A stretch of DNA of 64,000 nucleotides from the NCBI RefSeq assembly GCF_028331445.1, contig NZ_JAQMHX010000001.1, positions 868,001-932,000 on the forward strand, written 5' to 3'. The stretch comes from Candidatus Phyllobacterium onerii. GTDB lineage: Bacteria > Pseudomonadota > Alphaproteobacteria > Rhizobiales > Rhizobiaceae. Shown here in pieces: positions 1 to 64,000 of this stretch; positions within the stretch are counted from its first letter, which is position 1, and each line of letters begins with the position of its first letter. The translations under genes and the position numbers were made by a program. Under the pieces are notes generated by a model. The model saw only the letters and a list, made by a program, of their open reading frames with translations, searched no databases and was not told the origin of the DNA.

Positions 1-8
1 TGGGGCAG

Positions 9-560
9 ATGATGGTGGATCAGGCAGGGACGTTTCCAAAGATCCTTACCGAAAGACTTCGGTTGCGCCGATTCGAGCCAAAGGATGATGCCGGGCTCCA
101 CGCCTGTATTGGAGATGCAAATCTCGTGCGCTACTGGGATTTTTCTGCCTGCAAGAATATTCAGGAAACGCGGAGCTGGGTACGGGTGCTCGCCAAAACC
201 ACGTCACCCAATGAATCCATCGCTTGGGCGGTTGCCGAAAAGGACAGCGATAATTGCATCGGCATGGTCAATTATCATCACCGTGAGCCGCTCAATCGCC
301 GCTTGGAGATCGGCTACATTCTTCGATCGGAATGGCACGGCCGGGGACTAATGAGCGAAGGGATCCAAGCGGTGATGTCCCATTGCCTCGGTAAGCTGAA
401 TACCCACCGCATCGCAGCAGTTATTCATCCCGACAATGCCCCGTCCATCAGGCTGGTGACGCGACTTGGATTCGCATGCGAGGGCGGGCCGCTGCGTGAT
501 TACTGGCGTGTGGGCAACAACTATATGAGCCCCATGCTTTACAGTTTCATCGCCAACTGA
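9..560 (+). CDS. GNAT-family N-acetyltransferase (RimJ/RimL type)
   Basis: A 183-residue protein that reads through the standard fold of ribosomal-protein-type N-acetyltransferases. It opens with an ILTERLRLRRF strand, has a central EIGYILRSEWHGRGLMSEG segment that would be the acetyl-CoA loop (the Q/RxxGxG/A motif appears as WHGRGL), and then NAPSIRLVTRLGF, the usual RimJ-type helix before the last strand. Such enzymes move an acetyl group from acetyl-CoA to an amine; the substrate cannot be told from sequence. The start is the first of two adjacent ATGs, preceded by GGGG. Its 3' end overlaps the convergent regulator gene by 22 bases. Confidence 0.85.
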   Translation: MMVDQAGTFPKILTERLRLRRFEPKDDAGLHACIGDANLVRYWDFSACKNIQETRSWVRVLAKTTSPNESIAWAVAEKDSDNCIGMVNYHHREPLNRRLEIGYILRSEWHGRGLMSEGIQAVMSHCLGKLNTHRIAAVIHPDNAPSIRLVTRLGFACEGGPLRDYWRVGNNYMSPMLYSFIAN

Positions 561-1204
561 CGATCCTCATTGTGCTTTTCGACGATGCGGTAGGCACAGC
601 GCCGGGCACCTTTCAATATGTGCTCGAAACGTTTGACCTCGACATTCGGCCCAAGCGCCGCCTGAAACACCTCGAGCTCTGACCGGCATAACTTCTGGCA
701 GGCTTTGGCCGCTACGCAGATAGGGCAGTGATTCTCGATCAGGACAAGATCGCCGCCCGCGTCCCGGCCGACTTCGGCCATGTAGCCCTCTGCCGAACGA
801 ATTTCTGCGAGTTGTTGGACTTTCAGTTCCAGCGACGTAATCGACGCAAGCGCCGAGCGGTATTGGGTGAGGGTCGATTTTTCGCGATGGGAAATCAACT
901 GGTCGAGACCGGCATCACCAAAGACTGCTGACACCGACGCCAGAAGGTCCACTGTCAATTCGGCATGGTTGTCGGGAAATTGGGCGTTTCCCGCATCGGT
1001 CAAATGCCAGAAGCGCTTGGGCCTTCCGACACTCTCCCGGCTATCTTCGAAAGCCACAAGACCGTCCTCGTGGAGACGTGTAAGCATCTGCCGCACCGCC
1101 ACGGGGGTAACGCCAAGCCGGTCGGCCAGTACCGCGGCGCTCTGCGCTCCGGCCACTTTCAGCGAATAAAGCATGCGATTTGTCGTGCGATCCTGCATGG
1201 ACAT
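539..1204 (-). CDS. HTH transcriptional regulator with C-terminal cysteine cluster (possible Fe-S sensor)
   Basis: 221 residues. Residues about 8-75 form a winged helix (LGVTPVAVRQMLTRLHEDGLV), followed by a GRPKRFWHLTDAG wing. The C-terminal half carries NHCPICVAAKACQKLCRSE and later RRCAYRI, a set of at least five cysteines as in SufR-type regulators, where an Fe-S cluster sets DNA binding. It is divergent from an MFS transporter across an 87-base AT-rich gap, so it very likely controls that gene and itself. No Shine-Dalgarno is visible before the first ATG, and a second in-frame ATG lies two codons on. The Fe-S role is inference from the cysteine spacing. Confidence 0.8.
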   Translation of the reverse strand: MSMQDRTTNRMLYSLKVAGAQSAAVLADRLGVTPVAVRQMLTRLHEDGLVAFEDSRESVGRPKRFWHLTDAGNAQFPDNHAELTVDLLASVSAVFGDAGLDQLISHREKSTLTQYRSALASITSLELKVQQLAEIRSAEGYMAEVGRDAGGDLVLIENHCPICVAAKACQKLCRSELEVFQAALGPNVEVKRFEHILKGARRCAYRIVEKHNEDRQLAMKL

Positions 1205-1291
1205 AAGATAGCAAGAAAAATTTAAAAAGCTATTGCTTGTTTTATTAGGAGGAATATAAAAATATAAAACTTGTTAAATTGAGGAAGTGCC
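1205..1291. promoter_or_regulatory. Divergent promoter/operator region between regulator and MFS gene
   Basis: Strongly AT-rich gap between two divergent starts. It contains an interrupted inverted repeat, ATAGC (about 1208-1212) and GCTAT (about 1229-1233), and ends with a GAGGAAG ribosome site for the MFS gene. It is the natural operator for the neighbouring regulator. The exact site is not proven. Confidence 0.45.
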
Positions 1292-2728
1292 ATGCACGAG
1301 ACGACAGAAGAAACCGGCAGTACCAGCTGGTCGGAGCTCTTGAGCCCGTCATATTCGGCGGCGACCCTGACGCTATGCCTTGGTGTAGCGCTGTTCGCCT
1401 TCAATGGTTTCCTGGTTTCCACATCACTTCCGACGGCAGTGCGCGAAATTGGCGGACTCGAGCTGATTTCCTGGGCTTTCACCCTCTATCTCGTCCTCTC
1501 CATTGTCGGCGGCGCCAGTGGCGCATTGCTGAAGGCCCGAGTAGGCGCGAGGATGGCGCTGGTGGGCGCCGCGCTGGTGTTTCTTGCGGGCACGCTCATC
1601 GCAGCGTTCGCTTCGTCGATGACCGAGGTATTGATCGGACGTGCGTTTCAAGGACTTGGCGAGGGCATCATCGCCGCGATTTGCTACGCACTTATTCCCG
1701 AACTTTTCCCCTCGCGGCTCGTTTCCAAAGTTTTCGGCGCTGAGGCCGTCGTTTGGGCGGTGGCTGCCTTCGGTGGGCCGTTGGTCTCGGGTCTGCTTAC
1801 CGAACATCTGTCGTGGCGTGCCGCGTTCCTCGTCAATGTGCCTTTGGCCCTGATATTCATTGCACTGGTCTTCTATATCGTGCCCAGGTTTTCCGGCGAG
1901 ATCGCACGCCTGTCCGTACCGTTCCTCCGGTTGGCGGCCATCGGGTTCGGTATCATGCTGGTCGCCTTTGCCAGCATCATGCAGACGGTTGCGACGGAAG
2001 TGCTGTTTGTTCTGGGTGCTGCAACAGTTCTGGCCTCGGTAGTCATCGTCGACCGGCGCAGCCGCACACCCCTCTTTCCGTCCGATGCATTCGCTCTGAA
2101 TTCCACTGTCGGCATTGGCCTATGGATTGTCCTGCTCATGCCGGTTGCACAAGCCTCGACGTCCGTTTACCTGGTGATGACCCTACAGAACCTCTGGGGT
2201 TATGGCCCGACAAAGGCAGGTGCGTTCAGTGCCACGTTCGCCATTGCTTGGAGTACCGTTGCCATCTTCGTTGCCAACATACAGGACCAGCGCCGCCGTG
2301 CATGGTTGATCCGGCTCGGGCCAACTCTTCTCGTTGCCGGCCTTGCCACCATCGTCTTCGGCTTCTTCGTCGATAGGCCGTTGGTCGTAATGCTGGGTCA
2401 GATCGCCATTGGCACCGGTTTTGGTGTCAGCTGGGGTTTTCTCAGCCAGTCGGTCATGGAATCAGCGCGAAGCGGCGAACGTGACCGCGCCTCGGCCCTG
2501 TTGCCGACCCTGCAATCCGTTGGTTATGCGATCGGTGCCGCTCTCGCTGGTCTCGTTGCCAATGCCGTGGGCTATCCTGAAGCCACGACACCGGCGGCCC
2601 TGCGCGACGCCACGATAATTGTCTTTGCCGTTTCGACCGTCATCGGCGTTGGTGCTTTCGTGGCCGGGTTCGCCTTGCCAACGCGCAAGAAAACTCTACT
2701 GGCGATCGAAATGCAAAAACGGCTATAG
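1292..2728 (+). CDS. MFS transporter, probable drug or metabolite exporter
   Basis: 478 residues made of alternating hydrophobic segments consistent with 12-14 membrane helices of the major facilitator superfamily. The family signature between helices 2 and 3 is degenerate here (GALLKARVGARMALVGA). The segment IGRAFQGLGEGIIAA matches the helix 4-5 region of DHA-type exporters. A GAGGAAG ribosome site precedes the ATG by a few bases. It is divergent from a Cys-rich HTH regulator, and an acetyltransferase gene follows 7 bases downstream, so transporter and acetyltransferase probably share a transcript. Export of a small toxic compound is likely; the substrate is unknown. Confidence 0.85.
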   Translation: MHETTEETGSTSWSELLSPSYSAATLTLCLGVALFAFNGFLVSTSLPTAVREIGGLELISWAFTLYLVLSIVGGASGALLKARVGARMALVGAALVFLAGTLIAAFASSMTEVLIGRAFQGLGEGIIAAICYALIPELFPSRLVSKVFGAEAVVWAVAAFGGPLVSGLLTEHLSWRAAFLVNVPLALIFIALVFYIVPRFSGEIARLSVPFLRLAAIGFGIMLVAFASIMQTVATEVLFVLGAATVLASVVIVDRRSRTPLFPSDAFALNSTVGIGLWIVLLMPVAQASTSVYLVMTLQNLWGYGPTKAGAFSATFAIAWSTVAIFVANIQDQRRRAWLIRLGPTLLVAGLATIVFGFFVDRPLVVMLGQIAIGTGFGVSWGFLSQSVMESARSGERDRASALLPTLQSVGYAIGAALAGLVANAVGYPEATTPAALRDATIIVFAVSTVIGVGAFVAGFALPTRKKTLLAIEMQKRL

Positions 2729-2735
2729 ATCACCG

Positions 2736-3401
2736 ATGGCAATTGATGAGCGAGATTTGAGGGCCGATCCTGCAATCGTCAGGACATGGGTCGAGGGATG
2801 GGCGCTAACCCGTCAGGTGGCGGCGCCCGTTTTCGAGAACGGGGGCTATCGTGTCGAAGTTGGTCTTCCGGACCAGTTGAGGCGCTATGTTTTCTCAGAT
2901 TATTCCGATTGGGTCCGTCAGCATGCCGAGGCCATATCCGAGCCGGCGATCTTTCTGAAGGTCTGTGCGCCGCCGGAGCTTGTCCAGCCGAATCTGCCGG
3001 CGCGTTGGCATATTCAATCTCCCGCATTCATGATGTTGCTGTCTGGCCCCATGCAAAGCGAAACCACCTCATTGCCGGATGGCTTTGTATATGACCATCA
3101 GGTGTATGATGGCGTAACCATCGTCAATGTCCTTGACAGGGCCGGGGAGGTCGCGGCCACGGGAAGGATAGGATTTCCTGGGGAATTGGCTGTCTATGAT
3201 CGGATAAGTACCCATGAGAACCATCGCCGCAAGGGGCTCGGCCGGTCTGTCATGAAGCGGCTGGAAATGCTTTCCCATGAAAAAGGCATACAACGGGCGG
3301 CACTCGTGGCAACGCCTGATGGCCGTGCACTCTATGAACCGCTCGGCTGGCAGGTATATTGCCTTTATACAACCGCCGTTATTCCGAAGCCCGATGCTTG
3401 A
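2736..3401 (+). CDS. GNAT-family N-acetyltransferase
   Basis: 221 residues, beginning at the ATG 7 bases after the MFS stop; an upstream extension in the same frame would overlap the MFS gene and looks unreal. The C-terminal half is the acetyltransferase fold: GFPGELAVYDRISTHENHRRKGLGRSVMKRL holds the RRKGLG acetyl-CoA loop, and ALVATPDGRALYEPLGW is the typical last helix and strand. The N-terminal 90 residues are more divergent. Being directly behind a transporter, it could modify the exported compound, but that is inference only. Confidence 0.8.
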   Translation: MAIDERDLRADPAIVRTWVEGWALTRQVAAPVFENGGYRVEVGLPDQLRRYVFSDYSDWVRQHAEAISEPAIFLKVCAPPELVQPNLPARWHIQSPAFMMLLSGPMQSETTSLPDGFVYDHQVYDGVTIVNVLDRAGEVAATGRIGFPGELAVYDRISTHENHRRKGLGRSVMKRLEMLSHEKGIQRAALVATPDGRALYEPLGWQVYCLYTTAVIPKPDA

Positions 3402-3409
3402 AACTGGCG

Positions 3410-5311
3410 CTACTGCGCCAGTTCGGTCATCGCCTCTTCATATTCGCCGGAAAGTGTCAGCCACTCTTCTTCCGCGCGGGCAAGCGAAGACTTGGCATAG
3501 CCGATTTCCTTGCCGATCTGCGTCGCCTTGGCCGGTTCGCGCGTATAGATGACCGGATCGGCAAGCTGAATCTGCAGCGAGTCGATCTTCTTCTGGAAAC
3601 GATGCACCTGTGCTTCCGCTTCCTGGATCTTCTTTTGCAAAGGCTTCAAAGCTTCACGCTTCTGCGCGGCAAGCTTGCGTTGCTCGGCCTTACTCAGTTT
3701 CTGGCCCTCTTCGACCACGATCTTGTTGCCCGACCGCTCCGCTTTCGCATCGGCCAACACCAGCGAGCGATAGGCATCGAGATCGCCATCGTAAGGCGCG
3801 ACACCGCCATCGCGAACCAGCCAAAGCCGGTCCATGGTTGCTTCGATCAAATGGCGATCATGGGCGATCAGGATGACGGCGCCATCGAAATCGTTCAGCG
3901 CGTGCATCAGTGCTTCACGGCTGTCGATGTCGAGATGGTTCGTCGGCTCGTCGAGGATGAGCAGGTTCGGACCCTGGAAGGTGGCAAGCCCCATCAAAAG
4001 CCGGGCTTTTTCACCGCCGGAAAGATCTTTTGCCGCCGTGTTCATCTTGACCGTGGCCAGACCCATGCGCGACACGCGCGCGCGTACCTTGGACTCCGGC
4101 GCGTCCGGCATTAATTTGCGCACATGCTCGATCGCATTGTCCTCGGGGATCAGATCATCGAGTTGATGCTGGGCGAAGAACGAGATTTTCAGGTTCGGCG
4201 CGACGGTGATCTTGCCTTTTTGCAAGGGCAGGCGACCGCCAATAAGCTTGGCAAGCGTCGACTTACCATTGCCGTTCGAGCCGAGCAGGGCAATGCGGTC
4301 ATCCGCATCGATACGCAGATTGAGATGCTTGAGAATGGGTTTGCCCGGCGTGTAGCCGACTTCGCCGCTCTCAATGGCGATAATAGGCGAAGCCACCACT
4401 TTTTCCGGTTCCGGAAAATGAAATGGCATCACGTGATCTTCAATGTGAGCGGAAATCGGCTTCAGCTTCTGCAGTGCCTTCAGGCGGGACTGCGCCTGCT
4501 TGGCTTTGGATGCCTTGGCACGGAAACGCTCGACGAAAGCCTCCATGTGGCTCCGTTGTGCTTCCTGCTTCACGCGCTGCTTCTGCTGCAATTCGAGTGC
4601 TTCGCTGCGAAGTTTCTCGAATTGATCGTAGTTGCCCTGCCACAGCGTCAGCTTGGTCTGGTCGAGATGGATGATCGAGTTCACCGCGGAGTTCAGAAGG
4701 TCGCGGTCGTGGCTGATCAGGATCACTGTGTGCGGATAACGCCGAACATAATCCTCGAGCCACAGTGTGCCTTCAAGATCGAGATAGTTGGTCGGCTCGT
4801 CGAGCAGCAGCAAATCTGGCTCTGCGAAAAGGACCGCTGCGAGAGCTACGCGCATCCTCCAGCCGCCCGAGAATGATGATGCCGGACGCTTCTGCGCTTC
4901 CGCGTCGAAGCCAAGACCCGAGAGGATCGCGCCGGCGCGCGCTTCGGCTGAATGCGCATCGATATCCGCAAGCCGAATATGGATATCGGCGATACGGTGC
5001 GGGTCGGTGGCTGTCTCGGCCTCTGCCAGCAAATCAGTGCGCTCGGTATCGGCGGCGAGCACGATCTCGATGAGGGAATCCTCGGTGCCCGGCGCTTCCT
5101 GCGCCACCTGACCGATCTTGATGTTCTTCGGCAGGAAGAAATCGCCGGTCTCGGCGTGAAGTTCACCGGTAATCACTTTGAACAGCGTTGATTTGCCCGC
5201 GCCATTACGCCCGACCAGTCCAGCCTTGGTGCCGGATGGCAGATTCAGGCTGGCGTGGTCGATGAGCAGACGGCCGGCCATACGCACGGAAATATCGTCG
5301 AGAATAAGCAT
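3410..5311 (-). CDS. ABC-F family ATP-binding protein (ribosome-associated type)
   Basis: 633 residues with two complete ABC ATPase domains and no membrane segments, as in the Uup/EttA/YheS group of ABC-F proteins that act on the ribosome. First domain: Walker A GRNGAGKS, signature FSGGWRMR, Walker B LLLLDEPTNYLDL. Second domain: GSNGNGKS, LSGGEKARLLMG and LLILDEPTNHLDI. Between them lies the charged linker (LRSEALELQQKQRVKQEAQRS). A C-terminal coiled coil of about 90 residues (KLSKAEQRKLAAQKREALK) follows, as in Uup. I start at MLILDDISVRM; a 12-codon upstream extension does not resemble the family. Resistance versus housekeeping role cannot be decided. Confidence 0.92.
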   Translation of the reverse strand: MLILDDISVRMAGRLLIDHASLNLPSGTKAGLVGRNGAGKSTLFKVITGELHAETGDFFLPKNIKIGQVAQEAPGTEDSLIEIVLAADTERTDLLAEAETATDPHRIADIHIRLADIDAHSAEARAGAILSGLGFDAEAQKRPASSFSGGWRMRVALAAVLFAEPDLLLLDEPTNYLDLEGTLWLEDYVRRYPHTVILISHDRDLLNSAVNSIIHLDQTKLTLWQGNYDQFEKLRSEALELQQKQRVKQEAQRSHMEAFVERFRAKASKAKQAQSRLKALQKLKPISAHIEDHVMPFHFPEPEKVVASPIIAIESGEVGYTPGKPILKHLNLRIDADDRIALLGSNGNGKSTLAKLIGGRLPLQKGKITVAPNLKISFFAQHQLDDLIPEDNAIEHVRKLMPDAPESKVRARVSRMGLATVKMNTAAKDLSGGEKARLLMGLATFQGPNLLILDEPTNHLDIDSREALMHALNDFDGAVILIAHDRHLIEATMDRLWLVRDGGVAPYDGDLDAYRSLVLADAKAERSGNKIVVEEGQKLSKAEQRKLAAQKREALKPLQKKIQEAEAQVHRFQKKIDSLQIQLADPVIYTREPAKATQIGKEIGYAKSSLARAEEEWLTLSGEYEEAMTELAQ

Positions 5312-5402
5312 GGCCGCGCTTTTGCACGGGAAATGCCTTTTCCGCAAGACTGTACTGTTGCATATCTGCCGTGCGCTTGAGGTAAAGAGACGTCACAACA
5401 CC

Positions 5403-5915
5403 TTATGAATAAGGTCTGCCTTCTTCCGTTCGCTGGAACTGAATGAGATCGAACGACGGTGCAGCTTTGCCGAGCGCCGTCAAAATTGCGTGTGCCTGAC
5501 CACGATGGTGCGTCTGGTGATTGAAAAGATGCGCCAATGCCGGAGCAAGACGCTGGCTGATCGTTCGCATGTCGCTGACCGTCGTATAGGTGAAGCGTCC
5601 GGCAATATCCGAGCTGTCCAGGGTGTTGACCCAGTCGATAATGCGCGCATCCTCTTCTTCTCGTGCAACCTTCAACGCGTCCAGTTTTTCAAAAAGGGTC
5701 GCATCTAGCGCCTTTGGTGCATCGCCTTCGCCGGTGAAGCGGTAGAGCCAGATACGATCAGTCACCAGCAGATGGTTCAGGGTGCCGTGCAGCGAAGTGA
5801 AGAATGCCCGCACGTCGCGCCGGTATTCTTCATCGTCGAGCTCGGCTGCCGCGGCATAGAGCCGTTGGTTTACCCAGCGATTATATGCGGCAAGCATCCT
5901 GAAATGCTGTTCCAT
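5403..5915 (-). CDS. DinB family protein
   Basis: 170 residues, the usual size for this four-helix-bundle family. The metal-site histidines are visible: H48 in HGTLNHLLVTD and the pair in FNHQTHHRGQ (H133, H136/H137). DinB-like proteins include thiol-dependent transferases related to YfiT and bacillithiol or mycothiol transferases, as well as damage-inducible proteins of unknown function. The exact reaction here is unknown. It is divergent from the second MFS gene, with about 70 bases between its start and the leader peptide, so a shared regulatory region is likely. Confidence 0.85.
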   Translation of the reverse strand: MEQHFRMLAAYNRWVNQRLYAAAAELDDEEYRRDVRAFFTSLHGTLNHLLVTDRIWLYRFTGEGDAPKALDATLFEKLDALKVAREEEDARIIDWVNTLDSSDIAGRFTYTTVSDMRTISQRLAPALAHLFNHQTHHRGQAHAILTALGKAAPSFDLIQFQRTEEGRPYS

Positions 5916-5983
5916 TACATCGGCTTTCTGTAAATAAGGTGGGCGTTATTGACATGATGATATCTGAAGGAGGAGGTGTTTCC

Positions 5984-6016
5984 ATGGAAATCATTTTGCC
6001 GCGAGAAATGAAATGA
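5984..6016 (+). CDS. Ten-residue leader peptide overlapping the MFS start
   Basis: An ATG sits 7 bases after AAGGAGGAGG, the strongest ribosome-binding site of the area. It opens a frame reading MEIILPREMK and then stops. Its TGA overlaps the ATG of the following MFS gene (ATGA), while the MFS gene has no good ribosome site of its own. Translation of the pump should therefore depend on ribosomes finishing this leader. The arrangement resembles leader peptides that control antibiotic-resistance genes, but no stalling motif is known to me in this peptide. Confidence 0.55.
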   Translation: MEIILPREMK

Positions 6017-7470
6017 CCGGTCCGCAACTCCTCCCCTGCGAAACGCCTGATGTGAAACCGCCGAGAGGGTCGAAAAGCAAGACCCATTGGGTTCTGCCCG
6101 CCACGATTCTCGGCTCGAGCCTGGGCTTCATCGACAGTTCCGTCGTGAACGTCGCACTCCCCGCGATTCAGGGGAGTTTTGGATCGAGCCTCGCCACCAT
6201 GCAGTGGGTGGTCAATGGCTATATGCTGATGCTTGCGAGTCTCATTTTGCTCGGCGGGTCGGTTGGTGATCGTTTCGGCCGGCGACGCATTTTCATCGTC
6301 GGCCTCATGGGCTTTGCTGTTGCCTCGATGGGATGCGGTTTGGCGCCATCGGCCGGATGGCTGATAGCGATGCGGCTGTTGCAGGGCGCGAGTGCTGCGA
6401 TGCTCGTGCCCGCCAGTCTTGCGATTATCAGTGCTGCCTTCAGGGGAGAGGCGCGCGGGCGGGCGATCGGAACGTGGGCGGCGGCGGGTGCTCTCACGAT
6501 GGCACTGGGGCCTCCATTCGGTGGCTGGCTGGTCGATACGGTGGGCTGGCGTTCAATCTTTTTCATCAATCCACCGATTGCCGCCATCGCGTTGTTCTTC
6601 GCCTGGAAGTTGCCGTCCGACTATCGTAGCAACGGTGCATCGGACCCCCTTGACCTGCGCGGCTCCATGCTTGTGGTACTGGCTCTCGGACTACTCTGCT
6701 ACGGTTTGATTGCGTCCGGTGGGGGTAACGGTTTGATCGGATGGCTCGCCATCGCTGCGGCCATTCCTGTGGGTGTGCTGTTCGTTGTTGCTGAAGCTCA
6801 CTCCGTCGCGCCGATTATGGCGCTGTCACTGTTCCGCGATCGAGATTTTGCGGGTGCCAACGGCATCACGGTGCTGTTGTATGCCGCGCTCAGCGCAGCC
6901 TTGTTTTTGCTGCCGTTTCTGTTGATCGAGGTCCATAAGTATAGCGCGACCGCGGCAGGGGCGGCGTTGTTGCCATTTTCGCTGATCATGGGGATTGGAT
7001 CGCGCTGGACCGGAGGGCTGGTCGAACGGATCGGGGCGCGGATACCGCTGATAATCGGCCCTTTGGCTACGGGGCTTGGCTTCGTGATCCTGGGTCTGTC
7101 CGGCAAGTATCCGGGCTATTGGATGGGCTTCCTGCCTGGACTGATCGTCGTTGGCCTAGGCATGACGCTTAGCATTCCGCCGCTGACGACCACCGTCTTC
7201 GATTCCGCGCCGGATGAAAAAAGCGGCACGGCATCCGGCGTCAACAATGCGGCGGCACGGGGCGGGGGGCTTGTAGCAGTCGCGGCTCTGGGGCTTGCCT
7301 TCGGCGGATCGGAACTTTCCTCCATGGACGCTAATGCTCTCACCGATGCCTACCGGCTCATCATGTTTGGAGCAGCGAGCCTTGCTGCCCTGAGTGCGGT
7401 TATTGCAGCACTGACGATTGGCAAGCGTAGCGTAGTACCCGCGAGGGAACCGGTGCCCAAACGACGTTGA
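6013..7470 (+). CDS. MFS transporter of the DHA2 (EmrB/QacA) group
   Basis: 485 residues, 14 predicted membrane helices. Family motifs are clear: LGFIDSSVVNVALPAIQ in helix 1, WVVNGYMLMLASLILLGGSVGDRFGRRRIF (helix 2 to loop 2-3, the GDRFGRR signature), and MRLLQGASAAMLVPASLAII in helix 4. These proton-driven pumps export drugs and other hydrophobic or charged compounds across the inner membrane. The ATG overlaps the stop codon of a 10-codon leader frame, so expression is likely to be coupled to it. The N-terminal 25 residues are cytoplasmic and basic. The substrate is not known. Confidence 0.9.
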   Translation: MTGPQLLPCETPDVKPPRGSKSKTHWVLPATILGSSLGFIDSSVVNVALPAIQGSFGSSLATMQWVVNGYMLMLASLILLGGSVGDRFGRRRIFIVGLMGFAVASMGCGLAPSAGWLIAMRLLQGASAAMLVPASLAIISAAFRGEARGRAIGTWAAAGALTMALGPPFGGWLVDTVGWRSIFFINPPIAAIALFFAWKLPSDYRSNGASDPLDLRGSMLVVLALGLLCYGLIASGGGNGLIGWLAIAAAIPVGVLFVVAEAHSVAPIMALSLFRDRDFAGANGITVLLYAALSAALFLLPFLLIEVHKYSATAAGAALLPFSLIMGIGSRWTGGLVERIGARIPLIIGPLATGLGFVILGLSGKYPGYWMGFLPGLIVVGLGMTLSIPPLTTTVFDSAPDEKSGTASGVNNAAARGGGLVAVAALGLAFGGSELSSMDANALTDAYRLIMFGAASLAALSAVIAALTIGKRSVVPAREPVPKRR

Positions 7471-7572
7471 AATAGTCTGCTACCGCAATGGATTGGCAAA
7501 AGGTCTATTGGCAAATGGGCTGCCTGACGCTATAGAGCGCCACCATTCCCCCAAATGACAAGGTTTCACCAA

Positions 7573-7995
7573 ATGGCAATTGAACGCACTTTTTCGATGA
7601 TCAAGCCCGACGCGACCCGCCGCAATCTCACCGGTGCCATCACCCAGAAGTTTGAGGAGGCTGGCCTTCGCGTTGTAGCTTCCAAGCGCGTGTGGATGAG
7701 CCGCCGCGAAGCCGAAGGCTTCTACGCGGTGCATAAGGAGCGTCCATTCTTCGGTGAGCTGGTTGAGTCCATGTCCTCGGGCCCGACTATCGTTCAGGTT
7801 CTCGAAGGCGAGAACGCCATTGCCCGCAACCGTGAAATCATGGGCGCGACCAACCCGGCCAATGCTGACGAAGGCACGATCCGCAAGATTTTTGCCCTCT
7901 CGATCGGCGAGAACTCGGTTCATGGTTCCGATGCCCCTGAGACTGCTGCGGAAGAAATTGCCTACTGGTTTTCCGGTACTGAAATCGTGGGCTGA
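7573..7995 (+). CDS. ndk: Nucleoside diphosphate kinase
   Basis: 140 residues, the standard length. It transfers the gamma phosphate of ATP to nucleoside diphosphates through a phosphohistidine. The start [14 protein letters not shown] is the family N-terminus, so I use this ATG rather than one six codons upstream. The active-site histidine is H117 in the motif ENSVHGSD, and [11 protein letters not shown] and the Kpn-loop region are intact. It stands alone, followed by a strong terminator, and faces the META-domain gene convergently. Confidence 0.97.
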
Positions 7996-8015
7996 TATTC
8001 TGCCATACGAATGAG

Positions 8016-8047
8016 AAAGCCGGGCAAATGCCCGGCTTTTTATTTTG
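8016..8047 (+). terminator. Rho-independent terminator of ndk
   Basis: AAAGCCGGGC and GCCCGGCTTT form a 10-bp stem around the loop AAAT, followed by a T-rich tail. It lies 21 bases after the ndk stop. The opposite strand also has a weaker U-rich tail and may serve the convergent gene. Confidence 0.9.
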
Positions 8048-8053
8048 AACCAA

Positions 8054-8491
8054 TCAGTTTTGCTGCGCGAGTTTGACGATAGTTTTTCCGGCGCCGTCGT
8101 GCAGAAGCAGTTTGCCAGTGTCGGCATCGATTGCGTAGGACCGCGTCCGTTCAAGCGCGGAGAAGAACTTTTGTTCCTGATCCATCAGGGCAGGCGGACA
8201 CATCATGCGTGTTGCAGCTGCCGGTTTGAAAGAGAGATTGGATCCATCGATCGTGGCGCTGGTCGTGAAGCGATTGCAACCGCCCGATCCGTTCGCAGAT
8301 CCGTCGGCATTGATCGTCAGTGTCGTTTGCGCATTATCGATGACACCGCGCCCGTCGATGTCTTCGGCAAGCCATGTCACATTCCTGATCTCGCCTCCCG
8401 GTTCGTCACTGCGAGCGGAAAGTGACCAAACCAGCAATACCAGAACGGCGAGAAAGCCGATGATGAGTGAACCAACTGCGACACGGTTCAT
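8054..8491 (-). CDS. META-domain protein with N-terminal membrane anchor (HslJ-like)
   Basis: 145 residues. Residues 5-27 are one hydrophobic segment (VAVGSLIIGFLAVLVLLVW), so the protein is anchored or exported. The rest is a META/HslJ domain: TWLAEDIDGRGV, TLTINADGSANGSGGCNRF and ATRMMCPPALMDQEQKF carry the family signatures, including the paired cysteines. HslJ-like proteins are linked to heat and novobiocin tolerance in E. coli; the mechanism is not known. The ATG overlaps the moaE stop (ATGA), making it the last gene of the uvrC-pgsA-moaD-moaE operon. Confidence 0.85.
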   Translation of the reverse strand: MNRVAVGSLIIGFLAVLVLLVWSLSARSDEPGGEIRNVTWLAEDIDGRGVIDNAQTTLTINADGSANGSGGCNRFTTSATIDGSNLSFKPAAATRMMCPPALMDQEQKFFSALERTRSYAIDADTGKLLLHDGAGKTIVKLAQQN

Positions 8492-8961
8492 TTGGTTTTT
8501 TCCCAGCGCTTGAGTGCTTCCTCGTCGGTTGCCTTCGCCTCGACCCAGTCGCTGACTTCACCACTGACGAGGTGCTGCTTTTTCCAGAAAGGGGCAGCGT
8601 TCTTCAAATAGTCCATCAGAAAGGACGCGGCCTCGAAAGCCGCCTGCCGGTGAGCGGAGGCAGCGACGACAAGCACGATGTTCTCGCCAGGTTTGATGAA
8701 ACCGTAGCGATGGACGACGGTCAGGCCCGTTAAACTCCAGCGGTCCAGGGTTTTTTCGGCGATACGGCCAATTTCGATCTCCGCCATGCCTGGATAGTGT
8801 TCGATTTCAAGTGCTGCCAGCGTCCCGGCCTCATCCCGGCAAAGGCCGTTGAATGTCACAACCGCGCCGATACCGCGGCGGTTCCTGGTCATCCGGTCAA
8901 TTTCGGCGGCTGTATCGAAATCCTCAGCCTGGATCCGGATGAGTGGTTCGACCGTGCTCAT
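8488..8961 (-). CDS. moaE: Molybdopterin synthase catalytic subunit MoaE
   Basis: 157 residues. MoaE holds the active site in which the thiocarboxylated MoaD tail delivers sulfur to precursor Z, producing molybdopterin. Family segments are present: GAVVTFNGLCRDE, LEIEHYPGMAE, GFIKPGENIVLV and APFWKKQHL with the catalytic lysine pair region. The gene directly follows moaD with a few bases between and overlaps the next gene by four. The product would serve the molybdopterin oxidoreductase encoded at 19.5 kb, among others. Confidence 0.96.
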   Translation of the reverse strand: MSTVEPLIRIQAEDFDTAAEIDRMTRNRRGIGAVVTFNGLCRDEAGTLAALEIEHYPGMAEIEIGRIAEKTLDRWSLTGLTVVHRYGFIKPGENIVLVVAASAHRQAAFEAASFLMDYLKNAAPFWKKQHLVSGEVSDWVEAKATDEEALKRWEKTK

Positions 8962-8964
8962 GCC

Positions 8965-9219
8965 TTATCCCCCGGTCATCGGCGGAAAAAGCGCGATCTC
9001 GTGTGCACCCTTGATCGGCGCATCGTGTTCGACATGTTCCTGATTGATCGCGACGCGGATCACATCCTGGTATTCAAGCGCTGATTCATATTCTTCACCG
9101 CGGGACTTTAGATGGGTCAGCAGGTCATTGACCGTGACGATCGAGGGTTCGAGGTCGAGATATTCTTCGCCCTTGCCGATCCGTTCACGCACCCATGCGA
9201 AATAGACGAGTTTGGTCAT
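8965..9219 (-). CDS. moaD: Molybdopterin synthase sulfur carrier subunit MoaD
   Basis: 84 residues with a ubiquitin-like fold. The C-terminus ends FPPMTGG, the diglycine tail that is adenylated and turned into a thiocarboxylate before sulfur transfer to the molybdopterin precursor. The start MTKLVYFAWVRERIGK is typical. It sits between pgsA and moaE with only 3 bases on either side, a tight operon. Confidence 0.96.
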   Translation of the reverse strand: MTKLVYFAWVRERIGKGEEYLDLEPSIVTVNDLLTHLKSRGEEYESALEYQDVIRVAINQEHVEHDAPIKGAHEIALFPPMTGG

Positions 9220-9222
9220 TGG

Positions 9223-9807
9223 TCAGTCCACCACGTGTTTCAGCCCGGCCCGGAAATAATCCCAGCCAGTGTACAGCGTTATCAGTGCTGCGATCCACAA
9301 TAGAATAATACCCAATATGGTGATCACGGGGACGATTTCGTCGCCGGCAGGTCCCGCCAGCAGAAATGCAATGGCAACCATCTGAATCGTGGTCTTCCAC
9401 TTGGCAAGCTGGCTTACTGGCACGCTGACCTTGAGTTCCGCCAGATATTCGCGCAGGCCCGACACCAGAATTTCGCGGCAGAGGATGATGATGGCAGCCC
9501 AGAGCGACCAGCCGGCGATCGTTCCATCGGCCGCCAATAGGAGCAGACAGGCAGAAACGAGCAGCTTGTCTGCAATGGGATCGAGCATGCGGCCGATGGT
9601 CGAGGTCTGCTTCCAGATGCGTGCCAGATAGCCATCCAGGAAATCGGTTATGCTGGCGATAGCGAAGATCGCCAGAGCGCCCCAGCGCGCCGCGTCGCTA
9701 GATTGCAGGCGCCCTTCCAGAAAGAAGCATACCACCACAAGAGGGACGGCGATTATTCGGGCATAGGTAAGAATATTCGGCAGAGAGTAGGCGTTGTTTT
9801 TGGACAT
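9223..9807 (-). CDS. pgsA: CDP-diacylglycerol-glycerol-3-phosphate 3-phosphatidyltransferase
   Basis: 194 residues, inner-membrane enzyme making phosphatidylglycerol phosphate from CDP-diacylglycerol and glycerol 3-phosphate. The CDP-alcohol transferase motif is complete in TDFLDGYLARIWKQTSTIG followed by RMLDPIADK, and the N-terminus SLPNILTYARI is the PgsA form. I use the ATG that gives MSKNNAYSLPN, not a TTG four codons upstream. It lies between uvrC and moaD. A second protein of the same superfamily is encoded at 23.4 kb. Confidence 0.93.
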   Translation of the reverse strand: MSKNNAYSLPNILTYARIIAVPLVVVCFFLEGRLQSSDAARWGALAIFAIASITDFLDGYLARIWKQTSTIGRMLDPIADKLLVSACLLLLAADGTIAGWSLWAAIIILCREILVSGLREYLAELKVSVPVSQLAKWKTTIQMVAIAFLLAGPAGDEIVPVITILGIILLWIAALITLYTGWDYFRAGLKHVVD

Positions 9808-9916
9808 ATTTTCAACCAATCAAATCAGTGCCGATCAAAAGGGTTCGACCGCCAAACGTCAAGCTCATCAACAGGGAGTCGGGCGCATTTATGTCCCGAT
9901 TACAATAGTTAGAGTC

Positions 9917-12016
9917 CTATGTACGAAAATGATCGCGAATTGTAATGGCCATGGCTTCAGATATACCGTCGACCTTCATCAAATCTTCGACAGCCGCCCG
10001 CGAAACCGCCTTTGCCGTACCAAATTGATGCAACAAAGCGCGCTTTCGCGAAGGACCGATTCCCGCGATTTCGTCCAGCGGATTCTTTACCATCTCTTTC
10101 TTGCGCTTGGCCCGGTGCGTGCCGATAGCAAAGCGGTGTGCCTCGTCGCGAAGGCGCTGCAAAAAATACAGCACGGGATCACGCGGTGGAAGGGTAAAGG
10201 ATAGCTTGCCCTCCATGAAGAACCGTTCGCGCCCCGCGTCGCGATCGACGCCCTTGGCGACGCCGATGGCGGTTACCTTGTCGGCAATGCCCATCTCCTG
10301 CAGGATACCGCGCACCGCGCTCATCTGGCCTTGACCGCCGTCGATAAGGATTATGTCAGGCCAAGCCGGGAAAGCATCGGAATCATCGTCGAATTCATCG
10401 ATCTCCACATCCTCCGCCGGCGCATCCTTCGCTTCGGGCGTACCGTGCTCCTTGACCAATCGGCTGAAACGCCGCTCGATCACTTCGCGCATCATGCCAA
10501 AGTCGTCGCCCGGCGTGATCTCGGTCGAGCGGATGTTGAACTTGCGATACTGGTTTTTGACGAAACCTTCTGGACCCGCCACGATCATCGCGCCAATGGC
10601 GTTGGTGCCCATGATATGAGAGTTGTCGTAAACCTCGATGCGGCGCGGTGTTTTCTCCAGCCCGAAGGTCTCGGCCACGCCCTTGAGCAGGCGTGATTGC
10701 GATGAGGTCTCCGCCAACTGGCGGCCAAGCGCTTCGCGCGCATTGCTGAGGGCATGCTCGACCAGATCGCGTTTCTCGCCGCGCTGCGGAACTGTGATCG
10801 TGACCTTGCGATCCGATTTCGCCGTCAGCGCTACGCCAAGCAATTCCTGATCTTCGACCGTTTCGGAAAGCATGATCAATGCAGGGCAGGGCTTGTCATC
10901 ATAGAACTGCGACAGGAATGCGCCGAGAACTTCGGCGCCCGAGAGCGACGAATCCGCCTTTGGATAATAGGCGCGGTTGCCCCAGTTCTGGCCGGTTCGA
11001 AAGAAAAACACCTGGATGCAGGTCACGCCACCGTCCTGATAGATGGCGAAAACGTCGGCCTCCTCCACCGATTGCGGATTGATGCCCGAATGTGCCTGAA
11101 CGTGCGATAACGCTGACAGGCGATCGCGATATACGGCGGCGCGCTCGAAGTCGAGATCTGCCGAAGCCTCGCGCATCGCATCCGACAAATGCGTCTTCAC
11201 AGCCTGGCTTTTACCCGAAAGAAACGCCTTGGTTTCGCTGACAAGTTCGTCATAGTCCGCTTCGCTGATCTCTCCCGTGCAGGGACCGGAGCAGCGCTTG
11301 ATCTGGTAGAGCAGGCAAGGGCGCGTCCGGTTTTCATAGAACGAATCCGTACAGGTACGTAGAAGGAATGCACGCTGCAGAGCATTGATCGTGCGCCCGA
11401 CTGCGCCCGCTGATGCGAAGGGTCCGAAATAATCGCCTTTGCTCGAGCGCGCGCCGCGATGCTTGAAAATTCCGGGTGCGAGCCGCCGATCAGCCTGTTT
11501 GGGTGCCGTGAGAAGGATGTACGGAAACGACTTGTCGTCCCGCATCAGCACATTAAACCGCGGCCGCAAGCGTTTGATCAGATTGGCTTCCAGAAGCAGC
11601 GCTTCTGTTTCTGTGCGGGTGACGACGAACTCCATTTTCATGGTTTCGCGGATCATCCGCGCGATGCGATTATTGTGGCCCTGACCGCGGGCATAGTTGG
11701 AAACACGCTTCTTCAGGCTGTGCGCTTTGCCCACATAGAGCACGTCGCCAGCCTCGTTGAACATGCGATAGACGCCCGGCTTGTTTGGCAAGCGCTTGAC
11801 CAGCGCAGCGATCACGTCAGCGCCGCTTGTTCCATCGCTGACAACCGTCGAATCCCATTCGATTGCACTGATCAGAGCCGCTACGTCCCGGACAGGTTCG
11901 TTGCTTTCCTCGATTGGTTCGTCCAGATCCTCATCGGAGGGCAAATCGATATCGTCTTCTTTCACATCGTCGGAGAGAAGCTGTTTTGGGCTGGATTGAT
12001 TTGCCGGGTCGTTCAT
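9917..12016 (-). CDS. uvrC: Excinuclease ABC subunit C
   Basis: 699 residues; makes the two incisions in nucleotide excision repair. Domains in order: an acidic N-terminal extension of about 70 residues ([10 protein letters not shown]), the GIY-YIG nuclease ([19 protein letters not shown]), a UVR motif ([15 protein letters not shown]) for UvrB binding, the RNase H-like nuclease ([22 protein letters not shown]) and a C-terminal double helix-hairpin-helix ([22 protein letters not shown]). The extension is longer than in E. coli. The ATG overlaps the stop of the upstream SDR gene by four bases, so the two are co-translated. Confidence 0.97.
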
Positions 12017-12780
12017 TCTGCTATTCCTGAGACATCAGGCGTCTGCCATGCGAGATGCTGCCCGCCATCGAGAGCGATCATTTGCCCCGTAATAGATGGG
12101 GCTTCCCATAGATAGCGGATCGTGCGGCCGAATTCTGACAGATCGGGCCCATGTTTCAAAAGGAGCGTGCTCACCTGCCGATCGAAGTCGGCCTGGCTTT
12201 GCCTGTCACTCGGCATGGTTGGCCCAGGTGCGATACCGTTGACGCGGATCCGGGGTGCGAGAGCCTGGGCAAGCGTCTGCGTGGCAGTCCACAAAGCCGA
12301 TTTGGACAAGGTATAGGATATGAATTTCGGCGTGAGCTTCCAGACACGCTGGTCGATCATATTGACCACCAGACCATCCTTGCCTGCTGGCAGCACCGCT
12401 GCCATCGCATCCGCAAGCAGGACGGGTGCCTTGACGTGGACGGCGAAATGCCGGTCCCAGATTGTGTCGTCGGACAGATTACCGATGCCGTCTTCCTGAA
12501 AAATCGAGGCATTGTTGACCAGCAGTTGCACCGGACCGAGTTGATCCTGTGCGTCACGAACAAGCCGGCGCACTGCATTGCTGTCGGAGAGATCGGCCTG
12601 CACCACGCACGCAGTGCCACCTGCCGCGTAAATATCCGTCAAAAGCTCTTCGCCCTCGTCGCGGGAATGATTGCAGTGGATCGCTACAGCAAAGCCATGT
12701 GCAGCCAGATCCTTGACAATCGCCTTGCCGATCCGCTTTGCACCACCGGTTACAAGAACAACGGGCTGATCAGTCTTCAA
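12013..12780 (-). CDS. SDR-family oxidoreductase, pteridine-reductase-like (FolM/PTR1 type)
   Basis: 255 residues with the [12 protein letters not shown](H) motif at 11-18 and LVNNAS near 87-92. The catalytic Tyr156 and Lys160 are in SYTLSKSA. At the usual serine position the protein has Asp143 (VVNMIDQR), 13 residues before the tyrosine. That is the pattern of pteridine reductases such as PTR1 and of FolM, so reduction of a pterin or related substrate is likely. It is the first gene of the operon running through uvrC. Classic SDR activity on another substrate cannot be excluded. Confidence 0.82.
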
Positions 12781-13282
12781 GTGGTGGCTCCTTCATGCGG
12801 CGATTCAATCACGAATATAGGGATCGCAGCATGAAAGCGCGAGAGTGAAAGGCCGCAACAGTGTCAGTAGTGAACAGATGCAATCGATCATCGAAGTTTA
12901 TCTGCGCCAAGGCGGACGCGGGTCGTATAGCAACACAACATCCTCCTGCAAGCCAAGTCGAATACAAAACTTAAGCATCCATTAAGTGTAATATATTGCA
13001 CTGCAATATCGAGAAACTTTCGACCAAATTTCTCTCAAATATCGTTTGGCATCTATGTTACTGGCTTACTATATTAGCGTTGAAATCATTGAAGAATTCG
13101 CGATGTTGCATAAAAAACACATCGCATTTCCGCCATTTTCTCGACAGTTTCTTTTCACAGTGCGGCGCAAGTGCCGCCACAATGCAAAGCGAATGTCTGC
13201 CCTGTCAAGCGGATGCAATTCTTGGTTCTTCCCCCCAACCAGTGCCCGCTCCGTGTAAAAGAGTTTAAAAAAGGAGATTGCC
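12781..13282. other. Intergenic stretch, probable long 5' leader of the Omp gene
   Basis: About 500 bases without a convincing gene. It is more AT-rich than its surroundings. It carries the divergent promoters of the SDR gene and of the outer-membrane protein gene, the perfect palindrome listed separately, and ends in AAAAAAGGAGA, a strong ribosome site for the Omp. I saw no tRNA or recognisable ncRNA. Confidence 0.6.
12993..13009. promoter_or_regulatory. Perfect palindrome upstream of the Omp gene
   Basis: ATATTGCA-C-TGCAATAT, an 8-bp inverted repeat with a single central base. It lies about 270 bases before the Omp start. It could be an operator or a small hairpin; no known regulator site is recognised. 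Confidence 0.35.
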
Positions 13283-13927
13283 ATGCGCACTCTTAAAACA
13301 ACGATCCTCGCTACGGCGGCAGTGTTCACGCTCTCCGCTCCAGTATTCGCCGCCGACGCCATCCAGGAACAGCCACCTGCACCGGCTCCTATCGAAGCAC
13401 CAGCTGCTGCTGATTGGTCCGGCGCTTACCTCGGCGCTTATGGCGGTTACGGCTGGAACAAGCACAAGACCGACGATTCTGGCAACATCAACGCCGATGG
13501 CTTCCAGGGCGGCGCTTACGGTGGTTACAACTTCCAGAACGGCCAGTTCGTCTATGGTGGTGAAGCCGACCTCGGCTACTCCGGTGGTGATGAGACCCGT
13601 GGCGGCATCAAGGCGAAGCAGGGCGTAGAAGGCTCGGTTCGTGCTCGCGCCGGTATCGCACTTGATCCGGTTCTGTTGTACGGCACAGGCGGTCTCGCCG
13701 TGACGAACAGCAAACTGTCTTCCGATACGGGTAGTGACTCAAACACGCGCGTCGGCTGGACAGTTGGTGCCGGTGCCGAAGCCAAGTTCACGCAGAACAT
13801 CGTAGGCCGCGTCGAATATCGCTACAGCGATTACGGCAAGAAAGACTTCGACCTCGGCGGTCTTGACGACGTTTCCAGCAAGCTGACAACGAACGAGATT
13901 CGTGTCGGTGTTGGTTACAAGTTCTAA
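13283..13927 (+). CDS. Outer-membrane beta-barrel protein, Omp25/Omp31-like
   Basis: 214 residues. A signal peptide (MRTLKTTILATAAVFTLSAPVFA) is followed by a short proline/alanine-rich stretch, then an eight-strand barrel pattern rich in glycine and aromatic residues: WSGAYLGAYGGYGW at the start and IRVGVGYKF at the very end, the terminal Phe recognised by the BAM machinery. This matches the major Omp25/Omp31 and Ropb-like proteins of rhizobia and brucellae, which stabilise the envelope. A strong ribosome site and a strong terminator suggest high expression as a single gene. Confidence 0.92.
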   Translation: MRTLKTTILATAAVFTLSAPVFAADAIQEQPPAPAPIEAPAAADWSGAYLGAYGGYGWNKHKTDDSGNINADGFQGGAYGGYNFQNGQFVYGGEADLGYSGGDETRGGIKAKQGVEGSVRARAGIALDPVLLYGTGGLAVTNSKLSSDTGSDSNTRVGWTVGAGAEAKFTQNIVGRVEYRYSDYGKKDFDLGGLDDVSSKLTTNEIRVGVGYKF

Positions 13928-13945
13928 GCCACGACTGATTTGAAA

Positions 13946-13979
13946 AGAGCCGGGCAGGAAACTGCCCGGCTCTTTTTTT
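13946..13979 (+). terminator. Rho-independent terminator of the Omp gene
   Basis: A 12-bp stem (AGAGCCGGGCAG with CTGCCCGGCTCT) closes the loop GAAA and runs into seven T residues. It starts 19 bases after the Omp stop. Confidence 0.95.
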
Positions 13980-13982
13980 CGC

Positions 13983-14579
13983 TTATTTCGGCAGAAGGGC
14001 CGCCAAGTCCGGATGCAATTCCTCAAAGCGCTTCTGCCAGCGCTTGAGCTTTGAGCGGCCTTTTTCCCATTTGCCTTCAAAACGCAGGCTCGCATAGGCG
14101 AGGGCAGCCGCAAGAGCGATGTGCCCACCGTGTATTTTCTTGCCAAGGCGCGGCGGTGCGGCGTTGAGGTGATCAAGCACGCGAATAGCCTTGCCCCATT
14201 GGCGGTCGAGCCACGGCTGATGGATCTTTTCCTCCGGATGGAAGCGGCGCTCATAGACGTGAGCGAGCAGCACGTCGCAAAGCCCGTCGGCAACCGATTC
14301 CAGTTGTTCGGCCTCAAGCCTTTTTTCGGCATTGCGCGGGAAAATCTTGTTGCCCGACATGCGGTTCAGATATTGCGTGATGACGCGGCTGTCGAAGATT
14401 GCCTTGCCGTCATCCAGAATGAGCGTTGGAATCTTGCCGAGCGGATTGGCGTTGACCAGTTCCACCGGTTCGGCGTTGCTGTCCACCAGCACATTCTCGA
14501 CAGGAACCCCCGCGTAAAGCGCGGCCATACGGACCTTGGTACTGTAGGGTGAGGCGGGGGAATATAGAATTTTCGGCAC
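13983..14579 (-). CDS. Glutathione S-transferase family protein
   Basis: 198 residues with the thioredoxin-like N-terminal domain (SPASPYSTKVRMAAL, with a Ser in the usual catalytic region) and the GKIPTLILDDG cis-proline strand followed by FDSRVITQYL, which binds glutathione. The helical C-terminal domain follows. I choose the GTG preceded by GGGAG at a good distance; in-frame upstream codons would run into the neighbouring RNase gene. Its function may be detoxification or disulfide chemistry. It lies 86 bases downstream of the RNase T2 stop on the same strand. Confidence 0.85.
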   Translation of the reverse strand: MPKILYSPASPYSTKVRMAALYAGVPVENVLVDSNAEPVELVNANPLGKIPTLILDDGKAIFDSRVITQYLNRMSGNKIFPRNAEKRLEAEQLESVADGLCDVLLAHVYERRFHPEEKIHQPWLDRQWGKAIRVLDHLNAAPPRLGKKIHGGHIALAAALAYASLRFEGKWEKGRSKLKRWQKRFEELHPDLAALLPK

Positions 14580-14665
14580 TGTGGACTCCCATTGATCGCG
14601 ATTCGTTGCCGGAACCGTAAACCTGCCATTGGTTTTCGCAAAGAGCGGCATTTTCGCCTCACGAC

Positions 14666-15406
14666 CTACTGCGCTGCAGGCATATCCACCGAGCGTCGCC
14701 TGCAAGAAGAACGTTCGACTTCAGGGCAGGGGCGGAAGTTGAGCTCCTTTGTCAGGCAAACGCGCACTTCCCGCAGATAGTCGCTGTCGCAGGTAACGGC
14801 GATGCCGTCTTTCGCAAGTCCCGGATTGGCTGAAACAAAGGCCTGTTCCAGTACTTGCGGATTGACCGGCGCACGCGATGTAGGCTGGCGGTAAGCGGCT
14901 GGAATCGCAACCCGCTTAACTGCCTGGCGCATAACGGAGAAATAGTCCTGCTGGGTCAGGCCGGTGCAGGAGCCATGCTTACGCCACTCATAGGTAACGA
15001 GACCCGGCGATGGCATGATATCGGACAATTGTTTGGCTTGGGCAAAGGGAACGTTGCGCGGCTGCGATGTATCGCAATCCTGCGGATAGCCCCGTTCATA
15101 TTGCGGCCAGAGCCCATGCACGACAAATCCGTAAGGCCGCCCTGACGAACATTGTTGCTGATTGGCATTCGGCCCTTCCGCCGCACAATAGCTGGGTGAC
15201 CAGGAAAGCGCGAGCACATAGTAGTCGAAGCCTGTTCCGGACGGCAGTGGCGAGGGCTGCCCGGCCTGCCGTTCTATCGGCGTATCTGAAGAAGGTGCAA
15301 TAGGAACGTTCGTTACCGGCGCATTCTCTTCGCGCAGATAGGAAAGTATCGAAATGCCGATCAGAGCCGCAAACAGCGCATAGCGAGCCAGCTTACCGAT
15401 CGGCAT
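14666..15406 (-). CDS. Ribonuclease T2 family protein, membrane-anchored or exported
   Basis: 246 residues. An N-terminal hydrophobic stretch (LARYALFAALIGISILSYL) acts as anchor or signal. The catalytic motifs CAS1 (FVVHGLWPQ, H97) and CAS2 (EWRKHGSC, H144) are intact, with the expected cysteines. RNase T2 enzymes cut single-stranded RNA through 2',3'-cyclic phosphates in the periplasm, scavenging nucleotides. A small secreted protein gene lies just upstream on the same strand, 12 bases away, which suggests a two-gene unit. Confidence 0.93.
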   Translation of the reverse strand: MPIGKLARYALFAALIGISILSYLREENAPVTNVPIAPSSDTPIERQAGQPSPLPSGTGFDYYVLALSWSPSYCAAEGPNANQQQCSSGRPYGFVVHGLWPQYERGYPQDCDTSQPRNVPFAQAKQLSDIMPSPGLVTYEWRKHGSCTGLTQQDYFSVMRQAVKRVAIPAAYRQPTSRAPVNPQVLEQAFVSANPGLAKDGIAVTCDSDYLREVRVCLTKELNFRPCPEVERSSCRRRSVDMPAAQ

Positions 15407-15418
15407 GCTTTGGCTTGA

Positions 15419-15865
15419 TTAGTAAAGGGTGCGGCAATTGCCGTTGTAAACGTGCCAGCGATCAAATCCGGATACGCAGAATTCGACATTATTGCCGATA
15501 CCGACGAAACCTTGCCCTTCTTCGACCAGATACCAAACCGGACGTTGACCACCGTCCGAGAGATGTGCTGTCGCGCGGCAGTAGTGGCGCGCCACGGCAT
15601 CCATGTCCGGATCGCGGCTAGGCTCAAAGTGAGTCAGGCGTACGTCGGTGAAATCCTGGATCCCAACTTGAGGCAGATTTGGTACATGCCGTACCTGATA
15701 GGAAAACCTGTTGATGATGCGATTGAGGACGCGTGCCTGCCCGCACGTATCGTCGTAACCGGGTCCGCTTTCCACATAGTCTGCGGCCCGCGCCGGAGCG
15801 GCAGCCGAAGCCAGCGCCACGCCAACGGCGAAGGTTGCAGCAAGAAACGATGATACGCGTGTCAT
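15419..15865 (-). CDS. Secreted protein of unknown function
   Basis: 148 residues with a clear Sec signal peptide ending ASAAAPARA. I do not recognise a named domain. The mature part has four cysteines spread along it (DDTCGQ, RHYCRA, VEFCVSG and GNCRTLY), compatible with two disulfide bonds in the periplasm. Similar proteins seem to occur in other Rhizobiales, from memory. It is followed 12 bases later by the RNase T2 gene, so a periplasmic role alongside that enzyme is possible. Confidence 0.8.
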   Translation of the reverse strand: MTRVSSFLAATFAVGVALASAAAPARAADYVESGPGYDDTCGQARVLNRIINRFSYQVRHVPNLPQVGIQDFTDVRLTHFEPSRDPDMDAVARHYCRATAHLSDGGQRPVWYLVEEGQGFVGIGNNVEFCVSGFDRWHVYNGNCRTLY

Positions 15866-15934
15866 AGGATCACTCTCCGTGAAATCTCGTTGGTCGCAAT
15901 CTCAACCAGCCGTTGCCTTCGGTCAAGCGACAAG

Positions 15935-16783
15935 TTACTCGCCGCGTATCCATTCGAGCGTGAAACCTGCATTCTGTTCTTCACTGAGGATTTTCGACAA
16001 CGCTGGGAGCATGGTGCGCAGTTCGTCATCGAGCGTAAAGGGCGGGTTGACGATGATCATGCCGGTACCATCCAGCCGAGGTTCCGGCGAGGTTGCGCGA
16101 ATCATGAGTTCGGTCCGCAATATCTTGGGGATGCCGGTATCGTGCAGCGCGGCTACAAACCGCCAGACTTCCTGCCGGTCCTTGACGGGATACCACAAAG
16201 CGAAGGTTCCACCGGAAAAGCGCTTGTGTGCCCGTACCAGCCCATCGACGAGACGGTCGAATTCACCTGCCACCTCGAACGGCGGATCGACCAGGACAAG
16301 CCCGCGTTTTTCCTTCGGGGGCACGTGCGCGCCGAGCGCCAGCCAGCCGTCCAGCTTGGTCACACGGACCTGAATATCGCCCTCGAATGTCTCCGTCAGC
16401 AACGCGGCATCTTCCGGATGCAATTCCAGCGCGGAAAGCCGGTCCTGCCGGCGCAAGAGATGCCGCACGATCAGCGGCGATCCCGGATAGTGCCGCATCT
16501 CTCCATCCGCATTTTCGGCGCGTACGATATCGAGATAGGGCTGGATGAGTCCCGCAACCTTGGCATCGATCTTGGCGTCGAGCAGCCGTCCGACGCCGTT
16601 CTGCCACTCGCCGGTCTTGCTAGCTTCGACACCGCTAAGATCGTACCGGCCTATGCCCGCATGGGTATCGATAACGCGAAAGGCTTGCTCCTTGCGTTGG
16701 AGATAGAGCACAATTCGCGTCAGGATGATGTGTTTGACCACATCGGCGAAATTGCCGGCATGATAGGCGTGTCGGTAGTTCAT
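15935..16783 (-). CDS. rlmJ: 23S rRNA (adenine-2030-N6)-methyltransferase
   Basis: 282 residues, full length. The start MNYRHAYHAGNFADVVKH is diagnostic of RlmJ, and the catalytic DPPF motif appears in GLVLVDPPFEVAGEF. RlmJ methylates A2030 of 23S rRNA using S-adenosylmethionine. It stands alone, divergent from the DMT transporter gene across about 160 bases. Confidence 0.95.
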   Translation of the reverse strand: MNYRHAYHAGNFADVVKHIILTRIVLYLQRKEQAFRVIDTHAGIGRYDLSGVEASKTGEWQNGVGRLLDAKIDAKVAGLIQPYLDIVRAENADGEMRHYPGSPLIVRHLLRRQDRLSALELHPEDAALLTETFEGDIQVRVTKLDGWLALGAHVPPKEKRGLVLVDPPFEVAGEFDRLVDGLVRAHKRFSGGTFALWYPVKDRQEVWRFVAALHDTGIPKILRTELMIRATSPEPRLDGTGMIIVNPPFTLDDELRTMLPALSKILSEEQNAGFTLEWIRGE

Positions 16784-16946
16784 GCTGGGCTTCTCTCATG
16801 ATGCGAGCCTGGTCGCAAGCGGGCCTGGTAGTTCATCATTTTCTTTGATGTTGAACTCCAGCTTATCGAATTTGCCATCCGTCGCAAATCTGTCATACAG
16901 CGCACCAGGCACACTCGTATCGCTGGCGTGCTGCGGGTGAGCAACA

Positions 16947-17789
16947 ATGTCCGGAACTGTCGTCCTCATCGTGCTGTTTGCAGCACTCATGCATGCAAGC
17001 TGGAATGCCGTTGTCAAATCTGAGGGAAACAAGTTCCTCAACACAGTTGTTGTCGTCACATCTGCCGGCATCATAGCGGCAGTCTGCCTGCCATTTTTGA
17101 CGCCACCAGCACGCGAAAGCTGGCCTTTCCTCGCTGCTTCCGGTGTCGCGCAGGTTATCTATCTTGCGCTGGTCGCGGCGGCGTATCGCAGCGGTGATAT
17201 GAGCCAGGCTTATCCGATCATGCGTGGCACGGCGCCCTTGATCGTTGCAATTGCCAGCGGCCCGCTGATCGGCGAAGTGCTTTCCCTGCAAAAGTGGGCG
17301 GGAATCGCGTTGATCTGCAGCGGCGTCCTTGCGCTGGCGCTGGAGTCGCGACGACGCGCCGGGTCAAACCGCGCCACCACGATCTTTGCACTTACCAACG
17401 CGGTGGTGATTGCTTCTTACACCCTGATCGACGGCATCGGCGTTCGCCATTCAGGCGCGCCGGCTTCCTATACGATGTGGGTTTTTGTGCTGAATGCAGT
17501 GCCGTTGTTCATCTGGACGATGATCATGCGCCCGGGTGAATTATGGCCGCATTTCCTCAAGCGAACGCGGCTCGCAACCATTGGCGGGGTAGGCACGCTT
17601 GGCTCCTACGGCCTTGCGCTATGGGCCATGACCATGGCGCCAGTTGCCGCGGTCGCTGCTTTGAGGGAAACAGCGATCCTGTTTGCGGTGGCTATTTCGG
17701 CGTTCATTCTCAAGGAAAGCGTCGGGCCGAAGCGCCTTGCGGCCGTAGCTTTGATCGCAATGGGTGCCGCCGTCATGCGTCTGGCTTAA
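16947..17789 (+). CDS. EamA/DMT-superfamily transporter
   Basis: 280 residues with about ten membrane helices in two repeated EamA halves. The first half contains LMHASWNAVVKSEGN and QAYPIMRGTAPLIVAI, the second AVVIASYTLIDGIGVRHSGAP and AVAALRETAILFAVAISAFILKE, both typical of drug/metabolite exporters. It sits in the inner membrane. The substrate is unknown; relatives export amino acids or related metabolites. No obvious regulator is adjacent. Confidence 0.9.
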   Translation: MSGTVVLIVLFAALMHASWNAVVKSEGNKFLNTVVVVTSAGIIAAVCLPFLTPPARESWPFLAASGVAQVIYLALVAAAYRSGDMSQAYPIMRGTAPLIVAIASGPLIGEVLSLQKWAGIALICSGVLALALESRRRAGSNRATTIFALTNAVVIASYTLIDGIGVRHSGAPASYTMWVFVLNAVPLFIWTMIMRPGELWPHFLKRTRLATIGGVGTLGSYGLALWAMTMAPVAAVAALRETAILFAVAISAFILKESVGPKRLAAVALIAMGAAVMRLA

Positions 17790-17876
17790 ATTTTTGTAAT
17801 CTACTGGCAAACATTGGATGTGCGCCCTATCTGCGGTTACGCATTTTGCTCGGGCCTATTCAGACTTGGATAAATC

Positions 17877-18674
17877 TTGGATATTTGCACCTTCTGGTTC
17901 GGTCCCTCGCTTCGTTTTGTTGACCGAATATGTCTGGCATCAATGCTCCTGGCAGGGCATCGCGTAAAACTTTTTTCATATGGCGAGATTGATAATGTAC
18001 CGGCTGGCGTCGAAATTCACGATGCCGAGCAAATCCTTCCCCATCACACCTTCGCACGAATCAACCGTAATTTTCCAGCTATCACACCCGGTGTTTCGAT
18101 TCTCCAGTTCAGCGATCTGTTCCGGGTTATGTTGATGAAGTATGACCAGGGAGCCTGGCTTGATACGGATGTTTACCTGCTGAAGCCGTTTCTTCCATCG
18201 CCGGACAAGCCATATCTCGCGCATGATACCCTGACGAGGCTTGGTGTTTCCGCGCTATATCTGCCAACAGGTAATCCTATCATCGGCGATTTTGTCGCCT
18301 ATATCCAGGGAACCGAAGTTCTCCCCGATTGGCTCGGCTTTCACCGGCGTGTAATCAAGCCAGCCCTGGCTCGATGGAATGGCAAACAAGTTACGACGGC
18401 GATGATCGGCCATACTGTCTTTGGCAATGACGGCATCTCGCGTCTGGCGCGCCGGCACGGTTTTTTCACAGATGCTGCACCGAAACAAAGTTTCTACTAT
18501 TGGACCGGCCGAGATGCACTTCGCATATTCGACCCGAAATACGGCCTGGAACCGACACGTCACAAAGACTTCATCGGGTTCCATATCCACAAGAAAAAGC
18601 CGACAGATCTGCCGGCCGAGCCCGGAAGTTTCTATCATTGGGCGATTGGAAGGGTGCAGCACCTGCTGGTTTGA
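17877..18674 (+). CDS. Glycosyltransferase with DXD motif (GT32-like)
   Basis: 265 residues. The N-terminus ICTFWFGPSLRFVDRICLASMLLAGHRV and the DTD triad at 96-98 in GAWLDTDVYLLKPF match bacterial galactosyl/mannosyl-transferase-like proteins (Gly_transf_sug type), which use a metal ion bound to DXD to transfer a sugar from a nucleotide donor. The start is a TTG: an in-frame stop lies two codons before it and there is no ATG for more than 20 codons, while the family alignment needs the early residues. It probably acts on surface polysaccharide; there are no other glycan genes nearby. Confidence 0.8.
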   Translation: MDICTFWFGPSLRFVDRICLASMLLAGHRVKLFSYGEIDNVPAGVEIHDAEQILPHHTFARINRNFPAITPGVSILQFSDLFRVMLMKYDQGAWLDTDVYLLKPFLPSPDKPYLAHDTLTRLGVSALYLPTGNPIIGDFVAYIQGTEVLPDWLGFHRRVIKPALARWNGKQVTTAMIGHTVFGNDGISRLARRHGFFTDAAPKQSFYYWTGRDALRIFDPKYGLEPTRHKDFIGFHIHKKKPTDLPAEPGSFYHWAIGRVQHLLV

Positions 18675-18684
18675 ACAAAGAGCG

Positions 18685-19332
18685 CTACTCCGGCCGCATG
18701 TGGAAATAAGGCTGTGCTTCCTCCACTGCTCTCGCAAAGGATGGCCGGTTCGTCAGTTTGTCCAGATAACGCGATACGTTCGGATGTTCGGCACCGAGCG
18801 GGACAGTCAGGTTGGCATAGAAAAGTGCCGGTGAAGCCGCGCAGTCCGCCATTGTATAGTGATCGCCTGTCGCCCAAACGGTGTTCGCAAGTTCCTTTTC
18901 CAGGATGCCATAGGCAACCGCGAGTTTCTTTTTGCACTCGTTGACTCCGAACGCGTCGTTCTGGCCCTCCGGCCGGAAATTATCAGTCACGATCTTCTGC
19001 ATCGGCACCTGGACATGCAGGTCGAAAAACCTGTCGAGCTGCCGTGCCCTGAATGCCAACTCGATATCGGCTGGCAGCATCTGCGTCTTGCCCGGATAAT
19101 GCTGGTCAAGATATTCGATGATCAGGCTGGATTCAGGGATCGTCTTGCCGCGCGCTTCGTCCCGGAGCACTGGAAATTGCCGGATCGGCCAGATCTCGGT
19201 AAAGCTCGCGCTTGCCACCGGGTCCATGAAATCGACAACTTCCTTCTTGAAGGGCAGGTCTTTCTCATAAAGCGCGGTCAGCACCTTCATGCAGAAAGAC
19301 GATAGCGGGTGATAATACAGCCTCAGCGACAT
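18685..19332 (-). CDS. Glutathione S-transferase
   Basis: 215 residues. The N-terminal thioredoxin-like domain begins RLYYHPLSSFCMKVLTALYEK, with S11/S12 and C14 in the active-site region, then IRQFPVLRDE (cis-proline) and PESSLIIEYLDQHYP (glutathione gamma-glutamyl contact). The helical domain has ATGDHYTMADCAASPALFYA, the usual N-capping box. GGAGGAAAG stands just before the ATG. It converges with the glycosyltransferase gene, with about 10 bases between stops. Confidence 0.9.
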   Translation of the reverse strand: MSLRLYYHPLSSFCMKVLTALYEKDLPFKKEVVDFMDPVASASFTEIWPIRQFPVLRDEARGKTIPESSLIIEYLDQHYPGKTQMLPADIELAFRARQLDRFFDLHVQVPMQKIVTDNFRPEGQNDAFGVNECKKKLAVAYGILEKELANTVWATGDHYTMADCAASPALFYANLTVPLGAEHPNVSRYLDKLTNRPSFARAVEEAQPYFHMRPE

Positions 19333-19456
19333 TTCTTTCCTCCGATTACAATACTAAAGTGACCGCTTAACTATCAGGCAGCGGCGCGCGCGTCAAGCTT
19401 GTCACCAAGACAAAAAGCAGCATTGTGACTGCCGGAATTTGCGCTAAGGATATCGC

Positions 19457-21568
19457 ATGAACAAACCTGTCCTGCTTCGCACGGGCCATTCCGCCTGTCC
19501 CCATGATTGCCCTTCGACCTGCGCCCTTGACATCGAGGTGCTCGATACGGGCCATATCGGCCGTGTGCGCGGTGCCAAAGAGAACAGCTACACGGCTGGC
19601 GTCATCTGCGCCAAGGTTGCCCGCTATGCCGAGCGTATTCATCATCCTGAAAGGCTGCTGAAGCCCGTCATCCGTGCCGGTGCCAAGGGCGAGGGCGTCT
19701 GGAAGGAAGCGAGCTGGGACGCGGCGCTCGACCTGATCGCTGAACGATTTCTGAAAGCCGAAGCCGAGTATGGCTCCGAGAGCGTCTGGCCCTATTACTA
19801 TGCCGGCACGATGGGTCTTGTGCAGCGCGATTCCATTCATCGGCTGCGCCACGCCAAGAAATATTCCAACCAGTTCGATAGTATCTGCACCAACCTGGCC
19901 TGGACCGGCTTTTTCGCCGGCACCGGCAAGCTCGGCGGTGTCGATCCGCGCGAAATGGCAAAGTCAGATTGTGTCGTGATCTGGGGCACCAATGCTGCGG
20001 CGACGCAGGTCAATGTCATGACCCATGCCGTCCGTGCTCGCAAGGATCGCGGCGCAAAGATCGTCGCCATCGACATCTATGAGACCGCCACCGTCCGGCA
20101 GGCGGATTTGGGGCTTGTCCTCAAACCCGGCACCGATGGGGCTTTCGCTTGCGCCGTCATGCATGTGCTGTTTCGCGATGGGCTTGCCGATTGGGACTAT
20201 CTCAACGCCTATACCGACGATCCGAAGGGCCTCGAACAACACTTGAAGGACCGCACGCCGGAATGGGCCGCCGCGATCACCGGTCTCACCATCGCCGAGA
20301 TCGAAGAGTTCGCCCGGCTCGTCGGCACCACCAAGAAGACATTTTTCCGTCTCGGCTATGGCTTTGCCCGCCAGCGCAACGGTGCGGTCAACATGCACGC
20401 GGCGCTGTCAATTCCGGCCGTAACCGGAGCCTGGAAATATGAGGGCGGCGGCGGCTTCCATTCGAATTCAGGTATTTTCCGCATGGACAAGCGGGAGATC
20501 GAAGGCCGTGCGTTTGCCGACCCGTCTGTCCGGCATATAGACCAGTGCAAAATCGGTCCGGCGCTCACCGGCGATTCGGCCGCGCTCTATGGCGGCCCGC
20601 CAGTCATGGCGATGCTGGTGCAGAACACAAATCCTGCCAATGTCGCGCCCGAACAGCGTCTGGTGAGGCAGGGTATGTTGCGGGAGGATCTGTTCATGGC
20701 CGTGCACGAGCAGTTCATGACCGACACGGCCAAACTCGCCGACGTCGTTCTCCCGGCCACCATGTTCATGGAGCATGACGACATCTATCGCGGCGGCGGC
20801 CAGCAGCACATCGTGCTCGGTCCGAAGCTGATCGATGGTCCAGGTGAAACACGCCCGAACCTCTTTGTCATCAATGAACTGGCGAAACGCCTCGGTGTTG
20901 GTGATTTCCCCGGCTTCGATCTCGACGCAAAAACACTCATCGACAACATGATGGCAGCAAGCAATCTGCCCGGCTTCGACGTCCTCAAGGAAACCCGCTG
21001 GCTCGACATCCAGCCGGATTTCGAAACGGCGCACTATGAAAAAGGGTTCAGCTGGCCGGACGGCAAGTTCCGTTTCAAGCCGGACTGGACCAACGGCCCG
21101 TCGCCCAACCGGCCGCCGCAATCGATGGGCCTGCAAGGCCCGTTCGAAACGTTGCCGCAATGGCCGGACTACTGGCAGGCAATCGAAATCGCCGATGAGA
21201 AGCACCCCTTCCGCTTGGCGACGTCTCCGGCGCATAATTTCCTGAACTCGACTTTCTCGGAAACACCGACGTCGGTGGTCAAGGAAAGGCGGCCGGAGCT
21301 GCTTATCCATCCGGAAGATGCGGCCGAACTCGGTATCGAAGACGGCGCGCGTGTGGAGATAGGTAATGATCGCGGCGAAGTCGTTGTGCATGCGCGCATT
21401 CAGGCCGTAACCAAGCGCGGCGTGGTAATCTCTGAAGGCATCTTTGCCAATTCGGCTTTCGAGCGAGGCGAGGGCATCAATGTCCTGACCGGCGCCGATG
21501 CTCCAGCACCCAATGGTGGCGCTGCCTTCCATGATAACAAGGTCTGGGTGCGGTTGGCAGTGAACTAG
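19457..21568 (+). CDS. Molybdopterin-dependent oxidoreductase (formate dehydrogenase/DMSO reductase superfamily)
   Basis: 703 residues. Residues 14-51 carry C-x3-C-x3-C-x28-C (CPHDCPSTC, then GVICAKV), the ligands of an N-terminal [4Fe-4S] cluster. The middle region has the three molybdopterin-binding domains (LVQNTNPANVAPEQ; MEHDDIYRGGGQQH), and the last 120 residues are the dinucleotide-binding barrel (FRLATSPAHNFLNSTF). There is no twin-arginine signal, so the enzyme is cytoplasmic. No electron-transfer subunit is adjacent, and the physiological substrate is not evident. It meets purN tail to tail with a 4-base overlap. Confidence 0.9.
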   Translation: MNKPVLLRTGHSACPHDCPSTCALDIEVLDTGHIGRVRGAKENSYTAGVICAKVARYAERIHHPERLLKPVIRAGAKGEGVWKEASWDAALDLIAERFLKAEAEYGSESVWPYYYAGTMGLVQRDSIHRLRHAKKYSNQFDSICTNLAWTGFFAGTGKLGGVDPREMAKSDCVVIWGTNAAATQVNVMTHAVRARKDRGAKIVAIDIYETATVRQADLGLVLKPGTDGAFACAVMHVLFRDGLADWDYLNAYTDDPKGLEQHLKDRTPEWAAAITGLTIAEIEEFARLVGTTKKTFFRLGYGFARQRNGAVNMHAALSIPAVTGAWKYEGGGGFHSNSGIFRMDKREIEGRAFADPSVRHIDQCKIGPALTGDSAALYGGPPVMAMLVQNTNPANVAPEQRLVRQGMLREDLFMAVHEQFMTDTAKLADVVLPATMFMEHDDIYRGGGQQHIVLGPKLIDGPGETRPNLFVINELAKRLGVGDFPGFDLDAKTLIDNMMAASNLPGFDVLKETRWLDIQPDFETAHYEKGFSWPDGKFRFKPDWTNGPSPNRPPQSMGLQGPFETLPQWPDYWQAIEIADEKHPFRLATSPAHNFLNSTFSETPTSVVKERRPELLIHPEDAAELGIEDGARVEIGNDRGEVVVHARIQAVTKRGVVISEGIFANSAFERGEGINVLTGADAPAPNGGAAFHDNKVWVRLAVN

Positions 21569-22182
21569 TCGGTAAAAACCGTCCGCCCGTCCTTCATCAC
21601 GGCTTTGCCGCTTGCAACCAGCGCGAGCGCGCGCACATAGGTCGCATGCTCGACCGAAAGCACACGTTCAGCGAGCGTGTCGGTCGTATCGCCGCTTTCC
21701 ACCGGCACGACGGTCTGGGCGATGATCGGTCCGTCGTCCATGCCAGCCGTCACGAAATGCACAGTGCAGCCATGCACGCGCATCCCGGCTTCGAGCACCT
21801 GCTCATGCGTATGTAGGCCTTTGAACAGCGGCAGCAGGGAAGGGTGGATATTGAGCATCTTTCCTTCCCACTCACTTACAAACTCCGGCGAGATAATTCT
21901 CATGTAACCCGCGAGGCAGACGATATCGGCCTTTGCTGTCTGCAGGGCTTCGGAAATAGCCTTTTCATGCTCGCGCTTCGAGGGAAAATCGCGATGGGGA
22001 ACGGCAAAAGCCGGAATGCCTTGCGCCCGTGCTGTTTCCAGCCCGCCGGCATCTGTCTTGTTGGCGATAACTGCAACGATTTCCGCCGGATAGTCTGCGT
22101 TCTTTGCAGCTTCGATGAGCGCACTCATATTGGAGCCGCGCCCGGATATCAGGATGGCGACGCGTTTCCTCGGTGTGCTCAC
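21565..22182 (-). CDS. purN: Phosphoribosylglycinamide formyltransferase (10-formyl-THF dependent)
   Basis: 205 residues; third step of purine synthesis. The N-terminus [16 protein letters not shown] and the active-site run [33 protein letters not shown] and [17 protein letters not shown] are all present, including the catalytic Asn-His-Asp set. The start is a GTG whose first four bases overlap the purM stop (GTGA), which shows tight coupling; longer forms of the frame run inside purM. Confidence 0.96.
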
Positions 22183-23264
22183 AGCGCCAGCGTGCCTTGA
22201 TAGACGACCCCGGCATCGGTGCGTGCAACCATCGTGCCGAGACGCACAGCGTCTTCGCCTTGCGTTTTCAGTGCTTCGCGGACCGCATCGACATTGTCGG
22301 GCGCGACCACGGCAATCATGCCGATACCGCAATTGAACGTCCGCAGCATTTCATCGCGCTCGACGCCGCCGGTCTTTGCCAGCCACGAAAACACGGGCGG
22401 AACCTTGATGGCCGACAGGTCGATGCTCGCAGTCAGGCTCTTCGGCAACACGCGAGGAATATTGTCCGGGAACCCGCCACCGGTAATATGTGCCAGCGCC
22501 TTGATCGCATTGGTTTCGCGAATGGCGGCAAGCAGCGGCTTCACATAGATCCGCGTCGGCGTCAGCATCGCCTGTCCCAGCGTCGAACCGGCCTTGAAAG
22601 GCGCGTCGGCATCCCAGCCAAGGCCCGAAAGCTCGACGATGCGCCGTACCAGCGAAAATCCGTTGGAGTGAACACCGGAAGAGGCGAGGCCAAGAATGAC
22701 ATCGCCCTCGGCAATGTCACCGGACGGCAGCAACTGATTGCGCTCGGCTGCGCCCACGGCAAAGCCGGCAAGGTCATAATCGCCGTCGCGGTACATGCCG
22801 GGCATTTCCGCTGTTTCACCACCGATCAGCGCACAACCAGCCTGCAGGCAGCCTTCGGCAATCCCGCTCACGATCGCCGCGCCCTGATCGGGGTCGAGCT
22901 TGCCGGTGGCGAAATAGTCGAGGAAGAACAGCGGCTCGGCGCCCTGCACGACGAGATCATTGACGCACATGGCGACGAGATCGATGCCGACGGTGTCATG
23001 TACGCCCGCATCGATGGCGATCTTCAGTTTGGTGCCGACACCATCATTGGCTGCGACCAGCACGGGATCGGTGAAACCTGCGGCCTTCAGGTCGAAAAGT
23101 CCGCCAAAACCACCGATTTCGCCATCGGCACCCGGCCGGCGCGTCGAACGCACGATCGGCTTTATCTTTTCAACAAGCAGATTGCCGGCATCGATATCAA
23201 CGCCCGCCTGCGCGTAGGTAAGGCCATTTTTGCCACCTTTGGCGGGCTCGTTCTTGGTATTCAT
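22179..23264 (-). CDS. purM: Phosphoribosylformylglycinamidine cyclo-ligase
   Basis: 361 residues; closes the imidazole ring to make aminoimidazole ribonucleotide. The motif [12 protein letters not shown] opens the protein, followed by [40 protein letters not shown] and [13 protein letters not shown], all characteristic of PurM. It is the first gene of the purM-purN pair. It is divergent from the CDP-alcohol phosphatidyltransferase gene, with about 180 bases between. Confidence 0.97.
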
Positions 23265-23442
23265 GATCTGCTCCGGATTGTTGCCCGCGAAATGGCACGA
23301 CTCTGGCGCTGCTGCAAGGTCTGAGTAACCCTCGCGTCAAGAAAAGGCCGTTTATGGACGGTTTGGTCGCCGTTTGGGGTTGAGGAACGCATTTACTCTC
23401 GCCATTTACCATTAAGATGCATGCCTGAGGAATCCGGACCAA

Positions 23443-23997
23443 GTGACAATTCCCAACTACATCACGATTTTCCGCTTCATTCTCGTTCCGTTCATCGTGA
23501 TGGCCTTGCTGTCGGGATATGTCGGAGCCGCGCTGATAGGCTTCGTTATCGCCGGCGTCTCCGACGGCATCGATGGTTTCATTGCGCGGCGCTACAATCA
23601 AGGGTCAGAGCTCGGCGCCTATCTCGATCCCATCGCCGACAAACTCCTCCTCGTTTCGTTGTTCGTGGTGCTCGGTTTTGTGAAGGAGTTGCCAGTCTGG
23701 CTGGTCGTCATCGTCGTTTCACGCGATATCTTCATAATTGGCGCAGTGCTCCTCGGTGCGGTCATCGGCAAACCGTTGGAAATGCATCCGCTGCTGGTGT
23801 CCAAGGCGAATACGGCGTTTCAGATTGTCCTTGTCGCGGTCACACTGGCGGATATTGCATTTGATTTTTCACTCACCGGCAGTCGCATGGTATTAGTATG
23901 GATAGTTGCCCTCTTGACCGCAGCTTCCGCGACTGCCTATCTCATGACGTGGACGAAACACATGGCGGGATATGAGCAAGAGCATAAGCAAGACTAA
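23443..23997 (+). CDS. CDP-alcohol phosphatidyltransferase family protein
   Basis: 184 residues, inner membrane. The superfamily motif is complete: SDGIDGFIARRYNQGSELG, then AYLDPIADK. The N-terminus TIPNYITIFRFILVPF follows a GTG start with GAGGAAT upstream. Such enzymes join a CDP-linked lipid to an alcohol; relatives in Rhizobiales may make phosphatidylglycerol phosphate or cardiolipin. Because a typical pgsA is encoded at 9.2 kb, this is a paralogue with a possibly different acceptor. It overlaps the following AI-2E transporter gene by 26 bases. Confidence 0.88.
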   Translation: MTIPNYITIFRFILVPFIVMALLSGYVGAALIGFVIAGVSDGIDGFIARRYNQGSELGAYLDPIADKLLLVSLFVVLGFVKELPVWLVVIVVSRDIFIIGAVLLGAVIGKPLEMHPLLVSKANTAFQIVLVAVTLADIAFDFSLTGSRMVLVWIVALLTAASATAYLMTWTKHMAGYEQEHKQD

Positions 23998-25159
23998 AAC
24001 GGATCCTGTTCCGGTCGAAATACCGGACAAGGACATTCATGTCGATGTCCAGGTCACCACGCTTGGCGCAAGCGTGCGTCGCCAAGCCGTATTCTGGACG
24101 GGCGCGATGCTTTTCCTGGCGTTTTTCCTTTACCTGTTCTCATCGATCCTCCTGCCTTTTGTCGCGGGACTAGTACTCGCGTATTTTCTTGATCCAGTCG
24201 CCGACCATCTGCAACGCCTCGGCTTGTCGCGTCTGCTGGCGACGATTGTCATCCTTGTCCTGTTTGTAGTCACCTTTGCGCTGCTGCTCATCATCCTGGT
24301 GCCTGTTCTCGCCTCGCAGATGAGTGATTTTATCGTGCGTTTGCCGAGTTATGTATCGCGCCTGCAGGAACTGATCGCCAATCGCGACTCGCAATGGTTG
24401 AAGGATTTCATAGGTGTCGATGCGTCGGTCATTCGCAGCAGCCTGGATTCGCTTCTCCAGCAGGGCGCTGGCTTCCTCACCACCTTGCTGCAGTCGATCT
24501 GGAGTTCCGGCAAAACCTTGATCGATGTCGTGGCACTATTCGTCGTCACGCCTGTCGTGGCATTTTACATGCTCCTCGACTGGGACCGCATGGTTACCGA
24601 GATCGACAAGCTCGTTCCTCGTGAACACGTCCATACTGTTCGCGTCATAGCGCGCGATATGAACAAAGCCATCGCCGGTTTCGTTCGCGGGCAGGGCACG
24701 GTGTGTCTCCTTCTCGGTATCATATATGCGGTCGGCCTCACGGTAACCGGGCTGAATTTCGGTCTGCTGATCGGTCTCTTTGCCGGTCTGATCAGCTTCA
24801 TTCCCTATGTCGGCTCGCTGGTCGGTCTGCTTCTCGCACTTGGCGTAGCGCTGGTGCAGTTCTGGCCCGATTACATCAATGTCCTCTATGTCGCCATTGC
24901 GTTTGGCATAGGACAGTTCATCGAGGGCAATATTCTTCAGCCGAAGCTCGTCGGCTCGTCCGTGGGCCTCCATCCTGTCTGGCTGATGTTTGCGCTGTTT
25001 GCCTTCGGTTCGTTGCTTGGTTTCACCGGCATGCTCATCGCCGTGCCGACCGCCGCCGCCGTCGGCGTTCTCGTGCGCTTCGTCATCCATCGCTATCAGC
25101 AATCCCCGCTCTACACAGGCGACTATCGCAAAAACGATAAGACCAAAGAAATCAGATGA
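23972..25159 (+). CDS. AI-2E family transporter / PerM-like permease
   Basis: 395 residues with about eight membrane helices. Family landmarks: LPFVAGLVLAYFLDPVADHLQRLGLSR near residues 55-80, then VVTPVVAFYMLLDWDRM in the middle, and FAGLISFIPYVGSLVG plus LQPKLVGSSVGLHPVWLMFAL at the end. The family includes TqsA (autoinducer-2 export) and ion antiporters; function here is unknown. It overlaps the upstream gene and is followed 34 bases later by hdaA, an order I remember from other alphaproteobacteria. Confidence 0.9.
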   Translation: MSKSISKTKTDPVPVEIPDKDIHVDVQVTTLGASVRRQAVFWTGAMLFLAFFLYLFSSILLPFVAGLVLAYFLDPVADHLQRLGLSRLLATIVILVLFVVTFALLLIILVPVLASQMSDFIVRLPSYVSRLQELIANRDSQWLKDFIGVDASVIRSSLDSLLQQGAGFLTTLLQSIWSSGKTLIDVVALFVVTPVVAFYMLLDWDRMVTEIDKLVPREHVHTVRVIARDMNKAIAGFVRGQGTVCLLLGIIYAVGLTVTGLNFGLLIGLFAGLISFIPYVGSLVGLLLALGVALVQFWPDYINVLYVAIAFGIGQFIEGNILQPKLVGSSVGLHPVWLMFALFAFGSLLGFTGMLIAVPTAAAVGVLVRFVIHRYQQSPLYTGDYRKNDKTKEIR

Positions 25160-25193
25160 CAGTGCAGCGTTGCTGGCTGTATTTCATCGCTCC

Positions 25194-25886
25194 ATGACCG
25201 ATGTAAGTACACCGCGCCAGCTGCCGCTCGATCTTGGCCACGAACCCGGCTATTCCCGTGACGATCTGATCGTGTCCGCATCCAACATGGCTGCTGTGGA
25301 TATCGTCGATCGCTGGCCGGGCTGGATATCGCCCATCGTCGTGTTGGCCGGTCCGACAGGCTCGGGCAAAACCCATCTTGCCGCCGTTTGGAAAGCGGAA
25401 TCCGATGCCATCATTCTCGATGCGCAGAGCATCGGTACCGCATCGGGTGAGAAGGGCCCATTCCTGATCGACGACATCGGCGCAGGCCCCATCGACGAAT
25501 CCGGCCTTTTCCACCTGATCAACACTGTGCGCCAGAGCGGCTCCAGTCTGCTGATGACCTCGCGCAAATGGCCTGCCAACTGGCCTGTGACCTTGCCGGA
25601 TCTCGCCTCGCGCCTGAAAGCGGCAACGACCGTAGAAATCGACGAGCCGGACGACATGCTGCTGTCGGGCGTTCTCTACAAGCTCTTCGCGGATCGGCAG
25701 GTTGCTGTTGATCCCAATGTCATCAACTTCCTCGTCAGCCATATCGAGCGTTCGCTCTCTACCGCCAATCGCATTGTCGAACGGCTGGACCGCGCTGCGC
25801 TCGAAAAGAAATCGAGGATCACCCGTGCTCTTGCGGCCAGCGTCGTCACCGCGAGCGATGAGGGGCAGGCGGCGTTTGAGCTCTAG
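25194..25886 (+). CDS. hdaA: HdaA, DnaA-related regulatory inactivator of DnaA
   Basis: 230 residues. The short N-terminus has QLPLDLGH, the type of peptide that binds the DNA polymerase sliding clamp. A single AAA+ domain follows: Walker A GPTGSGKTH, Walker B FLIDDIG, sensor LMTSRKWPANW and the arginine-bearing LASRLKAATTVE. The C-terminal DNA-binding domain of DnaA is absent, as expected. With the clamp, HdaA promotes ATP hydrolysis by DnaA and prevents re-initiation. I start at the ATG giving MTDVSTPRQLPL; longer forms overlap the permease gene. Confidence 0.9.
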   Translation: MTDVSTPRQLPLDLGHEPGYSRDDLIVSASNMAAVDIVDRWPGWISPIVVLAGPTGSGKTHLAAVWKAESDAIILDAQSIGTASGEKGPFLIDDIGAGPIDESGLFHLINTVRQSGSSLLMTSRKWPANWPVTLPDLASRLKAATTVEIDEPDDMLLSGVLYKLFADRQVAVDPNVINFLVSHIERSLSTANRIVERLDRAALEKKSRITRALAASVVTASDEGQAAFEL

Positions 25887-25996
25887 AGCAAGTCCAGCAA
25901 AAGTGGGAACCGGTTTTGCGTCCGGAATTGCGTAAAAACAAAGAGTTGGAGCAATTCCGTGATTCGAGAAAAACGGAATTTCTCCAGAGCGCTTTA
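25887..25996. repeat. Dispersed repeat, family B, copy 1
   Basis: Starts right after the hdaA stop. First half: AGCAAGTCCAGCAAAAGTGG, then CGGTTTTGCGT and GGAATTGCGT; second half: an imperfect hairpin, GGAGCAATTCCGTG with CGGAATTTCTCC. This is the intergenic element common in rhizobial genomes. Related copies lie at 42436-42540 and 48575-48625. Confidence 0.75.
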
Positions 25997-26380
25997 TCAA
26001 CTCTCCTGTTCAGGCAGCAGCGGCGCACCCGGGCGATAGAGCAGTATCGGCCGGATTTCATAAACGGCAGTCGGATTGGCACGGCGCAGGTCGCGAGCGG
26101 CTGCGACGGCGTCCTCAAGCGTCGGGCAATCCACAATGTAGAAGCCGAGCAACTGCTCTTTGGTCTCGGCAAAGGGGCCGTCGGTGATCACGCCGGCGTC
26201 CTTGCCACGTAGGGTCACGGCGCGCTGCGTTGGACCAAGCCGTGCCGCCGGGCCCAAAAGCTTTTCGCGGACGAGGCGCTGATTGACCTCGAGCAGTTCG
26301 GCCATCAGCGCCGCGTCCTCCTCTTTGGTCCATGATTCGACCACTTCCTCCTCGTGATAGGCCAAGATGGCATAGAACAC
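25997..26380 (-). CDS. YciI-like (DGPF domain) protein
   Basis: 127 residues. The family signature DGPFAETKEQLLGFYIVD is present with the preceding LGPTQRAVTLR strand, and the histidine of LAYHEEE near the start is typical of the YCII-related ferredoxin-like fold. These proteins are small dimers, sometimes fused to sigma factors; the activity is unknown. The start is a GTG with GGGAGGG about 8 bases upstream. It converges on hdaA, separated by a family B repeat. Confidence 0.88.
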   Translation of the reverse strand: MFYAILAYHEEEVVESWTKEEDAALMAELLEVNQRLVREKLLGPAARLGPTQRAVTLRGKDAGVITDGPFAETKEQLLGFYIVDCPTLEDAVAAARDLRRANPTAVYEIRPILLYRPGAPLLPEQES

Positions 26381-26430
26381 GTTTTATCCCTCCCTTTGTA
26401 TCGGTAAAACTTCACTAATCGGGCCTCAGA

Positions 26431-26566
26431 GTCCTTTTGGAAAGTCGCTGCGGCGAGACATATGGCGCGATTTTCGAGAACCGGAGCGCAGGGTACTTAA
26501 AGTACGTGAGCACCGGAAGCACAGAAAAACGAGTCAGATGGCCGCTGCAGTAGAGTTTCAAAACGG
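26431..26566. repeat. Dispersed hairpin repeat, family A, copy 1
   Basis: About 135 bases. The core is GAGAACCGGAGCGCAGGGTAC, a short spacer, then GTACGTGAGCACCGGAAG: an imperfect inverted repeat. The flanks GCTGCGGCG and GCCGCTGCAG also pair, so the whole unit can fold into one long hairpin. Closely similar copies, all in the same orientation, are at about 46335, 54838 and 58858. Confidence 0.85.
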
Positions 26567-26568
26567 GC

Positions 26569-27330
26569 TCAGCCTTCGCCCTCGTTTTCGATATTCAGTA
26601 TGGCCCCGCACGCTTTGCAATGCACTGCATCGGGATCGTGCCGGCTAAGGCCGCAAGTCGGACATAGGTAGCGAACTTTGTTTGGCCGGAAGAGCACTTG
26701 GGCAAGCCGCAAGAAAAGCGTCACACCAAAAATCATGATCGACACTGATATCAATCGGCCGCTCGTACCCTCGAGCGTGATGTCTCCAAAACCCGTTGTC
26801 GTAAGGGCAGTGACAGTAAAATACAACGCGTCGGCATAGTTGGCGATCTCCGCATTGGTCCGGTGCTGCGTCTCGTAGACAACACCCGTCATGATGAAGA
26901 GGAACACCAAAAGATTGAGAACGGCGATCAGCGCATCCTCGTATTCGCGAATAAATGGGAAGTCGACGCGCAATCGGGCGAGAACCTGATAGGTGTGAAG
27001 TAATCGGAGGGTCCGAAGAATTCTTAGAAATCCGAAACCTTCACCGGAAAGCGGGGCAAGAAAGGAGAAAACGGCGGCAAAATCCGCAAGCGTGGAGGGC
27101 CGGAAGATAGACCGCATCGTCATCTCGCCAATCGAAAAGCGGGCCATCAGGTCAAGCAGAATAATCAGACCAATACCCGTATCCGCCCATTCGACGACTT
27201 GGGTCCGCGGAAGAAAGGATGTGCCGATGACGAACAGGACGGTGGCAATATCGAAAGCCAACAACGCATACCGGAACCGGTGCGCCCTGTTGGTGTTTCC
27301 CTCATACAGCTCCGATATCAACCTGCTCAC
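26569..27330 (-). CDS. Voltage-gated-type potassium channel with C-terminal zinc ribbon
   Basis: 253 residues in the GTG-start form (AGGA upstream); a TTG 19 codons earlier is possible. Six membrane segments are expected. Residues 101-122 contain an arginine-rich S4-like helix (LRILRTLRLLHTYQVLARL). The pore loop has TTGFGD at 178-183, a variant of the TVGYGD potassium filter. The C-terminus adds CPTC at 223-226 and CKAC at 238-241, a zinc-ribbon that ordinary channels lack. Ion selectivity is inferred. It is divergent from an HdeD-like gene. Confidence 0.85.
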   Translation of the reverse strand: MSRLISELYEGNTNRAHRFRYALLAFDIATVLFVIGTSFLPRTQVVEWADTGIGLIILLDLMARFSIGEMTMRSIFRPSTLADFAAVFSFLAPLSGEGFGFLRILRTLRLLHTYQVLARLRVDFPFIREYEDALIAVLNLLVFLFIMTGVVYETQHRTNAEIANYADALYFTVTALTTTGFGDITLEGTSGRLISVSIMIFGVTLFLRLAQVLFRPNKVRYLCPTCGLSRHDPDAVHCKACGAILNIENEGEG

Positions 27331-27558
27331 GGCAATCCTGTCATCGCGTTCAACCTGGTAAAACCATAAGGCAGAATTCGTTTGCAAATACCATCAAACG
27401 AAAATTTTGCGAACAGAAGAGATGGACATTGGTTCGAGGGCCCATCAGCCGTCAGGGGTGTTACCGTTACGTACTTGTTCATAGTGAACGCAGAATTCAG
27501 GATCGCTGGATACAGCTGTTTCGGCAGTAGGTGGGGCACTGGGGAAGTGGAGCAGATC

Positions 27559-28140
27559 ATGTCGATGTCATTGGATTCGGCCGCGGAGGTTTTCCGTGCG
27601 GCCATGCGGGAAACGGTCAAGCGGTATTCGTTGTGGTACCTCATTCAAGGTGCGCTTCTCGTCGTAGCAGGCGTCCTGGCGATCATCTATCCCATTATGT
27701 CGTCGGTGGCGGTCATCATCATGTTGGGCTGGCTATTGATCATCAGTGGCGTTGCGCAGGGCATCAGCCTTGTGGGAGCGCGGCATGTGCCGCACTTTTG
27801 GCTGCAACTCATCTCCGTTATCCTTGCCTTGCTTATCGGCTTTCTCTTCCTGCGTGATCCAGCGCAGGGCCTGCTGACGGTCACGCTTCTCCTGATCGTG
27901 TTCTTCATGATCGAAGGCATCTCAAAGATCGTCTTTGCGCTAACGATCCGTCCATTTCCCTATTGGGGCTGGGTGCTGGCCAGCGGACTGATCGGTGTCC
28001 TGCTCTCTCTGGTGCTTTGGGCAAGCCTGCCGGTCACGGCGCTATGGCTCGTCGGATTGCTGCTCGGAATTGAACTGATCAGCGTTGGCGGTGCGCTTGC
28101 ACGACTTGCCTGGCACGTGCGGCGAAGCCCGACGACTTGA
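27559..28140 (+). CDS. HdeD-family membrane protein
   Basis: 193 residues with six membrane helices in three pairs. The opening RYSLWYLIQGALLVVAGVLAIIYP and the later VFFMIEGISKIVFAL segment match the HdeD acid-resistance membrane protein family. In E. coli HdeD helps acid survival at high cell density; here the role is inferred only. The ATG is chosen because GGAG stands 6 bases before it; another ATG follows two codons on. It shares its upstream region with the divergent channel gene. Confidence 0.88.
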   Translation: MSMSLDSAAEVFRAAMRETVKRYSLWYLIQGALLVVAGVLAIIYPIMSSVAVIIMLGWLLIISGVAQGISLVGARHVPHFWLQLISVILALLIGFLFLRDPAQGLLTVTLLLIVFFMIEGISKIVFALTIRPFPYWGWVLASGLIGVLLSLVLWASLPVTALWLVGLLLGIELISVGGALARLAWHVRRSPTT

Positions 28141-28293
28141 GACGACTCAAGTTCCCGCCACTCTTTGGCGGGCTGGCGGACGAAGGTTCAGCATTCTCTC
28201 GTCGATTTTCTGCGAGACGAAGCCACTTGATAAAGTGTATTAACAACTTTCGCGCCACTATGCCCGCTCTCGCTCTAAGCAACAGAGTTTTAT

Positions 28294-29295
28294 ATGTCCG
28301 ATGTCCCGCTGCTCGAGTCCGCCGTCATTGCCCGCTTGAAAGCGGAGTTACAGGCTAAAGAATCCAAAATCCGCGATCAGGCCACTGCACTGGAACACAG
28401 TCGCAAAATCTTCGCACGAGCGTCGGTCGCTGCCCGGATTGGTGTTTGGGAGTGCAGCCTTCCCGACGAGACATTGCATTGGACCGACGTGGTCTATGAC
28501 ATCTTTGACCTGCCGCGCGGGTCGAATCTCAATCGAAACCAGATCGTGGAATGCTATGCGGAGAACACTGCGAAAGAACTCCAGCGGCGCCGCAAAAGAG
28601 CAATTGAAGATCGCAGCGGCTTCGAGATGGATGCCGAAATCATAACGGTGCAGGGCAATCGCCGCTGGATACGAATTACTGCAACGGTTGAATCCGAAAA
28701 TGACCTACCCGTCCGCATTTTTGGCATGAAACAGGACATCACCGAGCAAAAGATTTTGTTGGACCGCACACGATATCTGGCCGACTTCGACCTTTTGACT
28801 GGACTGGCCAATCGCAGCCAGTTCCAGATGAGACTTGCAGATTTGTGTAAAATTGATGCCGGTCAAAGTCCGCGCGGCGCATTGCTCCTCATCGATCTCG
28901 ACGGTTTCAAGATTATCAACGATAGCCTGGGGCACCCCGTCGGCGATGAGTGCCTGAAAGAGGTCGCCAATCGCCTCCTTGCCTTATGTCACGAGACCGA
29001 GGTTGTGGCCCGAATTGGCGGCGATGAGTTCGCCATTTTGCTTGGATCCCAATTTGGTCAGGATGCGATTACAGACCTTGCTCGGCAGATTGTCGGTTCT
29101 GTGAGCAAACCTTTGGAGTTTTTCGGTCAGTCACCAAAGCTTGGAGCATCGGTGGGTATCGCGCTCATCGATGACTGTGTCCCGTCCGACGTCGTAAAGA
29201 ATGCCGATACCGCCCTCTATGCTGCAAAAGCTGCAGGACGGAACACTTTTCAGGTTTTCGATCCGGCACGAACCCCCAACGAAAAAGCTGCATAA
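28294..29295 (+). CDS. Diguanylate cyclase with PAS domain
   Basis: 333 residues. Residues 20-45 may form a coiled coil, 45-150 a PAS domain (VWECSLPDETLHWTDVVYDIFDLP to RIFGMKQDITEQK), and 165-325 a GGDEF domain with an intact GGDEF at 242-246, so synthesis of cyclic di-GMP from GTP is expected. The RxxD inhibitory site five residues before GGDEF is missing (HETE instead), so product inhibition at that site is unlikely. No membrane segment; the PAS domain likely senses a cytoplasmic signal. Confidence 0.92.
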   Translation: MSDVPLLESAVIARLKAELQAKESKIRDQATALEHSRKIFARASVAARIGVWECSLPDETLHWTDVVYDIFDLPRGSNLNRNQIVECYAENTAKELQRRRKRAIEDRSGFEMDAEIITVQGNRRWIRITATVESENDLPVRIFGMKQDITEQKILLDRTRYLADFDLLTGLANRSQFQMRLADLCKIDAGQSPRGALLLIDLDGFKIINDSLGHPVGDECLKEVANRLLALCHETEVVARIGGDEFAILLGSQFGQDAITDLARQIVGSVSKPLEFFGQSPKLGASVGIALIDDCVPSDVVKNADTALYAAKAAGRNTFQVFDPARTPNEKAA

Positions 29296-29348
29296 ATTAG
29301 CTGGCAGCAAGCCATTACTGCCAGCAGAACGCTTCTCTAGCAGGCAAA

Positions 29349-30224
29349 TCAGTCTTCGGCGGCCAATTTGTCCTGCGTCTTCGTCTCGAAGTCGCTCGCA
29401 TCGTGACGCTCACGCAACTGGGTCGAAGGTTCACCAGATGTGCGATTGACCATCCGGCCACGCTTGACCGCCGGGCGTTCGTCGATCTGGTTCGCCCAAC
29501 GCACCACGTTCTTGTATTCCTGCACCTGAAGGAACTCCGCGCCGTCATAGAGCCGGCCTTTGACCAGTCCGCCGTACCACGGCCAGATTGCAATATCGGC
29601 AATGGTGTATTCGCTGCCCCCCAAATATTCGCTTTCCGCGAGGCGGCGGTCGAGCACATCGAGCTGGCGTTTGGTTTCCATGGCAAATCGGTCGATTGCA
29701 TATTCGATCTTGGTCGGCGCGTAGGCGTAGAAATGGCCGAACCCGCCTCCGAGATAAGGTGCGCTACCCATCTGCCAGAACAGCCATGACAGGCATTCGG
29801 CCCGCGCGGCCGCTTCCGTTGGGAGGAACGCACCGAATTTCTCGGCGAGATAAACGAGGATGGAACCGGACTCGAAGACCCGGATAGGTTTCGGACCACT
29901 GCGATCCACCAGAGCGGGTATTTTGGAGTTTGGGTTGATCGCGACAAAACCGCTACCGAACTGGTCACCGTCATTGATATTGATCAACCAGGCGTCATAC
30001 TCCGCGCCCTGGTGGCCGAGCGCCAGAAGTTCCTCGAGCATGATCGTAACCTTCACACCATTCGGCGTACCCTGAGAATAGAGCTGGAGTGGATGGCGAC
30101 CGATCGGCAGGTCTTTCTCATGTGTCGGCCCTGCTATCGGCCGGTTGATATTTGCGAAGCGACCGCCACTCTCTTTAGTCCAGGTCCAAACCTTCGGCGG
30201 CGTATAATCGTTGGAAGCACTCAT
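29349..30224 (-). CDS. yghU: YghU-type glutathione-dependent disulfide-bond oxidoreductase
   Basis: 291 residues. The long N-terminal extension (YTPPKVWTWTKESGGRFANINRP) before the thioredoxin-like domain, then PLQLYSQGTPNGVKVTIMLEEL and INPNSKIPALVDRSG and FESGSILVYLAEKFG, are those of the YghU/Yfcg (Nu-class) transferases, which bind two glutathiones and reduce disulfides such as 2-hydroxyethyl disulfide. I start at the ATG preceded by CGGAG; a TTG two codons upstream is less likely. It lies alone between the diguanylate cyclase gene and a tRNA. Confidence 0.93.
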   Translation of the reverse strand: MSASNDYTPPKVWTWTKESGGRFANINRPIAGPTHEKDLPIGRHPLQLYSQGTPNGVKVTIMLEELLALGHQGAEYDAWLININDGDQFGSGFVAINPNSKIPALVDRSGPKPIRVFESGSILVYLAEKFGAFLPTEAAARAECLSWLFWQMGSAPYLGGGFGHFYAYAPTKIEYAIDRFAMETKRQLDVLDRRLAESEYLGGSEYTIADIAIWPWYGGLVKGRLYDGAEFLQVQEYKNVVRWANQIDERPAVKRGRMVNRTSGEPSTQLRERHDASDFETKTQDKLAAED

Positions 30225-30532
30225 TTGCAAACTCCGGGGATTCGATGGTGAATTGCGTTGACCATCGATCTAGCCTTATTGCTCGTGATGACTAGACGAA
30301 AAGGTCAACTTTTATGGTTCCTGACTTCACTTTTCTGTCAAGTTGCCAGCTGATGGGCCGAGAAGCCGATCGTTGACTATCGGCCAAACAAGTGAGGTTT
30401 GCAATTTATGTGGGACTTTTGGTGTCACATGTTGCCTTTGCAAACCATTCGTTCGGTTTTCTGCTTTTTTCGTGTTTTGAGCTATTGCGTTCTCAGGCCA
30501 ATATCTCTAGGGACAGCAGCGTCAACAAAGGA
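30225..30532. other. Intergenic stretch before tRNA-Pro
   Basis: About 300 bases, AT-rich, with no convincing reading frame. It must hold the promoters for the leftward YghU-type gene and for the tRNA. I see no hairpin or repeat worth naming. Confidence 0.5.
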
Positions 30533-30609
<77 letters not shown>

Positions 30610-30685
30610 CTTTCCCAAGCAAATGCCGCTGGAACTGAATTGAAGCCTGTAATATATCGGGATTGCAGACAAGGGAATCTCTTCA

Positions 30686-30991
30686 ATGGCAGCACGTATC
30701 TTCCGCCCGGCAAAAACCGCAATGCAATCCGGCAAGGCCAAGACCGATACCTGGACGCTTGAGTTCGAGCCGGAGCAGCCGCGCAAGATTGAACCGCTGA
30801 TGGGGTATACCTCATCGCGCGACATGAAGAGCCAGATCCGCCTGACTTTCGAGACGAAAGAAGAGGCGATCGCCTATGCGCAGAAAAATGCCATTGACTA
30901 TGTCGTGCTGGAGCCCAAGGAAACACGCCGGCGTATCGTGTCTTATTCGGAAAACTTCCGCTTCGACCGCAAGCAGCCTTGGACGCACTAA
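30686..30991 (+). CDS. NADH dehydrogenase accessory subunit, NDUFS4-like (ETC complex I subunit)
   Basis: 101 residues. The sequence ARIFRPAKTAMQSGKAKTD, the stretch LEFEPEQPRKIEPLMGYTSSRDM and the ending YSENFRFDRKQPWTH are those of the bacterial homologue of mitochondrial NDUFS4, which stabilises the NADH-oxidising arm of complex I. Among bacteria it is essentially an alphaproteobacterial protein. It is placed between two tRNA genes away from the nuo operon. A zf-CHCC (NDUFS6-like) protein is encoded at 53.7 kb. Confidence 0.93.
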   Translation: MAARIFRPAKTAMQSGKAKTDTWTLEFEPEQPRKIEPLMGYTSSRDMKSQIRLTFETKEEAIAYAQKNAIDYVVLEPKETRRRIVSYSENFRFDRKQPWTH

Positions 30992-31044
30992 AATAGCGTT
31001 TTCGATTTTTCCCGGGAAGATCGCTTTCCGCGGGAACTCATATT

Positions 31045-31121
31045 GGTCCCGTAGCTCAGCTGGATAGAGCACCGGCCTTCTAAGCCGACGGTCACTGGTT
31101 CGAATCCAGTCGGGATCGCCA
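31045..31121 (+). tRNA. tRNA-Arg(TCT)
   Basis: 77 bases with encoded CCA. Acceptor stem GGTCCCG with CGGGATC (one G-T pair), D arm GCTCAGCTGGATAGAGC, anticodon stem-loop CGGCCTTCTAAGCCG with anticodon TCT, and T arm CTGGTTCGAATCCAG. It directly borders the accessory locus with the deaminase gene. Confidence 0.97.
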
Positions 31122-31204
31122 TCTTTTCAATAAGTTAGCTGATAGCGCCACCGGAGTGCTCGAGTCCAGGGCTCTTTTATTGTTCACCGAATGATTCTTC
31201 AGGA

Positions 31205-31230
31205 CAATAAAAACCCCGCCGGAGCGGGGC
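31205..31230 (-). terminator. Rho-independent terminator of the 58-residue gene
   Basis: On the minus strand CCCCGC, loop TCCG and GCGGGG form a 6-bp GC stem followed by TTTTTATT. It sits 24 bases after the stop of the small leftward gene, which supports that gene being a real transcription unit. Confidence 0.85.
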
Positions 31231-31253
31231 TGTACACTTTCGAAGGTAGAATA

Positions 31254-31430
31254 TTATTCTTTACCCATAAAATACATACTCGAGTTCATGTTCTGCGAAT
31301 CGCGAAAATCCTGCAACGCCTCTTCATACACGGACTTAGTTTTTACGGATAATGAACTAAGTTGTTCTAGAGTCATATTCCGATCTTGATCGGACTGGGG
31401 TGCTTTTTTCGCATGAGTCTGGTTCATCAT
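31254..31430 (-). CDS. Small protein (58 residues) divergent from the dCTP deaminase; function unknown
   Basis: A short frame with an AAGGGAAA ribosome site just before two successive ATGs, and its own terminator 24 bases after the stop. The product begins MMNQTHAKKAPQSDQD and ends SMYFMGKE; it is hydrophilic, with no cysteine and no membrane segment. The start lies 53 bases from that of the divergent deaminase gene, and the gap holds the near-palindrome TCTCTCCGAGAGA. It might be an inhibitor or partner of the deaminase, or the transcript itself may be the active inhibitor, as the AvcI RNA is for AvcD in Vibrio. Both are inference. Confidence 0.7.
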   Translation of the reverse strand: MMNQTHAKKAPQSDQDRNMTLEQLSSLSVKTKSVYEEALQDFRDSQNMNSSMYFMGKE

Positions 31431-31483
31431 TTTCCCTTTGTAGCTCTCTCCGAGAGACTCAGTGAGTTGGATGTCATTAACAA

Positions 31484-33061
31484 ATGCAGCATGATAAGGC
31501 CATTAAAAGCACTACACGTCCAGAGTTAAATTATCCTGAAATTGTCTTAGGAATTGTATCTCCCATTGGCACTGATCTCTTGCCTGCCGTGAGTTCCATC
31601 ACATCTCAATTCGAAGCTTTAGGATATGACGTCTACCATATTAAACTGTCAGCACTTTTTAATGTTATCGCCGATCTCATAGGATACAAGAAACTCCTAT
31701 CTACCTCCAGATACGAGAAGGTGAACACCTATATCGACTTCGGTAACTTTTTGAGAGAGACCTACGGAAAAGGGATCCTTGGTTCCTTTTCAGTGATGAA
31801 AATTGCGGAAAAGAGAATCGAAAAGAGCGAGCAAACACCTCAGCGACGCAAGACAGACATCCGAGGCACACTTTACATCATTGATCAGCTGAAGACGGAG
31901 GCGGAACTCGATCTATTACGCGAAGTGTACGGTCCCCTATTCTTCCAGATTTCTGTTTATTCCGCGCGCGACATACGTGTCGACAACCTCTCCAAAATTA
32001 TGGCTCATGACGATAAGAAGGCCGATCGAAACGCTTATCGTGAAAAAGCTGAGCAATTGGTTATGAGGGATGAGGATGAGCAGGACAAACCATTTGGTCA
32101 AAAAGTCGGCAAAATCTTCCAATCCGCGGATGTTGTGTTGAATGCGGGTAAGAATGACGCAACGGCAAACATCGACAGGCAGATAGATCGGTTCGTGCAG
32201 CTTCTATTCGGATACAATGGATATTCACCCACGCGTATGGAATATGGAATGTTTGTAGCCTATTCCGCAGCGCTTCGAAGTCTTGATTTGTCTCGGCAAG
32301 TGGGAGCAGCAATTTTTCGTGAGAGTGGAGAGATCGCGACTCTCGGGGCCAATGAGGTACCAAAGGCCCTGGGCGGAACATATTGGTGTAATGAGGTCTA
32401 TGACGACAGAGAATACGTGCGCGGAAGCGACAGCAACGATAAACGTAAAGACGAGCTTCTCCACGAAGTTCTCGAAATTGCCTTAGGAAAGAATTTTAAA
32501 CTTATACCTGAGATGCAAAAGTCACTCGATAACTCCCAATTTATGGACGCTCTTGAGTATGGGCGAATAGTTCATGCTGAAATGTGCGCTGTTACTGACG
32601 CTGCTCGCCTCGGCATAGGAATAGCTGGCGGAACAATATATTGCACGACATTTCCCTGCCATATGTGTTCCAAGCATATCGTCGCGAGCGGCTTGGCCCA
32701 CGTCGTATTTCTCGAGCCGTATCCCAAAAGTCTTACTGCAGATATGCATTCAGATTCCGTCAAAATCGAAGGAACTACGCGAGGAATATATGAATCTTTT
32801 CCCTCTGTTAACTTTGCTCCGTTTTTCGGCATAACACCGCGACGTTACAGGGAACTATTCTCTAGAAAGAAGCGGAAGGATCGAGGCGATTTCGACCGAT
32901 ATAGAGACGGGTATCCCCGCCCTATCGTTTCATTTATGGCTCCTTGGTACATGCCACGCGAAATCGAAATAATTGACAGGACTGTAACCTTGTTAAGAGA
33001 AGCCGCCGAGTTGGACACTCCAAAGCCTGTCGTACCAGCTGCTGAGATTGTCAAACAGTAG
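31484..33061 (+). CDS. Anti-phage dCTP/dCMP deaminase, AvcD/DCD-like
   Basis: 525 residues in two domains. The N-terminal third is a P-loop kinase-like domain with a modified loop, GIVSPIGTDL, typical of this family. The C-terminal part is a zinc deaminase: H364-A-E366 (VHAEMCAVTDAARLG) and C392/C395 (PCHMC). This layout is that of AvcD and other defensive dCTP deaminases, which empty the dCTP pool during phage infection. The gene is visibly more AT-rich than its neighbours and uses TTA, AGA and ATA codons often, signs of transfer. It lies between a tRNA-Arg and an unrelated reductase gene. No Shine-Dalgarno precedes the ATG. Confidence 0.88.
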   Translation: MQHDKAIKSTTRPELNYPEIVLGIVSPIGTDLLPAVSSITSQFEALGYDVYHIKLSALFNVIADLIGYKKLLSTSRYEKVNTYIDFGNFLRETYGKGILGSFSVMKIAEKRIEKSEQTPQRRKTDIRGTLYIIDQLKTEAELDLLREVYGPLFFQISVYSARDIRVDNLSKIMAHDDKKADRNAYREKAEQLVMRDEDEQDKPFGQKVGKIFQSADVVLNAGKNDATANIDRQIDRFVQLLFGYNGYSPTRMEYGMFVAYSAALRSLDLSRQVGAAIFRESGEIATLGANEVPKALGGTYWCNEVYDDREYVRGSDSNDKRKDELLHEVLEIALGKNFKLIPEMQKSLDNSQFMDALEYGRIVHAEMCAVTDAARLGIGIAGGTIYCTTFPCHMCSKHIVASGLAHVVFLEPYPKSLTADMHSDSVKIEGTTRGIYESFPSVNFAPFFGITPRRYRELFSRKKRKDRGDFDRYRDGYPRPIVSFMAPWYMPREIEIIDRTVTLLREAAELDTPKPVVPAAEIVKQ

Positions 33062-33089
33062 TCTCTAGGCCGCTCGGCCTCATGATCTA

Positions 33090-34490
33090 TTATCCCCCAG
33101 CGCGTGAAGAGATGCCGCCGAGGAGCGGTCCCAGTCCTTCGGCTATTGTCAGATGGGTAATGACCGCATCGCGCATCCGCATATATGGAAGTTCCGCCAA
33201 CATCGCCATTTGAACCGCAGCCATTACCTCGCCCGCCTCGGAGCCGATCATGGTGAAGCCCAATATCCGGTCGTCCGCCGCACCGACCAGCACTTTCATG
33301 TAGCCCTCGGTTTCGTCCGTCGCTTCCGTCCGCAACACATTGCCCATCGGCATTTGAGCGACGCGGACCGGGATGTTTTTCCGCTCCGCTTCGCCTTCGC
33401 TTAAACCCACGCGGGCGAGGGGAGGGTCAGTGAACATGACGTAGGGCACCAGTCGTTCATCCGTTCTGCGGTTGCCGCCAGCCAAATTGTCCCTGACTAT
33501 CCGGAAATCATCGACGGAAACGTGCGTGAATTGCGGGCTGCCGGCGCATTCGCCGATTGCCCAGACACCGGATGCTGTGGTCTCCAATCGCTCGTTGACG
33601 CGGATAAAGCCACGGGCATCGAGCTCGACGCCCGTCCGTTCAAGCCCGATATCGGCGGTATTCGGTATGCGCCCGGTAGCTACGAGCAGATCGCTGCCTG
33701 TGATCGTCCGCTCTCCGGAAGCCGTGCGAATGGTAACGCCGACTTCATCTCCTGAAAGGCCATGAACATTGACGGGTCGGGCGTCCAGCAGAATTTCAAT
33801 TTCTTCCCCGGTCAGGATGCGCTGCATCTCGGTCGCAACGTCTGCGTCTTCCCGGCTCATAAGCTGTTTGCCCGGTTCGATGATGGTGACGCGGCTGCCG
33901 AAACGGCGATAGGCCTGCGCCATTTCGATACCGATATAACCGCCGCCCAGCACGATAAGATGGGCCGGCACGTAGTCGAGTTCCAGCGCTTCGATATGCG
34001 TAAGCGCGCGGGCTGTCTCAAGTCCGGGAATGTTCGGGATCGCTGCATGCGATCCGACATTGATAACGACCTCCCTGCCGGTCAGCAGCCGCGTTCCGCC
34101 ATCGTTCAGTGTCACCTCGATCGTCTTGGACTCAACGAAACGCCCGCTGCCCATGATCAGCTCCGCACCGCTTTCCTTGTACGCCTTCAGGTGAAAGGCG
34201 ATCTCCCGGTCGACCATGTCCTGCTTGCGGCCTCGCACCTTGGCCATGTCGATCTTGACGGGCCCCGTCTGCGTACCGAACCTGGCGGCGTTGCGGGCGA
34301 GGTGCGCAACCCTCGCGCTCCAGATCTCGTTCTTGCTGGGCAGACATGCGACTGCAGGGCATGAACCACCAACCCAACGGCGTTCCACGACGGCAATTTT
34401 TTGACCCGAGCGGGCGAGATGCCAGGCAAGCTGTTTTCCGCCCTGGCCGCTGCCTAGGATCACGGTGTCGAAATGTTCGGATTGGGACAT
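33090..34490 (-). CDS. FAD-dependent pyridine nucleotide-disulfide oxidoreductase (mercuric-reductase-like)
   Basis: 466 residues. FAD-binding GSGQGG at 13-18, the redox-active pair C44/C49 in GGSCPAVACLPSK, an NAD(P)H-binding VLGGGYIGIEMA near 180, the second FAD contact ATGRIPNTADIG, and a C-terminal dimerisation domain. The CPAVAC spacing fits the MerA/lipoamide dehydrogenase family, but the N-terminal heavy-metal domain and C-terminal vicinal cysteines of MerA are missing, so mercury reduction is doubtful. It is divergent from a LysR gene, which probably regulates it. Confidence 0.88.
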   Translation of the reverse strand: MSQSEHFDTVILGSGQGGKQLAWHLARSGQKIAVVERRWVGGSCPAVACLPSKNEIWSARVAHLARNAARFGTQTGPVKIDMAKVRGRKQDMVDREIAFHLKAYKESGAELIMGSGRFVESKTIEVTLNDGGTRLLTGREVVINVGSHAAIPNIPGLETARALTHIEALELDYVPAHLIVLGGGYIGIEMAQAYRRFGSRVTIIEPGKQLMSREDADVATEMQRILTGEEIEILLDARPVNVHGLSGDEVGVTIRTASGERTITGSDLLVATGRIPNTADIGLERTGVELDARGFIRVNERLETTASGVWAIGECAGSPQFTHVSVDDFRIVRDNLAGGNRRTDERLVPYVMFTDPPLARVGLSEGEAERKNIPVRVAQMPMGNVLRTEATDETEGYMKVLVGAADDRILGFTMIGSEAGEVMAAVQMAMLAELPYMRMRDAVITHLTIAEGLGPLLGGISSRAGG

Positions 34491-34574
34491 GGTGGATCTC
34501 CTGAAATTTTATGCCGATTTGCTGATTACGCCGTGGGGCCGGGATCAAGAGTAGCGATGCTGCACGACTATGGT

Positions 34575-34593
34575 TTATTCCAAACAGGAATAA
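34575..34593. promoter_or_regulatory. Probable LysR-type operator (T-N11-A palindrome)
   Basis: TTATTCC-N5-GGAATAA, a perfect 7-bp inverted repeat with a 5-base spacer. It contains the T-N11-A pattern of LysR-family binding sites, and it lies in the divergent gap between the reductase and the LysR gene, 64 bases before the LysR start. Confidence 0.6.
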
Positions 34594-34656
34594 GCAATGC
34601 TAGATTTGCGCGGGACGGCATACAAAACGGTATCGTCCGCTCATAAGGGAATAGAC

Positions 34657-35553
34657 ATGAACCGACTGACGTCCATGGAAACATTCGTTCGTGTCGTCGA
34701 TACCGGGTCTTTTTCGCTCGCCGCCCGACAGTTGCGCGTTGGCCAGCCTGCTGTTTCCAAAAACATCGCCCAGCTTGAAGATCGGCTGGGTGTGCGCCTG
34801 CTCCTGCGCTCAACTCACGGGCTGACGCCGACAGAAGCCGGACGGAGCTTCTATGAACACGCGAGGCGCTCTATCGAGGCGGCGGACGAAGCCGATATGG
34901 CGGCCCGCGGTGCAGGCGCCAATTTGTCGGGCCGCATCCGCATCTGTGCGGCGGTGACCTTTGCGCGGCTGCATGTGGTGCCGCGCCTTGGCGCTTTCCT
35001 GGCCGAGTATCCGTCCCTCGACGTCGACATCATCCTCGACGATCGGAACACCGATCTGATCGAGGGTGGCATAGACATAGCCTTGCGTATGGGACAGCTC
35101 ACGGATTCGAGCCTGACCGTCAGGAAATTGGCCCAGTGCAAAAGATTGGTTCTTGGCGCGCCGTCTTATTTGGAAACCGCAGGTGAGCCGCTTGTGCCGG
35201 CAGACCTCGCCGAGCATCAAACGATCGTTTACGACCAGCGCGGCGGCGGAACGGCCTGGACGTTCCAGCAAAACGGCAGGCAGGCATCCGTCACAGTGGG
35301 CGGCCGAGTCCGCGTCAACGCCGCAGAAGGTATCCGGGAAGCCGTGCTTTCCGGACTTGGGCTCGCCATCGCATCCGAGTGGATGTTCTCGCCGGAGCTC
35401 GAATCCGGACGGGTAAGGCCTGTGCTTCAGGATTGGTCATTGCCCTTGCTTGACCTGTGGGCAGTATTTCCAACCGGGCGGCAGGCAAGCGCCAAGGCCC
35501 GGGCCTTTGTCGACTTCATCGAAAAACAGCTCGTGGAAGCTGCGGCGCCATAG
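34657..35553 (+). CDS. LysR-family transcriptional regulator
   Basis: 298 residues. The N-terminal 60 residues are the winged helix-turn-helix (METFVRVVDTGSFSLAARQLRVGQPAVSKNIAQLE). The remainder is the substrate-sensing domain, in the CrgA-like subgroup judging by LSGRIRICAAVTFARLHVVPRL and the closing SPELESGRVRPVLQDW segment. AAGGGA precedes the ATG giving MNRLTSMET; upstream in-frame codons are unlikely. It is divergent from the flavin disulfide reductase and a palindromic T-N11-A site lies between them, so it likely controls that gene. Confidence 0.92.
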   Translation: MNRLTSMETFVRVVDTGSFSLAARQLRVGQPAVSKNIAQLEDRLGVRLLLRSTHGLTPTEAGRSFYEHARRSIEAADEADMAARGAGANLSGRIRICAAVTFARLHVVPRLGAFLAEYPSLDVDIILDDRNTDLIEGGIDIALRMGQLTDSSLTVRKLAQCKRLVLGAPSYLETAGEPLVPADLAEHQTIVYDQRGGGTAWTFQQNGRQASVTVGGRVRVNAAEGIREAVLSGLGLAIASEWMFSPELESGRVRPVLQDWSLPLLDLWAVFPTGRQASAKARAFVDFIEKQLVEAAAP

Positions 35554-36485
35554 GCGCTGGCGCGATGCCGCAACGACAGGTCTTTGGCTGGTCCAGACTG
35601 ATGCAGAACGGCCATGCCTAGGCCGACATTTCACGCAGCTGCAGGGCTTAAAAAAAGAGGCTCGGCGGAGTACATTCTGGTCGCACACCTCAACGCCGAG
35701 CCTCATGCCACTTAGGGTGGATGGCACAAGAGAATTATGTAATGATTTCCAAAAGATAGCAATTAATCCGGGGCTCGGCAAATTTGATTATGACCAAAGA
35801 CCTGAAGGATAAGAGACCTTCGACTATATCCGCCCTTCGGCCATTGCGCCTGGACTGGATTACGTCAGGCCGCAGGTCTGCAACTGCCAAAGCCCGACCC
35901 TCCGGAACGCAAATAACCGGAGGATCGAGCGTCAGTGGGTCTGCTGTGTGAAAAAGAAGCGGTACCCTCTTTAGCAGGCCTCGCCGGCCCGGGGGAGGTG
36001 CCGGCGCTCCCAAAAGTACTCTCAAAATGATCGTGGCAATATGGACCAAATGCCTGCGAATGCTCAGACTAAGGTCCGGTCTGCAAATTAGGTCTGACGC
36101 CGATCGGGAGCAGGTGAGGTCCGGCGCCTTCCTTGGGCTCGGATGATGGACGCCGGACACTCTGTCGACTTGGCGGTCGACTTGCCTACACAACGGATAT
36201 TCAGCGATTGGTTCTACAGGAAAAGCGATGTGATTTGTTACTGCAGCGGATGGCCCTCAAATTGGGGCAGTGAGGCTCGGCCGTCGAAGTCTGCCACATA
36301 CGCCCGAACCTCACCTGCAGGATCTGTGACCCCACGGCAAATTGTCTTCCCGCGGACAATACGTGTCAAGCTGGCGCAGCGGAGCGATCGTCAGCCTGTC
36401 CAAGTGACGTGGCGGTCGGGAACTCAAACACGCCTGCTAGACCGCCGTGCTACCAGCCTGAGAGATAATCGATCAGGCGATGAAG
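35554..36485. other. 930-base region without a recognisable gene
   Basis: No frame here has a believable start, ribosome site or composition. The leftward terminator-like hairpin near 35650 is listed separately. Several GC-rich pairs occur, for example CCTCCGG with CCGGAGG around 35900-35930, and the piece GAGGCTCGGC appears again near 36270. It may be decayed coding sequence or structured RNA. Confidence 0.45.
35650..35704 (-). terminator. Leftward hairpin with 26-base loop and T-run, possible sRNA end
   Basis: On the minus strand GAGGCTCGGCG pairs perfectly with CGCCGAGCCTC over 11 bases, and the stem runs straight into seven T residues. The loop of 26 bases is long for a plain terminator. 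No protein gene ends before it, so it may terminate a small RNA. Confidence 0.55.
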
Positions 36486-36695
36486 TTATTTGATCGCCAA
36501 TTTGGTGTTGGTTTCGACGCCCTGTGCCGCCAACTGCTCATGAGCGCTCGGCTTGAAGCGGGCTTCAATATCCAGATAAGTCGAGTAGCCGACGCCGACC
36601 AGCAACATGACAGCTACGCCATAGTCGCAGACCTTGACCAGGAACGACCGCGTGCGTCTTTCTTCAAAATCATAATAGTCTCGGTTTCTTCTCAT
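36486..36695 (-). CDS. Small single-pass membrane protein of unknown function
   Basis: 69 residues. A basic, aromatic-rich N-terminus (MRRNRDYYDFEERRTRSF) leads into one hydrophobic helix (VCDYGVAVMLLVGVGYSTYL) and a polar C-terminus. The positive charge before the helix predicts an inside N-terminus. GGTGGGG lies just before the ATG. I do not recognise the family. It could be a second gene behind the 79-residue gene on the same strand, 137 bases upstream. Confidence 0.6.
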   Translation of the reverse strand: MRRNRDYYDFEERRTRSFLVKVCDYGVAVMLLVGVGYSTYLDIEARFKPSAHEQLAAQGVETNTKLAIK

Positions 36696-36832
36696 GGCCC
36701 CACCCAGTCTTTTTCTTATTGTTGGGTAAGGATTCTACTCCTGAGGATAGTCCCGAGCAATTCACCAGCGGCTAATCAGTTGGAATGACGATCCTGCTGA
36801 CCAAGAGCTATAAGGAGAGTTTCATGCTGCAA

Positions 36833-37072
36833 TCAATGATACGTGGCTCGGCGATCCAAGGTGATTTCACGATGGGCCGCAATCGTAGCGATTATCTCAA
36901 AGTCGCGGACGCCCGCATCGAACAGTTTCATGATGTGGCGTGCCAGGCGATCCGCATTTTTGTAGGACATCGGCGGCTCGCCGAGAAGGTCGCAAGCCCT
37001 GATGTGGGCGTCCTCCAAAATGCACCAATCGTCTTCGTCATAGGTGAGTTTTTCAAAGAGATGTAGAGACAT
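36833..37072 (-). CDS. Small cytoplasmic protein of unknown function
   Basis: 79 residues, acidic to neutral, starting MSLHLFEKLTYDEDDWC. The helix-rich stretch NADRLARHIMKLFDAGVRD and DFEIIATIAAHRE look like a genuine folded protein. TAGGAGGAG stands at ideal distance before the ATG, better than an upstream in-frame start 11 codons earlier. The opposite strand is also open here with a fair ribosome site, but its protein looks like a shadow. The function is not known to me. Confidence 0.65.
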   Translation of the reverse strand: MSLHLFEKLTYDEDDWCILEDAHIRACDLLGEPPMSYKNADRLARHIMKLFDAGVRDFEIIATIAAHREITLDRRATYH

Positions 37073-37341
37073 GATGGCTCCTCCTACCATCATTGGCGGG
37101 AGCACTTATATGTCTCTCAATCGCTGGTGTGCCGTTGACAGACCCAGCGACCGGGACATTAAAAAACGCACTTCAACCGGCGTCAATAGTATGTCTTCCG
37201 GTAGACAATAGCGCAAGATCGGCCGTGTTGCTTGCTATTACTACTGTTCAAACGGCCGAAACGCTGGTGCTGCACGCATAATTTGCTGCGTCGGGCACCA
37301 TGCGGTAACCTTCATCCTTACTCAATCTGCGAGTGCCGGTG

Positions 37342-37998
37342 ATGAAACGTGGCCTCATTTTCGGTTTAGCCCTGTGCGCCGGTCTGCTGGGCGGCGGCGC
37401 TGTTTTTGTTGCCGGCCAATCCAGTGTTTCACCCAAGGCAATAGAGGCATCGGTCATCCGTACACCGGAACTTCTAGAGCGGGCATGGCGCCTTCCGGTC
37501 GCCGCTGCATTCAATTCAGACGTGACCTGGCAGTCCAATGGTTCCCGCTGTGGCCCGGCAAGCATCGCAAACGCTTTCCGCTCCATTGGCGAGGAGGAAA
37601 CCACGGAGGCGCAGGTCCTCGAAGGTACGGGCAAATGCTGGACCGGCTTTTGCATCATCGGGCTCACCCTGGACGAGATCGCCGAAGTCGCGCGTGCCCA
37701 TACTGAGCGAAAAGTCTCGGTCATTCGCGACCTGACCGTCGAGCAATTTCACGAGCATATGAAACACGCCAACGATCCAGACCGACGCTATATTATCAAC
37801 TTCAACCGGGAAGAGATTTTCGGCGGCGGCAGCGGTCATCATTCGCCCATCGGTGGATATCTGGAGGCGGAGGACGCAGTTTTTGTTCTCGACGTGAACG
37901 AAAATTACAAGCCTTGGCTGGTCAAGAGAGAACGTTTGTTCAAAGCGATGGATACGTTCGATGGCGACAAGAAGCGTGGCTTGCTGTTGATAGAATGA
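37342..37998 (+). CDS. Phytochelatin-synthase-like cysteine peptidase (family C83), exported
   Basis: 218 residues. An N-terminal signal or anchor (RGLIFGLALCAGLLGGGAVFVAG) is followed by the papain-like C83 fold. The catalytic triad is visible: C70 in SRCGPASIANAF, H166 in GSGHHSPIGGY and D184 in VFVLDVNE. Bacterial relatives mostly hydrolyse glutathione to gamma-glutamylcysteine and make little phytochelatin, because they lack the C-terminal domain of plant enzymes, as does this one. Export to the periplasm would be notable. A GTG three codons upstream is an alternative start. Confidence 0.88.
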   Translation: MKRGLIFGLALCAGLLGGGAVFVAGQSSVSPKAIEASVIRTPELLERAWRLPVAAAFNSDVTWQSNGSRCGPASIANAFRSIGEEETTEAQVLEGTGKCWTGFCIIGLTLDEIAEVARAHTERKVSVIRDLTVEQFHEHMKHANDPDRRYIINFNREEIFGGGSGHHSPIGGYLEAEDAVFVLDVNENYKPWLVKRERLFKAMDTFDGDKKRGLLLIE

Positions 37999-38010
37999 AC
38001 AAAACTTGCT

Positions 38011-38520
38011 CTATGCCCATTCAACCCACAGCGTTTCGCGTTTCGACATGTCGAGAACCGTTGCGTGACGGTCGAGTATCGCCCGCAGACAAGGACCGAT
38101 CCGCTCTTCCGGCATGGGTTCAAAACCATATTTACGAAACCACGGGCCGTTCCAGCGCGGTGCCCGGAAGGTCGTCAGCATAACGCCGGATAGTTTCGAC
38201 TCCCTGGCCCTGGATTTGGCCATATCGAGAAATGCTGCGCCCACACCGCTTCCGGAGAAATCGGCAGCGACCATGATGCTGGCGATGTACATCAAGCCGT
38301 CGAGCGGCTGCATAAGGACATAGCCGACGCATTTTCCATCGATTTCGGCGACGACTGTTTCACCACTCAGAAAACGTTCTGCTGCGATAGACGGAGCGTC
38401 CACCACCATCTCAAGACCGTCCCATCCCGCATAACGCAAGCGCGCGGATTTCTCGATCGATCGTAACGTTTCGATCTCTTCAAAGCGGAATGGGCGCAGG
38501 TTGAGGTCGTGATGGTCCAT
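38011..38520 (-). CDS. GNAT-family N-acetyltransferase
   Basis: 169 residues. The core motif MVAADFSGSGVGAAFLDMAKSRA is the acetyl-CoA-binding strand and helix, and RAPRWNGPWFRKYGFEP is the typical region before the last strands. The substrate is unknown. It converges with the phytochelatin-synthase-like gene, with only 12 bases between the stop codons. The next gene on the same strand, a LysE-type exporter, is upstream with about 90 bases in between. Confidence 0.87.
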   Translation of the reverse strand: MDHHDLNLRPFRFEEIETLRSIEKSARLRYAGWDGLEMVVDAPSIAAERFLSGETVVAEIDGKCVGYVLMQPLDGLMYIASIMVAADFSGSGVGAAFLDMAKSRARESKLSGVMLTTFRAPRWNGPWFRKYGFEPMPEERIGPCLRAILDRHATVLDMSKRETLWVEWA

Positions 38521-38607
38521 TGTTGAATTTCCCGACGCGAAGAATCAAAGGAATCATAGGACGGGTTCATGACAGCTGCGCGTCGGGTAATTATTCTGGT
38601 GTAAGTT

Positions 38608-39237
38608 CTATGCGTTCGCCCGTCGATAGAATGCGAGCGAACCAGCAAGGGCAAGCAATGCGCCGCCGCAGATCCTGTCGAGCCAGAGCACACCGGATTT
38701 CTTCAACAGGCGCACTGCACGCGAACCCAGAACGGCGTAACCGAACATGACGGCGAAATCGATCAGCGCGAAGGTCACCGCTAGTGCCAGGTACTGCGGA
38801 AACTGCGGCAATTCCGGCGCGACGAACTGCGGAAGAAACGCCGAGAAAAACAGATATCCCTTCGGATTTGTCACGGCGACGAAGAAACTCTTCAGAAATA
38901 TCGCTCGCGATGACGAGCCTGCGCTGCCTCCCGTGTGCAAGACATCGAGCGTTCCCTTGGACCGCAACAGCATGATGCCGAGGAAGGTGAGGTATCCGAC
39001 GCCGATCCACTTGACCACGGCGAACCAGAATTCCGACGCAGCGAGGAGGGCGCCGAGCCCCAGCGCCACCGCGCCAATGAGGACGAAGTCCGACAGCACT
39101 GCGCCAGCCATACCGAGACAGGCGGTCCTGATACCGAAACGCGAGCCGTTTGTCAGCGCCAGCAGCACCGTTGGCCCTGGTGTTGCAATGCCGATGAATG
39201 ACACCAATGCAAATGCCAAAATCGTCAAGTTCGTCAT
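38608..39237 (-). CDS. LysE/RhtB-family amino-acid exporter
   Basis: 209 residues with six membrane helices. The N-terminal IATPGPTVLLALTNGSRFG is the LysE-family signature, and the mid-region FLKSFFVAVTNPKGYLFFSAFLPQF is the conserved loop. These inner-membrane proteins export amino acids such as homoserine, threonine or lysine, or related metabolites. I use the ATG preceded by GGAGCGGG; 15 further upstream codons in frame look unlike the family. It is divergent from the MCE-domain gene. Confidence 0.9.
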   Translation of the reverse strand: MTNLTILAFALVSFIGIATPGPTVLLALTNGSRFGIRTACLGMAGAVLSDFVLIGAVALGLGALLAASEFWFAVVKWIGVGYLTFLGIMLLRSKGTLDVLHTGGSAGSSSRAIFLKSFFVAVTNPKGYLFFSAFLPQFVAPELPQFPQYLALAVTFALIDFAVMFGYAVLGSRAVRLLKKSGVLWLDRICGGALLALAGSLAFYRRANA

Positions 39238-39414
39238 GACCCGCTCCCGATCAAGTGCTGTTTGCCAGTCCACTGGCGTCAAACATCATTCTCTCTTTTC
39301 AGTTGTCAACTCAAGGCGCTGGTCTCGGATTATTGGTTCGCCATTGATTTGCCGTCCCTTGAGGCGGTAATGAATGGATCACTCATACAATCGCGGAGTC
39401 GCCTCAAAGAATCG

Positions 39415-40401
39415 ATGGAAACCAAGGCCAACTATCTTCTCGTTACGGTTTTCAGCCTTGTGGTCTGCGCGCTCGCGTTTGGTTTCTTTTACTGGGTCGG
39501 TCGTTATGGCGATACGCGGGAAACGTCGACGCTGGAAATCAGGGTTCCAGGTTCCGTCACGGGTCTGGCCGCGAACAGCCCGGTATTCTTCAACGGCCTG
39601 AAGGTCGGTGAGGTGAAGCGTCTCTTTATCGATTCGACCAATCCGGACGCCGTTATCGTTCAGACCGCGATCGACTCGACCACGCCCATCACGCGCTCGA
39701 CGGTGGCAACGCTGGCCTTCGAAATACTGGCCGGACAGGCGCGCATCGAATTGACGGGGGGCAAAGCCTATGAGCCCAAGCTTCTGGAAGAAGCAGAAAA
39801 GGAAGATACCATTGCCCGTATGGACGTCGATCCATCGTCGCTGAAGACGCTGGTGCAGACTGCGCAGGACTGGATCGACCGCGTCGACAAGGCGACGACC
39901 GCCACCGAAGAATATGTCGCGAAAACGCGTGGGCCGCTACTCGCAAGCATTCAACAGGCCAAGGAATTCACCGACGGTCTTGCCGGCAAAACCGAAATGA
40001 TAAACGAGTATGGCCAAAAGGCTCGCAGCGTCGGAGAACTCATGAATGATGCGCGCGATGTCATCTCGCGGGTCAACAAATCCTCTGTGCGCGTCGATGA
40101 AACACTGGCCAAGGTCGACAAGCAGCTTTCGGACGACAAGGACAGCGTGGCCAGCGAAATACGCTCCAAGCTTCAATCCTACCAGCAGCAAGCCAAGAAC
40201 TTGAATACCCAGCTCGTCGCCGTCCTCAACAATCTCGGCAATTTGACTGGTCAACCGCTAAAAAATGCGCAGCGCTTCATCTCGAATAGCCGGCGCACGG
40301 TCGAAGGCATTGATCGCAGCGTTTCCGAAATTGCGGAGGATCCGCACAAATATTTCTTCGGGCCCACCCGTACTGCCCCCGAATACGAAGCACCGCGATA
40401 G
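39415..40401 (+). CDS. MlaD/MCE-domain lipid transport protein, solitary
   Basis: 328 residues. METKANYLLVTVFSLVVCALAFGFFYWVG is an N-terminal anchor typical of MlaD proteins, then the MCE domain (LEIRVPGSVTGLAANSPVFFNGLKVGEVKRL) and about 200 residues of helical, partly coiled-coil sequence. MCE proteins form hexameric periplasmic rings that carry phospholipids between membranes. The MlaE permease and MlaF ATPase are normally encoded beside it but are absent here. An ATG 15 codons upstream with GAGG before it is a competing start, giving a longer cytoplasmic tail. Confidence 0.85.
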   Translation: METKANYLLVTVFSLVVCALAFGFFYWVGRYGDTRETSTLEIRVPGSVTGLAANSPVFFNGLKVGEVKRLFIDSTNPDAVIVQTAIDSTTPITRSTVATLAFEILAGQARIELTGGKAYEPKLLEEAEKEDTIARMDVDPSSLKTLVQTAQDWIDRVDKATTATEEYVAKTRGPLLASIQQAKEFTDGLAGKTEMINEYGQKARSVGELMNDARDVISRVNKSSVRVDETLAKVDKQLSDDKDSVASEIRSKLQSYQQQAKNLNTQLVAVLNNLGNLTGQPLKNAQRFISNSRRTVEGIDRSVSEIAEDPHKYFFGPTRTAPEYEAPR

Positions 40402-40406
40402 GAATT

Positions 40407-40544
40407 TTAGGAAAAATACATTCCAACAGCATAGCTGCCGACGGCCAGGAGAACCATGATCATCGCTGGCGGCCAGTACAGATAGAACTTCATTCCATTG
40501 TCGGCTGCGTACCCGTTTTCATCATTCGATGGGGCATATGTCAT
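40407..40544 (-). CDS. Tiny single-pass membrane protein (45 residues)
   Basis: Reads MTYAPSNDENGYAADNGMKF, then one hydrophobic helix (LYWPPAMIMVLLAVGSYAVG) and a short tail ending MYFS. Start and stop sit cleanly between the MCE gene and a second tiny gene upstream on the same strand, 48 bases away. The ribosome site is weak. The size and the helix near the C-terminus resemble small regulatory or accessory subunits of membrane complexes, but no family is recognised. Confidence 0.5.
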   Translation of the reverse strand: MTYAPSNDENGYAADNGMKFYLYWPPAMIMVLLAVGSYAVGMYFS

Positions 40545-40592
40545 TGCAGGGGACTTCGCCCTCTTATTGAAGCTCGTTAACGACACAAGAAT

Positions 40593-40721
40593 TCACCTTC
40601 CGAACTGACGGCCTAAATACAAGACAATTGGTATGATGATCAAAAAGATTATGAGATAGCCCCAGATGGACGTCATGTAGGGCGCATAATCCTCCTTTTC
40701 TTTTTTTTCATCCTCTTCCAT
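40593..40721 (-). CDS. Tiny tail-anchored-like membrane protein (42 residues)
   Basis: A very charged N-terminus (MEEDEKKEKEDYAPYMTS) leads into one helix (IWGYLIIFLIIIPIVLYLG) and a basic end. GGGAGGCACC before the ATG is a strong ribosome site at correct spacing, which is good support for translation. It probably shares a transcript with the 45-residue gene downstream. Topology is likely N-in/C-out or the reverse according to the acidic head; function unknown. Confidence 0.65.
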   Translation of the reverse strand: MEEDEKKEKEDYAPYMTSIWGYLIIFLIIIPIVLYLGRQFGR

Positions 40722-41044
40722 TGGTGCCTCCCACATCTGCCAATGAAAACAGTGATTAAGAGGACTTCGAGCCGCGATAAACTACGGCTTTGGTCGCATC
40801 AGGCCATAGCGGCGGTGCGAAAACAACTTAGTAATAATGGCTATATAATTAGCTCGAAAGCACTTCATAGGATCAATCCCCATCGATGAGCCTCGATAAT
40901 GATGCGGCGAGTCCGCCGTGCAGGCAAGCCCTATGAACTGATGCGTCCTTCAGTAGACAAAAGTAACAAGGTAAATACAGAAAGATCGCTGCAGCCCGGC
41001 CACGGCGATCTTCATGTCAATTCTGCCGTGACTTTCGTCGCGGA
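40722..41044. other. Intergenic stretch between tiny genes
   Basis: About 320 bases of mixed composition. It holds the presumed promoter of the leftward 42-residue gene. A 21-codon frame just after the 58-residue gene lacks a ribosome site. I see nothing else to support. Confidence 0.45.
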
Positions 41045-41221
41045 TTATTTCGTGTGCTGCTTAAAACGCCGATGCGCAAAACCGCCTTTGGCTCGTCTCA
41101 AAATATCCGAAAGCCTGTTGGGGCTGGTAGGCTTGTTTGGCATTTCTTCGCGGACTTTTTGTAGAATCTGCGGTGTAGCGCAGCAGGCATTGTGGGGGGT
41201 ATGAAGCGTCACGTCTCCCAT
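41045..41221 (-). CDS. Small basic protein (58 residues) of unknown function
   Basis: Begins MGDVTLHTPHNACCATPQIL and ends in a strongly basic tail (ILRRAKGGFAHRRFKQ). AAGGGAGTGACAA directly before the ATG is an excellent ribosome site, the main reason for calling it. The vicinal cysteines at 13-14 and His residues could bind metal, and the basic tail could bind nucleic acid, but neither can be shown. It lies alone between the tiny membrane-protein genes and a membrane protein gene, all on the same strand. Confidence 0.62.
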   Translation of the reverse strand: MGDVTLHTPHNACCATPQILQKVREEMPNKPTSPNRLSDILRRAKGGFAHRRFKQHTK

Positions 41222-41453
41222 TTGTCACTCCCTTAGAAGAACAATTGACCTAGCGGGCTTATCCGAAAGGCTGAAAGCAAACTATTCGCTTAAGCTAATA
41301 GGTGTACGCTTAGTTTCGCGGTTATTCAACTGGATTTGCAGCGCCGGGTGATCGTGTCTGCGTTTGCAGATCATCAACATGCTGTGAAATAAGCGACGTT
41401 CCTTGAAAAGGGCGCCGCTTGCATCTGATTCGCGGTTCTGAAGGCTTCAGCTC

Positions 41454-41939
41454 TTAGGCGAAAATCGGGTGAAACCTTCGCAGCGAAAGAAAGCCCGCGA
41501 TTACGAACAACACCAGCAAAATTCCCTGCGCAATCGCGAACGGAGGTTCTGACCCTGTCGGAGCAAGTGCATTGAGTGCCGGTATCTTCTGGAAGGACTG
41601 TGCAATGAGAACAAAGCAATTCAGATAGAGCGACACAATTGCGCTGACCACATAAATCCAGCGCCAGGAACCGGCCAGGCGATAGACATAGAGCGCAACG
41701 ATCGCCGCGATGAGGAAGATCATAGATATGATACCCACCCCTATGGCCGGCGTGAAGCCGCTATAGGGAAAAAGGAAGCCGGTTACGCTGGTGGCTACTG
41801 TCGTTATCAGGAAGATCAACGTCCAGCTCTCCTTCCTGTCGGAGCCAATAAGACCCGCCAGGACAATCAGCCCTGAAACAATACCGATCAGGCTTAGAAT
41901 CACATGAAAAAGTGTAAACGGCGTCATACCGAAGATCAT
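41454..41939 (-). CDS. Four- or five-helix membrane protein of unknown function
   Basis: 161 residues, very hydrophobic, with helices at about 6-28, 40-58, 64-90, 95-115 and 133-150. The sequence MTPFTLFHVILSLIGIVSGLIVL opens it, and it ends LSLRRFHPIFA. I recall similar short integral membrane proteins in Rhizobiales but no assigned role. I choose the ATG preceded by TTGGGGG; a longer frame of 32 extra codons is less hydrophobic and probably untranslated. Confidence 0.75.
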   Translation of the reverse strand: MIFGMTPFTLFHVILSLIGIVSGLIVLAGLIGSDRKESWTLIFLITTVATSVTGFLFPYSGFTPAIGVGIISMIFLIAAIVALYVYRLAGSWRWIYVVSAIVSLYLNCFVLIAQSFQKIPALNALAPTGSEPPFAIAQGILLVLFVIAGFLSLRRFHPIFA

Positions 41940-42090
41940 GTCCGTGCCCCCAAGTTGCGACCCATCCAATCTGTTGAATCCGGATGTGGCAACACGAAAC
42001 AATGTTTGCAGTCGGTTGTAAATCCATCTGTTCACGAAGAAAATATGAGAAAATAACTCAATAATTCTTCAACAATCAACTAACGTTGGG

Positions 42091-42417
42091 TTATCCAGTG
42101 CATTTCCGACGATCTATAGATCGCGTCATTGAATCGGCTTGTCCCTGCAAGGCGCCGGCCTGCTTCTGGTTGGCCGTACGATAATCGGGCAGGAAGGGGC
42201 CGAAGCCGGTGATCACATTCGGGTCCTGGTAGCCGCGGCCGTTGGTAAGCCGGCTGATCTCGGCCACAGCCTGGTTGCGTTGCGCCACAAGTGCGGGGCA
42301 GGCAACATTGTCATAATGCAAGGATGAAATTTTTTCATTATCAAGCTGGCTTTGTATGCCTGCGCAGCCCGAAAGCAGTGCGGAAAGAATGATCACCTGA
42401 AGGTGCCTTGTCGTCAT
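42091..42417 (-). CDS. Small lipoprotein of unknown function
   Basis: 108 residues with a lipoprotein signal: MTTRHLQVIILSALLSGC, the LLSGC lipobox giving a lipidated Cys18. The mature protein has two more cysteines (NVACPAL, RRKCTG) and a mostly helical middle part (ALVAQRNQAVAEISRLTNG). Lipidation would place it in the envelope. GAGGAT lies about 10 bases before the ATG. Its upstream side is occupied by a family B repeat. Confidence 0.78.
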   Translation of the reverse strand: MTTRHLQVIILSALLSGCAGIQSQLDNEKISSLHYDNVACPALVAQRNQAVAEISRLTNGRGYQDPNVITGFGPFLPDYRTANQKQAGALQGQADSMTRSIDRRKCTG

Positions 42418-42435
42418 GGGCCAATATCCTCACCG

Positions 42436-42540
42436 GAGCATGTCGCACAAAATTGTGCAGCGGTTTTGCGTAAACGACATGCGTGAAAATCAAAGATCTA
42501 AAGCGCGGGAGCGAATCTGAAAGATCGCGACACGCTTTAG
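42436..42540. repeat. Dispersed repeat, family B, copy 2
   Basis: GCATGTCGCACAAAATTGTG then CGGTTTTGCGTAAACGACATGCGT and AAAATCAAAGATCTAAAGC, followed by a second half ending CGACACGCTTTAG. The layout matches copy 1 (25887-25996), though many bases differ, as usual for this rhizobial element. Confidence 0.7.
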
Positions 42541-42625
42541 CGAACAGCGCGGACATGAATGCGGCAATGGCGCCAGTTTGGCAAGATGGATGCAAAAAAT
42601 GCAGCATCCACTTAGTGATTCGACG

Positions 42626-43468
42626 TCAGTCGATCAGCAGGACGCGCACGCTTCCCTGGTCGAGGGGGATGTCCGATACGTTGACGATTCGTGGCTCGGC
42701 GTCAGTCAACAAGACGCAGCGGCGATAATATGTGGCGAGATAGCGGACGAAGCTCGAACCATGATCACGGTGATAGAGTTCCGGCGAAAGCACAGCATAA
42801 ATTGGAATATTGCGCTCCATGAGCCCGGTCATGGACAGGCAGGCGATCGCCTCATAGCCTTCGATATCGATCCATACGAGACCGATCTGTTCCAGCGGAA
42901 CGCATGCGTCCTGCAGGATGGTTTCGACCGTGTTGATCGGGATCCTGGTCTTGGTATCGTTGGGCCTTTGCTGTTTCATGCCGCTTCGCTGCTTGTCGTC
43001 GCGGCCCACGTAGAAATTGGCCATTCCATCGATGATACCCACAGCGCCCGGGAAGCAGCAGACCATATCCTGCAGGCCGTTATCATCGACGTTTCGCTGC
43101 AGCGCCGTAAAATTGACGGCCTCCGGTTCGACGGCGAGTACGCCCACAAATGCGCCGCATGTTGCCATCTCGATGGTTTGCACTCCCGACCCGGCACCGA
43201 GTTCCAGCAGCGTCGCATTGTCGCGAAATGTGCCCGTTGTGCTCAGGATATGACAAACTTTGGCGACTTCGCTTTCGGGGAGCGCACCCAAGTCGATACG
43301 CCTGTCCGAGGCCCTGCTTGGCGCACTCCATGCAGCTGCTTTCATAGAACGAAAACGTCCCGCAATCGGCTGGATGCGGGCGGTCAAAAAACCACCGAGA
43401 CGTTGTATGAAATTGGCCGAAAAATTTGGTCGCGGCTCGAACGCCGCCGTGCGTTGAAAATAGGTCAT
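42626..43468 (-). CDS. FkbM-family methyltransferase
   Basis: 280 residues. The SAM-binding Rossmann motif is in ATLLELGAGSGVQTIEMA; the acidic end of the next strand is VLAVEPEAVNFTALQRNV, and VDTI-type region appears as PINTVETILQ followed by GLVWIDIEGYEAIAC, the FkbM hallmark. FkbM proteins O-methylate hydroxyls on natural products or sugars in surface glycans. A long variable N-terminus (about 75 residues) precedes the domain. I use the ATG rather than an upstream TTG; the ribosome site is weak for both. Confidence 0.85.
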   Translation of the reverse strand: MTYFQRTAAFEPRPNFSANFIQRLGGFLTARIQPIAGRFRSMKAAAWSAPSRASDRRIDLGALPESEVAKVCHILSTTGTFRDNATLLELGAGSGVQTIEMATCGAFVGVLAVEPEAVNFTALQRNVDDNGLQDMVCCFPGAVGIIDGMANFYVGRDDKQRSGMKQQRPNDTKTRIPINTVETILQDACVPLEQIGLVWIDIEGYEAIACLSMTGLMERNIPIYAVLSPELYHRDHGSSFVRYLATYYRRCVLLTDAEPRIVNVSDIPLDQGSVRVLLID

Positions 43469-43803
43469 TGAAAAAATCCAGTTCAAAACAATGATCGATA
43501 AAAGCAAAATACGGTTCTATTTGATGTTATCGACGATGCGCTTAGACCAGCGCAACTCAATAATTAGAGTTATATGGAGGACTGTCCTTAGAAAATTTAG
43601 TATTTTCAAAGGCGTGGCCAATTGAGCGCAGTTTTTGGTTGAATGACGGAACTTAAAACTGTAGCGAAAACTCGATTTAATCAAGAATGACTAGTAAAAT
43701 GGTATGGTATAGCAGTTTAGGCTTGCGATAGGTGCCGTCTCGCCCTTATGATTCCACTTCCGGGAGCCCCCGGCAGTTGCAACACAAGAGTGAGGAGACA
43801 GGA
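43469..43803. other. AT-rich intergenic stretch
   Basis: About 330 bases, divergent promoters of the FkbM gene and the 112-residue gene. A GGAAC at 43648 resembles the first half of a general-stress promoter, but no matching second half is seen. Ends with TGAGGAGACAGG, the ribosome site of the next gene. Confidence 0.5.
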
Positions 43804-44142
43804 ATGCCTGGTTTGCTGCACCCACTTCATGAGGGCCATGCGCCCATCATATTGCATAATGCCTTTCAGGATGCGATTGACGCCTTGGAGGATTGGGAGC
43901 TCGGCAGTGACGAGCCCCAGATTGACGTCAACGAGAAGCGGGTCCCGATCAGCGCTGTGTTCCGGCGTCTATGGACCTGTACGGATATACTTCCCGCACG
44001 CACTCTTGCCGTGGTGGAGGATTTGTTGCCTTTGCGTTCAGCCGAATTCAGGATTGGGTCATCGACCTATGCCGATGCCGCCCATAGTCTTTGGCAATTA
44101 AGCATGCAGAAACGCGCTGCAACTATCGAGATACGCCAGTAA
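43804..44142 (+). CDS. Conserved-looking small protein of unknown function
   Basis: 112 residues, soluble, acidic, mostly helical by eye (HNAFQDAIDALEDWELGSDEP). A strong GAGGAG ribosome site stands before the ATG that gives MPGLLHPLHEGHAPI, so I reject the longer frame. No catalytic motif or membrane segment is visible. It is a single gene followed by a symmetrical hairpin and the convergent DUF305 gene. Confidence 0.7.
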   Translation: MPGLLHPLHEGHAPIILHNAFQDAIDALEDWELGSDEPQIDVNEKRVPISAVFRRLWTCTDILPARTLAVVEDLLPLRSAEFRIGSSTYADAAHSLWQLSMQKRAATIEIRQ

Positions 44143-44162
44143 ACTGGAAGTCGTTCTCTGAA

Positions 44163-44194
44163 AATCACCCGCCGGCCAAAACCGGCGGGTGATT
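44163..44194. terminator. Bidirectional hairpin between convergent genes
   Basis: AATCACCCGCCGG and CCGGCGGGTGATT make a perfect 13-bp stem around CCAAAA. It lies between the convergent 112-residue gene and the DUF305 gene. The leftward side has a modest T-run; the rightward side does not. Confidence 0.7.
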
Positions 44195-44204
44195 CTCGTC
44201 TGGG

Positions 44205-44591
44205 TCAGCCGCCGTTCTTGGCGAGCCAGGTTTTCATCTGTTTGATCTCGCTTTCCTGTGCTGCGATGATCGTTTCGGCCAGTTTGCGGATCTCCGGATC
44301 CTTGCCGTATTCGAGCTCGACCTTGGCCATGTCGATGGCGCCTTGATGATGCGCGATCATGCCCGACACAAAATCCTTGTCGGTATTGCCGGTAAAGGGA
44401 ATTGCCATATCCTTGTGCATTTTCGCATTGGCCTCGGCGAACGCCTTGGAGGATGCGCTTTGATCGCCTTTGGGCATTGCCATCATGTCGTGCTGCTTGG
44501 TCTTGTGCGTCGTGTGATCCTGTGCCAGCACCGGTGAGGTAAAGGCGAGGGCGCAGACCAGCACCGCACTGTGAATATATGTGATTTTCAT
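44205..44591 (-). CDS. DUF305/CopM-type periplasmic protein
   Basis: 128 residues. Signal peptide MKITYIHSAVLVCALAFTSPVLA, then a His/Met-rich linker (HTTHKTKQHDMMAMPKGD) and the DUF305 helical domain with the signature SGMIAHHQGAIDMAKVELEYG. Members such as CopM bind copper in the periplasm. I choose the ATG after GGAAAGA; another in-frame ATG five codons upstream is less likely. The Cys/His-rich gene upstream on the same strand supports a metal-handling pair, which is inference. Confidence 0.87.
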   Translation of the reverse strand: MKITYIHSAVLVCALAFTSPVLAQDHTTHKTKQHDMMAMPKGDQSASSKAFAEANAKMHKDMAIPFTGNTDKDFVSGMIAHHQGAIDMAKVELEYGKDPEIRKLAETIIAAQESEIKQMKTWLAKNGG

Positions 44592-44672
44592 CGTTGATCT
44601 TTCCATGGGCCAGTCAAACCGGCGCAGGCTGTAGCCCGCTCACCTGCGCGTAAAAACGAAAGGAATGATCAA

Positions 44673-45026
44673 TTATATGCGGGGAGGGCGCGGGAGCGGC
44701 GCATTGTCCAGCGCGACAAGCGGCAATTCTCCGGCTCGCGGAATGATGATCTTGGGTTGCGGGATAACCGGGACCACAAACGTGATTGCCGGTACTCCGA
44801 TACAGGCTGCACACAGCGCTGGGTGCTGTTGTTTGGCGTCCCCCGGGCAATGATGTTTGCCGGCGCAGCCATTGGTATGATGAATATGGCCAGACGCCTG
44901 CGAAGCCCTGGTCGCAACATCCTGCAAACCCAGTTCCACAGCCAGGCGGCCGGGCGCCGCAAATACCGGAACCCAGCCAATGCTGAGCGCGGTCAAAAAT
45001 GCGAGGATTGCGGCGAGCCTTTTCAT
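44673..45026 (-). CDS. Secreted Cys/His-rich protein, possible metal-binding
   Basis: 117 residues. A signal peptide (MKRLAAILAFLTALSIGWVPVFA) is followed by SGHIHHTNGCAGKHHCPGDA and QHPALCAAC, giving four cysteines and five histidines in about 35 residues, then a proline-rich hydrophobic end. AAGGGG precedes the ATG. The composition suggests copper or zinc binding in the periplasm, as in small proteins found in copper-resistance loci. No named family is certain. It is followed 80 bases later by the DUF305 gene on the same strand. Confidence 0.72.
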   Translation of the reverse strand: MKRLAAILAFLTALSIGWVPVFAAPGRLAVELGLQDVATRASQASGHIHHTNGCAGKHHCPGDAKQQHPALCAACIGVPAITFVVPVIPQPKIIIPRAGELPLVALDNAPLPRPPRI

Positions 45027-45082
45027 TTGCCCCTTATAGCGGCCAAGTCACCGGGATTGAAATCACCTTGTATTTATCCGTG

Positions 45083-46258
45083 TCAAACCGCCTTTGCTGC
45101 AGCCAGTCCGTTTTCAATGTCGGCAATAAGATCGGCCTTGTCTTCAAGTCCGATCTGCAGCCGGATGACCGGTCCTGCATAATTCTTGCCCGTAATCTCC
45201 CGGCCGCCGAGATGGACATGCAATGCGAGACTTTCATATCCGCCCCACGAATAGCCCAGGCCGAAAATCCTCAATGCGTTGAGGAAAGCTTGTGCCTGTG
45301 CAACTCCGCCCTGGATGACAATGGAAAACACTCCGCCCGCACCGCAAAAATCGCGTTTGAACAAGGCGTTTCCCGCATGGCTCTCAAGACCGGGATGCAG
45401 TACCTCGATGACACCGTCCTGCGCCTCGAGCCATCTGGCGATGTCCAGCGCGCTCTCCGCATGCCGTTCCATGCGCACGCCCATGGTGCGCAGCCCGCGT
45501 AAAACCTGATAGGCATCGTCACCGCTCACGCAGAGCCCGAGGGCCGAATGCGCCGCATCCAATGTCTTGAAGCATTTCTCATTGGCCGAAATGGTTCCCA
45601 TCAGGATGTCTGAATGACCGGCAGGATATTTGGTCGCCGCATGGATCGAGATATCGACGCCATAATCCAGCGACTTGAAATAGATCGGCGTCGCCCAGGT
45701 ATTGTCCATCATGACGATGGCATCTGCCGCATGGGCCTTTTCAACGATGGCGGGGATGTCCTGGATTTCGAACGTATTGGAGCCCGGTGATTCGGTGAAG
45801 ACGACACGGGTGTTCGGCTTGATCAATTTCTCTATAGCGCCGCCAACCAGCGGGTCATAGAATTCGACCTCGATACCCAATCGTTTCAACATGGTTTTGC
45901 AGAAATGGCGGGTATTGCCGTAGCAGCTGTCGACCATCAGCAGATGATCACCCGGCGAGAGGAAAGCGAGAAGCGGTACCGTCACTGCCGCAAGACCCGA
46001 GGGAACGAGAACTGTTCCGGCGGAGCCCTCCAGCTCATCGATCGCGCGGCACAAAGCGTCGGTGGTAGGTGTTCCATGCGTGGCATAGGTATATTGCTGG
46101 CTGTGATTAGCCATGGTTTGCGCATCTGGAAACAGCACAGTCGACGCATGGACAACAGGCGGATTGACGAAGCCGTGATAGTCGCGTGGATCATAGCCGC
46201 CATGGGCAAGCCTCGTATTGATTCCGGCTTGCGCCACCTTGCCCGGTTGCTTCTCCAT
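45083..46258 (-). CDS. metC: Cystathionine beta-lyase
   Basis: 391 residues; pyridoxal-phosphate enzyme splitting cystathionine to homocysteine, ammonia and pyruvate. The PLP lysine is K210 in SIHAATKYPAGHSD, with MMDNTWATP ahead of it, and the N-terminus TRLAHGGYDPRDYHGFVNPPV is that of the MetC form found in Rhizobiales. GGAGA precedes the ATG. It lies next to the aapJQMP operon in opposite direction, an association I remember from other rhizobia. Cystathionine gamma-synthase activity is less likely. Confidence 0.93.
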   Translation of the reverse strand: MEKQPGKVAQAGINTRLAHGGYDPRDYHGFVNPPVVHASTVLFPDAQTMANHSQQYTYATHGTPTTDALCRAIDELEGSAGTVLVPSGLAAVTVPLLAFLSPGDHLLMVDSCYGNTRHFCKTMLKRLGIEVEFYDPLVGGAIEKLIKPNTRVVFTESPGSNTFEIQDIPAIVEKAHAADAIVMMDNTWATPIYFKSLDYGVDISIHAATKYPAGHSDILMGTISANEKCFKTLDAAHSALGLCVSGDDAYQVLRGLRTMGVRMERHAESALDIARWLEAQDGVIEVLHPGLESHAGNALFKRDFCGAGGVFSIVIQGGVAQAQAFLNALRIFGLGYSWGGYESLALHVHLGGREITGKNYAGPVIRLQIGLEDKADLIADIENGLAAAKAV

Positions 46259-46334
46259 GAGATCGTCTCCATATTTCGTGTGCCTTGTCAGAGACTGTTT
46301 GAAAATTCATCCCTGATGTGTCAGCTGAGGTGGT

Positions 46335-46420
46335 TGGTTTTTGAGAACCGGAGCGCAGCGTACACATCGTACGTGAGCACCGGAAGCGTAGAAAATCGCA
46401 TCAGATGATCGTCGGGGTGG
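46335..46420. repeat. Dispersed hairpin repeat, family A, copy 2
   Basis: Core TTTGAGAACCGGAGCGCAGC, spacer and GTACGTGAGCACCGGAAG with AGAAAATCGCATCAGATGA after it. Same orientation as the other copies. The outer flanks have diverged more than those of copies 1 and 3. Confidence 0.8.
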
Positions 46421-46505
46421 ATTTGCAGACGGTGTCGCAGAAGTCGATAATGCCACGGCGTGCTTGTTGCAACAGGAGAGCAGGCTGATTGACTGGAAAG
46501 ACAAG

Positions 46506-47300
46506 ATGACGAAGCCACGCAATGAGGAACAAACGCAATCCGCCTTGAGCCGGGTCGGTCAGTCCGTTGTCCGCTTTCTGCGCCGCATCAATTCTCCCGC
46601 TTATCCGGGTTCTCCGCCCGCGTGGACGAACGGCATGTTCATGGCTGTCGTTCTCATCTTCTTCCTGATTCTACTTATTCATCCCTATGACGCGCTCCTG
46701 TCGCGCACGCTGTCGACCTATGAGCCCCTCAATGGTGTGCGGCATCTGACAGATATCGGCCTGTCGCAATGGTATCTCATTCCCGCCTTCGTCATTGGCG
46801 TATGCCTGATCGGCATCGATTGGCGGAATATTGCCAAGGACCGGCGTGCCCGCTTTGGCCTCGTCTATGCGCAGGCGACCTTCGCTTTCTGGGCCATCGC
46901 TTTATCGGGAATCCTGACCAATATTGCGAAGTTTCTTATCGGTCGCGCGCGCCCAAAATTCATCGATACGCTGGGGGCCAACAGTTTTTCACCGTTCGAA
47001 GCCGGATATAATTTTGCGAGTTTTCCGTCTGGTCACTCAACCACCATGGGCGCGGTTGGTGGTGTACTAGCTCTATGGTTCCCGCGCTGGCGCATACCAA
47101 TCATCCTGGCGACGATGTTCATCGCCTTGACCCGCGTCTTTGCCCGCGCTCACTATCCGACAGATGTCGTGGCCGGCTATACACTCGGCTTTCTGTTCAC
47201 GATTGTGCTGGCCCGATTCCTGGCCGGACGCCGTACGGCCTTCGTCTTCGGGAAAAGCCAATTCTGGCCTTCTATGCGGTTCGGCGAGCGTTTTTGGTAA
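46506..47300 (+). CDS. PAP2-family phosphatase, membrane
   Basis: 264 residues with about six membrane helices. All three PAP2 phosphatase motifs are present: KFLIGRARPK, PSGHSTT and RVFARAHYPTDVVAGY. Such enzymes remove phosphate from lipid phosphates (phosphatidylglycerol phosphate, undecaprenyl pyrophosphate, lipid A) at the periplasmic face. I use the ATG preceded by GGAAAG; a TTG 14 codons earlier also exists. It follows a family A repeat and precedes aapJ on the same strand, about 240 bases away. Confidence 0.9.
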   Translation: MTKPRNEEQTQSALSRVGQSVVRFLRRINSPAYPGSPPAWTNGMFMAVVLIFFLILLIHPYDALLSRTLSTYEPLNGVRHLTDIGLSQWYLIPAFVIGVCLIGIDWRNIAKDRRARFGLVYAQATFAFWAIALSGILTNIAKFLIGRARPKFIDTLGANSFSPFEAGYNFASFPSGHSTTMGAVGGVLALWFPRWRIPIILATMFIALTRVFARAHYPTDVVAGYTLGFLFTIVLARFLAGRRTAFVFGKSQFWPSMRFGERFW

Positions 47301-47539
47301 CAAAACGCGGGTCTGAACAACAAATGATCCAAAAATCTCTTCGTGAGCAGTCGAAAGTCTAACATTGCTATAATATTGAGCAAAGATTACCGCTTGACCA
47401 AAGCGTCAGAATGGCCTTCGATAGCTGCGTGAATGGGAGACATATTGGGCCCTTTTTCCGGGGGGCGTGGGGAGCGATCCGCCAATATGATTTTTCCTCT
47501 GTGGGAACTATGGGCATCAACCTAAAGGGTCAAATCGTT

Positions 47540-48568
47540 ATGAAAAATCTTGTTTTGAAGGGCGCTCTGGCAGCCTCGGCGCTCGTCCTTCTGGCGAACG
47601 CAGCTTCAGCTGCCACACTGGACGACGTCAAGAAGAAGGGCTTCCTTCAATGCGGCGTCAACACCGGTCTTCCAGGCTTCGCTTCACCGAATGACAAAGG
47701 CGAATGGTCGGGTTTTGACGTTGACTATTGCCGCGCAGTTGCTGCTGCCGTTTTTGGTGATCCGACAAAAGTAAAATATACGCCATTGTCCGCGAAAGAC
47801 CGCCTCCCTGCATTGCAGTCGGGCGAGATCGACGTTCTCATCCGCAACACAACCTGGACTCTCAGTCGTGACGAACAGGGCTTTGATTTCACCGGCGTCA
47901 ACTACTATGACGGTCAAGGTTTCATGATCAACTCGAAGAAGTTGTCGGGTATCAATTCCGCCTTGCAACTTTCGGGTGCTTCGGTCTGCGTTCAGGCGGG
48001 CACGACCACCGAGCTCAACCTTGCCGACTATTTCAAGGCGAACAAGATGGAATACAATCCCGTCGTGTTCGAGAAGGTTGAAGAGGTCAATGCTGCGTAC
48101 GATTCAGGACGTTGCGATGCCTATACGACAGACCAGTCCGGCCTTTATGCGTACCGCCTCGCGTTAACAGCTCCGGATGATCACATCGTTTTGCCAGAGA
48201 TCATTTCAAAGGAGCCGCTCGGACCTGTAGTACGCCAGGGTGATCAGCAATGGGCCGACATTATTCGCTGGACTCATTATGCCCTGTTGACTGCAGAAGA
48301 ACTTGGCATCACCAAAGCCAACGTCGAGGAATTGGCCAAGGGTGACAGCCCTGAAGTCAAGCGTGTGCTTGGCCAGGAAGCCGGGACCAAGCTTGGGACT
48401 GATCTTGGTTTGACCAATGATTGGGTCGTAAATATCGTCAAGGCCGTTGGCAATTACGGTGAAATTTTCGACAAGAACCTCGGTTCCGGAAGCCCGCTCA
48501 AGATTGCACGCGGCATCAATGCCCAGTGGAGCAAGGGCGGCCTGCAGTACGCGATGCCGATTCGCTGA
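47540..48568 (+). CDS. aapJ: General L-amino-acid ABC transporter, periplasmic binding protein AapJ
   Basis: 342 residues, the length of AapJ from Rhizobium leguminosarum. Signal peptide MKNLVLKGALAASALVLLANAASA, then the binding fold (FLQCGVNTGLPGFASPNDKGEW, GFDVDYCRAVAAAVFGD, DVLIRNTTWTLSRDE). It binds many L-amino acids and delivers them to AapQM. An upstream in-frame ATG adds a non-signal-like segment, so I start here. A family B repeat fragment and a long hairpin separate it from aapQ, which fits higher expression of the binding protein. Confidence 0.95.
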   Translation: MKNLVLKGALAASALVLLANAASAATLDDVKKKGFLQCGVNTGLPGFASPNDKGEWSGFDVDYCRAVAAAVFGDPTKVKYTPLSAKDRLPALQSGEIDVLIRNTTWTLSRDEQGFDFTGVNYYDGQGFMINSKKLSGINSALQLSGASVCVQAGTTTELNLADYFKANKMEYNPVVFEKVEEVNAAYDSGRCDAYTTDQSGLYAYRLALTAPDDHIVLPEIISKEPLGPVVRQGDQQWADIIRWTHYALLTAEELGITKANVEELAKGDSPEVKRVLGQEAGTKLGTDLGLTNDWVVNIVKAVGNYGEIFDKNLGSGSPLKIARGINAQWSKGGLQYAMPIR

Positions 48569-48574
48569 TTACTT

Positions 48575-48625
48575 GAAGCAATTCCAGCAAAAATGGGAAC
48601 TGGAATTGCGTCAAACAAAGTGATC
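48575..48625. repeat. Dispersed repeat, family B, partial copy 3
   Basis: GAAGCAATTCCAGCAAAAAT, GGGAACTGGAATTGCGTCAA and ACAAAG: a shortened form of the first half of copy 1, with part of the middle deleted. It lies inside the aap operon just after aapJ. Confidence 0.65.
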
Positions 48626-48637
48626 TTTTTGAAAATC

Positions 48638-48664
48638 AGGTGAGGAGGCCCGGCCTCCTCACCT
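48638..48664 (+). promoter_or_regulatory. Intercistronic hairpin between aapJ and aapQ
   Basis: AGGTGAGGAGGC and GCCTCCTCACCT form a perfect 12-bp stem around CCG. No T-run follows, so it should stabilise or process the aapJ message rather than stop transcription fully. Such hairpins commonly set the surplus of a binding protein over its permease. Confidence 0.75.
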
Positions 48665-48713
48665 ACCATAATAAAAAATAATAAGAACAAGCATTTACAG
48701 AAATGAGGGGCCA

Positions 48714-49910
48714 ATGGCATCACAGGATATTACGCCTGTCGGCAAAGACAGCGCCAAGGTATCACTTTTAAACGATCCGAAATTCCGCGGTTATATTTTT
48801 CAGGCGGTGGCTGTCCTTGTGATCGCCGGCCTCGTGTACTGGATGGTCAACAACACAATCGCCAATCTCCAGCGTGCGAACCTTGCATCGGGCTTCGGGT
48901 TTCTCGACGGTCGCTCCGGTTTCGATATCAGCAGTAGTCCGTACCTGGCTTATTCGAGTGACTCGACTTATTTGCAAGCCCTGTGGGTCGGCATTCTCAA
49001 CACTTTGACGGTTGCCTTCGCCGGCATCATCACCGCGACGATCATCGGTTTCATCATCGGTATCGGCCGGCTTTCTCACAATTGGCTGATACGCAAGATT
49101 TGCACGGTTTACGTCGAGGTTTTCCGCAACATTCCGCCACTGCTGGTTATTTTCTTCTGGTATTCCGGCGTTTTGTCGGTGCTGCCGCAGGCCCGTCAAA
49201 GCATCAGCCTGCCGTTCAACACGTTCTTGAACAATCGCGGCTTTTTCTTCCCTGCGCCTGTCTTCGGTGAGGGCGCGTGGCTTGCAGGGGTTGGCCTTCT
49301 GGTTGGCATTGCCGGCACGTTCTTCGTGCGGCGCTGGGCTTATAAGCGGCAGATGGCGACTGGACAACAGTTTCCAGTCGGCTGGACCTCGCTTGGATTG
49401 ATTGTAGGACTGCCAGTCCTGGCGCTCGCCATCAAGGGTTTCCCGCTATCGTTCGACTATCCGGTCCTTGGCGCTTTCAATTTGAAGGGCGGATCTCAGG
49501 TCGGTCCGGAGTTCATGTCGCTCTTTTTGGCCTTGTCCTTTTATACTGCTGCCTTCATCGCCGAAATCGTCCGCGCCGGTATTCGTGGTGTCGGCAAGGG
49601 CCAGAGCGAGGCCGCTCATGCTCTCGGATTGCGCGCAGGTCCGACGACGCGGCTCGTGGTTGTGCCGCAGGCAATGCGCATCATCATCCCGCCTCTGACG
49701 AGCCAATATCTCAATCTGACCAAGAACTCGTCCCTTGCCGTTGCGATCGGCTATCCAGATCTGGTTGCAGTGGGCGGGACGATCCTCAATCAGACAAATC
49801 GTTCTATTGAAGTCGTTACCATCTGGCTGGTGGTCTATCTCAGCATCAGTGTTCTGACATCGCTCTTCATGAACTGGTTCAACGCCAAAATGGCACTGGT
49901 GGAGCGCTGA
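48714..49910 (+). CDS. aapQ: General L-amino-acid ABC transporter, permease AapQ
   Basis: 398 residues, inner membrane. The permease EAA loop that contacts the ATPase is [20 protein letters not shown]. As in other AapQ proteins, a long insert lies between the membrane halves (about 200 residues of periplasmic and extra helical sequence around [14 protein letters not shown]). It pairs with AapM to form the channel. GAGGGG precedes the ATG. It is followed 2 bases later by aapM. Confidence 0.95.
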
Positions 49911-49912
49911 TC

Positions 49913-51070
49913 ATGGTAGATAGTAATTTAAGCTTTGTCCGTACCGAAATGCTTCAAGGGCAGACACCGCCGCTGGCCGAACGTGGCGTGGTCAAATGGG
50001 TGCGCACCAATCTCTTCGCCACGCCCATCGATTCGGTACTTACGATTTTCGCGCTTCTGATCATTGCGTGGTTCCTGCCCCCGGTGATCAGATGGGCGTT
50101 CATCGAGGCGTCGTGGGTCGGACCTGACCGATCGGTCTGTGCGACCGTTGCGCAGGGCGGTATCCAGCCGGAAGGCTGGTCTGGCGCCTGCTGGGCCTAT
50201 GTGAATGCCAATTTCAACCAGTTCATGTATGGCCGCTATCCGATTGAGGAACATTGGCGCGTCAATCTCGTGGGCATTATGTTTGTGCTGCTTCTTGTTC
50301 CGCTGCTCATTCCCAAAGTGCCCTACAAGGCGCTGAACGCCATCACGTTCTTCTTCATTTTCCCGATTGTGGCGTTCTTCCTGCTCGTTGGCGGCTGGCT
50401 TGGCCTTTCCTATGTCGAGACGCCATTGTGGGGCGGCTTGCTGGTCACGCTGGTGATTTCCTTCGTCGGTATTTGCGTTTCCTTGCCGCTTGGAATCATT
50501 CTGGCGTTGGGGAGGCGGTCGAAACTGCCTGTCATCAAGATGCTGTGCGTCATCTTCATCGAGACGATCCGCGGTGTCCCGCTGATAACGGTTCTCTTCA
50601 TGGCAAGTTACATGCTGCCGCTGTTCCTCCCACCCGGCGTGACATTCGACAAACTGCTGCGTGCCCTGATCGGTGTGGCTCTGTTCGCCTCCGCCTACAT
50701 GGCAGAGGTCGTGCGCGGTGGTCTGCAGGCGATCCCGAAGGGTCAATATGAGGGGGCCGATTCACTCGGCCTTGGCTACTGGCAGAAAACGAGGCTGATC
50801 ATCCTGCCGCAGGCGCTGAAGCTGGTGATACCCAGTATCGTCAACACCTTCATCGGTCTGTTCAAGGATACGAGCCTCGTTTCCGTCATCAGTATGTTCG
50901 ATCTGCTCGGAATCGTGAAACAGCACTTTTCCGATGCCAATTGGGCATCTCCGCAAACGCCTATTTCCGGCCTGGTCTTCGCCGGGTTCGTCTTCTGGAT
51001 TTTCTGTTTCGGTATGTCGCGTTATTCCCTGTTCATGGAGAACCGGCTCGATACAGGACACAAACGCTAA
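49913..51070 (+). CDS. aapM: General L-amino-acid ABC transporter, permease AapM
   Basis: 385 residues, inner membrane; partner of AapQ. The EAA loop reads [20 protein letters not shown], and [21 protein letters not shown] is the conserved helix of polar amino-acid permeases. An N-terminal region with a periplasmic loop ([17 protein letters not shown]) is particular to AapM. It starts 2 bases after aapQ ends, and aapP begins 13 bases after its stop, so the four genes form one operon. Confidence 0.95.
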
Positions 51071-51083
51071 GGAGCATATGCTT

Positions 51084-51887
<804 letters not shown>

Positions 51888-51918
51888 CAGTCCTGGAACG
51901 AATTTTCCGGATTTATTG

Positions 51919-51946
51919 CGGCGGCCAAACCGGCCGCCGTCTCTTT
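51919..51946 (+). terminator. Probable terminator of the aap operon
   Basis: CGGCGGCC and GGCCGCCG form an 8-bp stem around AAACC, followed by TCTCTTT, a mixed T-tract. It lies 32 bases after the aapP stop. Confidence 0.65.
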
Positions 51947-51995
51947 ACGATTTTCAATTCCACATTTTTGACAAATCCATTTCATCAGGACTTGC

Positions 51996-52289
51996 ATGAC
52001 CGAGGACGATCAAGAGACCACCAGAGGTGAACTCGAAGAGCTCATTGCAATTGAAAAAATGCGCAATAACGAGATTCGCAAATACGTTGCTGCGGCGATT
52101 GACAGACTTTCTACTGCGACTGCCGTGGTTGGTATTCTTGGACCGATTGTCAGCGTGGTTACAAATGGCGTGAGCGATCACACGTCATTCTTCCTGGTGT
52201 CGCAATCGTTTATCATGGTGAGCGGCGGAGCACTCTCGTACGGACTTCACCTTTATGGTAAAACGATATTGAGGCGAGGGTTAAGATAA
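51996..52289 (+). CDS. Small membrane protein of unknown function
   Basis: 97 residues. An acidic, helical N-terminus (MTEDDQETTRGELEELIAIEKMRNNE) is followed by two membrane helices (TATAVVGILGPIVSVVTNGV and FFLVSQSFIMVSGGALSYGLHL) and a basic tail. AGGA stands before the ATG. Its stop codon overlaps the ATG of the next small gene (TAATG), so the two are translated together and their products may form one complex. The family is not recognised. Confidence 0.75.
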   Translation: MTEDDQETTRGELEELIAIEKMRNNEIRKYVAAAIDRLSTATAVVGILGPIVSVVTNGVSDHTSFFLVSQSFIMVSGGALSYGLHLYGKTILRRGLR

Positions 52290-52450
52290 TGCTGGCAAAT
52301 ACTATCTTCATCATATTCTGGATGACAATTATCAGCGTTGGCGCGATTCTTGTTGCCAGACATGAGGTCAATCAGAGCCAGAAAGAAACCGATGATCGCA
52401 TCGCCGAAATCACCCGCGAGTTGAAACGGCGCGCAACCCCGGCCGAATAA
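52289..52450 (+). CDS. Tiny membrane protein (53 residues) coupled to the preceding gene
   Basis: Starts in the TAATG overlap with the 97-residue gene. The product has one N-terminal helix (MLANTIFIIFWMTIISVGAI) and a charged cytoplasmic coil (QSQKETDDRIAEITRELKRR). Codon use matches the neighbours and the stop lies just before the convergent monooxygenase gene. The overlap by one base is strong evidence for translational coupling. Function unknown; a two-subunit membrane complex with its neighbour is a reasonable guess. Confidence 0.7.
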   Translation: MLANTIFIIFWMTIISVGAILVARHEVNQSQKETDDRIAEITRELKRRATPAE

Positions 52451-52453
52451 CAC

Positions 52454-53731
52454 TCAAACCTGTTCTTTTCGCTCTTCCGCATCAAATCCGTACAGCCAGT
52501 CAAATCCCTTGATGAACTTTTCCACCGGACGGTTGCGCAGCAGGATATTACGCGCAACGGCCACCGGTCCCTTTGCATGATAGGCGAGGTGGTTGAGCGC
52601 TCCGCGCCTGACAACTGCGCTGATACGCTTCGTCCGGGCTCTGCTGAACCGGGCGAGGGCAGACGGCCAGGCGGCACGGTCCGCGCTCAACACATCAGCC
52701 AGTGCGCACGCATCTTCGATGGCCATCGCCGCACCCTGCGCCGCATAAGGTGTCATGGCATGCGCAGCATCGCCAATCAGCACCACACGCTCCTCGGTCA
52801 GGAACCGGCATTTCTTCATCTCGAACAGCCGCCAGGGCGTCCAGGGACGACCCGCCCGCATGACATCGCGCAGTCCCACATGCCAACCGGCGAATTCCCG
52901 GATGAAATTCTGGCTCGGGCTCTCCGGATCGACAGGAACGGGCCATCGGTTGCCAGCCTGGTGGTCGGGCGCAACCGCTACAAAATTGATCACCTGGCCG
53001 GAACGGATCGGATAGGCGATCAGATGCGCGTTGGGGCCAGTCCAGGCGACGACGTTGACCCCGGGTGGCAACAATGTCTTGAACGATTCCGGCAGTTGGT
53101 CGACCCCTAGCGATGATCGCCATGCGACCATGCCGGTATAACGCGCACGGTCCGCGTCGGAGACAGCGGTGCGCAGGTTCGACCACACGCCGTCTGCGCC
53201 GACCAGCAGCGCGCCGCGGTGTTCTTCGATGCGGTCATGATATTGCACGCGAACGAGCATGCCTTGGCTGTCAGCCTTGCGCTGCGTCACGGTCGATTGC
53301 AACTGTATGGCGATGTTGGGCCGACTGCGCGCGAGGGTGAGCAAAGTGTTCTGCAAATCGGCGCGGTGACAAACGATATAGGGCGCACCCCAGCGTTTCG
53401 TCGCTTGTTCGCCAATCGGCAACCGCAGCAACTCGCCGCCGCTCGTTCCGTCCTGCAAGCAGACGGCTTGCGGTTCGACGGATGCGTATTGCAGATGTTC
53501 CATCGCGCCGAGTCGGGCGAGAAGCCGTGTCGCGTTGGGGGAAAGCTGCAATCCGGCACCGATTTCGGCGAGCGCCGCGCTTTTCTCGAATATCTGGACA
53601 TGAAAGCCCTTGGCGCTCAATGCAAGGGCGAGAGTGAGGCCAGCAATACCTGCACCGGCAATGATGATCTGATCAGGATTTGGAATTCGCCTGTTTCGTT
53701 CTGTTTTCAGATCGATGAGTGCTGCTTTCAA
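52454..53731 (-). CDS. FAD-dependent monooxygenase (salicylate-hydroxylase-like)
   Basis: 425 residues. GAGIAG at 26-31 binds the FAD dinucleotide, LLVGADGVWSNLR is the DG motif and VVLIGDAAHAMTPYAAQGAAMAIEDA the GD motif, so this is a class A flavoprotein aromatic hydroxylase using NAD(P)H and oxygen. It resembles salicylate or 6-hydroxynicotinate hydroxylases; the substrate is not known. The start appears to be TTG in a TTGA overlap with the zf-CHCC gene; there is no ATG before the FAD motif. It converges with the small membrane-protein pair. Confidence 0.87.
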   Translation of the reverse strand: MKAALIDLKTERNRRIPNPDQIIIAGAGIAGLTLALALSAKGFHVQIFEKSAALAEIGAGLQLSPNATRLLARLGAMEHLQYASVEPQAVCLQDGTSGGELLRLPIGEQATKRWGAPYIVCHRADLQNTLLTLARSRPNIAIQLQSTVTQRKADSQGMLVRVQYHDRIEEHRGALLVGADGVWSNLRTAVSDADRARYTGMVAWRSSLGVDQLPESFKTLLPPGVNVVAWTGPNAHLIAYPIRSGQVINFVAVAPDHQAGNRWPVPVDPESPSQNFIREFAGWHVGLRDVMRAGRPWTPWRLFEMKKCRFLTEERVVLIGDAAHAMTPYAAQGAAMAIEDACALADVLSADRAAWPSALARFSRARTKRISAVVRRGALNHLAYHAKGPVAVARNILLRNRPVEKFIKGFDWLYGFDAEERKEQV

Positions 53732-53973
53732 GCGGCCTTATCCACATAGGTGCAACCCTCGGGAACGGTCACATCGGCGGCAAGCGAAGCATCATATCGA
53801 TAAAGCGTAGAGCAATAGGGACACACCTTCTCATTGTCGTCGCCGAGATCGAGGAAAACATGCGGGTGGTCGAAAGGTGAATTGGCGCCGACGCACATGA
53901 ATTCCTTCACGCCGATGGCAATGCTCGCATGTCCTGCGCTGTTCTGAAAATGAGGGATGCTGTGTCCAGCCAT
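53728..53973 (-). CDS. zf-CHCC zinc-finger protein, NDUFS6-like complex I accessory protein
   Basis: 81 residues. The CHCC zinc site is read as C27 (KEFMCVGA), the histidine in DHPHVFLDLG, and C51/C54 in KVCPYCSTLYRY, the last being the family signature. In Paracoccus the NDUFS6 homologue is a true subunit of complex I. It overlaps the FAD monooxygenase gene by four bases, so both are co-translated; whether they work together is unclear. Together with the NDUFS4-like gene at 30.7 kb it supports an alphaproteobacterial origin. Confidence 0.9.
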   Translation of the reverse strand: MAGHSIPHFQNSAGHASIAIGVKEFMCVGANSPFDHPHVFLDLGDDNEKVCPYCSTLYRYDASLAADVTVPEGCTYVDKAA

Positions 53974-54158
53974 TATTCGCTCCTGAAACCTTTCGCCAAG
54001 CGCGCATAGCGCCCATTCGCTTTGTCTTAAAACAAAAGGCGCGCAAAGGAAACGCGTTCTATGTCGCAGTATTTGTTTCTACATTCGCGAAACAGTGCGA
54101 ATCCTGGAGGCATCCCACCGAAAGGTCAATTATCCTTCAAGCCGGGCTGCTGAAAAAG

Positions 54159-54410
54159 CTATTTCAAAGTAAAAGCAGATGCCTTTTGGCGGGATTTTGG
54201 AATGGCTGCGTACCCCGGGGAGACATACTCCACAATGCGAACATGACCATTGCGTTTGTCGTCGGGCCTTCGAGCCGCGTCTGCTACGACAGCGCGATCC
54301 GCGGGCACGATTGTCAGGCCAACGTTTAATGTTTGGGCATGCGCCGAAGGTATGCCAAAAAATAGTGCGATAAGGACAAAGGCACGAAGAACGGAAATAA
54401 TTTTTTCCAT
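54159..54410 (-). CDS. Small secreted protein of unknown function
   Basis: 83 residues with a clear signal peptide (MEKIISVLRAFVLIALFFGIPSAHA). The mature part, about 58 residues, is basic and extended (IVPADRAVVADAARRPDDKR) and has no cysteine. TGGAGCGG before the ATG is a good ribosome site, so the 14 extra upstream codons are rejected. No family is recognised. It lies about 185 bases downstream of nothing else on its strand and is a lone gene. Confidence 0.7.
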   Translation of the reverse strand: MEKIISVLRAFVLIALFFGIPSAHAQTLNVGLTIVPADRAVVADAARRPDDKRNGHVRIVEYVSPGYAAIPKSRQKASAFTLK

Positions 54411-54640
54411 AGCCGCTCCAGTGAAGTTCATGCATTCAAGCAAGAAATCCAATAGGTTAACGCCGATACGTTATAAAAAGTCCAATCAAAGGTTCGGGCA
54501 TCGGATTAGACATTGCCCTCGGCCGGCCCCGGCCACGGGCATTCATTGCCCGCTAATAAATGACCATGATCTCCGTGTATTGTCGAGTTAATCTGTCAGT
54601 TATTGTTAATATGCTCAGCGCAAATTAGTTTAAATTTGAT

Positions 54641-54663
54641 AATTATTTAGCGGCTAAATAATT
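54641..54663. promoter_or_regulatory. Perfect 11-bp palindrome with one central base
   Basis: AATTATTTAGC-G-GCTAAATAATT. It is placed about 230 bases upstream of the secreted-protein gene and 380 bases upstream of ppk. It looks like a repressor operator, though no known site is matched. Confidence 0.45.
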
Positions 54664-54837
54664 CACAGAAGATCGATCGGTTCTGCATTCTGCCGATGGA
54701 TTTGACTCGAATTCACCCGGCAGAACGATTCCATTTGGATGTTTTTCGCTCTAGAGTGCGATTCAGCTATATGATGACGATCTCAGGACGCTTGCTATCA
54801 AACTGTCAAAAGACTTGTCTAGAGTGAGCGCCGAAGT

Positions 54838-54976
54838 GTCCGTCCTAAAAGTCGCTGCGGCGAGGCATAGGGCGTGGTTTTCGAGAACCGGAGCGCAGCG
54901 TACATTAAGTACGTGAGCACCGGAAGCGCAGAAAATCGCGTCAGATGACCGCCGCAGTAGAGTTCCAAGACGGACA
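54838..54976. repeat. Dispersed hairpin repeat, family A, copy 3
   Basis: Best match to copy 1: AAAAGTCGCTGCGGCGAGGC, TTTTCGAGAACCGGAGCGCA, a variable spacer, GTACGTGAGCACCGGAAGCG and GCCGCAGTAGAGTTCC. Same orientation as copy 1. Ends about 70 bases before ppk. Confidence 0.87.
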
Positions 54977-55045
54977 CCAAGACCATTTTCAAAGGCGCCG
55001 AAGCGTCTTCCATTTTTAACAGGACATTTTTGTCGGAGAATACCA

Positions 55046-57277
55046 ATGAACGAACAATCATCCGCGATTCCGGAAGCCCTGGAAAAAGTGGATACGACTG
55101 CGATTCCACAAGCCCTGGAAAAAGTGGATTTGGCGAATTTGCACACAAGCGTCGATCGCTTCGTCAATCGTGAGTTTTCCTGGCTGCAGTTCAATCGCCG
55201 CGTTCTGGAAGAAGCCGAGAACACGCATCAGCCGTTGCTTGAACGTTTGCGTTTCCTCTCCATCTCGGCGGCCAATCTCGATGAATTCTTCATGGTGCGT
55301 ATCGCCGGTCTTGCAGGGCAGGTACGCGCTGGCGTTTCAGACCGCAGCGACGATGGGCGCACACCCCAGGAACAGCTTGAATTCGTTCTCGATGAGGTCG
55401 TGAAGCTGCAGATTGCCCAGCAGCACCGGTTCGATGATTTGCGGGCGGAAATGCTCAAGGAAAACATCGAGATCGTTCGTCCGGACGGGTTGACCGCCAA
55501 TGAGCAGTCCTGGCTGGAAGACCATTTCCTTGAAACCATCTATCCGGTTCTGACGCCGCTTGCCATTGATCCGGCGCATCCCTTTCCATTCATTCCCAAT
55601 CTTGGTTTCTCGATCGCCATGCTCCTCAACCGGAGCACCGACAATCGTCCAATGACAGCGTTGCTACGTCTGCCTCAAGCGTTGAAGCGCTTCATCCAAA
55701 TTCCGGACGACAAGGGACGTTTCCGTTTCCTCACGCTCGAGGATGCGATCAGCCTGTTTACCGGGCGGCTTTTCCCCGGCTACGAGGTTAAAGGTGCCGG
55801 TACTTTCCGCATCATCCGCGACAGTGATATCGAGGTCGAGGAGGAGGCCGAGGATTTGGTGCGCCTGTTCGAAACCGCGCTCAAGCGCCGCCGTCGTGGT
55901 CAGGTTATTCGCATCGAATTCGACGATGAAATGCCGGAATCACTGCGCAGTTTCGTCGCCACCGAGCTCGGTGTTCCCGATAATCGCATCAGCGTTCTCG
56001 ATGGACTGCTTGCGCTCAACATGATTTCGGAAATCGTCAGCATCCCGCGTGCCGACCTGAAGTTCGTGCCCTATAATCCACGTTTCCCTGAGCGCGTGCG
56101 CGAGCACGGCGGTGATTGTTTTGCGGCTATTCGCGAAAAAGATATCGTCGTTCACCACCCTTACGAATCCTTCGACGTGGTCGTCCAGTTCCTGCGACAG
56201 GCTGCAGCCGATCCGGACGTCGTGGCGATCAAGCAGACCCTCTATCGTACATCGAACGACAGCCCGATCGTGCGTGCGTTGATCGATGCCGCCGATGCCG
56301 GCAAGTCGGTGACGGCGCTTATCGAACTCAAGGCCCGCTTCGACGAGGAAGCCAATATTCGCTGGGCCCGCGATCTGGAACGTGCCGGTGTACAGGTCGT
56401 CTTTGGCTTCATCGAATGGAAGACCCACGCCAAGATGTCGCTGGTCGTGCGCCGTGAAGAGGCGAAGTTGCGCAGTTACGTGCATCTGGGGACGGGAAAT
56501 TATCACCCGATCACTGCGAAGATCTATACCGACCTGTCATTCTTTACTTGCGAGCCGTCTATCGGCCGCGATGTGGCGCAGATATTCAATTTCATCACCG
56601 GCTATACGCCGCCTTCCGGCGAGATGGGCATTGCCGTTTCGCCGATCTCGCTTCGCCCCCGCATCATGCAGCACATTGCCGAGGAAATCGCTCATGCCAA
56701 AGCCGGGCGGCCCGCTTCGATCTGGATGAAGATGAACTCCCTGGTCGACGCGGAAATCATCGACGCGCTCTATGACGCCGGCCGGCAAGGGGTAGAGATC
56801 GATCTCGTCGTGCGTGGCATTTGTTGTCTGCGCCCGCAGCTTCCAGGCCTTTCCGACAATATCCGCGCGAAATCCATCGTTGGACGCTTTCTCGAACACA
56901 GCCGCATCTTCTGCTTTGGCAATGGCGAACCGATGCCGTCGGAAAAGGCGCTGGTTTATTTCGGCTCCGCCGACATGATGACCCGCAATCTCGATCGCCG
57001 CGTCGAGACGCTGGTGCCGATCACCAATCCAACAGTGCATCAACAGGTTCTTTCACAGATTATGTTGGCGAACCTTCTCGACAATCAGCAGAGTTACGAG
57101 TTACTAGCAGACGGAACGTCACGCCGGATCACACCTGCTGACGGGGAAGAAGCTTTTAACGCACAGGAATATTTCATGACAAATCCCAGCCTTTCAGGCC
57201 GTGGCAAGTCGCTGAAGTCTTCAGCACCGCGATTGATTGCGCATCGCAAGCGGTCAAAGAGAAATAAGGCTGCATGA
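55046..57277 (+). CDS. ppk: Polyphosphate kinase
   Basis: 743 residues; builds polyphosphate from ATP. After an N-terminal region comes the PPK core: [36 protein letters not shown], and the catalytic-histidine region [15 protein letters not shown] with [10 protein letters not shown], then ARLVDRGVEID-type strands near [13 protein letters not shown]. The N-terminus contains a near-perfect 12-residue tandem duplication ([24 protein letters not shown]), an oddity. The stop overlaps the ppx start by four bases. Confidence 0.97.
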
Positions 57278-58782
57278 TATCGGCTGCACAAGGACGCGTG
57301 CAGGGGCGTCAACCAGCTGCTGTCATCGATATCGGTTCGAACTCTGTACGTTTGGTGGTGTATGAAGGCGTAAACCGGTCTCCCACCGTTCTATTCAACG
57401 AGAAGATACTCTGCGGCCTTGGCAAGGGGCTGGCGAAAACCGGCAAGCTGAATGCGAAGGCGGTACAAAGCGCGCTGCGTGCTTTGCGTCGTTTTCGCGC
57501 GCTAGCCGATCAGGCCGGGGCAGTTTCACTCGACGTTCTCGCGACAGCTGCGGCGCGCGAGGCCGAGAACGGCTCACAATTCATCCGGGAAGCCGAGGCG
57601 CTACTCAAGGAGCCGATAAAGGTTCTTTCGGGTAGGGAAGAGGCCTATTTCTCCGCGCTTGGCATTATTTCTGGCTTCCATGATCCGGACGGCATTGCCG
57701 GTGATCTTGGCGGCGGCAGTCTGGAACTTGTCGATATCAAGGGCAGTCAGATCGGCGATGGCATCACGCTTCCGCTCGGCGGTCTGCGCCTGCAGGACAT
57801 GTCCGACGGCGATTTGAACAAAGCCACGGAACTAGCAAGAAAGCATCTCGCCTCGGCAAAGCTGCTCGGCAATGGCAAGGGCAGGGCGTTTTATGCGGTT
57901 GGCGGCACATGGCGAAATCTCGCCAAGCTGCATATGAGTGCAAAGCACTACCCGCTTCACGTCATGCATCATTATGAGATCCCGTTCGATGAAGCCCAAC
58001 GCTTCCTCAAGCTTGTTGCGGCAGGCGATCTCGATTACATGCGCGGCATCGAGGACGTTTCCAAAAACCGCCGTTCGCTCCTGTCTTACGGTGCCATAGC
58101 CCTTCTCGAAACCATCCGGTTGATGCGGCCTTCCAAGGTCGTCTTCTCGGCGATTGGCGTGCGCGAGGGTTTTCTCTACTCGCTCCTGTCGGAGAGCGAT
58201 CGACTGGAAGACCCGCTGATCTCGGCAGCAGAAGAACTGGCGGTCTTACGCGCCCGGTCGCCGGCCTATGCGCGCGAGCTGGCGGAGTGGAGTGGAGAGG
58301 CATTTGCGGCCCTCGGTTATGATGAAACCGAGGATGAAAAGCGCTATCGCCGCGCCGCCTGTCTGGTTGCGGATATCAGCTGGCGCGCCCATCCGGATTA
58401 TCGCGGAAGCCAGGCGCTGAACATGATTTCCAACGCCTCCTTCATCGGCATCGATCATCCCGGACGAGCCTATATAGCGCTCGCCAATTTCTTCCGGCAC
58501 GAGGGCGTTTCCACTAGTGTTGCCGACCCGGAACTTGCTGCCATAGCGACACCCCGATTGCTGGAATATTCGAAGATTCTCGCCGCGATCATGCGTATCA
58601 CCTATCCGTTTTCCGCATCGATGGCCGGTGTGGTGCCAAAGCTTTCATGGAAGAAGACGGCGGAAGGGCTCGAGCTTGTGATCGACAAGAGCAAGGCGGA
58701 CCTGATCGGCGATGTGCCGGAGGGCCGCCTGCAGCAGCTGGCAAGGCTGACAGGCAAGAATATCAGGATGGTTGTCAGCTAA
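57274..58782 (+). CDS. ppx: Exopolyphosphatase
   Basis: 502 residues; removes terminal phosphate from polyphosphate (and possibly from pppGpp). The actin-like ATPase core shows [45 protein letters not shown] and [15 protein letters not shown]. The ATG overlaps the ppk stop (ATGA), so synthesis and breakdown enzymes are co-translated. A family A repeat follows in the gap before the convergent purQ gene. Confidence 0.96.
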
Positions 58783-58857
58783 AACGCTGATGAGGCGCCA
58801 TGGTCATTCACGCTATAAGATCGCCCTAGGACTGTTGAGATTCATGCTATGACGCGA

Positions 58858-58946
58858 CGAAAATGGTGGTTTTCGAGCATCGGAGCGCAACGTACTTTAA
58901 GGTACGTGAGCACCGGAGCGCAGAGGAACGCCATTTGCAGGCCGTC
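58858..58946. repeat. Dispersed hairpin repeat, family A, copy 4
   Basis: GGTTTTCGAGCATCGGAGCG then CGTAC, spacer, GTACGTGAGCACCGGAGCG. Outer ends AAATGG and CCATTT close the hairpin. It lies between ppx and purQ, in the same orientation as the other three. Confidence 0.82.
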
Positions 58947-58967
58947 AGAGCGTGAATACCGACAGGC

Positions 58968-59636
58968 CTAGGCGGCGACGCCCAGCACGCCCGTGAACAA
59001 CGCACGGCCGTCGGTCCCGCCATGAGCCGCTTCGATCAGGTTTTCCGGATGTGGCATGAGCCCCAGCACGTTACCGTTCTTGTTGATGATACCCGCGATA
59101 TCGTTCATCGAGCCATTCGGGTTGGTGCCCTCGGCATAACGGAACACCACCTGGCCATCGCCTTCGATGCGCGCCAGCGTCTCGGCGTCCGCAAAATAGT
59201 TGCCATCATGATGCGCGACAGGGCACTGGATGATCTGGCCATGCGAATAGCCGCGGGTGAACGGCGTATTGGCATTGGTGACTTCGAGTTTCACCTGGCG
59301 GCAAACGAATTTCAGCGAGGCATTGCGCATCAGCGCACCGGGCAGGAGGCCGGCTTCCACCAGGATCTGGAAGCCATTGCATACGCCCATCACCATGACG
59401 CCCTTGTTCGCCTTCTCGCGGATCGCTTCCATCACGGGCATGCGCGCTGCGATGGCGCCGCAGCGCAGGTAATCGCCATAGGAAAAGCCGCCGGGGATAA
59501 CAATCAGATCGACATCGGGAATTTCCGTATCCGTCTGCCACACCGTATGCGGTGCAACGCCGGATATCTTGGTCAACGCCGCAATCATGTCGCGGTCACG
59601 GTTAAGGCCGGGAAGGAGTACGACTGCTGATTTCAT
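58968..59636 (-). CDS. purQ: Phosphoribosylformylglycinamidine synthase, glutaminase subunit
   Basis: 222 residues; releases ammonia from glutamine for PurL. The class I amidotransferase nucleophile is in [14 protein letters not shown], with the His/Glu of the triad in [25 protein letters not shown] at the start is the PurQ N-terminus. The ATG overlaps the stop of a small coiled-coil gene by four bases. PurL itself is not in the window. Confidence 0.96.
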
Positions 59637-59887
59637 GGGTGCGGTTCAAACCTTGCTTGTGCTTCTGCGAATTCCCGAAGGTCGAGACGATTTTCAATGC
59701 GTTCGAGACGGTCGACGATCTGGCCGACAGTACCGTGCACATTATTCACGTCGCCCTGCAACATATGAAGATGGTTACGGATGCTAACGTTATCCTGTCG
59801 CAACTCCCGCAGATTATCCTTTAAAGAGGATACGTCCGTCTGCACCTTCCTCAACACTTCGTAAATCAAATCTTGCGTCACTACCAT
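59633..59887 (-). CDS. Small coiled-coil protein encoded between purS and purQ
   Basis: 84 residues. Almost the whole protein is heptad-like helix ([32 protein letters not shown]), so a coiled-coil oligomer is expected. AGGA is placed before the ATG giving [12 protein letters not shown]. The stop overlaps purQ (ATGA) and the start lies 20 bases after purS ends, so it is embedded in the purine operon. No function is known to me; a link to assembly of the PurS-PurQ-PurL complex is speculation. Confidence 0.75.
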
Positions 59888-59907
59888 GGCGAATCCTTGA
59901 AAAGTCA

Positions 59908-60147
59908 TCAATCAATAGCGAAACTATAATCTTCGATCACCGTATTGGCGAGAAGCTTTTCGCACATTGCCTTGAGGTTCGCCTCGGCCTTTGCCTTGTC
60001 GCTCGTATCAAGTTCGACGTCGAAAACCTTGCCTTGGCGAACCGAGCCGACACCCTCGAAACCGAGGCTGCCGAGAGCACCGACGATCGCCTTGCCCTGC
60101 GGGTCAAGAACGCCATTCTTCAAGGTTACAGTGACACGTGCCTTCAT
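59908..60147 (-). CDS. purS: Phosphoribosylformylglycinamidine synthase, PurS subunit
   Basis: 79 residues; small dimer that joins PurL and PurQ into an active FGAR amidotransferase. The sequence KARVTVTLKNGVLDPQGKAI, GFEGVGSVRQGKVFDVEL and MCEKLLANTVIEDYSF is typical. I use the ATG giving MKARVTV; a longer form overlaps purC. It lies 19 bases after purC, in the order purC-purS-orf-purQ. Confidence 0.95.
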   Translation of the reverse strand: MKARVTVTLKNGVLDPQGKAIVGALGSLGFEGVGSVRQGKVFDVELDTSDKAKAEANLKAMCEKLLANTVIEDYSFAID

Positions 60148-60166
60148 CGATCTGTCTTCTCCGGTG

Positions 60167-60931
60167 TTACTTGACCAATACGGGCCCCGCAGGCCGCGTC
60201 GGTTCGTTTTCATTCATGATGCCGAGACGGCGCGCTACTTCCTGATAGGCCTCGATCAGTCCGCCCATATCGCGGCGAAACCGGTCCTTGTCCATCTTCT
60301 CGCTCGTCTGCGCGTCCCACAGCCGGGCGCTGTCCGGCGAGAATTCGTCGGCAAGAACGATGCGCATCATTTCACCTTCATAAAGCCGGCCGCATTCGAT
60401 CTTGAAATCGACAAGCTGGATACCGACGCCAAGAAACAGCCCGCTCAAAAAGTCGTTGATGCGGATGGCGAGCGCCATGATGTCATCGATTTCCTGCGGT
60501 GCAGCCCAGCCGAAGGCCGTGATGTGCTCCTCGGAGACCATCGGGTCATCGAGCTCGTCGTTCTTGTAGTAGAACTCGATGATCGAGCGGGGCAGCACAG
60601 TGCCTTCCTCGATGCCGAGGCGCTTTGCCAGCGAGCCGGCCGCGATATTGCGCACGACGACCTGCAGCGGGATGATCTCGACTTCCTTGATCAGCTGCTC
60701 GCGCATGTTCATGCGGCGTATAAAGTGCGTCGGGATGCCCATGCGATTGAGCTGGGTGAAGATATATTCGGAAATGCGGTTATTGAGGACGCCCTTGCCG
60801 TCGATTACTTGGGTTTTCTTGGGGTGAAGCACAGTTGTATCGTCTTTGAAATGCTGGACGAGTGTGCCTGGTTCTGGTCCTTCGTAAAGGATCTTTGCTT
60901 TGCCTTCGTAGACACGGCGGCGACGGTTCAT
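60167..60931 (-). CDS. purC: Phosphoribosylaminoimidazole-succinocarboxamide synthase
   Basis: 254 residues, the standard length. [25 protein letters not shown] at the start, [20 protein letters not shown] in the middle, [10 protein letters not shown] and [16 protein letters not shown] are PurC motifs; the enzyme joins aspartate to CAIR using ATP. It is the first gene of the leftward purine operon. Confidence 0.97.
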
Positions 60932-61246
60932 TGCGGATTCTCTGGTATTGGAGTTATCGGTCGGCCTTGGGTCTTGGCCGTCATGTTGGCGCGCTAACTA
61001 TCGCAAAAGCAAGCATTCTACAATGATCCTTTATGGAGCTCCCCCGTTTTATGGGTTATATGCTGGTTCTACGACAATATGAAACTAGTCGATGCAGGGA
61101 TGGTCGATTGAGCCTTTTGATTTTGCACGGAATGGTTATATGGGAATCGACAAAGACAAAAACATCGGGACCTGCCTGAAAAACGCCTGATACATGACTG
61201 TATTACTAGTTAACGACACAATTTGCGGGAGCAAGAGAGGATGACA
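60932..61246. other. Intergenic stretch between purC and the zeta-subunit gene
   Basis: About 315 bases with the divergent promoters of the purine operon and the zeta gene. No purine riboswitch or other structured leader is recognisable by eye. It ends in GAGAGG, the ribosome site of the zeta gene. Confidence 0.5.
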
Positions 61247-61561
61247 ATGCAAGATCGCGAAAACGCCTTTGAAAACAAGTATGCGCATGACGCAGAAGTG
61301 CGTTTCAGGGCGGAGGCCCGGCGTAACAAGCTTCTTGGCATCTGGGCGGCGGAAAAGCTCGGCAAGGCCGATGAAGCCGCCGACGCCTATGTGAAAGAGG
61401 TCATCAAGGCTGATTTCCAGGAAGCCGGCGACGACGATGTCTTCCGCAAGATCCGTGCCGATTTCGATGCTGCCGGTATCGACACGTCCGACCATCGCAT
61501 CCGCCGCAAGATGGAAGAGCTGATGATCGAGGCCATACAGCAGATCGAAGGCGCTCCCTGA
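61247..61561 (+). CDS. F1-ATPase inhibitor subunit zeta (DUF1476)
   Basis: 104 residues. The sequence ENAFENKYAHDAEVRFRAEARRNKLLGIWAAE is the inhibitory and four-helix start of the alphaproteobacterial zeta protein, which blocks ATP hydrolysis by F1Fo as IF1 does in mitochondria, and the helix RIRRKMEELMIEAIQQI closes it. Two ATGs follow the GAGAGG site; the second has proper spacing (6 bases). A strong terminator follows, so it is a single gene. Confidence 0.92.
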   Translation: MQDRENAFENKYAHDAEVRFRAEARRNKLLGIWAAEKLGKADEAADAYVKEVIKADFQEAGDDDVFRKIRADFDAAGIDTSDHRIRRKMEELMIEAIQQIEGAP

Positions 61562-61590
61562 TTTCCTGCCGCCCTTTAGAGCCGCAAAAA

Positions 61591-61612
61591 GCCGCCCACT
61601 GGGCGGCTTTTT
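61591..61612 (+). terminator. Rho-independent terminator of the zeta gene
   Basis: GCCGCCC-ACT-GGGCGGC followed by TTTTT. The flanking A-run on the other side makes it symmetrical, but only a rightward gene ends here. It starts 30 bases after the stop. Confidence 0.92.
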
Positions 61613-61648
61613 GTCTGCAGGACGCCTCAGTCGTTTGGAGATTCCCCC

Positions 61649-62362
61649 ATGGTTGAAACTTCCTCTGCAAAGTTCGACACAGCCCGTGCCAATGAATATG
61701 CGCGACAAAGCCGCATCGCACTCGCAGGCTACGATGCATGCCACGAACTTACCGCCTGCATGCTGGCTGCACATCTCGGACATGATCGACCGGCTCGAAT
61801 TCTGGTCGCAGGCGCCGGAGGAACCGCGGGCGAGATCATCGTCTCAGCCAGGCTTGGGCCAAATTGGGATTTTGTCGCAGTCGACCCGTCCCAGCCGATG
61901 CTGGAGCTTGCGCAGAGGAATATTACCGAAGCCCGCATTCAAACCCGCGTGCAGTGCGTGCTGGGCAACGTCTCCGACATATCGGCACAAGAGCCATTTG
62001 ATGCGGCTGTGATGATCGGCGTGCTGCACCATCTGCCGGGCACGCAGATGAAGGCGGATATCCTGAACGAGGTCTCGACACGGCTGAAGCCGGGTGCGCC
62101 GTTCGTCATCGCGGGCAACTATCGTGCATATGCGTCTCAGCCCGTGCTCATGGCGGCATGGGCCGAAAGATGGCGGCTGCATGGTGCGAGCTCTTCCGAG
62201 ATAGAGGCGAAAATGGCAAAGATTCTGCAAGGCGCTGACCCGCCTTTATCCGAAGAAGCTGTATTCTCGCTTCTATCGTCTGCGGGTTTCGAAGCCCCTT
62301 TGCGCTTCTTTTCGAGCCTTTTCTGGGGCGCATGGCTTGCGCAGCGGGCCCGGGCGGATTGA
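61649..62362 (+). CDS. SAM-dependent methyltransferase (class I)
   Basis: 237 residues. The Rossmann motif I is ARILVAGAGGTAGEII, motif II FVAVDPSQPMLELAQ, and motif IV-like FDAAVMIGVLHHLPG. It resembles small-molecule or ubiquinone-type class I methyltransferases, but the substrate is unknown. GGAG lies 9 bases before the ATG. It converges with the GGDEF gene, with only 6 bases between stops. Confidence 0.85.
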   Translation: MVETSSAKFDTARANEYARQSRIALAGYDACHELTACMLAAHLGHDRPARILVAGAGGTAGEIIVSARLGPNWDFVAVDPSQPMLELAQRNITEARIQTRVQCVLGNVSDISAQEPFDAAVMIGVLHHLPGTQMKADILNEVSTRLKPGAPFVIAGNYRAYASQPVLMAAWAERWRLHGASSSEIEAKMAKILQGADPPLSEEAVFSLLSSAGFEAPLRFFSSLFWGAWLAQRARAD

Positions 62363-62368
62363 TCAGAG

Positions 62369-63337
62369 TCAAATTACGCTGATGTGGTTTCGCCCGCCCA
62401 GCTTTGCCTCATAAAGCGCAAGGTCAGCGCGGGAGAAAAGGTCTTGTGCCGTATCGTCCGCCCGCAATGCCGTGATCCCGACCGAACATGTATAAGCAAG
62501 GTCCGGCCAATTCTGCAAAGGGCGGGCCAATCTGATCCGCTCCAGCACGCGCTCAAGAATGCCGATGCCGGTTTCGAGCGGCGTGTCGGGCAGGATCAGC
62601 ATGAATTCCTCACCGCCGATCCTTCCGAAACAATCGAGCCGCCGCACAAAACTGTGCGCGTGCCGGGCGAAATCGAGCAAAACCTGGTCACCCGCCTGAT
62701 GCCCGTAACGATCGTTGATCGCCTTGAAATGGTCGATATCGAGCACGGCGACACAGCCTTTGACGACCCCGTCAGCTGGCAATTCGCGCCGTGTCAGTTC
62801 TTCGAGCCTGGTCATGATGAAACGCCGGTTGCCAACGCCGGTCAGCTCGTCCGTCTGTGAAGCCCGCAATGCGAGATCGCGGTCCTGCCGCAAGCGGCGA
62901 TCATCCGTGCGCAGCGGCGTAATATCGTTGGCGATGCAGAGCATCCAGCCGTTCTGCTGGACTGTTTCCGTCATCCAGAGCCATCGACCATCGACCAGAT
63001 CTGTCTCGAAGGCACGAAACGGCATCTTTCCGCGCCGCGACTGAGTCGATATCAGCCACTCTTCGAAATTCTTTGTCGTGAGCACTGTCCCGAGCCCGGC
63101 ATGGTAGTTACGCCGCATGAGTTCGCCCCAACTCGGCTGTTCCCCCGGCGCCAAATGGAAGGCCGCTCGCCAGCTCTTGTTGGCATAGCGCAAGACATCA
63201 TTCTGGTCATAGAGTGAGATGAGTACCTGGCTTTCATCCTGCGATAACAGGAGGTTGTAGAGAATTTCGTCTCTTAGCCCAGTCTCTTCTATGAATTTTG
63301 GATCGTTTCCATCATGGAAAACTGTCATCTGCACCAT
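62369..63337 (-). CDS. PAS-GGDEF diguanylate cyclase with inhibitory site
   Basis: 322 residues from the ATG used here; a GTG eight codons earlier is possible and no start has a clear ribosome site. Residues 30-145 form a PAS domain (QVLISLYDQNDVLRYANKSW). The GGDEF domain has GGEEF at 241-245, which is active in many cyclases, and RRLD at 232-235, the five-residue-spaced inhibitory I-site that binds cyclic di-GMP. It should therefore be product-inhibited, unlike the cyclase at 28.3 kb. Confidence 0.88.
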   Translation of the reverse strand: MVQMTVFHDGNDPKFIEETGLRDEILYNLLLSQDESQVLISLYDQNDVLRYANKSWRAAFHLAPGEQPSWGELMRRNYHAGLGTVLTTKNFEEWLISTQSRRGKMPFRAFETDLVDGRWLWMTETVQQNGWMLCIANDITPLRTDDRRLRQDRDLALRASQTDELTGVGNRRFIMTRLEELTRRELPADGVVKGCVAVLDIDHFKAINDRYGHQAGDQVLLDFARHAHSFVRRLDCFGRIGGEEFMLILPDTPLETGIGILERVLERIRLARPLQNWPDLAYTCSVGITALRADDTAQDLFSRADLALYEAKLGGRNHISVI

Positions 63338-63513
63338 AATTGCATTGGTGATAGGACTCACATCACCGTTAGTTTACACGATTTCGACCTTACAATCGAT
63401 TCCGTCACGCATTCGTTCCAACGGGCTTGGCAAATGAGAATTTCACCATCGCCCTTGACCAGTCTGCTCTCAGCTTCCCATACTCGCCAAAATCACACAC
63501 GAGGAATCTCCCC

Positions 63514-64000
63514 ATGTCGCTCGCAGCGCGTCTGAAATCCGGCGAAACCATTTATTCTGGCTGGTCGCATCTGACCGATCCATTTGCCATGGAGGCGCTT
63601 GCCCGCACGCCGCTCGATGCGGTGCTGTTCGACATGCAGCACGGGCCGCACGATACCGCGAGCGTCGCCGCGCTCACCGGCATTCTGCGCAACGCCCAAA
63701 AGCATGCGCTGGTGCGCATTCCGGTCGGTCGTTTCGACATGGCGAGCCGGGCGCTGGACTTCGGTGTCGAAGGCGTCGTCGCGCCGATGATCAACAGCGT
63801 CCACGATGCAAAGCTTTTCGCAGCCGCGATGAAATATCCGCCGCTCGGCGAGCGCTCCTGGGGCCAGATGCGCGGTCGTCCCGCGAGCTATGGCGCCGGT
63901 GGCTCCGGCGGCTATTTGCGCGAGGTGAACGAGGAGACGCTTGCCTTCGCCATGATCGAGACCCGCGCTGCCTATGAGGCGCTGGATTACATTCTTGAGG
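63514..64000 (+). CDS. HpcH/HpaI aldolase family protein, 3' end outside the window
   Basis: At least 162 residues, cut by the window end. The start MSLAARLKSGETIYSGW follows GAGGAAT. FDMQHGPHDTASVAALTGIL, LVRIPVGR, GVEGVVAPMINSVHDAK and GERSWGQMRGRPASYG match metal-dependent class II pyruvate aldolases of the 2,4-dihydroxyhept-2-ene-1,7-dioate type, which make or split pyruvate-derived aldols. The substrate cannot be set from the part seen. Confidence 0.9.
   Translation, partial: MSLAARLKSGETIYSGWSHLTDPFAMEALARTPLDAVLFDMQHGPHDTASVAALTGILRNAQKHALVRIPVGRFDMASRALDFGVEGVVAPMINSVHDAKLFAAAMKYPPLGERSWGQMRGRPASYGAGGSGGYLREVNEETLAFAMIETRAAYEALDYILE

Follow-up and report, generated by a model that had tools for sequence, protein, structure and literature searches.

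Defence by anti-phage dCTP deaminases is usually listed as a single-gene system. In Vibrio, according to the available portions of two reports, the enzyme AvcD is kept off by a labile RNA, AvcI, and is freed when phage infection shuts off transcription (PMC10511110, PMC12409362), and the pair is described as an RNA-controlled toxin-antitoxin system (PMC10511110). For promoters controlled by GANTC methylation, the available text of another study gives YGAKTCK as the GcrA-associated form of the site, an extended form that was unseen in Brevundimonas (PMC7987155).

Here we analysed a 64,000-nucleotide stretch of the genome of Candidatus Phyllobacterium onerii (the window; contig NZ_JAQMHX010000001.1, positions 868,001 to 932,000), in which an avcD-like gene lies back to back with a small gene. 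The features discussed below, in window positions, are as follows.

31045-31121, plus strand: tRNA-Arg (TCT) gene, which borders the insertion site (ARAGORN, Rfam)
31139-33097: acquired block of 1,959 bp, 46.0% GC, with only the two genes inside (congener comparison)
31212-31231, minus strand: intrinsic-terminator-like hairpin after the small gene (pattern scan)
31254-31430, minus strand: small protein gene, 58 aa (the start may be the second Met), type A partner of AvcD (leave-out HMM, Shine-Dalgarno (SD) sequence)
31455-31461, minus strand: TGAGTCT, a CcrM site (GANTC) of the YGAKTCK type; about 25 nt separate its end from the small-gene start downstream
31484-33061, plus strand: avcD-like anti-phage dCTP deaminase gene, 525 aa (family HMMs, alignment, structure model)
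31541-32209, plus strand: adenylate-kinase-like domain, residues 20-242, with a degenerate P-loop at residues 23-32
32225-32851, plus strand: dCMP-deaminase-like domain, residues 248-456, with HAE codons at 32573-32581 and PCHMC codons at 32654-32668

The enzyme belongs to a known family; what is new is its protein partner and the promoter signature. Like other AvcD proteins (NF041025; PADLOC dCTPase), it scores above the HMM cutoff, combines kinase-like and deaminase domains with HAE and PCxxC motifs, and is encoded in a patchily distributed, acquired locus, but it continues for about 60 aa beyond where the HMM match stops, and its locus adds a divergent protein-coding neighbour and a GANTC promoter site. 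The Vibrio AvcID type III toxin-antitoxin system shares the enzyme family and has, as here, a small locus beside avcD that plausibly controls AvcD; AvcI, however, is noncoding, an RNA whose locus adjoins avcD on the upstream side, whereas the neighbour in the window is translated, divergent and under protein-level selection. As in type II toxin-antitoxin systems, a small protein gene adjoins a potentially harmful enzyme, but the two genes are divergent and form no operon, and the small protein, a putative inhibitor, is modelled as a single helix with no recognisable DNA-binding domain. Caulobacter GcrA/CcrM promoters likewise have GANTC as YGAKTCK near the promoter, and the window's genome encodes both GcrA and a RAMA-domain protein, whereas for the window's promoter it is the motif that suggests dependence on methylation. 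The literature searched contained no link between the GcrA/CcrM regulon and a dCTP-deaminase defence locus and, in the portions available, no description of a protein partner of AvcD, although the founding papers (10.1038/s41564-022-01162-4, 10.1038/s41564-022-01158-0) may hold one.

The two genes form a horizontally acquired block, as its patchy presence, an empty site in a congener and its odd composition establish. The original prediction, made from the letters and open reading frames of the window, had taken an AT-rich locus directly after a tRNA gene as the mark of an acquired defence module, and comparison with relatives bears this out. The GC content of 31139-33097 is 46.0% against 55.7% for the window, and the block begins 17 nt after the end of tRNA-Arg(TCT) at 31121. 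In congener G309, whose flanks are 94-96% identical, 69 bp replace the whole block. Although the tRNA-Arg flank was matched in 20 of 20 genomes of the genus, full-length avcD was present in one, the window's own, and a long avcD match was found in 17 of 297 family genomes, again counting the window's own. AvcD also matches 62 plasmid records, 49 of them across at least 80% of the protein, and 200 phage records, two of them over 80% of the protein; the annotated phage proteins among the matches listed are dCMP deaminases.

The sequence that follows tRNA-Arg varies between congeners (L080, L082 and other loci of the genus), with an ORF of the phage integrase family in one genome (G298) and an IS4/5-type transposase ORF in another congener; the site is probably an insertion hotspot.

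The 525-aa protein is, by its sequence, an AvcD-type enzyme and a predicted dCTP deaminase. It scores 415.2 bits against the NCBIfam model for anti-phage dCTP deaminases (NF041025, cutoff 400), matches the PADLOC dCTPase model at E 1.2e-154 and is modelled by structure prediction as an adenylate-kinase-like domain followed by a dCMP-deaminase-like domain. This agrees with the fusion of a kinase-like N-terminal domain to a zinc deaminase that had been proposed, including the positions of HAE (residues 364-366) and PCHMC (residues 391-395). In an alignment of 15 sequences every residue of the two motifs was invariant except the M of PCHMC. The proposed modified P-loop, GIVSPIGTDL, is indeed found at residues 23-32 within the kinase-like domain, but it has no Walker GK(S/T), and this protein thus lacks an intact P-loop; GK(S/T) was seen at that position in none of the other 14 rows either, and an intact Walker A P-loop is not required for membership of the family. 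With the family cutoff passed and the kinase-like domain in place, and given the patchy locus, the empty congener site and the odd composition, neither of the two outcomes named at the outset as speaking against an acquired AvcD module occurred: the protein is not a housekeeping dCMP deaminase without a kinase domain, nor is the locus fixed in all relatives with normal composition.

The same genome carries a second AvcD-like ORF of about 321 aa (G000:C5:54446-55300; L002, L049, L189), which matches the 437-position HMM only up to position 272 and stops short of the zinc motifs. Judged visually it is similar to the G127/G071 group, which is not part of the clade described below, and no partner gene was recognised in the list of ORFs around it.

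The small gene runs divergently from avcD, with 53 nt between the two start codons and an SD sequence ahead of its ORF. Searched with a type A HMM derived from four genomes other than the window's own, the 1,737 six-frame pieces of the window yield this ORF at E 8.2e-10 and no further hit under E 0.4, which confirms the divergent 58-codon gene that had been called from the letters. The terminator assigned to it is present as a pattern, an 8-pair stem with a T run from 31231 down to 31212, and is the best of four such sites, the expectation for 2 kb being 2.1 (sd 1.6). A sigma70 consensus scan between the two start codons gave no promoter.

Relatives of the small gene surfaced only through the neighbourhood of avcD. 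On its own, the 58-aa protein found by tblastn no relative in viral contigs or plasmids, and only itself among 297 family genomes. Matches of the small proteins tried in Pfam, PHROGs, NCBIfam and PADLOC were weak or below cutoff and were taken as chance, among them one to a Tle1-like C-terminal domain (E 7e-4, below cutoff); PDB searches with small-protein profiles gave nothing under E 0.08. The Rfam scan of the locus returned a single sub-threshold match, to an RsmY-like RNA at 31210-31323, which at 19 bits against a gathering score of 57 was likewise rejected as chance.

Comparison across relatives shows that one clade of AvcD has the small gene as a conserved, protein-coding partner. We used an avcD alignment to scan contigs in which each species is represented by a single genome; of the 136 loci obtained we retained the 80 best and applied to them a fixed rule (a divergent ORF of 40-90 aa, starting 5-230 nt upstream, with an SD-plus-start score of at least 5). 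On that base such an ORF was found in 56 of 78 loci, including the window, against a mean of 6.5 (sd 2.2, max 13) for dinucleotide shuffles and 22 of 317 for other ORFs of the same loci. In a tree of 93 AvcD proteins the partner belongs to a single clade of 69 rows (SH-aLRT 100), mostly alphaproteobacterial enzymes, where the fixed rule finds it in 55 of 61 loci as against 1 of 24 outside (1/17 and 0/7). With hand curation, 63 of 66 scorable clade members have the gene, which is about 60 codons long and divergent; three truncated rows (L145, L163, L164) were left unscored. Hand-curated small ORFs were also used for the coding and motif counts. Of the 77 contig loci in which the start of avcD was usable, 20 were initially set aside, of which L169 was later restored from upstream DNA (it is still counted without the gene on the AvcD tree, where the AvcD of L108 ends after 137 aa, 26% of columns); also among the 20 was L138, which the SD rule accepts although it falls outside the clade and its sequence does not resemble the rest, and the starts of L093 and L094 were placed by hand. 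Terminator-like hairpins follow the small gene in 13 of 58 loci, compared with 3 of 58 in the control, and in one plasmid record the partner is annotated merely as a hypothetical protein.

The partner was not found in three clade members, L106, L118 and Zymomonas, whose AvcD motifs are kept, so it is not always needed; the position of Zymomonas on the tree is unsure because of its long branch. L106 and L118 are closely similar loci from metagenome-assembled genomes (MAGs), in which avcD begins at the end of the upstream gene.

On balance we favour, by a modest degree of belief, a two-gene AvcD defence module with a helical protein inhibitor and a promoter linked to GANTC, CcrM and GcrA. AvcD would deplete dCTP and dCMP during phage infection, and the product of the divergent gene, a helical and presumably labile protein of some 60 aa, would most likely keep it inactive in healthy cells, filling in this clade the role that AvcI RNA has in Vibrio. 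Transcription of the small gene would probably start at a promoter carrying a GANTC site that CcrM methylates and GcrA reads, thereby tying the supply of the partner to the state of the host chromosome; a phage that halted host transcription or disturbed that state would let the partner decay and free AvcD. Inhibition, lability, methylation dependence and trigger are what we infer for a locus whose AvcD membership and acquisition, coding and conserved partner, pairing and GANTC/YGAKTCK conservation are computed. The suggestion that the neighbour might be a new type of control is strengthened by the finding of a conserved coding partner, with the control of AvcD itself still conjectural. The divergent order, an unusual layout for an antitoxin, speaks against an inhibitor. 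The stronger statement, that a whole AvcD clade has a protein inhibitor where Vibrio has an RNA and makes it from a CcrM-methylated, GcrA-read promoter, is one we put forward only tentatively, as a possibility that we would not ourselves expect to hold.

The main rival is that the small protein acts positively, as a sensor, a trigger or an activating subunit that AvcD needs. Pairing and co-divergence would suit any partner, and the clade members that have AvcD without the small gene are easier to understand if the gene is not needed for keeping AvcD off. Yet the regulation known in this enzyme family is inhibitory, as far as the available text of PMC10511110 goes, and in one case, a congener in which avcD lies elsewhere than at the tRNA-Arg site (L190, G311:C5:783000-792000), avcD is broken, with two frames and one stop, beside an intact small gene of the RRGP type, the order of decay expected if the enzyme is the harmful part. 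We consider a positive partner unlikely.

The GANTC site ahead of the small gene is conserved. Of 63 loci, 55 have a GANTC in the 60 nt before the start of that gene and 8 do not; the figure for shuffles is 16.6 (sd 3.2, max 26), for other ORFs 26 of 223, for divergent starts elsewhere in the fetched loci 14 of 134, and for the next pentamer of GANTC symmetry 25 of 63. In 30 of these loci, the window among them, the small-gene strand carries the extended form YGAKTCK, against 2.4 (max 7) in shuffles and 1 of 134 controls; since related loci share ancestry, neither these nor the GANTC counts are independent events. YGAKTCK is on the avcD strand in 15 loci, and the site may therefore serve avcD. 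The genome encodes GcrA (PF07750, 209 bits) and, in a 438-aa frame, a RAMA domain (PF18755, 62 bits) whose protein is, from its sequence, probably CcrM. The enrichment could instead be an ordinary alphaproteobacterial excess with no role at avcD: GANTC is at least 1.5-fold over-represented in intergenic regions of this class (Gonzalez 2014, cited in the available text of PMC7987155), and outside the clade it lies within 100 nt of avcD in 5 of 17 loci too. Against the counts at the other divergent starts, however, for GANTC and still more for YGAKTCK, we regard this as quite improbable.

Two further patterns occur in the upstream region. The word GTTAA/TTAAC, perhaps the site of another regulator, is present in 26 of 63 loci in the 80 nt that precede the small gene, whereas simple shuffling of the letters gives 10.2 and at most 17; the corresponding stretch in the window is 31431-31510. 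In 25 of 51 loci a TAnnnT hexamer ends 0-3 nt before GANTC, the rate at other positions being 9.4%, a count biased because the best-fitting site was picked where a locus had several.

Divergent layouts are common for pairs of a regulator and its target, and with roughly 18-128 nt between the starts the small protein might be a transcription regulator of the divergent promoter pair, AvcD activity being controlled otherwise. The window protein, however, is modelled as a single helix (residues 13-55, mean pLDDT 77.6) in which no HTH is seen, and among the proteins tried no regulator family passed the cutoff in Pfam, NCBIfam or PHROGs, so that we hold this reading to be very unlikely.

The small gene encodes a protein, and the window copy is a member of the group. 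Small proteins were assigned by sequence to types A, B, C and D, D being a catch-all that makes up 16 of the 63 partners and draws its support mainly from position and SD. The types follow the AvcD subclades: with six labels the AvcD tree needs 10 changes in all (A 1, B 2, C 2, D 7), whereas shuffling gives 54 on average. Between types A, B and C, hhalign gave unconvincing probabilities under 2%, and both the combined A and B profile (E 2.8) and the type C profile miss the window ORF; with profiles and hhalign failing to join the types, it is position that suggests their common ancestry. All 15 pairs at 50% or more protein identity have pS (0.56-0.89) above pN (0.09-0.39), an outcome that choosing pairs by protein identity favours. 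Within type A, pS exceeds pN in 10 of 10 pairs, with synonymous sites near saturation; these pairs were not picked by pairwise identity, but the type itself was picked by resemblance. Leave-one-out protein HMMs recover 19 of 19 type C members, which share the motif RP..RRGP(F/Y)VI.D.DL (for example L134:2706-2882); for those tried, neither Pfam nor PHROGs nor the PDB sequences gave a significant match. Across 297 family genomes, with at most 21 candidates scored per genome, the type C profile gave five matches under E 1e-4, all beside that genome's avcD, and five weaker ones elsewhere, in a search that is partly circular, as G202, G070 and G136 are also in the profile (as L134, L120 and L121) while G155 and G160 are not.

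One type A pair (L092) comes from a MAG labelled Arenimonas and groups with rhizobial loci on the AvcD tree, which may reflect transfer or misbinning.

That the transcript regulates rather than the peptide, as an AvcI-like RNA that happens to hold an ORF, is suggested by AvcI being an RNA and by the short minus-strand transcript of the window with its own terminator, but it is highly improbable given pS above pN in the compared pairs, the SD before the ORF, the complete leave-one-out recovery by protein HMM and a window transcript whose degree of structure is unremarkable (z -1.26); an RNA running antisense to this gene might conceivably act as the regulator.

Returning to the inhibitor that we favour, a protein partner conserved in a large clade is a candidate for what keeps AvcD off, or switches it on, in rhizobia and their kin, and the shared methylation site may connect the epigenetic control of the cell cycle with defence against phages. 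If the inhibitor is indeed made from a CcrM-methylated, GcrA-read promoter, an epigenetic mark of the cell cycle would license its production and couple a dCTP-depleting defence to the replication state of the host, and phages with a CcrM or GcrA of their own could possibly tip the switch.
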